A stretch of 39,913 nucleotides of DNA, taken from contig CAOKET010000014.1 in the NCBI GenBank assembly GCA_948467605.1, positions 1-39,913 on the forward strand, written 5' to 3'. Under the pieces are notes generated by a model that did no database searches, was not told the origin of the DNA, and worked only from the letters and a program-made list of their open reading frames with translations. This DNA comes from an uncultured Mycoplasmatota bacterium (lineage in GTDB: Bacteria; Bacillota_I; Bacilli_A; RF39; UBA660). Below, in pieces: positions 1 to 39,913 of this stretch (positions within the stretch are counted from its first letter, which is position 1; each line of letters starts with the position of its first letter). The translations under genes were made by a program, and so were the position numbers.

Positions 1-15
1 CTTTTGCGCATCTCT

Positions 16-45
16 AATATATCACTCTTATCTTATTTTTGTCAA
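16..45 (-). promoter_or_regulatory. Sigma-A-type promoter reading out of the left edge
   Basis: On the minus strand there is a perfect -35 TTGACA (40-45), an 18-bp spacer and -10 TATATT (16-21). Transcription would start near positions 5-10 and run leftwards, so the gene or RNA it drives lies outside the window. It is one of the two perfect TTGACA boxes I found. Confidence 0.65.
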
Positions 46-87
46 TCTTTTTAATAAAAAAGTGTCAAATGAGATTCAAGCTTTTAA

Positions 88-124
88 TATTAATACATTT
101 GGTTTCTCTCCAAATGCATTAATA
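88..124 (-). repeat. Long perfect RNA hairpin downstream of the DUF402 gene
   Basis: Two arms of about 14-15 bases (88-102 and 110-124) surround a 7-base loop. On the minus strand the single mismatch becomes a G-U wobble, so the minus-strand RNA pairs along its whole length while the plus-strand RNA has an A-C mismatch. No U-run follows directly, so it is not a classical intrinsic terminator. It lies between the stop of the DUF402 gene and the promoter at 16-45 and could be a 3' stabilising or termination element. Confidence 0.5.
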
Positions 125-233
125 CTATAACAGACTAGTTGTTATAAGTCAATACATTTTTCGACATTTCTTATTATTTTTATTTTTTTCTGAACGTTCA
201 ATAGTAATATATGAGATAAATACAAAAAAATTA

Positions 234-767
234 CTATTTATTTAGTAATTCTTTATAAATTTCATAATATTTTTGTATAACGCCAGGTTCAAACGGTCCT
301 TCTTTATGTTTTAACATATCAATTAAAGAATCCAATTCAAATTGTAAAATTCTATCTATTTTTTCTGGGTAGTTCATTTTCTTTTTATGATATTTATATT
401 CAGACTTATCTAAAATTTTAAAACCGTTATCAGGGAATACTCTAAGATCCAAATCATAATCGATATATTTTATTGTATTATCATCAATTACATATGGACT
501 AGCCATATTGCAATAGAAAAATATACCATGTTCCTTCAACTGCCCAATAACATTAAACCACCTATGTTTATAAAAATATAATATTGCAGGTTCTTTAGTG
601 CTCCAATTTCTTCCATCAGATTTTATAACCTTTGTACAATTATTACCACATATAATAAAGTCATCAGTTATATCCAAAACTCTAGCTTCATCCCAACTTC
701 TATGTACTTTTCCATCATGTTTATAACCGTGTATTTCTAAAACTTGGCCTATTTTTATATTATCCAT
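234..767 (-). CDS. DUF402 nucleoside tri/diphosphatase (Ntdp/YgaC-like)
   Basis: This 177-residue protein resembles along its length the Bacillus YgaC/staphylococcal Ntdp family (DUF402 fold), which hydrolyses nucleoside tri- and diphosphates with divalent metal in the cytosol. Recognisable features are the N-terminal YKHDGKVHRSW block, the EPAILYFY segment, the FYCNMASPYV stretch and the acidic YIDYDLDLRVFPD block, which carries the metal-binding acidic residues in the family. I chose the ATG at 767 because GGTGAT lies 4 bases upstream and the length then equals that of the Bacillus homologue as I remember it; an in-frame TTG at 797 has no comparable site. A promoter (786-814) overlaps the space after the upstream yfhO-like gene, so it can be transcribed alone. 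Family assignment is secure, substrate is inferred. Confidence 0.88.
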   Translation of the reverse strand: MDNIKIGQVLEIHGYKHDGKVHRSWDEARVLDITDDFIICGNNCTKVIKSDGRNWSTKEPAILYFYKHRWFNVIGQLKEHGIFFYCNMASPYVIDDNTIKYIDYDLDLRVFPDNGFKILDKSEYKYHKKKMNYPEKIDRILQFELDSLIDMLKHKEGPFEPGVIQKYYEIYKELLNK

Positions 768-785
768 ATAATCACCAACACACTC

Positions 786-814
786 ATTATAAACCAATTA
801 TCAAGATTTTACAA
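786..814 (-). promoter_or_regulatory. Promoter of the DUF402 gene
   Basis: TTGTAA (809-814), 17-bp spacer, TATAAT (786-791) on the minus strand, about 20 bases upstream of the chosen ATG. It lies immediately after the stop codon of the YfhO-family gene. Confidence 0.6.
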
Positions 815-817
815 ACC

Positions 818-3487
818 CTACCTCTTATGTTTTACACTTTTTTTAACTTTAACTACATCTTTATTAGGTTTCGTATTGTTATTATCATCTTTTTCTTCTA
901 TAAATTCATCATTTTTAGTAGTTTCTTCTACATTACCATTTTTATTTATAAATATCAATAGTACTTCCAAGCCTAATATTATCAAACCAATAACGGAAAC
1001 AATTAAACCGTATAAAACACCAGGTGAAGTATATTTAAATTCAATGACACTAACTCCACTTGCTATTGGTATTGATATAAATGTATCTAAGGCCTTCTTA
1101 ATTTCAACTTCATTTCCGTTTACATATACCTTCCATCCCTTTTCATAAGGAATAGTCGTAAATAATAGTTCATCACTATCAACAGTAATTTTGCCCTTAA
1201 TATAATTATTTTTATGTTCAATAACATCTAAAGTTTTAGAAGATAACTTAGTTAGTTCACTTACCACTAAACCATTATCTAAATATTGTATAAACGCTTT
1301 ATTAATATTTACATCTCCATAAACCATCATTCTAAGAACTATTTCCTCTTCACTACAACCTATATATGTAATATTAGAATCATTAACAGGTACCTCAGCA
1401 TCCCCTACTGTATATGATACCATTCCGTCTCTTGCCTCAGGAGATAAAAATGTATATATTGGTTTATTTATAGTTTTTATATGAAAATCAATATACCCTG
1501 AATTATTTAAATCAACTAAACTAATGCCAATTGAATCTGAATATTCTTTTATATTCAAATTACTATATTCACCAATACTATATTCTGCTTCAGAATAATA
1601 CTTATCTTCCTTACCAGTCATAAGACCAAATATATAATTTTGAAATTCAAATGGCAAATTAAATACATATTTATTATCATAATCAAGAATATTCTCAGAT
1701 ACTACATAACCAATTGGTAATGCATATGGATTTTCATATACATAAACATCATTAATTACTTTTTTATTCATATAAAAATCTTTTATATATGTAGATAAAA
1801 TATATTTTACACCTAATATAGAATTATCTAATATTGTACCCTGTCCATATTCAACAAGAGGAGAACCAGAATATCCTATTGAAAATAGAAAATTTTCTGT
1901 ATCCTTTTCACCAACAGAACTATAATGCTCTATTCCAGCAAAATTGTACATCATCGCATCATCTAATGATTTCCTTTCATTATATGAAATACGATATAAC
2001 CCTTTATCTATCCCTTTAACATAATCATATACAGGAGTATATTTATTTAAATGATTTATATATATATTTCTGTCCCCATATGGCATCCATACCATAAGCA
2101 GATAACTACTTACTATTAACTCAACACATATTAATACATATAGACAAATATGACTAGCCCCTCCAAGCATATTTATTTTAGATATATAAACAGAATATAT
2201 TATAACAAAAAGCATTGTTATAAAAACCTTCCAATTTATTAAGTACTCATATCCATTATGATCCACTAACATAAATATAAATATTAATGATACTGCTATT
2301 GCAATTATATGTTTAGAATTGAATCCATCCATATTATTCAAACACTTATAAGCTAATATTAAAGTTAAAAACGAAAATATAAATGAATATCTAAATGGAA
2401 AACTCATAGGACTTTGCAACATATGTAAAAATAAATTTATAGGATTAAAGTAAAAACATATAAAGAATATAAAGAAAAATAATCCAGTATAAATTTTTTC
2501 TTTTTTAGATACATTTGAATTAAAGAAATAAATAACTATTAAAATCAAAGTAATAATACCTGCATATATATTAGGAGCACCTACTCTTAACTCATTCATA
2601 CTAAATGCACCTAATGTATTCTTAGCAAACAAAGTAAAATAATCAAAATACATATAAGTTGTAAGAGATGATGAATTATATAATTGTCCTTTACTACTAA
2701 CTAGTGAATATATAGTTGGAATTATTATTATTCCAGCAATTAAAACAGCAATTAAACTCATCCTTATATATAACCATATATTTAACTTATTGACCCTTAA
2801 TATTTCTAAGAGTTTCTTATCTTTATTATTACATAATAATATATATATATAATAAGGTATTGTAAATAATGCTATCATAAAGGCAATATAGTAATTTGCA
2901 ATTATAGCAGCAGTAAAACTCACTAAATAAAGAGCCCATTTTTTCTCATATATTATTTTCTCAATTCCTAAAAATATAAGTGGTAATAATGCAACACAAT
3001 CTAACCACATATGACTCATACAATAAACAATATTATATGATAATAACGCATATAAAGTTGAGAATATCAATTTTCTTATATTAGAATGCTTATTGTTATT
3101 AAATACAAATTTAGAATGATCTAAATAATATCTAAATGAAACACCACATAAACCTATCTTTATTAAAATTATTATCATAAATGCCTGTGGTAAGTTTACC
3201 TTAGAAAATAATAGAATTATTAAATTTATTGGACTAGTTAAATAGTAGGTAAAAAGTCCAAACATATTTCCGCCTAAATTTTTACTAAATGAATAAAAGA
3301 TACTAGCCTGTCCTTTAATAACATCTTGCCAATATGACAGAAAATCTATGTATTGTGCTTGAGTATCAAACCATAACAAATCTTTATCCCCAAATGGATA
3401 TATTCTTAAAAGTGCAAATACTATTAATAATACACCAAAGGGAATTATAAAAGATAATATATAATTCCTTATTTTTTTGAAATTCAT
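818..3487 (-). CDS. YfhO-family polytopic membrane protein
   Basis: The 889-residue protein has the architecture of the YfhO family (GT-C-like fold): an N-terminal helix, the acidic loop around residues 33-48 (DKDLLWFDTQAQYIDF), about a dozen hydrophobic helices to about residue 460, a long extracytoplasmic domain (about 480-830), one last helix and a Lys/Asp/Glu-rich cytosolic tail. Family members are linked in other Firmicutes to glycosylation of lipoteichoic acid or other surface polymers using lipid-linked sugars; that role is family knowledge, not visible here. The ATG at 3487 follows AGGTGATG. It has its own extended -10 promoter and is separated from the upstream prepilin gene by a strong terminator, so it is probably transcribed alone or with the DUF402 gene. 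Confidence 0.82.
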   Translation of the reverse strand: MNFKKIRNYILSFIIPFGVLLIVFALLRIYPFGDKDLLWFDTQAQYIDFLSYWQDVIKGQASIFYSFSKNLGGNMFGLFTYYLTSPINLIILLFSKVNLPQAFMIIILIKIGLCGVSFRYYLDHSKFVFNNNKHSNIRKLIFSTLYALLSYNIVYCMSHMWLDCVALLPLIFLGIEKIIYEKKWALYLVSFTAAIIANYYIAFMIALFTIPYYIYILLCNNKDKKLLEILRVNKLNIWLYIRMSLIAVLIAGIIIIPTIYSLVSSKGQLYNSSSLTTYMYFDYFTLFAKNTLGAFSMNELRVGAPNIYAGIITLILIVIYFFNSNVSKKEKIYTGLFFFIFFICFYFNPINLFLHMLQSPMSFPFRYSFIFSFLTLILAYKCLNNMDGFNSKHIIAIAVSLIFIFMLVDHNGYEYLINWKVFITMLFVIIYSVYISKINMLGGASHICLYVLICVELIVSSYLLMVWMPYGDRNIYINHLNKYTPVYDYVKGIDKGLYRISYNERKSLDDAMMYNFAGIEHYSSVGEKDTENFLFSIGYSGSPLVEYGQGTILDNSILGVKYILSTYIKDFYMNKKVINDVYVYENPYALPIGYVVSENILDYDNKYVFNLPFEFQNYIFGLMTGKEDKYYSEAEYSIGEYSNLNIKEYSDSIGISLVDLNNSGYIDFHIKTINKPIYTFLSPEARDGMVSYTVGDAEVPVNDSNITYIGCSEEEIVLRMMVYGDVNINKAFIQYLDNGLVVSELTKLSSKTLDVIEHKNNYIKGKITVDSDELLFTTIPYEKGWKVYVNGNEVEIKKALDTFISIPIASGVSVIEFKYTSPGVLYGLIVSVIGLIILGLEVLLIFINKNGNVEETTKNDEFIEEKDDNNNTKPNKDVVKVKKSVKHKR

Positions 3488-3508
3488 AAATTACATCACC
3501 TAATATTA

Positions 3509-3537
3509 AGTATAACATTAATTAATAGAAATTAGAA
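3509..3537 (-). promoter_or_regulatory. Promoter of the YfhO-family gene
   Basis: Minus-strand extended -10 (TGTTATACT; hexamer 3509-3514) with a weak -35 TTCTAA (3532-3537) at 17-bp spacing, just downstream of the terminator at 3549-3576. Confidence 0.5.
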
Positions 3538-3548
3538 GAAGTAATATG

Positions 3549-3576
3549 ATAAAAAAATAATGCTTTTAGCATTATT
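3549..3576 (-). terminator. Intrinsic terminator of the pgk-to-prepilin operon
   Basis: AATAATGC, loop of five, GCATTATT, then a run of seven T on the minus strand. The stop codon of the prepilin gene lies inside the distal arm. It closes the five-gene pgk operon. Confidence 0.85.
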
Positions 3577-4006
3577 GATTACATACTCTTCTATCACCAT
3601 CAACTATGACTTCAATTGTATATGTTTCATTGTTATTAGTATCAAGTACCCCAGTAGATGATAATGTTATCTGAACATCTGAAAATGAAATATCTTTATT
3701 TGTAAGTGGATTTTTTAAATTTGCATTCAAATATTTTCCCTTAATTAAATCCCTTATTTCTATTGAACAATTTTCTCTATCATTATCCATAACACACATC
3801 TCCTCATCAGGTGTAATTAATCCACTTTTATATTCCTCATAATAATTTGTTGCTGAATCACATATATTATCGATCATTATATTATACAGATTTTCTTTAC
3901 TGTTATCAAAACTTCTAAATATACTAGGAACTACAATCATTAAAATAATTGATAATAATGCAATAACTGCCAATAATTCTATTAACGTAAAACCCTTATT
4001 TCTCAT
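3572..4006 (-). CDS. Type IV prepilin-like protein (N-methylation motif)
   Basis: This 144-residue protein begins MRNKGFTLIELLAVIALLS, a textbook class III prepilin signal: basic leader, Gly5/Phe6 cleavage site, Glu at mature position 5 and a long hydrophobic helix. The remaining 110 residues form a small globular domain with cysteines near residues 49, 71 and 79 and near the C-terminus. Such proteins are processed by a prepilin peptidase and assembled into pili, competence pseudopili or type II-like machines; no peptidase or assembly ATPase is adjacent. GGAGG lies 7 bases upstream of the ATG, and the gene overlaps the tpiA stop by 4 bases, so it is the last gene of the pgk operon. Its place beside glycolysis genes is odd and its substrate or partner is unknown. 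Confidence 0.8.
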   Translation of the reverse strand: MRNKGFTLIELLAVIALLSIILMIVVPSIFRSFDNSKENLYNIMIDNICDSATNYYEEYKSGLITPDEEMCVMDNDRENCSIEIRDLIKGKYLNANLKNPLTNKDISFSDVQITLSSTGVLDTNNNETYTIEVIVDGDRRVCNQ

Positions 4007-4725
4007 TTTATAACCTCCAATTTATCTAATATACTAATAAATATATTTATATCAATACTCTTCTTACCTATCATTATACCATCAACAATATCATTATTTA
4101 ATATTTCATAACAATTTTTTTCATTTACACTACCACCATATATAACACTATAATTACTTACATTTAAAGAATCCATAATTTGTTTTATATATATAACTGA
4201 TTTTTTAATATAATCTAATGACTTAGAAACACCAGTACCAACAGAATCAATAGGTTCATATGCAATTACTATTTCACTTGTTTTATTTATAAATGGAATT
4301 ATTTCATCAAGTTGTTTTTTTAGGGATAAATCAACATTACTATCACTTTCGCATACACATATTATCGGAATTATATTATATTTTTGTAAATTAATAATTT
4401 TAGAAATTATTTGTTTAGAAGACTCACCATACTTTAATCTTCTTTCACAATGTCCAACTATGCAATATCTAACTTTACTTAAACTACTTAATTGCAAAGC
4501 CGATACATCCCCAGTACATTTATTATCCATATTACTGCTGACATCCTGGCTTCCAACATAATACATCTCTTTATTTAAGGAAAGTGATAATATAGATACA
4601 AACAAATAAGAAGGACAAATAACAACCTTATTATTTATATAATTAGATTTATTAAGTATCTTTGAATATTCTAATATCTCATCAAAAGTTAAATTCATTT
4701 TTAGATTAGCAACGATTAATTTCAT
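4003..4725 (-). CDS. tpiA: Triosephosphate isomerase, divergent
   Basis: A 240-residue TIM barrel, slightly shorter than the usual about 250. It interconverts dihydroxyacetone phosphate and glyceraldehyde 3-phosphate in the cytosol. Visible catalytic elements are Asn7/Lys9 (ANLKMN), His92 (VGHCERR), Glu157 (AYEP) and the phosphate-binding YGGSV (196-200). The hinge of mobile loop 6, normally P-V-W followed by A-I-G-T-G, here reads P-I-D-S-V-G-T-G, so the usual Trp is Asp160; the late phosphate-binding segment reads GKK rather than the usual GGA-type. The catalytic trio is intact, so it is probably active. It overlaps both neighbours by 4 bases, in one operon with pgk. Whether a second, more canonical tpiA exists elsewhere cannot be seen. 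Confidence 0.88.
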   Translation of the reverse strand: MKLIVANLKMNLTFDEILEYSKILNKSNYINNKVVICPSYLFVSILSLSLNKEMYYVGSQDVSSNMDNKCTGDVSALQLSSLSKVRYCIVGHCERRLKYGESSKQIISKIINLQKYNIIPIICVCESDSNVDLSLKKQLDEIIPFINKTSEIVIAYEPIDSVGTGVSKSLDYIKKSVIYIKQIMDSLNVSNYSVIYGGSVNEKNCYEILNNDIVDGIMIGKKSIDINIFISILDKLEVIK

Positions 4726-5948
4726 TTGCCTTTACCAAACATTCCCTTTAGTTTAAAGAATAAACCTTTCTTATTGCTTTTCTTCCTTATTGCTAGTTTA
4801 TAAACCTCTAATACTGATGATGCATAATGTCTTAATGAATGTTTCTCACTACTAGTAAAGGCCTGTTTACTAAGTAATTTTAATTGGTTACTATCGTTTA
4901 ATAGCAATTCTAATTTTTTCTTATAATCCTGTTTTTTCTTAAAAGAATACCCATTATATCCATCAATAACTACATTAGCAAAACTTTCATCTAAAATTGC
5001 AAGAACAGGGTTAGAAGCTGACATTGCCTCAATTACAGTAAGCCCCTGGGTCTCTGTTGTAGATGCTGTTGCAAATACACTTGCCATATTATAATAAATA
5101 GGAACACTATCTAAGGGAACTTTTCCACAGAATATAACACTATTCTCTAATTTATTTTTTATAACAAGTTGTTCAAAATGTTCTTTATCTGGTCCATCTC
5201 CTACTATCAATAACTTTAAATTAGGATATTTTCCAACTAAATCGCTATGACAATCTATTAAAAATCCAAGATTTTTCTCTTTAGCAATTCTACCTACAAA
5301 CAAAACAACAAAATCATCTTTTCTTATTCCATATTCTTTTCTTTTATCTTCCAATAATTTTTGATCAATATTATCTTTATGGAATACTAAAGTATCTATA
5401 CCAGTTGGAATAATATGTACATCTCTATCTACCTTATATTTACTTTTAAATAAATCATATGTTTTCTTTGTAGGCACTATTAATTCAGTTATTGTTTTAT
5501 CACAAAGGAAAAGTGTTAAATATTCAACTATTTTCTTACTAGCAGTATCAAAATGACCTTTAGTTATATAATGTACATAATCTTCATAATTTGTGTGATA
5601 AGTATGTACTAGTGGAATATCAAATTGCTTAGCAATTATTCTAGCAAATGTACCAACACCAAACTCTGTATGCGAGTGAATTACATCTAAATTCCACTTC
5701 TTTATTTTATTAACAACTCTAATAGGATATATACCTGTTAATCTATAATCATATATACCCGTTGGAATCCCCGGGATTCTTATTATCTTATTATCATTTT
5801 CATACTTATATTTCATATTTTCATCATTAACAGTTACAACAAACACCTGATGGCCCTTTTGTTCCAAAGATTTTTTTAACATTATTATACTTGTAGAAAC
5901 ACCATTTATATATGGTGGATAAGTATCTGTAAACAAACCTATTCTCAT
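4722..5948 (-). CDS. GT4 glycosyltransferase, probable diacylglycerol glucosyltransferase
   Basis: This 408-residue GT-B enzyme of family GT4 has the N-terminal acceptor-domain motif GLFTDTYPPYINGVSTS and the C-terminal nucleotide-sugar site E-x7-E (TETQGLTVIEAM, near residue 300). The closest functional match I recognise is the 1,2-diacylglycerol 3-glucosyltransferase group (alMGS of Acholeplasma, streptococcal relatives), which makes the first glycolipid of the membrane or lipoteichoic acid anchor from UDP-glucose. The basic C-terminal tail (KKSNKKGLFFKLKGMFGKGK) fits an amphipathic membrane-binding segment. The ATG overlaps the flippase-like stop as ATGA and is preceded by AAGGAATGATG. Adjacency to a YbhN-type membrane protein is in line with a lipid role. 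Family is secure; the precise acceptor is inferred. Confidence 0.82.
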   Translation of the reverse strand: MRIGLFTDTYPPYINGVSTSIIMLKKSLEQKGHQVFVVTVNDENMKYKYENDNKIIRIPGIPTGIYDYRLTGIYPIRVVNKIKKWNLDVIHSHTEFGVGTFARIIAKQFDIPLVHTYHTNYEDYVHYITKGHFDTASKKIVEYLTLFLCDKTITELIVPTKKTYDLFKSKYKVDRDVHIIPTGIDTLVFHKDNIDQKLLEDKRKEYGIRKDDFVVLFVGRIAKEKNLGFLIDCHSDLVGKYPNLKLLIVGDGPDKEHFEQLVIKNKLENSVIFCGKVPLDSVPIYYNMASVFATASTTETQGLTVIEAMSASNPVLAILDESFANVVIDGYNGYSFKKKQDYKKKLELLLNDSNQLKLLSKQAFTSSEKHSLRHYASSVLEVYKLAIRKKSNKKGLFFKLKGMFGKGK

Positions 5949-6958
5949 TTTACATCATTCCTTCTCTTATACAATAACAACGATATTCCACCTATAATTA
6001 TAATTAAATAATATGTAACAAATCTCCAAATAAGCATCATCGCTTTCAACCTACTACCAGATATAAAATTACCAAAAAATTTAATAAAACCATATTCAAT
6101 ACCGCCAGATCCACCAGGGATTGGTATAAAAGATCCTATCATCATTACATACGAAGAAGATACTAAAGTATTTAAAAAATTGAAATTATTAAAATCATTC
6201 AAACCAAATGATATATACAAAGGTATTGAGTATAAAAAGAAAAATCCAATCAAACACAAAAATACTCCACTTACTAATAATTTATAATTTTTAAACAACT
6301 GTTTAGAATTAGAAACAAACTTGTCCATATTTTTCTCTATATTCTTCTTAACTTCCTCTGGTTTCTTGATTATTTTAAATCTTCCTAATAAATTTATAAT
6401 ACCAGTTAATAATTTTAAATTAATTTTCTTAGAAAAACTAAAAAATACAAGAAGTACAACAACAGCAATATTTACACTAAAACCAATTATTATAAAATTT
6501 CTTAATAAATTATTATCTCCTAATATATTATATATAGAATTTAAAATAATTGCTATTATACCAAATATTACTAGTGCAATTTGATATACTATAGAATGCT
6601 GTATAACACTATTAGTAGAATCTGCTATTTTAAAGCCACTTTTATTAAGCAAATATATTTGTGCAGGTTGCCCTCCACTTGAAAAAGGAGTTATTGAATC
6701 AAAAAAACTTGTAGATAATACAATTTTAAATGTATTAACAATAGAAAAATTCTTATTAAATTGTTTTAATATCATATTAAGGTTAATTGCTCTTACAAAA
6801 AGATATAACATAACATATATTATTGCTATAAATAACCATAAAAAATTCATCTTTTTAATTTCATTTATTACATTTGAAAAATCATTATTCAAACATAAAT
6901 ATAATATTATAATCAAAACTATCAAAAGAATTATTATATTTTTCTTTTGTGTTTTCAT
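5945..6958 (-). CDS. LPG-synthase-TM/YbhN-family (flippase-like) membrane protein
   Basis: A 337-residue polytopic protein with about eight hydrophobic segments, matching the UPF0104/YbhN family, related to the membrane domain of lysylphosphatidylglycerol synthase (MprF). Typical signatures are the SGGQPAQIYLL segment near residue 93-105 and the glycine-rich SFIPIPGGSGGIEYGF loop near residue 275. Relatives are thought to move lipids or lipid-linked precursors across the membrane. AGGTGAT precedes the ATG by 3 bases, and only 4 bases separate it from pgk. Being paired with a probable glycolipid synthase, it may flip that glycolipid; this is inference from context. Confidence 0.8.
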   Translation of the reverse strand: MKTQKKNIIILLIVLIIILYLCLNNDFSNVINEIKKMNFLWLFIAIIYVMLYLFVRAINLNMILKQFNKNFSIVNTFKIVLSTSFFDSITPFSSGGQPAQIYLLNKSGFKIADSTNSVIQHSIVYQIALVIFGIIAIILNSIYNILGDNNLLRNFIIIGFSVNIAVVVLLVFFSFSKKINLKLLTGIINLLGRFKIIKKPEEVKKNIEKNMDKFVSNSKQLFKNYKLLVSGVFLCLIGFFFLYSIPLYISFGLNDFNNFNFLNTLVSSSYVMMIGSFIPIPGGSGGIEYGFIKFFGNFISGSRLKAMMLIWRFVTYYLIIIIGGISLLLYKRRNDVK

Positions 6959-6962
6959 GATA

Positions 6963-8147
6963 TCACCTATCTTCTATTGCTGCTAAACCAGGTAATTTTT
7001 TTCCTTCCAAATACATTAATGTAGCGCCTCCACCAGTTGAAATATGATAAAACCTATCCTTATATCCAAATTTCATTGCCGCTGCTGCTGTATCTCCACC
7101 GCCTATTAATACATCCGCATAAGAATTAGCCATACATTCTAATATTGCCTTTGTACCAGTATTAAACCTATCAAACTCAAATATTCCCATAGGGCCATTC
7201 ATTACGACTGAACCAGCCTCTCTAATATAAGAACTAAACTTCTTTATAGTCATTGGACCAATATCCATACCCATCTCATTCATTCTTATTCCATCTGCAT
7301 TTGCAACCCTAATAGTTGTAGATGCATCAAAATTAAGACCTACTACTATGTCATCAGGAAGTACGATTTTATCAGAATAATTCTTTAACATACTCTGACA
7401 AAAATCAATACTTGCCTCATCAACTATAGACTTACCTATTTCATAACCCTTTGCCTTTAAAAAAGTAAATGCCATTCCACCACCAATAATTATTTTATCA
7501 GCCTTTTCTACAAGATTTTCAATAACGCCAATTTTATCACTTACCTTAGCACCTCCTAAAACAACTATAAATGGATGACTAGGTTTTCTAATAATATGTT
7601 CTAAACATTTAATTTCATTTTCGACTAAAAATCCTATACCACTAGGTATATATGTAGGAATACCAACAACAGATGCATGATTTCTATGAGATGACCCATA
7701 CGCATCATTTATAAAAATATCTGCATGACTAGCCCAATACTTAGCCAATGCCTCATCATTCATTGATTCCATTTTTCCATTCAAATCCTCAAATCTCGTA
7801 TTTTCAACGAGCATTACTTCCCTTGGTTTTAATTCATCTACCATTTCCTCAAAATAATCACCATGTGTAACAGGGCAAAATTTAACCTCATACCCGAGCA
7901 ATTCTGACAATGCATCTGCAACAACTCTTAAGCTATTATTTTCTTTGTCTTCTTCCGTTTTTACTTTTCCCAAATGACTCATTAAAATAACTTTGGCTTT
8001 TTTTCTTAATGCAAAAAGGATTGTTGGAATACTTTCTTTAATTCTAGTATCATCAGTTATTTTTCCATCTTTCATAGGTACATTGAAATCACATCTTATA
8101 ATAACCCTTTTATTTTTTAATTTAAAGTTTTTAATAGTCTTTTTCAT
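6963..8147 (-). CDS. pgk: Phosphoglycerate kinase
   Basis: The 394-residue enzyme has the usual bacterial length. It transfers phosphate from 1,3-bisphosphoglycerate to ADP in glycolysis. Visible are the substrate-binding RCDFNVPMKDGKITDDTRI (19-37), the basic-patch HLG and GSSHRNHAS segments, GGAKVSDK with the catalytic lysine, and the C-terminal nucleotide site GGGDTAAAA plus STGGGATL. GGAG lies 7 bases before the ATG. A terminator-like hairpin (8177-8202) stands between gap and pgk, so pgk levels may be partly set by read-through. It heads a compact operon running through the flippase-like gene, the GT4 enzyme, tpiA and the prepilin. Confidence 0.97.
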   Translation of the reverse strand: MKKTIKNFKLKNKRVIIRCDFNVPMKDGKITDDTRIKESIPTILFALRKKAKVILMSHLGKVKTEEDKENNSLRVVADALSELLGYEVKFCPVTHGDYFEEMVDELKPREVMLVENTRFEDLNGKMESMNDEALAKYWASHADIFINDAYGSSHRNHASVVGIPTYIPSGIGFLVENEIKCLEHIIRKPSHPFIVVLGGAKVSDKIGVIENLVEKADKIIIGGGMAFTFLKAKGYEIGKSIVDEASIDFCQSMLKNYSDKIVLPDDIVVGLNFDASTTIRVANADGIRMNEMGMDIGPMTIKKFSSYIREAGSVVMNGPMGIFEFDRFNTGTKAILECMANSYADVLIGGGDTAAAAMKFGYKDRFYHISTGGGATLMYLEGKKLPGLAAIEDR

Positions 8148-8176
8148 ATATTCATCTCCAGTATCAATTATACTTT

Positions 8177-8202
8177 AAAAAAAAGAAAAATACTAGTTTT
8201 TC
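8177..8202 (-). terminator. Weak intrinsic terminator between gap and pgk
   Basis: On the minus strand GAAAAA, loop CTAGTA, TTTTTC is followed by eight T. The stem is A-T rich, so termination is probably partial, which would let gap be expressed above pgk. Confidence 0.55.
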
Positions 8203-8218
8203 TCTTTCCCTTAACACA

Positions 8219-9238
8219 TTATTTACTTATCTTTAATAAATACAATGTAGTTCTTACCATCTGAGCACTATAACCCATTTCATTATCATACCATGCTAGT
8301 ACTTTTACTAATTGCCCATCTTCAGTATTTACTACATTAGTAGATAGTCCATCAACTAATGCTCCAGTAATAGTACCAACTATATCAGAAGACACTATTG
8401 GGTCATCTGTATATTTTATAGTAGAATTTTGATTATTTTTAAATGCCTCATTTATTTCTTCCTCAGTAACTTCTTTAGATAATTCCAAAGTCAAATCTAC
8501 AATTGAACCATCGCTAACTGGTACTCTAAGAGAAGTACCATCCAACTTACCAGATAAATTAGGTAACACTTTACCAATTGCACCTGCTGCTCCTGTTGAT
8601 GTTGGTACTATATTTTCTGCTGCTGCCCTTCCACGGCGTGATTTAATTCCTTTTTTATGAGGAACATCTAATGTACTCTGATCATTTGTATATGCATGTA
8701 CAGTAGTCATCATTCCCTTTTTAATGCCAAAACTATCATCTAATACCTTAAGTACTGGTGCTAGGCAATTTGTTGTACAACTTGCTGCTGAAATTATTTG
8801 TTCACTACCATCTAATTCATGATGATTAACATTATATACAATAGTCTTAACTTCTCCCTTTGCAGGAGCACTTATAACTACATGCTTAGCACCCGCTTTT
8901 ATATGAGACATTGCTTTATCTTTATCAGTAAATACACCAGTACATTCATAAACCGCATCGATTTTAAGATCACCCCATGGTAATAAAGAAGGATCTTTTT
9001 CAGCATAAACCTTTATCTCTTTATCACCTACTATTAAAGTACTATTTTCCTTATTAAAACTTATTTCATCTTCTCTATATTTTCTATGAGCAGTGTCATA
9101 TTTCAAAAGATACGCCAATTGTTCTACATCAGTCAAATCATTAATTGCTACAATATTAAAATTTTCATTATCATCCATTAATCTAAATACTAGACGTCCT
9201 ATACGTCCAAATCCATTTATTGCAATATTATATGCCAT
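8219..9238 (-). CDS. gap: Glyceraldehyde-3-phosphate dehydrogenase, NAD-type
   Basis: The 339-residue GAPDH oxidises glyceraldehyde 3-phosphate to 1,3-bisphosphoglycerate with NAD. The Rossmann motif INGFGRIGR (7-15), Asp34 (NAD preference), catalytic Cys154 in [10 protein letters not shown] and catalytic His181 in [10 protein letters not shown] are all present, as is the C-terminal WYDNEMGYS segment. AAGGAG precedes the ATG. The start lies only 17 bases after the nucleoside kinase-like gene, so it appears to be co-transcribed from that gene's promoter. Codon choice favours better-used codons than neighbours by eye, in keeping with high expression. Confidence 0.97.
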
Positions 9239-9255
9239 ATTTTCATCTCCTTATT

Positions 9256-10905
9256 TTATTCAAATGTACTTCCACCAATAAATTCTCGTAATATAGAATC
9301 TTTTGGAATATTATCACTTGGTATTGGTAAAAATAATCTAAGTATATTGAGTAATCTTATAGCCTCATAATAATTAGGATCATTATTATCAACCGCAAAT
9401 AATAATGGTTCAACATAAGTTTTTAACAATCCTATTTCATATACTAATGAAGTATTAAATACAACATCAGCCTCATCCTGAAATGGAAATACATATTTTT
9501 CTTCTCCCTCTCTTACACTCTTCCAAGATTTTAATGTCATAGAAGAATTATAACCTCTCGTTCTATTATCCCTTACCATTCTTCTTATTAATCTCATATC
9601 TGTAGACCTAAGCCTATTAGAATTATCTATATTTAAACTAGTCAAAGGGCTTATATATATTTTATATTTATTTTTTCTAGGAATCGAACTAGTAAGAATT
9701 TCATTTAATCCATGAAGTCCCTCAATAACTAATATATCATTATCACCTAACTGCAAACTTCTTTTACCATAAACTTTTTTACCTTCAATAAAGTCATATG
9801 TAGGTATTTTTACCTTTTCTTTATTTAATAACCTAGTTAAATGATCGTTAAATAAATTCAAATCTAGTGCATTAACACTTTCAAAATCATAATTTCCATT
9901 CTCATCTTTTTTACACTCTTCTCTATCCAAAAAATAATCATCTAAACCAATTGGATGTGGTGTAAATCCAAGTCCCTTTAAGTATAAACTAAGTTTTTTA
10001 CTAGTAGTTGTTTTACCAGATGAACTAGGCCCTGCTATTAAAACTATTTTGACCTCTTTAAGAGAAGCAATCTCGCGTGCTATATTTAAAAGATTATTAT
10101 TTTGAAACATCTCATTGATAGATATAATATCATTTATTTTAGAATCACTTATAATCTTATTTAACTGATAAGAGGTTGCAACACCTATTTGGGTAAGCCA
10201 ACTAGTATAAGCATTGAAAGTATCAAATACTCCCTTATGATGAACATATGGTTTTATTTCCATAGTAGAATATTGATTAGGATACTGCAAAACTAGCCCA
10301 AAAGAAGAAATTAGTGTTAAATCAAATATTCTTAAATATCCTGTACTATAAGGCATCTTACCATAAAAATAATTATACATATTATCTAACTTATATAAAT
10401 TAATATAAGAATTACTTATATAATTAAGTACACTAACTAAATCAGGTCTATTATTCTTCTTAAAATAGTTAATAGCCTCCTTACGTAAAACATTACACTT
10501 AACAAAAGGTATATCAAGTTCAATTATTTGATTCATTTCATTCTTTATATTATCTAAAATACTTTGATCGAGTTTTATACCACTAACACTAAAATAAAGA
10601 CCTTTATCAGCAGAATGCTCACACTTTATACTAGCCTCATTACCACAAACTCTTTTAAATGCATACTCAAGTACATAGTTTAAACCATTCTCATAAATTT
10701 TATTCCCTATACTAGACATACAATCAAGAAACTCGACATTTTGAGAATAAGATACCTTATCACCTAATTCCCTTATATCATTATTTGCTTTTACTAATAC
10801 AATAAGTTTATCACCGCAAAAATCTTTACTTATATCATAATAAGTTGTGCCCTTAGGATAACTTTTCTTGACATTATTACAAGTTATTATAACCTCATTT
10901 CTCAT
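9256..10905 (-). CDS. Uridine kinase-like nucleoside kinase with TGS/ThrRS-like N-terminus
   Basis: This 549-residue protein matches the long clostridial/bacilli nucleoside kinase family. The N-terminal 65 residues look like a TGS domain, the next region (to about 200) resembles the editing/SAD region of threonyl-tRNA synthetase, and the C-terminal half is a phosphoribulokinase/uridine kinase-type P-loop domain with Walker A AGPSSSGKTT (about 291-300) and the IGLDDYFLDREE acceptor loop. The enzymatic substrate is presumed to be a nucleoside; I know of no firm assignment. I chose the ATG at 10905 because GAAAGGGG lies 6 bases upstream; the upstream in-frame ATG (10956) lacks such a site. It is divergent from clpP and followed within 17 bases by gap. 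Confidence 0.82.
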   Translation of the reverse strand: MRNEVIITCNNVKKSYPKGTTYYDISKDFCGDKLIVLVKANNDIRELGDKVSYSQNVEFLDCMSSIGNKIYENGLNYVLEYAFKRVCGNEASIKCEHSADKGLYFSVSGIKLDQSILDNIKNEMNQIIELDIPFVKCNVLRKEAINYFKKNNRPDLVSVLNYISNSYINLYKLDNMYNYFYGKMPYSTGYLRIFDLTLISSFGLVLQYPNQYSTMEIKPYVHHKGVFDTFNAYTSWLTQIGVATSYQLNKIISDSKINDIISINEMFQNNNLLNIAREIASLKEVKIVLIAGPSSSGKTTTSKKLSLYLKGLGFTPHPIGLDDYFLDREECKKDENGNYDFESVNALDLNLFNDHLTRLLNKEKVKIPTYDFIEGKKVYGKRSLQLGDNDILVIEGLHGLNEILTSSIPRKNKYKIYISPLTSLNIDNSNRLRSTDMRLIRRMVRDNRTRGYNSSMTLKSWKSVREGEEKYVFPFQDEADVVFNTSLVYEIGLLKTYVEPLLFAVDNNDPNYYEAIRLLNILRLFLPIPSDNIPKDSILREFIGGSTFE

Positions 10906-10999
10906 AGTAAGCCCCTTTCTACTATCCCTAATTTTAAGTATACCATTATATTCCATTTTTTTCTAGTATGTATATTATATTTTTAAAAATAAATTGTCG

Positions 11000-11023
11000 A
11001 AGTATTAATTGAATAAAATACTT
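11000..11023 (+). repeat. Inverted repeat spanning the clpP -35 box
   Basis: AAGTATT (11000-11006) and AATACTT (11017-11023) with a 10-base spacer enclose the -35 box of the clpP promoter. It resembles neither the CtsR site (GGTCAAA repeats) nor CIRCE. It could be an operator for the divergent clpP/nucleoside-kinase pair. Confidence 0.4.
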
Positions 11024-11036
11024 AATTTAGTATAAA
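11009..11036 (+). promoter_or_regulatory. Promoter of clpP
   Basis: TTGAAT (11009-11014), 16-bp spacer, TATAAA (11031-11036), 20 bases upstream of the clpP ATG. Confidence 0.55.
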
Positions 11037-11056
11037 TATAATAACAGGTGATAATT

Positions 11057-11626
11057 ATGAATTTAGTTCCTACGATTATTGAAAAAAGTAACTATGGTGA
11101 AAGGGCATATGATATATACTCTAGATTATTAAAAGATAGAATTATACTATTATCAGGTGAAATAGATGATATAAGTGCTAATACAATAATTGCTCAATTG
11201 CTATATTTAGACTCACAAAATAATGAAAAAATAAATCTATATATAAACTCACCTGGTGGTTCAGTTACCGCAGGTATGGCAATCTATGACACAATGAATT
11301 ATATAAAAAGTGATGTTTCTACAATTTGTATAGGAATTGCCGCATCAATGGGAGCATTCCTACTATCAAGCGGAAAAAAAGGATTAAGATTCTCTCTTCC
11401 AAATTCCGAAGTAATGATACATCAACCGCTAGGTGGAGCCCAAGGTCAAGCAACAGAAATAAAAATACACGCAGAACACATACTAAAAACAAGAGATAAA
11501 TTAAACTCTATTTTAGCAAAAAATACAAAAAAAAGCCTGCATCAAATAGAACTTGATACAGAACGAGATAATTTCTTAAGTGCTACTGAAGCATTAGAAT
11601 ATGGAATAATAGATAAAATACTATAA
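11057..11626 (+). CDS. clpP: ATP-dependent Clp protease proteolytic subunit
   Basis: The 189-residue serine peptidase subunit assembles into the tetradecameric Clp barrel and works with Clp/Hsp100 ATPases in cytosolic protein turnover. The catalytic triad is Ser98 (GIAASMGAF), His122 (MIHQPLGG) and Asp171 (TERDNF), and the oxyanion-forming SPGGSV loop is at 65-70. I use the ATG at 11057, 5 bases after AGGTGAT; an in-frame GTG at 11048 lies inside that binding site. It is one of few plus-strand genes and converges on trmL, ending one base before the trmL stop with no obvious terminator between them. Confidence 0.97.
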
Positions 11627-11627
11627 A

Positions 11628-12134
11628 CTATTCATCTATAAAATCAGCACCCTTATGTGGTTCGTATAACAATAAATCATTATAATTTTGTTGTCTTAAA
11701 GCCTCATATACCATAATTGCAACACTATTTGATAGATTAAGTGCTCTTACATTTTCACTCATTGGTATTCTCATACAATGCTCCAAATCATCCTGAAGTA
11801 TAGATTTTGGAATACCAGTAGACTCTTTCCCAAATATAAAATATATATCTTCATCAACATTACTATAATCAAAAGAAGTATGTGGTTTTTTACCATATCT
11901 AGTTAAATAATAATAAGTTCCCTTATTTTTAAGTTTAAAATCATTAAAATCATCATAAACAGTATAAATACACTTATCTATATAATTAACACCACTTCTT
12001 TTTATATATCTTTCTTCTAAAGAAAAGCCAAGTGGTTTTATTAAATGAAGATGAGAATTAGTTGCAACACAAGTTCTCATTATATTTCCAGTGTTACCAG
12101 GAATCTCAGGTTGAAACAATACAATATTAATCAT
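11628..12134 (-). CDS. trmL: tRNA (cytidine/uridine(34)-2'-O)-methyltransferase, SPOUT family
   Basis: This 168-residue SpoU/TrmH-class (trefoil-knot) methyltransferase has the TrmL signatures: FQPEIPGNTGNIMRTC near the N-terminus, the SAM-binding FGKESTGIP (101-109), and IPM...ALNLSNSVA (123-139), which forms the knot. The enzyme methylates the ribose of wobble nucleotide 34 of certain leucine tRNAs using S-adenosylmethionine. I chose the ATG at 12134, with GAGGTG about 10 bases upstream; an upstream in-frame start would add six residues outside the family's usual N-terminus. It overlaps the end of the preceding thioredoxin-like gene by 8 bases, implying translational coupling. Confidence 0.92.
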   Translation of the reverse strand: MINIVLFQPEIPGNTGNIMRTCVATNSHLHLIKPLGFSLEERYIKRSGVNYIDKCIYTVYDDFNDFKLKNKGTYYYLTRYGKKPHTSFDYSNVDEDIYFIFGKESTGIPKSILQDDLEHCMRIPMSENVRALNLSNSVAIMVYEALRQQNYNDLLLYEPHKGADFIDE

Positions 12135-12630
12135 TATGGTAATGCACCTCATAAGTATCTAATAATTTTAAAACATCATCCCCATTAGTTATATAACTAA
12201 TTTTGTTTAAAGTACCATCTATATATACTAATACTGCTGGAATATTTTCTATATTTATATCAGGAAAATATTCTTTTATTTTATCATCATAATTATCTGG
12301 ATACTCATCCTTAATATTTTTTAAATTCAAATATAATATATGCTCTCTCAATCCATAATTAACAATCTTTTCTTTAAAATCAAGTTCAACCTTCCTACAA
12401 TCTTCATCATCAGAAAAACATGTATATATAAACACATATGGATTTTCAAGTAAATAATCTCCCAACTCATTAACTTTAATTTCATCCAAATATTGATCTA
12501 ATATTGCAATACTAAGATCATTTTCCTTATGTATTTTATATAATCTAATAATATACACACAAGCAAAAACAACAACTATTAAGATAACTAACAATATAAT
12601 ATAATTAATTTTTGGTTTCTTATCATTCAT
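12127..12630 (-). CDS. Membrane-anchored thioredoxin-fold protein lacking CxxC
   Basis: The 167-residue protein has one N-terminal helix (about 9-28) and an extracytoplasmic domain that looks like a thioredoxin fold: a strand-turn with YTCFSDDEDC in the active-site region and the cis-proline strand IPAVLVYIDGTL. The usual C-x-x-C is replaced by D-E-D-C, so one active-site cysteine is missing, although another Cys lies five residues earlier. It probably lacks ordinary disulfide reductase activity and may act as a chaperone or scaffold, or use a single cysteine. GGTGG lies 5 bases before the ATG at 12630. It overlaps trmL. A relative with an intact site is at 33943-34386. Confidence 0.6.
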   Translation of the reverse strand: MNDKKPKINYIILLVILIVVVFACVYIIRLYKIHKENDLSIAILDQYLDEIKVNELGDYLLENPYVFIYTCFSDDEDCRKVELDFKEKIVNYGLREHILYLNLKNIKDEYPDNYDDKIKEYFPDINIENIPAVLVYIDGTLNKISYITNGDDVLKLLDTYEVHYHND

Positions 12631-12674
12631 AAATACCACCTAAACTTATTTTAACATAAAAATTAAAGTATTTG

Positions 12675-13247
12675 TTATGCAATTCTTCTGCTAGATAAAC
12701 TTTCACTTTTAAAATTGCATATCATTTCCATTAACCTAATACCCTCTTTATTTTTTAAATAAACTTCATCTAACCCCTTATTAAATAGCCCTCTTTCATA
12801 TCTGGTCTCAACAAAAGAGGCAACTGCCGCATCACAAAGTTTAATATTACTCTTAATTCCATCAACAAGTTCATCTATTCTATCAGAACGTACCTCATTA
12901 ACCATAAACGGTACAACATTTAAAGCATTAAACTTATCAGAATCAATACTCAAACTTACTGGAATTAAAAGCCTACAAGATGTCATTTCAATAATATATG
13001 AATAAAACTTTATTGCATTTTTTATAAGTTCTAATATTAAACCATCTTGTCCTATTTCTCTAATATGTTCTCTTGATCTATTACTCCTAGTAAAATAGTG
13101 GAAGTTTTCATCACTAATACTTTCACCAATTATACATTGTAATAAAACATATTTATAATCTTGATATTCAGGTTTTGAATACGCATCTTTTTGTGTTATT
13201 AAAGTTTCAGCAAGTGCCATATCAATTTTTCTAGATGTATTATCCAT
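12675..13247 (-). CDS. Protein of unknown function, 190 residues
   Basis: I do not recognise this protein. It has no signal peptide or long hydrophobic stretch, so it is probably cytosolic; it looks helical, with a charged middle (SNRSREHIREIGQDG) and a conserved-looking arginine/aspartate-rich stretch (NEVRSDRIDELVDG). AGGAGGA lies 6 bases upstream of the ATG, a strong site. A TGTTATAAT extended -10 element lies 30-38 bases upstream. The codon use resembles that of its neighbours. It ends about 45 bases before the thioredoxin-like gene in the same direction, so the two could be co-transcribed. Confidence 0.7.
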   Translation of the reverse strand: MDNTSRKIDMALAETLITQKDAYSKPEYQDYKYVLLQCIIGESISDENFHYFTRSNRSREHIREIGQDGLILELIKNAIKFYSYIIEMTSCRLLIPVSLSIDSDKFNALNVVPFMVNEVRSDRIDELVDGIKSNIKLCDAAVASFVETRYERGLFNKGLDEVYLKNKEGIRLMEMICNFKSESLSSRRIA

Positions 13248-13276
13248 GAAATCCTCCTACTATATTATCTATAAAA

Positions 13277-13285
13277 ATTATAACA
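13277..13285 (-). promoter_or_regulatory. Extended -10 promoter of the unknown 190-residue gene
   Basis: Minus-strand TGTTATAAT (hexamer at 13277-13282); no convincing -35 at the usual distance. The TG extension may compensate. Confidence 0.4.
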
Positions 13286-13443
13286 TAAAACTAAAGAATT
13301 AATTAAATAAAATAACAATAAATGTAAACACTTTAAAAAGAATTTAACAATTACACCATAATTCAATGTAAATAATACTAAAAATAGATTATCAAAAATA
13401 AATATAACTTTTTGTCGAAAAAATTAAACGCATAAACAAAATA

Positions 13444-13473
13444 ATGACAATATAATATTATAAAAACTATAAA
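13444..13473 (+). promoter_or_regulatory. Possible promoter of the plus-strand mini-ORF unit
   Basis: ATGACA (13444-13449), 18-bp spacer, TATAAA (13468-13473). In such A+T-rich DNA chance matches are likely, but position and strand fit the ORFs and the terminator at 13903-13927. Confidence 0.3.
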
Positions 13474-13576
13474 TTTATTGAAATAACTATTAAAAATTAT
13501 AAAAAATTACTCTTTAGAAAAAAGATTACATACAATCTTAAAATCATTAGAAACATATATCTGGAATGTAAAAAAA

Positions 13577-13714
13577 ATGGAAAACGATCCACTTGCTTTT
13601 AAAAAATCAAAAGATATGTTAGATGAAACAATCAAATACTATTTGCCAAATGATCAAAGAATGCTTGATATTGTAGATGCTGTTAGAGCAAAACATGTTA
13701 AATCAACCAGATAA
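13577..13714 (+). CDS. Short ORF, 45 residues, possibly the 5' part of a broken gene
   Basis: The ORF reads MENDPLAFKKSKDMLDETI and continues as a soluble, charged, helical-looking peptide. The frame stays open back to 13487 without an ATG, adding about 30 further plausible residues (LETYIWNVKK just before the Met), so the true protein may start earlier from a lost or unusual start. I see no convincing ribosome binding site before the ATG. The reading frame looks protein-like in composition. It ends inside the next mini-ORF, in a different frame, as if one indel had split a single tail-anchored protein. No family recognised. Confidence 0.4.
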   Translation: MENDPLAFKKSKDMLDETIKYYLPNDQRMLDIVDAVRAKHVKSTR

Positions 13715-13823
13715 TGAACCTAACAAACAAAAAGGAGTTATAAATTCAATAGCATTACCAGTTATAACATTATTCGCATCAATAGTATTATTCACCATAC
13801 TTTATCTAGTCTCTAAATATTAA
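13695..13823 (+). CDS. Small membrane protein ORF, 42 residues
   Basis: A Lys/Asn-rich N-terminus (NQPDNEPNKQKG) is followed by one hydrophobic helix of about 22 residues (SIALPVITLFASIVLFTILYL) and a short SKY end. The 20-base overlap with the preceding ORF in another frame suggests translational coupling or a frameshift that separated a C-terminal membrane anchor from its cytosolic domain. An alternative in-frame ATG lies at 13677. No Shine-Dalgarno sequence is evident at either start. A bidirectional terminator follows at 13903-13927. Confidence 0.4.
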   Translation: MLNQPDNEPNKQKGVINSIALPVITLFASIVLFTILYLVSKY

Positions 13824-13833
13824 TACAAATAAT

Positions 13834-13873
13834 AAAAACACACTAATACTAAAAAAAAAGAGATTAATGTGTG
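13834..13873 (-). terminator. Terminator-like hairpin on the minus strand
   Basis: CACACATTAAT pairs with ATTAGTGTG across a long loop with a two-base bulge, followed by five T on the minus strand. It would act as a second terminator downstream of the ACT-domain gene. Confidence 0.4.
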
Positions 13874-13902
13874 CAACGAATAATAGAATATTCACTCTCC
13901 AC

Positions 13903-13927
13903 AAAAGGATAATTATATCCTTTTTTT
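13903..13927 (+). terminator. Bidirectional intrinsic terminator
   Basis: AAAAGGAT, loop AATTAT, ATCCTTTT followed by TTT on the plus strand; on the minus strand the same stem follows the ACT-domain stop codon, with a weaker U-tract. It separates the convergent plus-strand mini-ORF unit from the ACT-domain gene. Confidence 0.7.
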
Positions 13928-14291
13928 ATATAATACTATATCCTGAATTTAAAAGTATTTGTAAAGACTCATCATAATTTTCCTGTTTAACTAATATATA
14001 ATCTGTATTATATGTAGAAATAGCAAAAATACTTATTCCATTACAAGAAAGCAATTGTGCTATTTTAGAAAGAATACCAACCAATGAAAAATCTAAAACA
14101 CCTTGTATCATAAAAGCACGCCAACCATCGTCTCTTTTTAAAATATTATCTGGACACCTTTCAGTAATACATACAACGGATTTTTCACAATCTGTTTTAC
14201 CAATAAAACAATACTCATCACATAAATCTATTTGAGAAAAATCCTCTACTTGACATATACTAAAGTTATAACCAATTCTCTTTAATTGCAT
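13926..14291 (-). CDS. ACT-domain protein (CASTOR/ACT_7 type)
   Basis: The 121-residue protein carries a C-terminal ACT-like domain (about residues 54-118: DDGWRAFMIQGVLDFSLVGI, then a SIFAISTYNTDYILVK strand) preceded by a short N-terminal domain of the same two-part architecture as the CASTOR-like ACT_7 family. Such proteins bind small ligands, often amino acids, in the cytosol; many bacterial members have no known function. AGGAG lies 8 bases before the ATG. It follows the kinase-fold gene by 20 bases in the same direction and is probably in its operon. Ligand unknown. Confidence 0.75.
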   Translation of the reverse strand: MQLKRIGYNFSICQVEDFSQIDLCDEYCFIGKTDCEKSVVCITERCPDNILKRDDGWRAFMIQGVLDFSLVGILSKIAQLLSCNGISIFAISTYNTDYILVKQENYDESLQILLNSGYSII

Positions 14292-14311
14292 ACTTTTTCT
14301 CCTATATGATA

Positions 14312-15148
14312 TTACTTCCTAACAAATTTTCTAGCCTCTCCCTGTTTAAAAGGTGTAAGCCTATATTCACTACATAACTCTATAATTGCTTCTTTGATAT
14401 TTAAATTATCTTTATTTGGATCATATAAAATCCTCATACATTCACCAAAATAAGTGTCAGATATACCAGCAATTTCTAATAACTGTTTTATATTATATCC
14501 ATTAATTGCCCTAGGTACATTAATTTTAGATGAATAATAGAAGAATCTAATGGCTAATGTATACAAATCGATATTAGGTGTATAAAAACCGTTATTATTA
14601 TTATAATATTTTGGAGTTTTCATTATCGGATCTAATGCAATAAATGAACTTATAACAGATGTAGGTATATCTGAAACTTGCATATCTTGATAGTCAGTAT
14701 AATAAACTTCACCATTACTTTTATTATATTTTACATTACCTAAAGTAGACATGTCAGGATTCACAATACCATTATCATGACATTGTTCAACTATTTCTAA
14801 ACACTTTATAATATATGAAGATATTTGTTCCAATGTAATATTATAACGATTCTCATTTACAAAATCCCCAAAATCTATTAAATCATTAGAAAATGTTCCA
14901 GGTATAACTGGTTCAATATAACCGCAAAATCCTTTTTCAGTTTCTAAAATATCTGTAGGTAAAGACAATCCAGTTATTCTTGACATAGCCTTAGCCTTCT
15001 CATATCTTTGTAATTTATATTCCTTTTTCATATCATAACATTTTAGAAATCTCTTGGCCAAATATAATTTAGATAAATAATATATATTAGAGTTTTCACC
15101 CTTTATATCAGGTACTTTTTGATTTAATTCTTGCATTTTAATAAACAT
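14312..15148 (-). CDS. Protein kinase-fold protein, degenerate HRD motif
   Basis: In this 278-residue protein I see the outline of a protein kinase-like C-lobe: HDNGIVNPDMSTLGNV (124-139) corresponds to the catalytic loop, with Asp132 and Asn138 at the catalytic and metal positions though the HRD is NPD; YYTDYQD (149-155) sits where the metal-binding DFG would be; NIDLYTLA resembles the helix-F aspartate motif. An N-lobe with lysine and glutamate candidates (AKRF; KAKAM) precedes, and GYIEPVIPGT resembles the hinge. The glycine-rich loop is not recognisable. It could be an active small-molecule or protein kinase or a pseudokinase. GGAGGGG lies close upstream of the ATG, and a strong TTGACA promoter precedes it. 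It is followed by the ACT-domain gene. Confidence 0.6.
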   Translation of the reverse strand: MFIKMQELNQKVPDIKGENSNIYYLSKLYLAKRFLKCYDMKKEYKLQRYEKAKAMSRITGLSLPTDILETEKGFCGYIEPVIPGTFSNDLIDFGDFVNENRYNITLEQISSYIIKCLEIVEQCHDNGIVNPDMSTLGNVKYNKSNGEVYYTDYQDMQVSDIPTSVISSFIALDPIMKTPKYYNNNNGFYTPNIDLYTLAIRFFYYSSKINVPRAINGYNIKQLLEIAGISDTYFGECMRILYDPNKDNLNIKEAIIELCSEYRLTPFKQGEARKFVRK

Positions 15149-15170
15149 ATAACCCCTCCATTGAAGTTAT

Positions 15171-15199
15171 ATTTTATATTAAAAAAATAACTATGTCAA
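15171..15199 (-). promoter_or_regulatory. Strong promoter of the kinase-fold/ACT-domain pair
   Basis: Minus-strand TTGACA (15194-15199), 17-bp spacer, TAAAAT (15171-15176), 22 bases before the ATG at 15148. Confidence 0.7.
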
Positions 15200-15249
15200 A
15201 TAAAATTATCAAAAAGACATTACGAATTTTTATATTCAAAATGCTTTTC

Positions 15250-15783
15250 TTAGTTTAACTCCTTTAAAAGTTTAAATAAATATAATCTATTCTCATGAAA
15301 CACAGTTGATTCATCATGAGATAAAATCATATTAATTACTTGATCAAAATCAAACCATTTAACTTCTGACAATTCTTCTTCTTGAATAATAAAATCGCTT
15401 TCATTAAGATTACATTTCATATAATAAAAATATGTTATATGCGAGTTTGTTTGCTCTAATGTATATTCTCTCTTACCAAAAGGAATTAAGTCACTATCCA
15501 ATACATCAATTCCAAGTTCCTCTTTTATTTCTCTTACCATAGCAGAAACTAGGGACTCCCCTGCATCAACATGACCAGCGCAAAGTCCATATTTATTGGG
15601 ACTAAATCTTTTAGTAGCACTTCTTTTTTGAAGTAATACTTGATTTTTATCATTAATAATAAAACATCCTACTTCATTATGTAATAAATTTCTATCATGT
15701 GCTTCATCTTTATCCATAATTTGTCCAGTAAAATTACCATTTTCATCTACTATTTCAATAAATTCTTTTTTATTATCTTTCAT
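15250..15783 (-). CDS. NUDIX hydrolase (IPP isomerase-like/YfcD type)
   Basis: The 177-residue protein contains a complete NUDIX box at residues 70-92 (G-x5-E-x7-R-E-x2-E-E-x-G, with GHVDAGE at the start and REIKEELGI at the end), embedded in the fold used by the isopentenyl-diphosphate isomerase-like NUDIX proteins, with the characteristic N-terminal EIVDENGNFTGQIMDKDEAH and LLQKRSATKRFSPN blocks. It would hydrolyse a nucleoside-diphosphate-linked substrate with Mg; the IPP isomerase activity itself is unlikely because this group includes many hydrolases. AAGGAG precedes the ATG; a consensus promoter lies upstream. Substrate unknown. Confidence 0.88.
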   Translation of the reverse strand: MKDNKKEFIEIVDENGNFTGQIMDKDEAHDRNLLHNEVGCFIINDKNQVLLQKRSATKRFSPNKYGLCAGHVDAGESLVSAMVREIKEELGIDVLDSDLIPFGKREYTLEQTNSHITYFYYMKCNLNESDFIIQEEELSEVKWFDFDQVINMILSHDESTVFHENRLYLFKLLKELN

Positions 15784-15827
15784 ATTTTTATCTCCTTACA
15801 AGTATATATATTTTGTCACTTAATATC

Positions 15828-15856
15828 ATTATATATATAGTAAAAAGTATAATCAA
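15828..15856 (-). promoter_or_regulatory. Promoter of the NUDIX gene
   Basis: Minus-strand TTGATT (15851-15856), 17-bp spacer, TATAAT (15828-15833), about 45 bases upstream of the ATG. Confidence 0.65.
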
Positions 15857-15906
15857 TATTTTCATTAGATTATAACTTTGAAAATTTAAATTTTTTATTT
15901 TGTAAA

Positions 15907-15930
15907 GAAAAAACGAACTACAATAGTTCG
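15907..15930 (-). terminator. Intrinsic terminator of the tRNA-Cys gene
   Basis: CGAACTA, TTG loop, TAGTTCG, then six T on the minus strand, 13 bases after the encoded CCA end. Confidence 0.85.
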
Positions 15931-15943
15931 ATTGTTTTCAATA

Positions 15944-16017
15944 TGGAGGAGCTAGTCGGATTTGAACCAACGCTCGGGGAGTTGCAGTCCCATGCCTTAC
16001 CACTTGGCTATAGCTCC
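15944..16017 (-). tRNA. tRNA-Cys (GCA)
   Basis: The 74-base RNA folds as a standard cloverleaf: acceptor GGAGCTA/TAGCTCC, discriminator T, encoded CCA, T-loop GTTCAAATC and anticodon loop CTGCAAC with anticodon GCA. The U73 discriminator and GCA anticodon are both cysteine identity elements. It stands alone, with its own promoter and terminator. Confidence 0.97.
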
Positions 16018-16026
16018 ATGTAAAAA

Positions 16027-16055
16027 ATTATATCAAAAAAATTGATTTATTACAA
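16027..16055 (-). promoter_or_regulatory. Promoter of tRNA-Cys
   Basis: Minus-strand TTGTAA (16050-16055), 17-bp spacer, TATAAT (16027-16032), ending 9 bases before the mature tRNA 5' end. Confidence 0.7.
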
Positions 16056-16076
16056 TATTTAATATAATTTTTTTAT

Positions 16077-17687
16077 CTATTCTAATAAAATATATGTATA
16101 TATACCTCCTCTTATGTCTAAAATTAACATAATTTTAGTTGCAGAAAGTAATTTATAATCAACCTCAAGATAAACCTCATCTCTATCAGAAATTTCATTT
16201 GGAGTTAAACTTATTAATTTAGTCTCTACATAAGTCTTTCCATCAGGTAAAACATACTCTATCTTGCCTAATTTAGATATTAAGTTTGACTTATTTTTAA
16301 TATTATTAGAAGTTATTTTATTATCATAATCAATACTTAAATCTAATTTTAATATTGTTTTAGTATCTTGCATCAAGTCACTAGGAAAAATACTAGTAAC
16401 TAAATCATCGCATATATTACTAATACAATATCTATACGCCACATCATAACTTTGCTTCATATCATAATTATTTATTTTTATTTTAGTATCTCCCAAAATA
16501 GTTGAATGTAAATTTAACTCTTCACCCATTTTTTTAGTAGTTATTTCTTGTTCAATCCATTTAGAAATAGGTGATAATTTTATATTAAAATCTTTATTTA
16601 CTGTTTTATCATTTTTTGTTTGAAGTGCACTATATCTAAAAGTATACTTATTATCAATATTATTATTAGGAATTTTAAAAACTAATATATAATTCCTAAC
16701 TGAATCTTTCTTTAATTTAACTCCATTATAGTATTCACCAAAATCAAAAAAATTATTTTCACCTGTTTCAATAGGATAATATATATCATCACCAATAATT
16801 AAACTAAATTTATCATAATCAAGAGAATTACTTTCACTACCATTATTCTTTATATCAAAATTAACAACTAAATAACTATTATTTTTATCTATTATATTAC
16901 CACTATAATCCTTATTAACAATATATGAACCATTTACAACTATTGTATTATCATTTATCTTAATAGTAACATTTTCTTTATAAGAAAACCCCTTAGTACC
17001 TATATTAACAAAAGCAACAAAAGATGAGAATATAATTACAATAATACCTAGTATAATAAATATATTCTTATGTTCAACAAAAAAATATCTCATATGTCTT
17101 CTCTTACTCCTTAATTTTCTAGCAAAAGAATTTGTATTAAGATCAACAGTAAACTCAAATTCTGCATTATCAGATGAAGAAATATTTAATTGCTCTAACT
17201 CCTCATCAAAATTAAACTTCTTCACATTAAAACCTAAACCCCTTATTAATGTAAAAATTATCGCAGCATATTGGACAAATATAGATACAAATAACATATC
17301 CTTAAATAATCTAACTTTCCTAAAATCAATTACTTCAAGTTGCATATTTAATAAATTTATATGACCATTTATAACAAGTCCTGTTATAACTATATATACA
17401 ACAAATATTACTGTATATATAAAATTATTTTTCTCTTTTATATGTAATAATATTAAAATTGTTAAATCTAAAAATAGTATAATAAATAAACATATATATA
17501 GATATATATTTATATATTCTCCTACTACATCACCAATTTTTATATAATAACCAGCATTTATATATTGGGCAAAATAATAATGCATATCATTACATTTATA
17601 TACTATATATACTAAAACAGCACACATAACTAAATGTATTAACTTAAAATGTTTTATTAAAAAAGCATACGGCTTTCTTAGTATCAT
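16077..17687 (-). CDS. Membrane protein of unknown function with large C-terminal outer domain
   Basis: The 536-residue protein is not one I recognise. Four hydrophobic helices lie in the first 160 residues, followed by a charged cytosolic linker (about 165-210), a fifth helix (about 210-230) and an extracytoplasmic C-terminal half of about 300 residues rich in beta-like segments and Asn/Lys. Part of the outer domain (VNFDIKNNGSESNSLDYDKF) resembles the DUF4352/TeIA-like immunoglobulin fold seen in telomere-like lipoproteins of Firmicutes, but this is a weak impression. The ATG at 17687 follows GGTGAT by 4 bases; an in-frame upstream start at 17723 has no binding site. It is monocistronic. 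Confidence 0.65.
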   Translation of the reverse strand: MILRKPYAFLIKHFKLIHLVMCAVLVYIVYKCNDMHYYFAQYINAGYYIKIGDVVGEYINIYLYICLFIILFLDLTILILLHIKEKNNFIYTVIFVVYIVITGLVINGHINLLNMQLEVIDFRKVRLFKDMLFVSIFVQYAAIIFTLIRGLGFNVKKFNFDEELEQLNISSSDNAEFEFTVDLNTNSFARKLRSKRRHMRYFFVEHKNIFIILGIIVIIFSSFVAFVNIGTKGFSYKENVTIKINDNTIVVNGSYIVNKDYSGNIIDKNNSYLVVNFDIKNNGSESNSLDYDKFSLIIGDDIYYPIETGENNFFDFGEYYNGVKLKKDSVRNYILVFKIPNNNIDNKYTFRYSALQTKNDKTVNKDFNIKLSPISKWIEQEITTKKMGEELNLHSTILGDTKIKINNYDMKQSYDVAYRYCISNICDDLVTSIFPSDLMQDTKTILKLDLSIDYDNKITSNNIKNKSNLISKLGKIEYVLPDGKTYVETKLISLTPNEISDRDEVYLEVDYKLLSATKIMLILDIRGGIYTYILLE

Positions 17688-17714
17688 ATAATCACCCACT
17701 TTTATTCTATTAAA

Positions 17715-17743
17715 ATTATACACATAAATATTAAAAAAAACAA
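17715..17743 (-). promoter_or_regulatory. Promoter of the 536-residue membrane protein
   Basis: Minus-strand TTGTTT (17738-17743), 17-bp spacer, TATAAT (17715-17720) with a TGTG immediately upstream. Confidence 0.55.
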
Positions 17744-17806
17744 TATCAACATATTTATATTAATATTGAATATTATAGAAATCATTAAACTAGTTTGATA
17801 GATAAT

Positions 17807-18400
17807 TTATATTCTTGTAATCAAACTATTAAATTGATTCCACTTAATAATTCCATCTTTTTGGAGCCTACCAACAACTACTCCATCAGATATATTATTT
17901 TTACTTGAAAATTCCTTAATTGTTTTTTTTCATCGTAAATATAATTTTTTTTAATAAAGCCATTGTAAATATTATCTGGTATTAAAATATTTCTAGAAAA
18001 TTCATCGGCTTCTTTTTCTATATCGTTGGTCTTTGTATTTTCTAAATCTACAAATACCAATTTCTTACTATGCTTAATAAGATGCGCTATTTCATGAAAT
18101 AATGTAACCCATAAAATATCATCTTTCTTACCTCTATCACTAATCATTATTATTGCTTTATCACAACTAATTTTATATGAAACCCCATTTACATATGTAT
18201 TTGGTAAATGAGGTTCAAAAATTAATGAAACTCCACAATCTTTCAATAATTGTTTAATTTTATTATATTGTTCCAAAAAAGGCTTATTAGCAAGTTTTCT
18301 TATTTATCCCTGTCTTATTAGAAAGGTCTAATTGAGTCATGCAATTAGTTTCTAATAACTCTAAAATTGTTTCACCTGGCGATACTACAAATTTACTCAT
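17807..18400 (-). pseudogene. Decayed HigA-type HTH/ImmA-IrrE metallopeptidase gene
   Basis: Three pieces in different frames belong to one former gene. The 5' piece (ATG 18400, GGAGGTG upstream) encodes MSKFVVSPGETILELLETN and the start of a HigA/XRE helix-turn-helix, then stops at about 18290. The middle (18276-17878 frame) encodes an ImmA/IrrE zinc metallopeptidase with HEIAH and the downstream KEADEFSRN glutamate motif. The last piece, reached by a frameshift in the run of eight A near 17922-17929, encodes NNISDGVVVGRLQKDGIIKW, the typical C-terminus of HTH-ImmA fusion regulators. The stretch between HTH and peptidase is far shorter than in intact proteins. A strong ribosome site upstream at about 18500 now leads only a ten-codon ORF, possibly a toxin remnant. 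It is probably dead, although the peptidase piece could still be translated. Confidence 0.75.
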
Positions 18401-18526
18401 AATGTTTAGACACCTCCATTATTTCTATTTACTTTATTTCTTTTAAATCCTCTATTATTATATTATTCTCTTTTTATATGTTAATATCATTTACTTCTCC
18501 TTTCATTTTGATTAACGTAATTGGTT

Positions 18527-18551
18527 AAAAAAAAGAGTAATTTAATTACTC
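18527..18551 (-). terminator. Terminator at the end of the virD4-like gene
   Basis: GAGTAAT, loop TAA, ATTACTC followed by eight T on the minus strand, directly overlapping the virD4 stop codon. It closes the whole secretion/pilus cluster. Confidence 0.85.
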
Positions 18552-20599
18552 TAATCATCTAGAAAGAAATCGTCAAAAAATTCATCATCAGTTATCTCTT
18601 CATTAGAAACATCATCATCTAAAATTTTATCTTCAATAGCAGGTGCTGATTCAGTTTTCTCTGCATTGGTTGCCTTTTCTTTTTCTTGTTTTTCTTTCTC
18701 TAATCTTTCTTCTTCTTCTAATTGTGCTATTTTCTCATCTATTCTTTTTACTAAAGCATCTACATCAAGTCCACCACCATTAGGAGCATCTGGTCTCATT
18801 GGTGGCATTTCACCAAATCCTGGAAACATAGGAGGAGTTGGTGGCATTCCCATTCCCATATTATTATCCTTTTGATCAAACATTCCAAATAAACTTGCTT
18901 GTTTCTTTTCTTTTACAAAATCCCTAACATTAAACACTTCAATAGGATGTTTTTCCCTTTCAACTAACTCAGCTTTTTCATACTTTTTATTTCCAAAATT
19001 ATATTGAGATATATCAGGGAACTTTGTCTTAAATGGGCAACTTCTAAGTTTCATAATTATTGCTTCACCCATTTTCATCTGTTGTAAATCACTTATTGTA
19101 ACAAGTGGCTTTTTATCATCAGGTTTTCCATCTTTACCTTTTACCTTTTCATCACCACATAGTTTACTTATTTCTTCCAAAGATTGCAACTCACTACTTA
19201 ATAAATATATTTTATTACAGTTACCTTTAATTGTCTCTGCGTTTTCTTTTCCATAAACTTCATTCAATTGAGCAAAGTTTTGTACAATCAAGTAAAATCT
19301 AATTTTCCTTGAACGTGCTGCAGTAATCATTGTTGTTACATCCTTTAATGGTGGCATATTAGCAAACTCATCTAGAATAAAGTTAGTTCTATAAGGTAGA
19401 GTACCACCATTTTCTTGGGCAACATCAATTAAAGTTTCATAACATTGCTTTAAAAATATAGTTGCTAGTGGATGATATGTTTTCTTTTCATCCTGAATTA
19501 TAATAAATACTGCTGTTTTACTTCTACCAATATCCTTCATATCAAAATCACTATAACTTAACATTTCTGATAAGTTTTCTTTTGATGAGAACAATTTAAT
19601 TTTTTGTTTAAATACTGATAATATTGACCCTTTTGTTTCACTAGGAGCCAAAATTGTTGAAGAAGCATTTACATATGCTGGTTTTGATGGATCTTTCATA
19701 TTAAAATATTCTTTTATATATGTAGAACCAGCAAACTTCTCTTCACCAATAGTAGTCATAAGATTTATACTATTTAAGTTTATTTGTTCTTCTGTAGCGT
19801 CTTCAAATAATCCTAGTGATAAACCTGTAAAATAGTCGGCTGATGTTTTTTCCCAGAATGGGTCACCGTTTTTATTAGATTCATCATAAAGGATATTTAT
19901 AGCAAGGTCATCTAGTAACTCAATTGCCTTATCATTATTACCTTCTTTATACAAACGGTAAGGTAAAGAAAGTGGATTCCATGCTTGTCCTAAATGAGGA
20001 TTACGTAAGTTAATAACTACGATATTATAACCTCTATCTCGTAAAAAAGAAGCGTTTTCTTCATATAACTCACCCTTAGGGTCAGTTAATATCATTGATT
20101 CACCCTTTTTTCCAAGTACATTTATTAAGGGATGAGCAAATCTACGAGATTTACCACTACCAGTAGTACCAATAATCAAGTTATGTGCTTCCCCATCATC
20201 TATCCATAACTCATTTCCATCTGTTATTACAGGCATTCCACCAGCCTTAAACTCCTTATTAAAAGCCATTTCCTTTACAAGAGATTTCTTCATTTCTTTT
20301 GCCTTAGCCCATCTTGAACTACCATCTGATTTCTTTTCAGTTACAATTCCAAAACCAGATTCTCTTGAAAAAAACTTACTACCTGTACCCATTATTATTG
20401 CAATAAGCGCTATTATGTAGAATACCATAGTAGGTGCAAAATACTCACCTGTAAATGCTGGTATTGGATTTAATCCAGCAAATTTGTTGTAATTGGCCAA
20501 ATAAGAAAAGTTAACTACGCCAATAGCAACCATATATAATAACAACACACAAAACAATACAAATATCACTATGTCTTTTGGTTCTGCTCTAAATTTCAT
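18551..20599 (-). CDS. VirD4/TraG-type coupling ATPase
   Basis: The 682-residue membrane ATPase belongs to the type IV secretion coupling protein family. Two N-terminal helices (about 9-32 and 52-72) precede a RecA-like motor with Walker A GTTGSGKS (144-151), DPKGELYEENA downstream of it, Walker B NFILDEFANMPP (406-417) and the TAARSRKIRFYLIVQNF segment typical of TraG/VirD4. The C-terminal 110 residues are unusual: a Met/Pro/Gly-rich stretch (NMGMGMPPTPPMFPGFGEMP), a Glu/Lys coiled coil and an acidic tail ending in DDEFFDDFFLDD, plausible for substrate or partner docking. The ATG at 20599 follows GGAGGTAATT. No relaxase or VirB4 is present, so it may move proteins rather than DNA, or work with parts elsewhere. 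It is the last gene of the cluster and has its own promoter. Confidence 0.88.
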   Translation of the reverse strand: MKFRAEPKDIVIFVLFCVLLLYMVAIGVVNFSYLANYNKFAGLNPIPAFTGEYFAPTMVFYIIALIAIIMGTGSKFFSRESGFGIVTEKKSDGSSRWAKAKEMKKSLVKEMAFNKEFKAGGMPVITDGNELWIDDGEAHNLIIGTTGSGKSRRFAHPLINVLGKKGESMILTDPKGELYEENASFLRDRGYNIVVINLRNPHLGQAWNPLSLPYRLYKEGNNDKAIELLDDLAINILYDESNKNGDPFWEKTSADYFTGLSLGLFEDATEEQINLNSINLMTTIGEEKFAGSTYIKEYFNMKDPSKPAYVNASSTILAPSETKGSILSVFKQKIKLFSSKENLSEMLSYSDFDMKDIGRSKTAVFIIIQDEKKTYHPLATIFLKQCYETLIDVAQENGGTLPYRTNFILDEFANMPPLKDVTTMITAARSRKIRFYLIVQNFAQLNEVYGKENAETIKGNCNKIYLLSSELQSLEEISKLCGDEKVKGKDGKPDDKKPLVTISDLQQMKMGEAIIMKLRSCPFKTKFPDISQYNFGNKKYEKAELVEREKHPIEVFNVRDFVKEKKQASLFGMFDQKDNNMGMGMPPTPPMFPGFGEMPPMRPDAPNGGGLDVDALVKRIDEKIAQLEEEERLEKEKQEKEKATNAEKTESAPAIEDKILDDDVSNEEITDDEFFDDFFLDD

Positions 20600-20624
20600 A
20601 ATTACCTCCAAATATCTACTTACT

Positions 20625-20633
20625 ATTATAACA
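20625..20633 (-). promoter_or_regulatory. Extended -10 promoter of the virD4-like gene
   Basis: Minus-strand TGTTATAAT (hexamer 20625-20630), with only a poor -35 (TTTATT) 17 bases upstream. It lies between the pilin terminator (20693-20714) and virD4, as needed for separate transcription. Confidence 0.5.
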
Positions 20634-20692
20634 AAAAATAACCAAATAATAAATAATAATTAATATATTTGATTATTTTTTAATATTATAAA

Positions 20693-20714
20693 CAAAAAAA
20701 GACCCGAAGATCTT
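20693..20714 (-). terminator. UUCG-tetraloop terminator after the VirB2-like trio
   Basis: AAGATC, loop TTCG, GGTCTT, followed by T-run on the minus strand: a six-pair stem capped by the very stable C(UUCG)G loop. It overlaps the stop codon of the third VirB2-like gene and uncouples the pilin-like genes from virD4. Confidence 0.9.
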
Positions 20715-21159
20715 ATTTTTTAGGAGTAGCACATTTAGTTTTGCTACCAGGCTCACAACATTTTCCTAAACTAGAATTATATTCTGTATAACCACTTTTA
20801 GGTGGATTAGAACAGTTTCCTTCATCCCATGATGATGAATCCCATGGATTATTAATAATTTCCCAACAATGTTTCATTTCATCTCCACCAACAAGACTTA
20901 CTACCATTTTAACAATTGTAACAACGAAGAAAATTGCTGCTGCTAAAATAATTTTCTTTACTAATCCACCTGTTGCTTTCTTTACCTCATCATCTTTACT
21001 TGCTACTACGGCTTTTCCTAAACTTACCAATCCCATTACTACTAAGATTATCGGTATTGCTATTTGAAATACTGAAACAATTTTACCTACTAATACAATT
21101 ATATCTTCAGCATCATTACATACTGTAGTCGCACCATCCAAAAAATTTAAAACTAACAT
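20713..21159 (-). CDS. VirB2/TrbC-like small membrane protein, copy 3 (Cys-rich tail)
   Basis: The 148-residue protein has two hydrophobic helices (about 22-47 and 68-92) joined by the basic-acidic loop GKAVVASKDDEVKKATGG, the layout of VirB2/TrbC pilin-like subunits. The N-terminus is short and not a classical signal peptide. Unlike its two upstream paralogues it has a C-terminal extension of about 40 residues with six cysteines among Ser/Gly/Pro, ending CEPGSKTKCATPKK, probably extracytoplasmic and disulfide-bonded. The ATG at 21159 follows a GGTGGTGAGATAA site. It is the last member of the tandem trio and ends in a UUCG terminator. Function as a pilin or channel subunit is inferred from architecture only. 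Confidence 0.7.
   Translation of the reverse strand: MLVLNFLDGATTVCNDAEDIIVLVGKIVSVFQIAIPIILVVMGLVSLGKAVVASKDDEVKKATGGLVKKIILAAAIFFVVTIVKMVVSLVGGDEMKHCWEIINNPWDSSSWDEGNCSNPPKSGYTEYNSSLGKCCEPGSKTKCATPKK
20927..21070 (-). repeat. 144-bp repeat of the VirB2-like trio, copy 3
   Basis: Encodes the two-helix core. By eye about nine differences from the copy at 21640-21783. See the repeats at 21277 and 21640. Confidence 0.85.
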
Positions 21160-21182
21160 TTATCTCACCACCTTTACATATA

Positions 21183-21527
21183 TTACCATACTGGATTTGT
21201 AACATGAATCCAACACTCACTATTAGCTGCATTATTTGAAACCAAACCAATAACTAATTTTACAATTGCAACAACAAAGAAAATTGCTGCAGCTAAAATT
21301 AATTTTTTTATTAATCCACTTGTTGCTTTCTTTACCTCATCATCTTTACTTGCTACTACTGCTTTTCCTAAACTTACTAAGCCCATTACTACTAAGATTA
21401 TTGGAATTGCTATTTGGAATATTTGAATAATCTTACCAACTAAATTGAATATTGCACCAATTGAACCTGGTTCAGTAGCAGTACAATTAAGTGCATCTTC
21501 AGCAGATGTAGCCAAAAAATTTAACAT
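21183..21527 (-). CDS. VirB2/TrbC-like small membrane protein, copy 2
   Basis: This 114-residue protein has the same two-helix core as its neighbours (loop GKAVVASKDDEVKKATSG, second helix LILAAAIFFVVAIVKLVIGL) and a short C-terminus with one Cys (ECWIHVTNPVW). The N-terminus (MLNFLATSAEDALNCTATEP) differs from the other copies and contains one Cys. The ATG at 21527 follows GAAAGGAAAGATAATT. It ends 23 bases before the next copy begins. It is most likely a structural subunit assembled with its paralogues; separate roles are unknown. Confidence 0.72.
   Translation of the reverse strand: MLNFLATSAEDALNCTATEPGSIGAIFNLVGKIIQIFQIAIPIILVVMGLVSLGKAVVASKDDEVKKATSGLIKKLILAAAIFFVVAIVKLVIGLVSNNAANSECWIHVTNPVW
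21277..21420 (-). repeat. 144-bp repeat of the VirB2-like trio, copy 2
   Basis: By eye four base differences from the copy at 21640-21783, much closer than the flanking parts of the same genes. Confidence 0.85.
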
Positions 21528-21551
21528 AATTATCTTTCCTTTCTTTAAGAA

Positions 21552-21926
21552 TTACCATGGATAATTAATAAGATTCCAACATGAATCCATATCTTGTCCA
21601 CCAACTAGAGTTAAAACTAACTTTACAATAGCTATTACAAAGAAAATTGCTGCTGCTAAAATTAATTTCTTTATTAATCCACTTGTTGCTTTCTTTACCT
21701 CATCATCTTTACTTGCTACTACTGCTTTTCCTAAACTTACTAAGCCCATTACTACTAAGATTATTGGGATTGCTATTTGAAATATTGAAACAATTTTACC
21801 TACTAATTGTACTATTTGACCAACGTCAGTAATCTCTCCACGTAATTTACCATTATTTACAGTAACACTCCCACAAAGTTTTTTAGCAGCCTCACTATTT
21901 GCTAAAAACATCATAAAATTACCCAT
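21552..21926 (-). CDS. VirB2/TrbC-like small membrane protein, copy 1
   Basis: The 124-residue protein is the promoter-proximal member of the trio. It has a hydrophobic N-terminal stretch (MGNFMMFLANSEAAKKLCGS) that may act as a short signal, then the shared two-helix core (loop GKAVVASKDDEVKKATSG) and a C-terminus with a single Cys (MDSCWNLINYPW). Cys residues at both ends occur in all three copies and may form a disulfide on the outer face. GGAGGTATTTCT precedes the ATG at 21926, and a promoter lies at 21947-21975. Confidence 0.72.
   Translation of the reverse strand: MGNFMMFLANSEAAKKLCGSVTVNNGKLRGEITDVGQIVQLVGKIVSIFQIAIPIILVVMGLVSLGKAVVASKDDEVKKATSGLIKKLILAAAIFFVIAIVKLVLTLVGGQDMDSCWNLINYPW
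21640..21783 (-). repeat. 144-bp repeat of the VirB2-like trio, copy 1
   Basis: First in transcription order; spans both helices and the loop. The three repeats are direct and about 350 bp apart. Confidence 0.85.
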
Positions 21927-21946
21927 AGAAATACCTCCATACCATT

Positions 21947-21975
21947 ACTTTAATATAATCTACTTCTTTTGTCAA
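21947..21975 (-). promoter_or_regulatory. Promoter of the VirB2-like trio
   Basis: Minus-strand TTGACA (21970-21975), 17-bp spacer, TAAAGT (21947-21952; two mismatches). The perfect -35 is one arm of an inverted repeat (21969-21998). Confidence 0.45.
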
Positions 21976-21998
21976 TTAATATTGTAAAATATTGACAA
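21969..21998 (-). repeat. Inverted repeat at the -35 of the VirB2-like trio
   Basis: TTGTCAA and TTGACAA arms of seven bases, 16 bases apart, with further partial symmetry (ATATT/AATAT) inside. One arm contains the -35 box, so it could be an operator; it could alternatively act as a weak terminator of the TadZ-like gene. Confidence 0.4.
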
Positions 21999-22003
21999 AA
22001 TAT

Positions 22004-23029
22004 TTAAAATTTAAATAATCCAAATACTTTACTTTTATTAGAAGTATTTGACTTATCATCTTTTATTTGTCTAACAAATCCAACTCTTGATAATAAATCA
22101 TCTAATAGTGTATGTTCACCTAAACGTTCATCTAAGGGAGGAACATTATAAAATACACTAGATTGAGATTCATATTCAAAATCTAATACATCTTTACTAT
22201 TTAACATACTTTTATTTAATATAATTTTCTTAGATTTTAATTTATTAAAAATATTTTTATCTCTACTAATCAACCTATTTAATTTTATAGTAGAAGGTTC
22301 TATTAGATATAATACATCATCGCATACTGGTTCTTCCTCTACAAAACCATTTAAATCTACCAATATAATATCTACTTCTTTATACTGCATTAAAGTTCTT
22401 GCAAAATCTTTTTGATCAACACTAATCATATTTTTATCATTCAAATAATAAAAATCCCTTTTACCTATTTCTATTGCTAATACAGTATAATTGATTTCTA
22501 GTTGTTTTTTTAGCATATAAATTAGTGTAGTAGAACCTGCATGTTCAGTTATATTTCTCACACCTAATATCATCTGACGTTTAGCAACCTCACTAGTAAC
22601 TGTATTGTTATTAATAACTATTTTTTCAGTAACTGCCTGTGCCAATTCATCAAGTTGATGTATATGCGCAACATCCCTATATGTATTAGGATGTTGTAAT
22701 AAATAATTTATACCATCCTTATTTCTAGTAAAATTATAAATTCCCATAGAAATAAGTTTAGATAAATATGCATTAGATGATGACTCAGGATCATCATCTA
22801 ATACAAATATTATTTTATTCATATCTAAAGATACAGAAAGTTTTTGAATAGTTCTGATATCTTTATAATTCTTAATTGCAGTAATATCTAGTATCATCAT
22901 TTGATAATAAAAGTTAGAAAACATATCTATTATTTCATCAACTTCAAATTCACCATTTATTGCCTTCATTACTTCAATATCAAGACCTGCTAACATCGCT
23001 CTATATTTATTAGAAATAATAACGTACAT
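22004..23029 (-). CDS. CpaE/TadZ-like protein with degenerate P-loop
   Basis: The 341-residue protein looks like the Tad localisation ATPase CpaE/TadZ: an N-terminal receiver-like domain (about 1-115) with MMILDIT and IIFVLDDD strands, and a MinD/ParA-type domain from about residue 150. The P-loop position reads GVRNITEHAGSTTLIY (156-171): the deviant Walker A lysines are absent, while the STT and the following helix are kept. TadZ proteins localise the pilus machine to a pole and some are known to have atypical Walker A boxes. DIILVDLNGF (234-243) fits the Walker B strand. GGGAGG precedes the ATG. It lies between the pseudopilin genes and the VirB2-like trio. Confidence 0.68.
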   Translation of the reverse strand: MYVIISNKYRAMLAGLDIEVMKAINGEFEVDEIIDMFSNFYYQMMILDITAIKNYKDIRTIQKLSVSLDMNKIIFVLDDDPESSSNAYLSKLISMGIYNFTRNKDGINYLLQHPNTYRDVAHIHQLDELAQAVTEKIVINNNTVTSEVAKRQMILGVRNITEHAGSTTLIYMLKKQLEINYTVLAIEIGKRDFYYLNDKNMISVDQKDFARTLMQYKEVDIILVDLNGFVEEEPVCDDVLYLIEPSTIKLNRLISRDKNIFNKLKSKKIILNKSMLNSKDVLDFEYESQSSVFYNVPPLDERLGEHTLLDDLLSRVGFVRQIKDDKSNTSNKSKVFGLFKF

Positions 23030-23046
23030 TTTCTTACCTCCCTTAT

Positions 23047-23499
23047 CTAGCCTCTGTCATATAAAACTCTAGTTTCACCTGAAATAGGCCAGTATTTTAC
23101 TAAAGCAGATACTACTGGAATATCAATACGCATAAATGTAGTAACTACATAATAATGTGTCTTAGCAGTTGTATCTTTAAACTCAAAAATGCAACCACCT
23201 TGAATCTGTTTAACACTTTTTGAACAATCACTTTGTTGAACATTATATTCTTTTCTAAACAAATCACAACAATACTGTGATGTAATATTAGTCACACCAC
23301 CACTGCGAGAAGCCATATAATTATTTATTTCAGTAGATGCATTATTATAACCTTCATACTGTTCAATTAAGGTAATAACGTGATTCTTAGTATTAAATGC
23401 TCTAGCATATACAACTGCAAATGCTAGAATTGCAACATATACACCTAAAAATATAAGAACTAAGTTAAACAAAAATGCTCCACCTATCGATTCTCTCAT
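23047..23499 (-). CDS. TadE-like pseudopilin
   Basis: The 150-residue protein has one N-terminal helix (about 8-32; AFLFNLVLIFLGVYVAILAF) and a C-terminal outer domain of about 115 residues with at least four cysteines (QYCCDLFRKEY, SDCSK, GGCIF). The size, topology and neighbourhood match TadE/TadF-type minor pilins, though the signature is weak. AAGGAGAGG lies close before the ATG. It stands 29 bases after the 52-residue pilin and 18 bases before the TadZ-like gene. Inferred role: minor pilin or assembly-initiating protein. Confidence 0.65.
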   Translation of the reverse strand: MRESIGGAFLFNLVLIFLGVYVAILAFAVVYARAFNTKNHVITLIEQYEGYNNASTEINNYMASRSGGVTNITSQYCCDLFRKEYNVQQSDCSKSVKQIQGGCIFEFKDTTAKTHYYVVTTFMRIDIPVVSALVKYWPISGETRVLYDRG

Positions 23500-23527
23500 T
23501 ATTACCTCTCCTTAAACTTTTATAATA

Positions 23528-23686
23528 CTATTTTGGCATATTTAAACTTGTATTTGTTACATTACCGAAAGAATTGTTAATCCATCCAGATAAAGTTGGC
23601 CATAAAAGTGCAACTAACCCTGCTATTGCTGCTATTGCAATAATTGTAACTACAGTTAAACTTAATTCACCTGACGCTTTTTCCAT
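23528..23686 (-). CDS. Flp-sized single-helix pilin candidate (52 residues)
   Basis: A small gene: MEKASGELSLTVVTIIAIAA begins it, followed by GLVALLWPTLSGW and a polar tail ending NTSLNMPK. The layout is that of Flp-type pilins: a short polar leader, Gly6-Glu7, one long hydrophobic helix and a short hydrophilic tail. The canonical G-x4-E-Y processing motif is not exactly present, so the cleavage point is uncertain. GGAGG lies 9 bases before the ATG and a near-consensus promoter stands upstream, which suggests strong expression as expected for a major pilin. It lies directly after the TadC-like gene, the normal place for Tad structural genes. Confidence 0.72.
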   Translation of the reverse strand: MEKASGELSLTVVTIIAIAAIAGLVALLWPTLSGWINNSFGNVTNTSLNMPK

Positions 23687-23715
23687 ATATTTGTTCCTCC
23701 TTCCATCATAGTTTT

Positions 23716-23744
23716 ATTATACCCCAACATGTTTTTAATATCAA
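23716..23744 (-). promoter_or_regulatory. Promoter of the 52-residue pilin
   Basis: Minus-strand TTGATA (23739-23744), 17-bp spacer, TATAAT (23716-23721), 30 bases before the ATG. It lies in the only sizeable gap between the TadC-like gene and the pilin. Confidence 0.7.
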
Positions 23745-23770
23745 GAAATATGTCATTTTTTACATTTATT

Positions 23771-24553
23771 TTACAATGCAACTGTTATAACAAGTGAAAT
23801 AAGCATTAATATCATCGCACCACCACCAGTTATAACTAACATAAGCATTGTTTTATTTTCCATTTTTCTTAAACGCTCTTTATATTTTACCTCTCTTGTT
23901 TTACTTTGTAATGAAGAAACATTTCTAGCAAATATAAGTAATTGTTCTTGTTTATGTTCGCCAGATCCTAAACTTAAACGATAAAGAAGCCTCATCATTC
24001 TCATTGAATCTCTTACAGGATAAGCCTTAGCAAAATCCATATAAGGATCTACTGTCATATCACCAGCATTTATCTTAGCAATTAGTTCATTTAAACCAGA
24101 TTTAAACATATCTGGAGCAGTTTCAATAGATTTACCAAGAGCAACTGGAACTGTATAATGCTGAACTAATATTTCTAGACTCTTTAAATAGTATGGCAAT
24201 AACATATCAATTTCATGTAAATGCGCTTTATAATAATTCTTTAACTGCATATATGGAACTTTGTATATTAGAAAACCAACAATTAAAGTAAGACCAATAT
24301 TAACATAATTCAAATTTGTAATAAACATAAAGAAGAATACAAGCATTACTGCAAATGCCATTTTAACTCTTTTCATAAACAATATTTGAACATCTATATC
24401 GTCTCCATATTTACTTCTTAAATAAAATTCATAATCTTTTTCCTTAAGTAATTCAAAATATCTTTCATTATCTTTCGCAAATTTATTACTACTAACTATA
24501 TTATTTGATTCCAAAATAATAAATATTATAAGCCCAATTATTAATATTTCCAT
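23771..24553 (-). CDS. TadC-like type II secretion F-domain protein
   Basis: The 260-residue protein has one N-terminal helix (2-15), two helices at about 65-100, a cytosolic T2SSF domain (about 115-225: LLPYYLKSLEILVQHYTVPV, then LYRLSLGSGEHKQEQ) and a C-terminal helix (about 235-258). These proteins form the inner-membrane platform that couples the CpaF/TadA ATPase to pilin extrusion. It overlaps the TadB-like gene as TAATG, so the two are translated together. Confidence 0.8.
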   Translation of the reverse strand: MEILIIGLIIFIILESNNIVSSNKFAKDNERYFELLKEKDYEFYLRSKYGDDIDVQILFMKRVKMAFAVMLVFFFMFITNLNYVNIGLTLIVGFLIYKVPYMQLKNYYKAHLHEIDMLLPYYLKSLEILVQHYTVPVALGKSIETAPDMFKSGLNELIAKINAGDMTVDPYMDFAKAYPVRDSMRMMRLLYRLSLGSGEHKQEQLLIFARNVSSLQSKTREVKYKERLRKMENKTMLMLVITGGGAMILMLISLVITVAL

Positions 24554-25449
24554 TATTCAGCACCTACATTCTCACAATAGTATTTTTCTCCATTAAGTAG
24601 GAAATAACTATTTATTAATATTATTGCATGTAGCATTATATTTACATACCATAAACCTAATATATCATTATAAGTTTCTGCACCTAATATAAGTTGAATA
24701 AGCATTATTAAAATATAAAGTATTACACCAAATTGTATAAATTGTTTATGGAAGTTTGATCTATCTACTCTGTCTCTATAAACAGATTCAACAAGCATAT
24801 CTATATCATTTAACATGTTTTCTAGTGAGCCTTCTGAATCTCTTGAACCTTCTTTAGTTATTTGTAAGAACAACTGATGCATATTTTTTACAACATAATA
24901 ATCATATCTTTCATTCATGTATTCTATAGAAGCATCAAGAAAACCATTTTCATATGCTAAATCTATCATCATCTTAACATCAGATGATAGTGGCTCTTCT
25001 AATACTCCAGATGCATATACCCCTTCTAGTGCCCTAACAAAAGATTTAACTGTTTCAAACTCCATTATTACATTTGTAGTATAAACTTGCACTTGTTCAA
25101 ATATAAATTCACTATAACTTTTTTTACATCTTAAATATGCTAAATAAGGCACAAATGCTATAGCGGCAATTACATATATAATTGAAATTATTATATTGTA
25201 AAAATATAAATATGAAATTGCAAATGCAGCAGTACCCATTATAGCAATTTGAGTAGTATATTGTTTTGGGGTAAATTCTAGACCTAATTCTTTAGTCTTT
25301 TCCCTAACTTCCTTAAAAGAATAAGGTGCATATTTATTGTATACATTTGTTGCCTTACCTACTATATATTTATATACCCTAGCACCTTCTTGCCTTCTAT
25401 AAATTATAATTAATGCAACAACTACACCAACAATAAGAACTTCTAACAT
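24553..25449 (-). CDS. TadB-like type II secretion F-domain protein
   Basis: The 298-residue platform protein has an N-terminal helix (3-19), paired helices at about 70-105, a cytosolic F-domain (about 120-230; EFETVKSFVRALEGVYASG and LFLQITKEGSRDSEGSLENM) and two C-terminal helices. In Tad systems TadB and TadC form a hetero-oligomeric platform below the pilus. GAGGGTGCAAT leads the ATG. It lies 14 bases after the CpaF-like ATPase gene. Confidence 0.8.
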   Translation of the reverse strand: MLEVLIVGVVVALIIIYRRQEGARVYKYIVGKATNVYNKYAPYSFKEVREKTKELGLEFTPKQYTTQIAIMGTAAFAISYLYFYNIIISIIYVIAAIAFVPYLAYLRCKKSYSEFIFEQVQVYTTNVIMEFETVKSFVRALEGVYASGVLEEPLSSDVKMMIDLAYENGFLDASIEYMNERYDYYVVKNMHQLFLQITKEGSRDSEGSLENMLNDIDMLVESVYRDRVDRSNFHKQFIQFGVILYILIMLIQLILGAETYNDILGLWYVNIMLHAIILINSYFLLNGEKYYCENVGAE

Positions 25450-25463
25450 ATTGCACCCTCTTT

Positions 25464-26543
25464 CTAATCTAATACTTCATCTTTTTTTTCTATATTAGGA
25501 ACATTATAGTTTAATTTTAATCCCTGATTTTCTAGATAACTAACTAAATATTTACTAGGGCTTCCATAAGATATAATTCCATCAGCAGTCTTAGAATAAA
25601 TTATATTTGTACCGATTTTATTATCATCTGTAACATAAAACTCGACAACTTCACTAATTTCACGTTGAAATCTTTGATATTTACTAGAATATTGTCCTCT
25701 TATGTGAACCCCAAGATGAATATATCTATAAATCGATTTTAAATATTGATCAATATCTTGACTTGTTTCAAGCAAACTATACATTCTTTGTGGAATCAAC
25801 ATTGCTCTATCAGAGTGAATAGTTGATAAAATATTATGACCAGAAGAAATAGAGTTTCTAACAGCCATAACAGCCTCAGCACTACGAACTTCTGAAAGTA
25901 ATATCCATTTAGGATTCTGTCTCATACAAGTAACTAATACATCAGAATAACTAGCAATATTATTAGTTTTCATAGCAACTATATCACGATGTGGAAAAAT
26001 ACGATCTAAGTGTAACTCTAAAGTATCTTCAATAGTAACTATTTTTTCATTCTCATATGTATTAGAAGCCAGATATTTAACAAACTCAGTTTTACCAGAA
26101 CCTGTTTCACCACTTACTATAATATTACAGTGTCCATGTACACACTCTATTAAAAAGTCGTGTATTTGAGCAGTAATATAATCTTCACTTATTATTTTTT
26201 CTTTATTTAATCTTATTTTAGCAGGAGTTTTTCTTAATGTTAACGCTATTCCATTTTGCGCAATTGAATCATGAACAAAGTTAAAACGAAGTTCAGCACT
26301 TTCTGCATCCAAAAATGGATAGGCAGCATTAAATGATTTCCCCATTATATTTGCACATTGAAATGCAAGTTTTTCCATAAATGCATTATCAATACCTGGA
26401 TTTTCAACTCTATAAACACCCTTAGTTAATGATTTCAAATGAAGTTGTCCATTGTTACTATAAGAAATATCTGTTATATCATCATCATCCATATATTCCT
26501 TTAAGTAACCAAAATCCATTTGTGAAAATATACCATTATTCAT
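25464..26543 (-). CDS. CpaF/TadA-family secretion ATPase
   Basis: The 359-residue hexameric motor belongs to the VirB11/CpaF family. The sequence shows Walker A SGETGSGKTE (144-153), the Asp box TIEDTLEL (170-177), Walker B WILLSEVR (213-220; Ser replaces the usual Gly before Glu) and the His box GHNILSTIHS (235-244). The N-terminal domain is shorter than in proteobacterial CpaF. It would power pilin insertion through the TadB/TadC platform; VirB11-like ATPases also work in type IV secretion, so it could serve both halves of this hybrid cluster. The ATG at 26543 follows AGGTGAT by 7 bases; the upstream in-frame start lacks a site. It overlaps the end of the CpaB-like gene by 8 bases. Confidence 0.88.
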   Translation of the reverse strand: MNNGIFSQMDFGYLKEYMDDDDITDISYSNNGQLHLKSLTKGVYRVENPGIDNAFMEKLAFQCANIMGKSFNAAYPFLDAESAELRFNFVHDSIAQNGIALTLRKTPAKIRLNKEKIISEDYITAQIHDFLIECVHGHCNIIVSGETGSGKTEFVKYLASNTYENEKIVTIEDTLELHLDRIFPHRDIVAMKTNNIASYSDVLVTCMRQNPKWILLSEVRSAEAVMAVRNSISSGHNILSTIHSDRAMLIPQRMYSLLETSQDIDQYLKSIYRYIHLGVHIRGQYSSKYQRFQREISEVVEFYVTDDNKIGTNIIYSKTADGIISYGSPSKYLVSYLENQGLKLNYNVPNIEKKDEVLD

Positions 26544-27387
26544 CTTTATTATCACCTGTATTATTATCTTTGTTATCTCCTGGTGTTACAGTAATATCTA
26601 ATTCATCTTCTGGAACAAATGCTGTCATAGCATTTATATAATCCACTAAATACTGACTAGTAACTTTAGTTTCTCCCTCTTTTTCTGCAAAATCCATAGT
26701 ATTAGGTACTGGGATAAGTTCTACAGAAATACTTGATAAATACATACATTTTCTTAATAATAAATGCACTTCTGGATCAATAGCAAAGAATAGATATGCA
26801 GGTACTCTTTCTTCTTCAGTTGTTTCAAATACATTTTTACCAGCACCATCTTTAACGGCTAATATCTTAATGTTACTAAGTAATTTACCAACCATTATAT
26901 CGCCTGTTTCATTTTTACCTTTAAAATATATATCAATATATCCATTAGGCATCATTGCATTACCATATGTAGAAGCCATAGTAACAGGTAAGTTAAATAA
27001 TACCTTATCTTCTGGTACTTCAATAAATGCAGCATCTGGTAAATCTTGTTGTGATATTACAGTAGCACCAAAGAACATACTTCCTGCTGGTATTAAAGTA
27101 TTATAATTTGAATATTTATTTACAATATTTATTTTATCTCTTATAACACCATTATTTATCATTGCAGGTGGCACTTGAATATATTCAATCATATCATCTG
27201 TTATTTGAGTTCTGGGTTGAATATCTACCTTAGCAACAGGAACCAAAACCGGATTTATTGCTTGTTTAACACGATAGTTATAAGCAACATAAAGAATTAT
27301 AACACATAGTACAACACCTAATATTGTAATAGTATTTTTGTTTTTTAAAAACTTAGTTAGTTTTTTTACAAAATTATTGTTTTTCAT
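26536..27387 (-). CDS. CpaB/RcpC-like SAF-domain pilus assembly protein
   Basis: The 283-residue protein has a short basic cytosolic start, one helix (about 19-38) and an outer SAF domain (about 50-120: VPVAKVDIQPRTQITDDMIE, then AGSMFFGATV) followed by the RcpC-type domain. In Gram-negatives CpaB/RcpC is periplasmic and connects platform and secretin; in Gram-positives without an outer membrane it is thought to guide the pilus through the wall. The Asp/Asn-rich C-terminus is low complexity. AGGAGG precedes the ATG. It overlaps the CpaF-like gene. Confidence 0.8.
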   Translation of the reverse strand: MKNNNFVKKLTKFLKNKNTITILGVVLCVIILYVAYNYRVKQAINPVLVPVAKVDIQPRTQITDDMIEYIQVPPAMINNGVIRDKINIVNKYSNYNTLIPAGSMFFGATVISQQDLPDAAFIEVPEDKVLFNLPVTMASTYGNAMMPNGYIDIYFKGKNETGDIMVGKLLSNIKILAVKDGAGKNVFETTEEERVPAYLFFAIDPEVHLLLRKCMYLSSISVELIPVPNTMDFAEKEGETKVTSQYLVDYINAMTAFVPEDELDITVTPGDNKDNNTGDNKDE

Positions 27388-27395
27388 ATTTCCTC

Positions 27396-27809
27396 CTAAT
27401 ATTTAGTTTCAATTATTGCATCAATACGATTGGCAATTGTATAAGTACCATCTCCAGTTAAGTCAGTTGTAAAATTAAATTGATCTGTATCACTTGTAAC
27501 AGTCAAAGTAACTTTAGGTGGCATCTCAACTACATCGTATATATCTATATAATAAGTTCTATCTCTTTGAACTGATGCACTCCATCTACGTACAAAACTC
27601 TCAACGAATTTTTCACGTACTATCCTAACCTCCCCATGATATCTATAATAATCTACATCAACTGCATCATACATAGCAGCCTCTGTAACCTCTTTAAGCA
27701 AATAGTAATTGTGTTGATCAGAAGTTGTTATATCTTGGAATAGCATTATAAAGGCTACTCCTATTACCCCAGCAACAACAATTGCTACTGCCCACATACT
27801 CTCTTTCAA
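27396..27809 (-). CDS. TadE/DUF5411-like single-helix surface protein
   Basis: This 137-residue protein has an N-terminal helix (about 6-24; WAVAIVVAGVIGVAFIML) and an outer domain with TDQHNYYLLKEVTEAAMYDA and REKFVESFVRRW segments. It resembles, from memory, a family of about 130-residue proteins found next to Tad genes in gut Firmicutes and annotated DUF5411; I cannot confirm that. I take TTG at 27809 as start because GGTGAT lies 6 bases upstream; an ATG four codons downstream is the alternative. The lengthy helix followed by charged soluble domain suits a minor pilin or pseudopilin. Confidence 0.6.
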   Translation of the reverse strand: MKESMWAVAIVVAGVIGVAFIMLFQDITTSDQHNYYLLKEVTEAAMYDAVDVDYYRYHGEVRIVREKFVESFVRRWSASVQRDRTYYIDIYDVVEMPPKVTLTVTSDTDQFNFTTDLTGDGTYTIANRIDAIIETKY

Positions 27810-27812
27810 CTT

Positions 27813-30800
27813 CTAATCACCACTTTCTATACTTCTACTAGTTTTATAAACATTTACACCAGGCATATTCTTAAGAGTCCTGTATCTTGTATTTATTATA
27901 TCATAATTTCTTGTAAATACACTACTTCCTAAACTATTTAATATAGAACTTTCATAATCACTTGAACATCTACTATTTCCATTATAAGTACATTTACTTG
28001 GATTATACCAACTTCCCAAGTCTATATTCGTATAATATTCTTTATAATCACTTGCTATCTTATTCATTGTACTTGGAGTTAATGTTACATGATACATTGG
28101 TTTATCTTTAGTATAGTTAAAGTTATCTGTTCTTTTAAAATCATTTGATACGTATAACCAGTTTCTTCCAGGTTGTCTACAATTACTTGTTGGATTTACA
28201 CAGAAACCTGATCCTTTTCCTGGAAATAATGAACTTACACTTACCACTCTAAAATCTAGGCAATCTGAGTAATATACTCCTTTTTCCAAATTACCTTTTT
28301 TATCATATTTACATGCACATGTTGATTCCTCTGGATTACAATAATGATCTGTTACATCTAATGCACATAATGCCTTGTCCATATTCCATGTACCTGCTAC
28401 TCCAAAGTATTTTCCATCACTAGAATTATAATCACTAGATCCTAGTGTTATTTGATAGTAATCTGATAAATTAACTTGACTAACATATTTTTCTCCCAAT
28501 TCTTCAAATCTATCCTTTATTTTATCTGGAACAGAATCAGGTGTTAAAGTATAATTAGCATTTAATTTAATAGACTCTTCTTTATAAGTATCTTCTATAG
28601 TTACATACATTGTCTTTGTAACTTCGCCTTCATAATAAATTCCATAACTACATGAATCTGTTATAGTAAACTGTTGTTTTACCCAATTTGGTTCACATTC
28701 TTCTTCTGCATTAGCACACTCTGCTCTACACTGCTGCACTTCAGCCCTACATTCTTTATCTCCTCTATCACAATTTTTATTACAACCAATTTTACAATCA
28801 TCAACTGCCCTATCACACATATTTATATCAACACAACCATTTGAACCAGGATTACATGGTATTTCGTCAGACGCTGAATAATTATTGCCACCAATCCTAC
28901 CAAATTGTCTTTCAAGGATTCCATAGTAATGGTCTTTATTATATGTCACGGTTTCTGGGTATCTATTTTTTTCTTCATCTGACATATTGTTAAATCTATC
29001 TCTTGCTTTAGATTCTAAATCGCTACATTTATCATCAAATTTTTCAACTTGATCATTACAATTTTTACTATATTCATAATAATATGTACCATCATCGTTT
29101 CTCTTTTTTTCCCATCTACATCCCTGATTCAAATTTGCAGACTTCATAGAATCGGAATTATAGTCATCAACATATTTAGTAATTTCAAGTTTTTGTACAA
29201 ATGTAGATGTAGGAAAACCACCAAGTGGATCTGAAAAACTAGAATCCTTCGCCGCTATTTCACTCATATGCTTGAACATTGAGGATGAACCGTTTGCTGA
29301 ATATGCTATTTGAGTTGGTTCATTAATAGTAGTATCCACATTAAATACTGAAACTGTTTGATGTGTAGTTGTATCTACTAGATAAAGTTGTGGAATATTT
29401 TTTATTTTATCCTTTATAATATCCATTGAAAATTTTCCCTCTTTGTTATATAGCAAATATTCAGAAACTGTATCAGAATCAAATTCTTCATCAGCGAAAT
29501 GAATGTCCCTATCATTACTTGCATGACCCTTATAATTACAATCTTCATCATAATAATCAACACCAACAACTCTTCTTTGGTCCAAACTTACACATATTAA
29601 TTCTGTATCATAATTAACATTTAATGAGTATGCACCACCAGAATATGTTAGTATATAGTCTGCTTTATTTGGACTTGTAGTTGTAAATGAACCTTTTTGA
29701 TAACAGAACGCTTTATTATATTGTTTTTCTAATATTCCATTTTTATCTCTTGTAAATAATGTATATGTCGAATCTGATGCTGCACAATACTTAGGATAAT
29801 CTTTAACTTCTGTACTACTACCTTTATTAGTTGTAGTTCTATACCCTGTGTCAGTAGTATTTGCATTATTCCAATATGTATAATACTCTGGATCAATCGG
29901 ATCAAATTTGTCATCAATTTCTATCGGGCAATTTCCCCCACCTGGAGTGAAACAACAAGCAGTATCATTTGGATTACTTCGACAATAGTTTCTTCTTGCA
30001 GCAGTGCCTGGTTTAGTACCGCCACAAATTAAACTACTACAACATATATTATAATCACTAGGTTTCTTCTTGCCATCAGAGATATCACAATACGCTTTTC
30101 TTTCATCGCTTCCTTGTAATGTTCCACCACACTTTTGAGCATCTTTTTTTATAGTTATTAAACCACTATAACTAATCCATGGAGAAATAGCATAATAACG
30201 GTCAAATACATTACCTGATAAAAGTAATTTATCGTTATTAAAAGTCTTTTTTGTTCCTAAATTATAAAACTCAAAACCACCCAACCTTGATGTATCACCT
30301 GCAAGATTAATTCTATTAATAGGTAAAACTTCCTTTATAACATAGTTTTCACTAGATTTAAAATACCCACCACCAGAACTTGGCCCTTTTTGTTTAATTT
30401 TACCATTGTCATTATAATAAGGCATAGTTTTTTCTTGATTAATTTTCCCTTGATTTAAACCATGATTAATGAAAATTTGATCAAAATTAGAATTAACCTT
30501 TACTTTTTGACCATCACTTTTTACTGTTAATCCATCACCTGTTACAACTAAACCAGGTGCTGCTATTAGATGAGGATCACTTTTACCAGTACCACTATGA
30601 GTTACTTCCAAATATATTTTATATGTTTCCCCATCTTTAAAACTGGATAAATCAAAATATCCAAAAAAACCTATATCATCATAAAAATATGTACCATATT
30701 GCCCTTCATTATATTGAGGGGTATTATTTTGTACATTAAAATTTCTCCTACTATAATTTACTGGCTCATTAGGAAATTCTCCCAAAGGTGCAAGAAATCC

Positions 30801-31235
30801 ATCACAATGTTCTGCTTTACCATTTACAGTAGGTTTAAAATAATCAACACAAGTTGCACTTGTACCTTGAACACGTAAATTTGCCCATGTGCTACTATTA
30901 CCATCTCTATTTTTTGCATATATAATGCCATTATTGTTGTTATTTGGTTGTGCATATAATCTATATTTTACACTATCAATTCCCTTACCAGCACATCTTT
31001 CTGCAACTCCAACATCATTTCCATTTTTATCCGTCATTTTATATCCATTATATGTTCGATTATCTGAATTACAATAATCCATTAAAGTATAATAAGCCCA
31101 ACCTCTTATAGCAACCTTTTCATCATCAACTGTAATACTATTTATTCCATATGTAAATACAGATGCTTTAACACTTATAGGTAACAAGAATAATAAAAAC
31201 ACAGTTACAGATAAATATAAAATATTTTTCTTCAT
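27813..31235 (-). CDS. Large cysteine-rich secreted protein of the cluster
   Basis: The 1140-residue protein starts with a signal peptide (MKKNILYLSVTVFLLFLLPI, cleavage near VKAS) and continues as an extracytoplasmic protein rich in Asn, Tyr, Gly and Cys. I see no LPxTG, no C-terminal helix and no known repeat. Cysteine clusters occur near residues 370-440 (several C-C and C-x-G-G pairs) and at about 785-850, with a heptad-like CDRAVDDCKIGCNKNCDRGD block. Disulfides or metal binding are likely. The ATG at 31235 follows GGAGGTGTTTGTA. Being second in the operon and by far the largest gene, it may be the tip adhesin, a shaft protein or an effector. I do not recognise a homologue. Confidence 0.75.
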   Translation of the reverse strand: MKKNILYLSVTVFLLFLLPISVKASVFTYGINSITVDDEKVAIRGWAYYTLMDYCNSDNRTYNGYKMTDKNGNDVGVAERCAGKGIDSVKYRLYAQPNNNNNGIIYAKNRDGNSSTWANLRVQGTSATCVDYFKPTVNGKAEHCDGFLAPLGEFPNEPVNYSRRNFNVQNNTPQYNEGQYGTYFYDDIGFFGYFDLSSFKDGETYKIYLEVTHSGTGKSDPHLIAAPGLVVTGDGLTVKSDGQKVKVNSNFDQIFINHGLNQGKINQEKTMPYYNDNGKIKQKGPSSGGGYFKSSENYVIKEVLPINRINLAGDTSRLGGFEFYNLGTKKTFNNDKLLLSGNVFDRYYAISPWISYSGLITIKKDAQKCGGTLQGSDERKAYCDISDGKKKPSDYNICCSSLICGGTKPGTAARRNYCRSNPNDTACCFTPGGGNCPIEIDDKFDPIDPEYYTYWNNANTTDTGYRTTTNKGSSTEVKDYPKYCAASDSTYTLFTRDKNGILEKQYNKAFCYQKGSFTTTSPNKADYILTYSGGAYSLNVNYDTELICVSLDQRRVVGVDYYDEDCNYKGHASNDRDIHFADEEFDSDTVSEYLLYNKEGKFSMDIIKDKIKNIPQLYLVDTTTHQTVSVFNVDTTINEPTQIAYSANGSSSMFKHMSEIAAKDSSFSDPLGGFPTSTFVQKLEITKYVDDYNSDSMKSANLNQGCRWEKKRNDDGTYYYEYSKNCNDQVEKFDDKCSDLESKARDRFNNMSDEEKNRYPETVTYNKDHYYGILERQFGRIGGNNYSASDEIPCNPGSNGCVDINMCDRAVDDCKIGCNKNCDRGDKECRAEVQQCRAECANAEEECEPNWVKQQFTITDSCSYGIYYEGEVTKTMYVTIEDTYKEESIKLNANYTLTPDSVPDKIKDRFEELGEKYVSQVNLSDYYQITLGSSDYNSSDGKYFGVAGTWNMDKALCALDVTDHYCNPEESTCACKYDKKGNLEKGVYYSDCLDFRVVSVSSLFPGKGSGFCVNPTSNCRQPGRNWLYVSNDFKRTDNFNYTKDKPMYHVTLTPSTMNKIASDYKEYYTNIDLGSWYNPSKCTYNGNSRCSSDYESSILNSLGSSVFTRNYDIINTRYRTLKNMPGVNVYKTSRSIESGD

Positions 31236-31268
31236 TACAAACACCTCCAACTTTACCCCAAATTAAAT

Positions 31269-31901
31269 TTAAAACTTTATTTTTCTTTTTTTACTATATA
31301 TAACAACTACTACAGAAACAATAATTGCTAATGCTATTACATACACATACCAATATTTTTTAGAAAATTCTATAAACTTATTAGTATTTTTATCAAGTTT
31401 TCCATTTTTATAATCATCAATTCTTTGTTCAAATTCAACCCTTGTTATTTGAGTAGAATCATAATTTGGATCACATATATCTAAGTCACTAGCGCCTTCA
31501 CATAACTCTTCATCATAATAATAGTTATGAGCGGGAATTGTAACTTTCTTTGGTATTTCTAATAGTCCGCTACAAGCATTACCCTCTGCTATCTTTATAA
31601 CAAATGTAGAATATGTAGAAGGATATAAATCATCAAATATTTTTGTAGTATCTACTTTTTCATCATTAAAATAAACAACTAAATCTTTTGAAACATTTGA
31701 TATTTGAATACCATATTCATTATTTCTAAGATTACCTAAATACTTAACATCAAATTTAATTGCGCTTGCTAAAGTTCTAAGTTTATTTATATCACTATAT
31801 GAACACCCATATTGTCCTTTATACCATTCCTCAGCAAATGTTTTATTTGGTATAAATAATATCGTTAAAATCAACAAAAAAATAAAAATATACCTCTTCA
31901 T
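31269..31901 (-). CDS. Signal-peptide/C-terminal TM protein, first gene of the cluster
   Basis: The 210-residue protein has a signal peptide (cleavage near FAEEW), an outer domain with five cysteines (GCSY, NACSG, LCEGA, DICDP), a coiled segment (EFEQRIDDYKNGKLDKNTNK) and a C-terminal helix (about 182-202) followed by the basic stop-transfer KKRKIKF. It would be anchored in the membrane with the domain outside. GAGGG precedes the ATG. It is the first gene after the 31902-32221 gap and is followed 33 bases later by the giant protein gene, so it is probably an accessory subunit or receptor for it. Confidence 0.7.
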   Translation of the reverse strand: MKRYIFIFLLILTILFIPNKTFAEEWYKGQYGCSYSDINKLRTLASAIKFDVKYLGNLRNNEYGIQISNVSKDLVVYFNDEKVDTTKIFDDLYPSTYSTFVIKIAEGNACSGLLEIPKKVTIPAHNYYYDEELCEGASDLDICDPNYDSTQITRVEFEQRIDDYKNGKLDKNTNKFIEFSKKYWYVYVIALAIIVSVVVVIYSKKRKIKF

Positions 31902-32221
31902 ATTATCCCTCTTATCTTAAGTATGGCTATTATCCTAAAATAAGGATAACATAAAATGACAATAAAATACAATTGTTTTTGTTTATACTATGTAAAATAA
32001 TTACACTTTTTTAATATTATTATGAATAATTATATAAATATTTATACTTATACAATAAAAATGATTATTTAACGTGACTAAATAAAAGGTCAAATTAAAT
32101 AATCAAAATTTCTATAATTATATATTTATCAATTCATATAATTTCTTTAAAATATTAGATAAAATAATATTAAAATCATCAATATTTTTATATTATTATA
32201 TATAATCTTAGACAGAAATAT
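31902..32221. other. Non-coding leader/intergenic region ahead of the surface-machine cluster
   Basis: No gene is visible. It holds the probable control region of the cluster, including the inverted repeat at 31930-31949. I find no strong sigma-A consensus; candidates such as TTGTAT with a poor -10 are weak. The right part is the 3' flank of the HIRAN-domain gene and shows only A+T-rich weak stems. Confidence 0.5.
31930..31949 (-). repeat. Perfect inverted repeat in the cluster leader
   Basis: TTATCCT, six-base spacer, AGGATAA, 29 bases upstream of the first cluster ATG. It could be an operator or a small leader hairpin. Confidence 0.5.
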
Positions 32222-32902
32222 TTATTTATTAAAAATTAATTTTACATGTGCAGTAATGTCTTCATCACTAATTTCACTTTCAAAATTAAGACTCTGAATC
32301 ATTGCAGAATACCCTATATTATTTTTAAGAATTTCTGTCAAATTTTTTGAATAATATCTCGGAACATAGCCTAAGTGATATTTTTCTTTATTTTTATCAA
32401 GAATTATTCTAATAGCATTTTCATCATATTCATTTTTTGAATCCAATTCTAATAACAATTTATCATTCACACTAATCAAATCCTTACATCTATGTACATC
32501 AGGACAATGTCTTGTACCCGCAACATCAAATTCAACTTTACTAATATCAAAAGCTGGTACAAATTCATAATTATCTGTAATTAATCTTCCCTTAGTCGCT
32601 TTTAAAATCTCTAATTTTGTTGCATTAGTTCCTAAATTATATGAATTTAAAATTTCTAAGTAATCAGGTCTTGCAGTATTAGGTAATCTAGTTTCAATAT
32701 TTGCAAATAATTCTTTGTTCTTATATATTTCATGAATGTTATCAAAACCTGGAAAACATTTAAATCCAACACTAGTTGCACTGTTTAACTCTGGTTCTAC
32801 ATATTTAAATGTATATATACCATTATCATAGTTTAAAATCCCTATCTTATACCTTGTCCTTGTTTCAGGTTGTTTCCAAATAAGCCACATTTCATCTTGC
32901 AT
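32222..32902 (-). CDS. HIRAN-domain protein, partner of a HipA-like kinase
   Basis: The 226-residue protein has an N-terminal half of unknown fold and a C-terminal HIRAN domain (about 125-225): the start FDVAGTRHC, the LLLELDSKNEYDENAIRI core (where a D-x-N-A motif is characteristic) and the LGYVPRYYSKNL strand. HIRAN domains bind DNA 3' ends or damaged DNA in some proteins and occur alone in prokaryotes. GAGGTGAT precedes the ATG. It lies 15 bases after the HipA-like kinase gene and belongs to the same transcript. It might regulate, neutralise or direct the kinase; this is inference. Confidence 0.72.
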   Translation of the reverse strand: MQDEMWLIWKQPETRTRYKIGILNYDNGIYTFKYVEPELNSATSVGFKCFPGFDNIHEIYKNKELFANIETRLPNTARPDYLEILNSYNLGTNATKLEILKATKGRLITDNYEFVPAFDISKVEFDVAGTRHCPDVHRCKDLISVNDKLLLELDSKNEYDENAIRIILDKNKEKYHLGYVPRYYSKNLTEILKNNIGYSAMIQSLNFESEISDEDITAHVKLIFNK

Positions 32903-32917
32903 TTTTAATCACCTCAC

Positions 32918-33772
32918 TCAATTTATATTTAAAAGTATATCTCTTCTTTTTTTCAAGTATTTTATTATATATTCTTTATGAATTTTAGTCAATAAATCAT
33001 CTGGTATTTTCCCAACAATGTTTTCTATTATTTCATCAGTTAGCTTATTTAAATTTAAAATTTCTGGTTGAACAAGTTTATTATAATGTATATTTAAATA
33101 TTCAATTAGTTCAAAATGCTTATATTGTTTTATATTATCTTCCTTATATATTAATGTCTTACTTCTATTAATATATGCATCAAAATCTTTTTTACCACTA
33201 TAATAATTATTTGCATAGATTTCATTTTTAAACTTATTTAATAAACTACACCCATTATCATATAGTGGCGAAAACCTATATTGATCTCCTAGTCTTTCTA
33301 TTCCCCAATTTTCCTCATGTCTATCCTGTTCACCAACTAGCGCATCAAAAACCATAACCTTTATAAAACCTTCAAATAAATTTTCATCTAGTGTATCTAG
33401 TTTTTTCTTTATATTTGAAATTGTATAGTATTTTGCTCTTTCACTGTCATATGTTTTTAAATATGAAATTGAATCTATATGTTCTACATCTCCTATATCA
33501 ATAAACAAATAATTTAATACACCCAATATGCCCTCTGAGTCATTTGCAAGTTCTATTCTAGCACAATCATATCCAAGAATTTTAGCAATTTCATAACACA
33601 TTTTTTCTGAACAAGCCTCACTTACCAAATATCCATTTCCTTCATATTTGAAGTAAGCTTTATTACCATTATTATCAACAACAATTTTCTTAACCCTAGA
33701 TCCTTTTGTATTAAAACTGCTATCTAAGAATTTAAAGTCTTTATCTGGCATTTTGATAGGATATTTTTCCAT
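32918..33772 (-). CDS. HipA-like serine/threonine kinase (CtkA-like)
   Basis: The 284-residue protein has the HipA kinase fold: AYFKY with Lys42, Glu in SEACSEKMCYEIAKILG, the catalytic loop VGEQDRHEENWGI with Asp150 and Asn155, and the metal-binding PLYDNGCSL with Asp172. It is shorter than HipA (about 440) and lacks the N-terminal HipA_N domain, resembling the short CtkA-type/HipA_C kinases. HipA phosphorylates glutamyl-tRNA synthetase and causes growth arrest; whether this one does is unknown. No classic HipB HTH lies beside it; the HIRAN gene takes the second position. GGTAGGTGG precedes the ATG. Its promoter overlaps a palindrome. Confidence 0.75.
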   Translation of the reverse strand: MEKYPIKMPDKDFKFLDSSFNTKGSRVKKIVVDNNGNKAYFKYEGNGYLVSEACSEKMCYEIAKILGYDCARIELANDSEGILGVLNYLFIDIGDVEHIDSISYLKTYDSERAKYYTISNIKKKLDTLDENLFEGFIKVMVFDALVGEQDRHEENWGIERLGDQYRFSPLYDNGCSLLNKFKNEIYANNYYSGKKDFDAYINRSKTLIYKEDNIKQYKHFELIEYLNIHYNKLVQPEILNLNKLTDEIIENIVGKIPDDLLTKIHKEYIIKYLKKRRDILLNIN

Positions 33773-33792
33773 TCAACCACCTACCTTATGTT

Positions 33793-33812
33793 ACATGATT
33801 ATTATATCATGT
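33793..33812 (-). promoter_or_regulatory. Palindromic operator candidate over the kinase -10
   Basis: ACATGAT, six-base spacer, ATCATGT (33793-33799 and 33806-33812). The -10 hexamer lies inside the spacer. Further related half-sites (ATGATGTAA near 33821) occur upstream. The arrangement suggests repression of the kinase operon. Confidence 0.55.
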
Positions 33813-33829
33813 ATAATTTATGATGTAAA
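33801..33829 (-). promoter_or_regulatory. Promoter of the HipA-like kinase/HIRAN operon
   Basis: Minus-strand TTTACA (33824-33829), 17-bp spacer, TATAAT (33801-33806). Confidence 0.65.
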
Positions 33830-33898
33830 TTAAGTGAATTTATAGTTATAACAAATGTTTTTCATTGCTTTAATTTATAATATAAATTCAAAATATTA

Positions 33899-33927
33899 TT
33901 GAAGATAAAACTTTATTATGTTAAAAT
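33899..33927 (+). promoter_or_regulatory. Promoter of the membrane thioredoxin
   Basis: TTGAAG (33899-33904), 17-bp spacer, TAAAAT (33922-33927) with a TGT extension. Confidence 0.5.
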
Positions 33928-33942
33928 TATCATGGTGGTAAT

Positions 33943-34386
33943 ATGAATAATAAAAAAGGTTTAATAGTTATTATTACATTATTTGTAATAGTATTAGCAT
34001 TTATCTTAGTATTAGTATTTAAAAATATTAACAAAGAAAACTATTTAATTGATATAAGTTATAATGAATTAAAAGAAAAAATTGATAATGAAGAAACATT
34101 CGTTCTTTATATTGGCAAAGAAGGTTGCAGTGCATGTGAAGACTTTAACCCTAAATTTAAGAGTATTATAAATAAATATAAAATTAAAACATATTATTTA
34201 GATTTAGCAAAATATAGTGATGAAGAAGAAAAATATGTTGTAAAAAATATAAGTTTTTCTGGAACACCAACAGTTTTATTTATGATTAATGGAAAAGACA
34301 GCTTAAATAGCGATACAAAAATAGTTGGTAATATTTCTGAAAATAAAATAATAACTAAATTAAAAAATAGAGGATATATAAAATAG
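33943..34386 (+). CDS. Membrane-anchored thioredoxin-like protein, CSAC active site
   Basis: The 147-residue protein has one N-terminal helix (about 6-28) and an outer thioredoxin domain with YIGKEGCSACEDF (active site C-S-A-C) and the cis-proline strand GTPTVLFMING. It would reduce, form or isomerise disulfides outside the membrane. GGTGG lies 4 bases before the ATG. It has its own promoter and terminator and stands divergent from the HipA-like operon. A relative lacking the CxxC is at 12127-12630. The many cysteine-bearing surface proteins of the adjacent cluster are plausible clients; that link is inference. Confidence 0.78.
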   Translation: MNNKKGLIVIITLFVIVLAFILVLVFKNINKENYLIDISYNELKEKIDNEETFVLYIGKEGCSACEDFNPKFKSIINKYKIKTYYLDLAKYSDEEEKYVVKNISFSGTPTVLFMINGKDSLNSDTKIVGNISENKIITKLKNRGYIK

Positions 34387-34388
34387 AA

Positions 34389-34415
34389 AATATCAAGAAT
34401 ACTTGGTATTTTTTA
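34389..34415 (+). terminator. Terminator of the membrane thioredoxin gene
   Basis: AATATCAAG, loop AATA, CTTGGTATT (nine pairs with one G-U), followed by a T-run. Confidence 0.75.
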
Positions 34416-34427
34416 TTTATATATATT

Positions 34428-34455
34428 TAAAAAATAACATTATTAAAATGTTATT
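34428..34455 (-). terminator. Terminator of the yvcK-whiA unit
   Basis: AATAACATT, short loop, AATGTTATT followed by TTTT on the minus strand; the whiA stop codon lies inside the first arm. Confidence 0.7.
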
Positions 34456-35359
34456 TCCTCATTTTATCCGCTAATTCCCTAACTCTCCTAAATCTATGAT
34501 TTAAACCAGATTTAGTAACAACTTCCCCTGTTTCATAAGTCATTATATTACTTAACTCCAATAATGATGATTCCTGATATTTTAGTCTATATAAACATGC
34601 TTCCTTAGTCTTTTCATCTAATAAATCCAAAGTAGATTTTTCAATAATTAAATTTATATCATCAACTTGTTTTGTAGCAGTTTCAATTATTTTATTTACA
34701 TTTGCCTGCTCACAATTATTTAATCTATTTGTCATATTTTTATGATCTCTATATATCCTAATATCCTCATAATATAAAACCGCATTATAAGCCTTTATAA
34801 TTCTTAAAAAATCCCCTATTTTTTCTGCCTCTTTTATATATACCATATATCCCTTAGAACGTCTTAAAATACGACTATTTAAATAATATTCATTTAACAT
34901 ATTCTTTAAAAATAACGCGTATTCTTTTGTATCAACTAAAAATTCTAGATGATACCTAGATGATTTAGGATCATTTATACTTCCCTTTGCTAAAAAACAT
35001 CCCTTTAAGTATGAAGATTTTTCCTCAAAATTATCAAATATATAATTTTTAGGTACATCCTCATTTAAACATAAATCATTTATAATAGATACTAATTTGT
35101 TATTAATCTCCAATATATAAATCATATTCTTCTTAAAATTAAAATTACTTCTAACAGTAATTTTAATTTGTATATCATATAAAGTTTTTAATAATGAATA
35201 TATTCTTCTTGCTAATGCTGCATTTTCTGTACTAACTTTAATAACTTTATTTTCATAACTAGAATTATTTCTCATTATTGCAGATAACTCCGCGATACTC
35301 TCAGATCTTAAAGATTCATTCTTAGTTATTTCATTTTTTACCATTGATGTAAAAGACAT
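34451..35359 (-). CDS. whiA: WhiA-like DNA-binding protein
   Basis: The 302-residue WhiA has the LAGLIDADG-like N-terminal region (about 1-200, MSFTSMVKNEITKNE at the start, and YLKGCFLAKGSINDP) and a C-terminal helix-turn-helix (about 235-300; ACLYRLKYQESSLLELSNIM and SGLNHRFRRVREL). In Bacillota it influences cell division and chromosome segregation. The start is 2 bases after the yvcK stop with only a weak GAGAT upstream, so translational coupling to yvcK is likely. It is encoded directly downstream of yvcK, the usual pairing. Confidence 0.92.
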   Translation of the reverse strand: MSFTSMVKNEITKNESLRSESIAELSAIMRNNSSYENKVIKVSTENAALARRIYSLLKTLYDIQIKITVRSNFNFKKNMIYILEINNKLVSIINDLCLNEDVPKNYIFDNFEEKSSYLKGCFLAKGSINDPKSSRYHLEFLVDTKEYALFLKNMLNEYYLNSRILRRSKGYMVYIKEAEKIGDFLRIIKAYNAVLYYEDIRIYRDHKNMTNRLNNCEQANVNKIIETATKQVDDINLIIEKSTLDLLDEKTKEACLYRLKYQESSLLELSNIMTYETGEVVTKSGLNHRFRRVRELADKMRK

Positions 35360-35361
35360 AT

Positions 35362-36309
35362 TTATCTCATTAAATAACTAAATACTAAAAATGCAGTCTT
35401 CATAGAATCATGTCTAACAAGTTCATCAATAATAACTGTAAGATCTGAACTCATAACTTCTAATCCCATATCTTTTAAAGTTTCAACATCTGCTTCCATA
35501 GGATCACTATCTTCTTGATTTTTATATTTTTGTCTTATATTATCAGGTATCATAGAAGTAGATGTAATAACAACATCTAAATAATTACCACCCATATATT
35601 TATTTATAATATTTACGCAATCACTTACCTTAAAATCATCTGTTTCACCATGTTGTGTCATTAAATTTGAAATATACATTTTCTTAGCCTTAGAATTTAT
35701 AATTGCATTCTTCACATCATCAGATAATATAGTTGGTAAAATGCTAGTATATAAACTACCAATACCATATATTATTAAATCTGCTTCTTCTACTGCCTTT
35801 AAAACCTCAGGCAATACATTAACTGTCTCTTTATACTTTAACTCTTTTATAACCTTACCTGCAGCAGTAATATTATGTTCCCCCTCTACCACTGTACCAT
35901 CTGTCATCTCTGCTACTAAAGTAACTGAATCGTTTGTAAATGGTAATATATTCCCCTTTACATTAAGTACTTTCGCAAGAACATCTACAGCACTAGATAA
36001 ATTACCTTCTATATCTATCAAAGCAGTTAAAAGTAAATTACCAACTGAATGATTTTTCAAATAATTTTCATTTTTATATCTATATAACAATAACTTATCT
36101 AATAATGGTTCACTATCAGATAAGTTACATATAACTTTATTTAAATCACCAATCGCAGGAATATCAAAATCTTCTCTTAATTTACCAGTAGACTTACCAT
36201 CATCTGCAACTGTAACAACTGTAGTAATATCTACAGGAAACCTTTTTAGTCCTCTAAGCAATGAAGCAGATCCACTTCCACCACATAAAATAACTATTTT
36301 CTTATTCAT
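35362..36309 (-). CDS. yvcK: YvcK-family gluconeogenesis factor/UDP-sugar-binding protein
   Basis: The 315-residue protein has ILCGGSGSASLLRGLKRFP at the N-terminus (phosphate-binding loop) and VTVADDGKSTGKLREDF, the hallmarks of the YvcK/CofD-like family. YvcK binds UDP-N-acetylglucosamine and affects carbon metabolism and cell shape on gluconeogenic carbon sources. GGGTGAT precedes the ATG, and a promoter lies at 36327-36355. In most Bacillota rapZ (yvcJ) precedes yvcK; here the upstream gene is an unrelated membrane protein. Confidence 0.93.
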   Translation of the reverse strand: MNKKIVILCGGSGSASLLRGLKRFPVDITTVVTVADDGKSTGKLREDFDIPAIGDLNKVICNLSDSEPLLDKLLLYRYKNENYLKNHSVGNLLLTALIDIEGNLSSAVDVLAKVLNVKGNILPFTNDSVTLVAEMTDGTVVEGEHNITAAGKVIKELKYKETVNVLPEVLKAVEEADLIIYGIGSLYTSILPTILSDDVKNAIINSKAKKMYISNLMTQHGETDDFKVSDCVNIINKYMGGNYLDVVITSTSMIPDNIRQKYKNQEDSDPMEADVETLKDMGLEVMSSDLTVIIDELVRHDSMKTAFLVFSYLMR

Positions 36310-36326
36310 CTTATCACCCTTACTTA

Positions 36327-36355
36327 ATTATATTACAATATTACACTTTATACAA
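36327..36355 (-). promoter_or_regulatory. Promoter of yvcK-whiA
   Basis: Minus-strand TTGTAT (36350-36355), 17-bp spacer, TATAAT (36327-36332), 17 bases before the yvcK ATG. Confidence 0.7.
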
Positions 36356-36358
36356 TAA

Positions 36359-37762
36359 TTATATTCTTTTAAATATAGTAGCAGTATCATCTTGATAATA
36401 AATATCATAGTTATCATCTTTAATTAAATACCACTCTAAAGGAACATTTCTCATTATTATAATAACATCAAAATTATACTTTTCTAATATCTTATCAGGG
36501 TCATCAGATAAATTAACTAAATTACATGAATCACTTAAAATATTAGAACTATATATATCAGCAATACCATTAATAAATATATCAATATTTGTTCCATATA
36601 ATTTATAAGTTAAATATCCACCTGTAGTATAATCATTAAATAAACGTTTAGGTTTTAATTCAATTAACTTAAGAATAGCAGTATCAGAATAATAATACAA
36701 ATGTTTATTTTCCTTATTAAAATTATTAACCTGATATAAAACTCCCATAACAGTTAAAATAGATAAAATAATACAAGTAAATATTTTAATTACTTTCATA
36801 TTTATTTTAAATTTAATATTAATATCATTAAAATCTATCATGTATTTTCCTACTATATAAGTTGCAATAAATATATAGTAATGCATAAATCTAATTGACC
36901 TAAGCATCATAAATAAAAACATAAAATATAGTACTATATCAATTATATTCTTATCTTTTTTATAAAATATAAACAATAATATAGGAATAACCACAATAGC
37001 AAATATATATATACCATATAATCCATGAAAATTAGGACTAAACCATTCAACTATTGTATTAAGCATTATAGTATCTTTCATATTATAAAATGGATAAAAC
37101 AATATTTTATAACCATATGGATTAAGAAGTGATACTAAACAACTAATAATAAATATCAAACTTAAGACTTTTACTTTTCCTACATCCCTAATATCTTTAA
37201 ATATTAAACTTAAAAATATTACTATAAAAAGTATAAGCAATATAAGTGATGAACTACCACCATGTAAATTAACCCAAAATAGTTGTAATAATGGAACTAT
37301 ATATATAAGTTTTTTAAAAGTATTATTATTTAAATACTTAAACAATATATATATAAATATTACAAATAACAAATAACTAAACAAATAAGGTCTATGTTGA
37401 AGTGTTCCAATAGTAATAAATGATAGTAATAGCCATATAACCTTAATAATACTAGATACATTAAAATGCTTACTAAACTTTAAAAATTTAACTATAAAAA
37501 TATAAAATATCACACAAGATATACTTAATAACATAATAATTCCAAAATCACCTAATAAATACATAAAAACATCAGATAACCATTCATGAGATATAAACTC
37601 TAAATTATTAATTTTACCATACCAAGAAAATATATCACTTTTAGGAACCATTTTATTCTCCAAAATATATCTCCCCACTGATATATGCCATCCATAATCA
37701 GGATCTATTATATTTTTAAAAGATAAAACAAAATTTAAAATACCAATTATATATACTATCAT
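36359..37762 (-). CDS. GT-C-like polytopic membrane protein
   Basis: The 467-residue protein has about ten helices and an N-terminal outer loop IDPDYGWHISVGRYILENKM followed by VPKSDIFSW, an acidic loop pattern seen in GT-C-type glycosyltransferases and related membrane proteins that use lipid-linked sugars. The second loop carries His/Asp/Arg residues (TLQHRPYLFSYL). A short cytosolic or outer C-terminal domain (about 385-467) ends the protein. The start overlaps the stop of the upstream GT-C-like gene by 4 bases, with GAGG upstream. Substrate unknown; polymer or glycolipid decoration is a guess. Confidence 0.65.
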   Translation of the reverse strand: MIVYIIGILNFVLSFKNIIDPDYGWHISVGRYILENKMVPKSDIFSWYGKINNLEFISHEWLSDVFMYLLGDFGIIMLLSISCVIFYIFIVKFLKFSKHFNVSSIIKVIWLLLSFITIGTLQHRPYLFSYLLFVIFIYILFKYLNNNTFKKLIYIVPLLQLFWVNLHGGSSSLILLILFIVIFLSLIFKDIRDVGKVKVLSLIFIISCLVSLLNPYGYKILFYPFYNMKDTIMLNTIVEWFSPNFHGLYGIYIFAIVVIPILLFIFYKKDKNIIDIVLYFMFLFMMLRSIRFMHYYIFIATYIVGKYMIDFNDINIKFKINMKVIKIFTCIILSILTVMGVLYQVNNFNKENKHLYYYSDTAILKLIELKPKRLFNDYTTGGYLTYKLYGTNIDIFINGIADIYSSNILSDSCNLVNLSDDPDKILEKYNFDVIIIMRNVPLEWYLIKDDNYDIYYQDDTATIFKRI

Positions 37763-39075
37763 TTCAAAACCTCAAATCTATAAATATTATACCCAGAAAC
37801 ACTATCAATTAAAGTAGAATTATTTATTATATATAAACATATATCATTATGTAATTGATTAGTATAAAACTCATTATCACTCATTATAAATAACTTATCT
37901 CTATTGCCATTATTTATTTTATTAACCATCCTACTATAACTATTATAGCCCAAATTACTATATAATAATAAATCATACTCATCTATTTTCAAACCATTTT
38001 CTAATTTTACAAAATAAGAAAAATTACTAATAATATGTACATCCATATTATCACTATTATCTATTATATATTTGCCAAGCCTTTTAGCAAGTAATATCTC
38101 ATTACTTCTAACCCTTCTATATTTAAAAAATTTAAGATCATTAACACAAAAATAGTTAATTAATAATATAGGAATAAAAATACCCAAAAATATAAATATA
38201 TACTTACAAAATTTATTTATATTTATATTTCTAGTAAAAAATATAACATTAGGGACATTAGCAATTACAAAATGATTAATATCAAATATAGGAAATGTAA
38301 TTATCTGAAAACATAATAAATATAAATAACTACTAAAATTACCCCTATCATTTATAATCTTATATATTATATAAAGTACAATTAAAACCTCAAAAACAAA
38401 TAGAACACCAAACTCACCATTATTCTTAGAAAAATCAAACAATCCTAAAAAACAATAATTAATAAAATCATTAAATATACCATTAAATAACAAATAAAAT
38501 AACAGTAATAAAATAGGTATAATAAAACCTATAACACTTTTAAAAAAAAATTTAATATCTCCAAATAATTTAAAAAATATTGGCAAAAGCAAAATAATAC
38601 CTATATTCTGTTTTACAATAAATGCAATTCCAGTAAATAAACCAATTAAAAATGAATATTTATTATTATAATTTAGATAAAATATTAAAATAAATAAATA
38701 TAAACAAAATAAATTATAACTTGGGTAAAAAAACAAAGTACTTAACAATAATAATAAAGAATAAATAAAATAAAATGATTTATTATTTACCTTACTAATA
38801 AAGTAAAGAGATATTGTTGCAAAAATTGCACTAATAAAATACATAACAAATACATTAGGCGAAAATACTTTAAAAAAAAGTGCATTAAATATAAAATAAA
38901 ATGGCGTTATTATTAGATTAAAATCCTTATATGGAATCATACCATTATATATATTATATGAAAATCCAAAATTCCAAACTTCATCTGCCGCAAATGGTAC
39001 AATAAAGTAACTGAATGTTAAAAATAAAATAAAAAAAGCAGAATATAATAGTATATTTTTATATAAAGGTCTCAT
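37759..39075 (-). CDS. GT-C-like polytopic membrane protein
   Basis: The 438-residue protein has about ten helices. The first outer loop reads PFAADEVWNFGFSYNIYNGM, with an Asp-Glu pair in the position of the catalytic or metal-binding acidic residues in GT-C glycosyltransferases (GT39/ArnT-like), and the loop ends PYKDFN. A C-terminal soluble domain (about 335-438) follows. GGTGAT lies 3 bases before the ATG. It has its own promoter at 39098-39126 and is translationally coupled to the next GT-C-like gene. Substrate unknown. Confidence 0.65.
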   Translation of the reverse strand: MRPLYKNILLYSAFFILFLTFSYFIVPFAADEVWNFGFSYNIYNGMIPYKDFNLIITPFYFIFNALFFKVFSPNVFVMYFISAIFATISLYFISKVNNKSFYFIYSLLLLLSTLFFYPSYNLFCLYLFILIFYLNYNNKYSFLIGLFTGIAFIVKQNIGIILLLPIFFKLFGDIKFFFKSVIGFIIPILLLLFYLLFNGIFNDFINYCFLGLFDFSKNNGEFGVLFVFEVLIVLYIIYKIINDRGNFSSYLYLLCFQIITFPIFDINHFVIANVPNVIFFTRNININKFCKYIFIFLGIFIPILLINYFCVNDLKFFKYRRVRSNEILLAKRLGKYIIDNSDNMDVHIISNFSYFVKLENGLKIDEYDLLLYSNLGYNSYSRMVNKINNGNRDKLFIMSDNEFYTNQLHNDICLYIINNSTLIDSVSGYNIYRFEVLK

Positions 39076-39097
39076 AAATCACCAACCTATTAAAAAA

Positions 39098-39126
39098 ATT
39101 ATACAATATTAAAAAAAAATTGTCTA
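39098..39126 (-). promoter_or_regulatory. Promoter of the two GT-C-like genes
   Basis: Minus-strand TAGACA (39121-39126), 17-bp spacer, TATAAT (39098-39103). It lies in the divergent gap with the prepilin-like gene. Confidence 0.6.
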
Positions 39127-39182
39127 TTTATAAATAATATATATGATATAATTAATTATATTAAGAATAATAAGGTGATAAT

Positions 39183-39629
39183 ATGAAAAATGGATTCACA
39201 TCAAAAGAACTAGTAATTACACTTTTTATATTAGGTTTAATAACAAGCATCGCACTTTTTATAACATCTAATCTAAAAAATAATTCAGATAAAACCAAAT
39301 TAGTAAATCAAGCAAATTTATATATAACCAGTTTAAATTCAAGTATAATAGATGCATCAAACGAAGGAAAAACAATATTATATCAAACATACCTACCAAT
39401 AAACGAAGGTGAAACAGTAACATTTGATATAGAAAGGATAAGGATTAATAAAACTAATGAGTATAGAGGCATTATTAAAGTCACATATGAGGGAAGCAAT
39501 AATTATAAATATAAAATAGCAATACATAATGATAAATTTATGTTGGGAACGGAAAAAAAATTAATTGAACAAGAAAATATAAAAGAAGAATTAATTAAAG
39601 ACTATAAAAGTAACTTATTTAAAAAATAA
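39183..39629 (+). CDS. Type IV prepilin-like protein
   Basis: The 148-residue protein starts MKNGFTSKELVITLFILGLI: a short basic leader, Gly4/Phe5 cleavage site and Glu at mature position 5, then one long helix, as in class III prepilins and competence pseudopilins. The rest (about 110 residues) is a small charged domain without cysteines, unlike the prepilin at 3572-4006. AAGGTGAT lies 4 bases before the ATG. It is alone, divergent from the GT-C-like genes, and no peptidase or ATPase of a type IV pilus system is adjacent. It may serve a DNA uptake or type II-like machine encoded elsewhere. Confidence 0.72.
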   Translation: MKNGFTSKELVITLFILGLITSIALFITSNLKNNSDKTKLVNQANLYITSLNSSIIDASNEGKTILYQTYLPINEGETVTFDIERIRINKTNEYRGIIKVTYEGSNNYKYKIAIHNDKFMLGTEKKLIEQENIKEELIKDYKSNLFKK

Positions 39630-39630
39630 A

Positions 39631-39648
39631 TGGAAGTATTTCATTCCA
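39631..39648. terminator. Weak hairpin between convergent genes
   Basis: TGGAA and TTCCA arms with an 8-base loop; on the minus strand it is followed by TTTATTTTTT, on the plus strand by a weak AATTT. It may terminate either flanking gene. Confidence 0.35.
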
Positions 39649-39694
39649 CTTAATTTCATAATTTAAAAACTATCCAAAACACTCATTATTTATC

Positions 39695-39913
39695 CTATTC
39701 ATGTTTTATTTCCTCTATTTGTTCTTTAGTTAGCCCTGTACATTTTATTATTATATTTTATATCTATATTTTCCTTTAACATTTTTCTTGCTATTTCAAT
39801 AGTTTTATCTTTTGCTCCAGCCAAAATACCTTCTTCATATCCTTCATTTTTCATTGGATTCATTAATTTTCTTTGTACATTCTCATAATCATAATCATCT
39901 CTAAACTCATTAT
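39695..39913 (-). pseudogene. Frameshifted tail of an Rpn/PD-(D/E)XK transposase-type nuclease
   Basis: This gene enters from the right edge. The visible frame reads YENVQRKLMNPMKNEGYEEG, then ILAGAKDKTIEIARKML, the typical C-terminal tail of Rpn/PD-(D/E)XK transposase-family proteins, and stops early at 39726-39728. In the next frame the expected ending continues as IIKCTGLTKEQIEEIKHE to a stop at 39695-39697. One indel near 39745 separates them. The N-terminal nuclease domain lies outside the window, so the state of the rest is unknown. The family often occurs in many partial copies. Confidence 0.65.

Follow-up and report, generated by a model that had tools for sequence, protein, structure and literature searches.

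Introduction

The closest described relative of the locus discussed here is the hipIN module, in which the gene for a short kinase, HipI, is followed by that for HipN, a HipS-like domain joined to a HIRAN domain (Gerdes, Baerentsen and Brodersen 2021, PMC8262856). In their proposal, the HipS-like part is what neutralises the kinase, and the HIRAN domain binds DNA, possibly single-stranded; their Table 1 holds no experimentally analysed module in the hipIN clade. My literature search on HipI and HipN returned this paper as its sole match, found no toxicity, binding or phage experiment for any hipIN pair and, by a term search of the paper's main text, no description of a HipN that lacks a kinase. 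A 2025 paper also places HipA-HIRAN gene pairs beside one in three diDNase genes of gram-positive bacteria (PMC11706625), and the PADLOC database predicts a phage-defence candidate, PDC-M03, made of an A and a B protein; no paper naming PDC-M03 was found in the literature search. In the related hipBST system, HipS blocks the kinase HipT sterically, with a tryptophan that is inserted close to the Gly-rich loop (PMC10627512), and for HipAD, or DS-6, which combines a HipA-like kinase with a partner other than HipB, phage defence that needs the kinase activity has been reported (DefensePredictor, PMC13092281).

In this article, I will discuss a kinase-HIRAN gene pair on a contig of an uncultured Mycoplasmatota bacterium (CAOKET010000014.1), of which the whole stretch analysed, 39,913 nucleotides, is called the window. 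Judged by the order of its genes and by its domains, the pair is a hipIN module, and so of a kind already published: the kinase is without N-subdomain 1, the downstream protein is a HipN (HipS-like plus HIRAN), the order of the genes is the same, the kinase has 284 aa where the published short kinases have 279-321, a Ser/Thr lies beside the Gly-rich loop, and no difference sets the pair apart. Its proteins also match the A and B proteins of PDC-M03 and are encoded side by side. The likeness to the other systems is only partial. The kinase fold is the same as in hipBA, where, however, the antitoxin is the helix-turn-helix (HTH) protein HipB and HipA has N-subdomain 1 in cis. The hipBST kinase also lacks N-subdomain 1 and is controlled by a separate antitoxin of the HipS fold, but that system includes the HTH protein HipB, and its HipS precedes HipT and has no HIRAN domain. 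HipL possesses the same kinase, HipS-like and HIRAN domains, although all on one chain, and the partner in HipAD is a DUF3037 and DUF1829 protein rather than HipS-HIRAN.

The hipIN locus and its two proteins

The features of the locus are as follows.

32918..33772, minus strand: hipI, short HipA-type Ser/Thr kinase, 284 aa
32222..32902, minus strand: hipN, HipS-like plus HIRAN protein, 226 aa, probable antitoxin
32549..32899, minus strand: HipS-like domain of HipN, residues 2-118, from fold comparison
32225..32545, minus strand: HIRAN domain of HipN, residues 120-226, from PF08797 and fold comparison
33801..33829, minus strand: promoter-like site, TTTACA (33824-33829), 17 bp, extended -10 TGATATAAT (33801-33809)
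33792..33813, no strand: palindrome TACATGAT-N6-ATCATGTA over the -10 box, chance-level and not conserved
33777..33786, minus strand: hipI ribosome-binding site AGGTAGGTGG, read from the sequence

The two genes lie on the same strand with 15 bp between them. HipI matches PF07804 (HipA_C, E 2.1e-11) and PDC-M03A (E 2.1e-66); it is short, has a Gly-rich loop near residue 24 together with catalytic and Mg-binding motifs, and lacks the HipA N-subdomain 1 in its sequence and predicted structure. Since its G24, K42, D150-R-H-x-x-N155 and D172 never vary in an alignment of 25 HipI kinases, the kinase is likely active. Its AlphaFold model (mean pLDDT 88.7; the models had only the window and fetched relatives as input) is nearest to the solved folds of CtkA (Z 27.4), HipT (Z 18.8) and HipA (Z 17.9).

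HipN matches PDC-M03B (E 9.3e-66) and, over residues 122-200, the HIRAN family PF08797 (E 3.6e-12), so that, as in the published modules, the HIRAN domain is C-terminal in the downstream protein. In the AlphaFold model (mean pLDDT 92.1), residues 2-118 superpose on Legionella pneumophila HipS (Z 12.9, 99 residues, 2.0 A), on Escherichia coli HipS (Z 12.3) and on the N-terminal domain of HipA (Z 10.2), and residues 120-226 superpose on the HIRAN domains of lp_0118 (Z 15.4) and of human HLTF bound to DNA (Z 11.7). Because of this HipS fold and the identity with the published hipIN pair, HipN is likely the antitoxin. An earlier note, made from the letters of this DNA, had described a short HipA-fold kinase with intact catalytic residues, a HIRAN-domain partner and no HTH antitoxin. 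The kinase and the HIRAN domain are borne out by the profiles and the alignment, and domain searches found no HTH domain in HipN or in the adjacent genes, which is a departure from hipBA; the first domain of HipN, its antitoxin-like half, had been missed. It is therefore misleading to speak of a HIRAN protein in place of an antitoxin, and the option offered in the same note that this protein is the antitoxin is probably correct, as judged from the HipS fold of its first half.

The resemblance of the HipN N-terminal half to N-subdomain 1, which is part of an active HipA, would also agree with a HipN that the kinase needs in order to be complete, as a subunit or as a substrate adaptor, in which case the pair would be a signalling kinase and not a toxin-antitoxin module. 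I consider this unlikely: in HipBST a protein of this fold is a proven antitoxin (PMC10627512), and the genomic survey below bears on it as well.

The genes around hipIN in the window are ordinary chromosomal genes (thioredoxin-like, whiA and CofD-family), and this housekeeping setting, outside any defence island, speaks against the toxin-antitoxin reading that I otherwise favour. Beside hipIN, at 18551-31250, is a cluster that could be a secretion or surface system, with a TraG/VirD4-like coupling protein (PF02534) and three repeated small membrane proteins (20713-21926), as well as a T2SSE ATPase (25464-26555) and a Cys-rich protein that is large and looks secreted (27813-31250).

The palindrome at the promoter

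The earlier note had also placed the -10 box inside an ACATGAT/ATCATGT palindrome and offered the HIRAN protein as an autoregulator that binds there. The palindrome exists and does overlap the -10 box, but it is at chance level for an A+T-rich promoter: when the 100 bp ahead of the hipI start codon were shuffled 1000 times with dinucleotides preserved, 82 of the shuffles contained an inverted repeat with arms of at least 8 and a spacer of at most 12, and for the whole window shuffling gives a mean of 41 such repeats where the real sequence has 56. The palindrome is missing from all of 21 related intact operons, its left half being the extended -10 TGnTATAAT common to most of them; the perfect palindrome occurs once in its own genome, where matches with two mismatches are as many as for a backwards control. 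On these three grounds, the shuffles, the own-genome search and the related promoters, the palindrome was dismissed as evidence for an operator. Moreover, known HIRAN domains bind DNA ends and not sequence motifs (PMC8262856), and autoregulation by HipN through this site must be regarded as highly improbable.

Pairing and repeated loss of the kinase

The pairing of the kinase with a HIRAN protein, described in the earlier note, is conserved across genomes, with the order and spacing of hipI and hipN maintained among related loci, and corresponds to the published hipIN and to PADLOC PDC-M03. To count each gene without bias, HipN and HipI were searched singly in 386 genomes belonging to the same family, which gave 15 loci with intact HipN and 10 with HipI; both genes are present at 9 loci and HipN only at 6. 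A HipI without HipN was not seen in these 386 genomes (at one HipI locus, L042, just the first 14 codons of HipN lie on the contig, which ends there), and six loci with HipN only against none with HipI only gives a two-sided binomial p of 0.031. This is the pattern in which a toxin is never found without its antitoxin and the antitoxin may stand alone. That HipI is never without HipN would also suit a HipN that is a required subunit of the kinase.

A second set of 45 loci came from GTDB contigs, scanned for patterns with a HipN alignment, and, since these were found through HipN, cannot be used to count loci with HipI only. The kinase is full-length in 23 of these loci, cut by the contig end in 1, frameshifted, stopped or partly deleted in 7, and absent or reduced to a stub of no more than 23 residues in 13, while in the last both HipI and HipN are broken; an intact HipN is thus accompanied by a broken or absent kinase at 20/45 loci. 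On the HipN tree the solitary label requires 11 changes, at least 6 of them forced by well-supported branches. One pair of genomes provides a direct picture of the loss, since the order is GtrA-HipI-HipN in G602 and GtrA-HipN in G343, with orthologous GtrA proteins that are 62% identical. Assembly errors in metagenome-assembled genomes may explain single frameshifts, but not clean deletions. Related bacteria repeatedly lose HipI and keep HipN intact, and this observation is new. That the kinase gene has been lost repeatedly is more in keeping with a costly toxin than with one half of a signalling kinase. Scans of viral contigs added few further loci.

HipN without a kinase

By its substitution pattern, the HipN that has no kinase is under purifying selection. 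Pairs of kinase-less HipN have dN/dS values of 0.11-0.20, compared to 0.11-0.22 for paired HipN, and of the columns invariant in 23 paired HipN, 97.6% in the HipS part and 96.4% in the HIRAN part are kept in 19 kinase-less HipN; with retention this high in both parts, neither half has decayed. A subunit would be expected to decay after the loss of its kinase, and the retention of the HipS part is thus a further argument against a HipN that merely completes the kinase. Since HipN is retained in the absence of HipI, the pattern fits either immunity against a mobile HipI or a function of HipN alone. I would tentatively, and with somewhat less than even confidence, view HipN as a protein in its own right in gut Bacilli, which either confers immunity against HipI arriving on phages or plasmids or serves as a DNA-sensing regulator of something else.

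A separate reading is that solitary HipN has a job independent of the kinase, for example binding DNA ends, and that the HipI operon is only one of two states. The two HipN domains are equally conserved; two loci (L112 and L113) share the same kinase-less arrangement scpA-scpB-HipN with a dN/dS of 0.19 at a dS of 0.77; and in 14 genomes with kinase-less HipN no intact HipI-clade kinase was found elsewhere, only distant HipA relatives or the locus's own broken copy. However, immunity against phage- or plasmid-borne HipI would likewise preserve both domains, and a HIRAN activity alone leaves the retention of the HipS part unexplained; I find this reading quite unlikely. The idea that solitary HipN may be a guard against some other Hip kinase of its own genome was set against the occurrence of distant Hip kinases, several of which carry a small partner of their own: they are present in 9/14 genomes with kinase-less HipN, in 6/16 with the pair (p 0.27) and in 24/142 family genomes without HipI (p 0.0003 against this background), in genomes that are related and come from different collections, which limits what these counts can say. 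Solitary HipN adjoins gltX in L099 (6972-8630) and lies upstream of serS in L073, but a scan for class I synthetase motifs around the 45 loci returned L099 only, and the link between solitary HipN and aminoacyl-tRNA synthetases was set aside as probably due to chance.

Mobile and distant relatives

Distant relatives are found in the Clostridioides prophage phiCDKH02, beside the integrase; in a 14-kb Vibrio phage-like element with a PM2-like capsid gene; and on a plasmid of Nostoc, next to genes of DUF499 and DUF1156. Similarly, the one-chain HipL is encoded in the P2-like Escherichia phage 899, with the replication gene on one side and the portal gene on the other, and occurs at ≥99% identity in 61/5426 E. 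coli genomes. From these mobile contexts of the relatives, a phage-responsive role of the pair is plausible. Saccharibacteria contigs from sheep and goat ileum (L114, L116) also carry hipIN, with HipN 44-47% identical to that of gut Bacilli, which suggests transfer between phyla.

Several other arrangements of HipA-like kinases came to light. At L139 (1994-3834), 3 bp separate a HipA_C kinase gene (286 aa) from the trpS-like gene downstream of it (PF00579, E 3.3e-76); HipT is known to target TrpS, and here a toxin gene and a gene of the target family stand side by side. At L141 (1918-4419) and L140 (510-3061), a HipA-like kinase (278-279 aa) adjoins a glutamyl/glutaminyl-tRNA synthetase gene of PF00749, the family of GltX, which is the target of HipA. 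In eight loci (L007, L050, L057, L131-L134 and L142), a protein of ~78-98 aa without a Pfam match is encoded directly upstream of a short HipA-like kinase, often with an overlap of a few bases, and a 132-aa HTH protein in L005 ends in a stretch similar to these; they are possibly an undescribed antitoxin family. At L135 (745-1974), L037 (1498-2686) and L039 (425-1539), a HipS-like gene without HIRAN precedes the kinase, the reverse of the published hipJS order.

Discussion

The reading that I consider probable is that the pair works as a hipIN toxin-antitoxin module in which HipN restrains HipI and DNA releases it to act on a target in translation. Beyond the domain content, the operon and the pattern of loss, which are observed, I infer the inhibition, the trigger and the target by analogy: the HipS-like domain of HipN would cap HipI and hold the kinase in check; the HIRAN domain would sense DNA ends or single-stranded DNA, such as that of replicating phage, and loosen the hold of HipN; and the freed HipI would phosphorylate some component of translation, most likely an aminoacyl-tRNA synthetase, leading to translation arrest and a halt in growth. 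A HipN retained without its kinase would then protect against HipI that enters from outside, or have some role of its own.

The hipIN modules form a predicted family of toxin-antitoxin and phage-defence systems whose members fuse a DNA-binding domain to a kinase-blocking one, and if it is true that DNA binding frees the kinase, these modules would link the sensing of DNA ends to a stop in translation. That HipI was lost repeatedly and HipN stayed provides genomic evidence on which of the two partners is the toxin, and the natural HipN-only genes are on offer for tests of immunity against incoming toxins.
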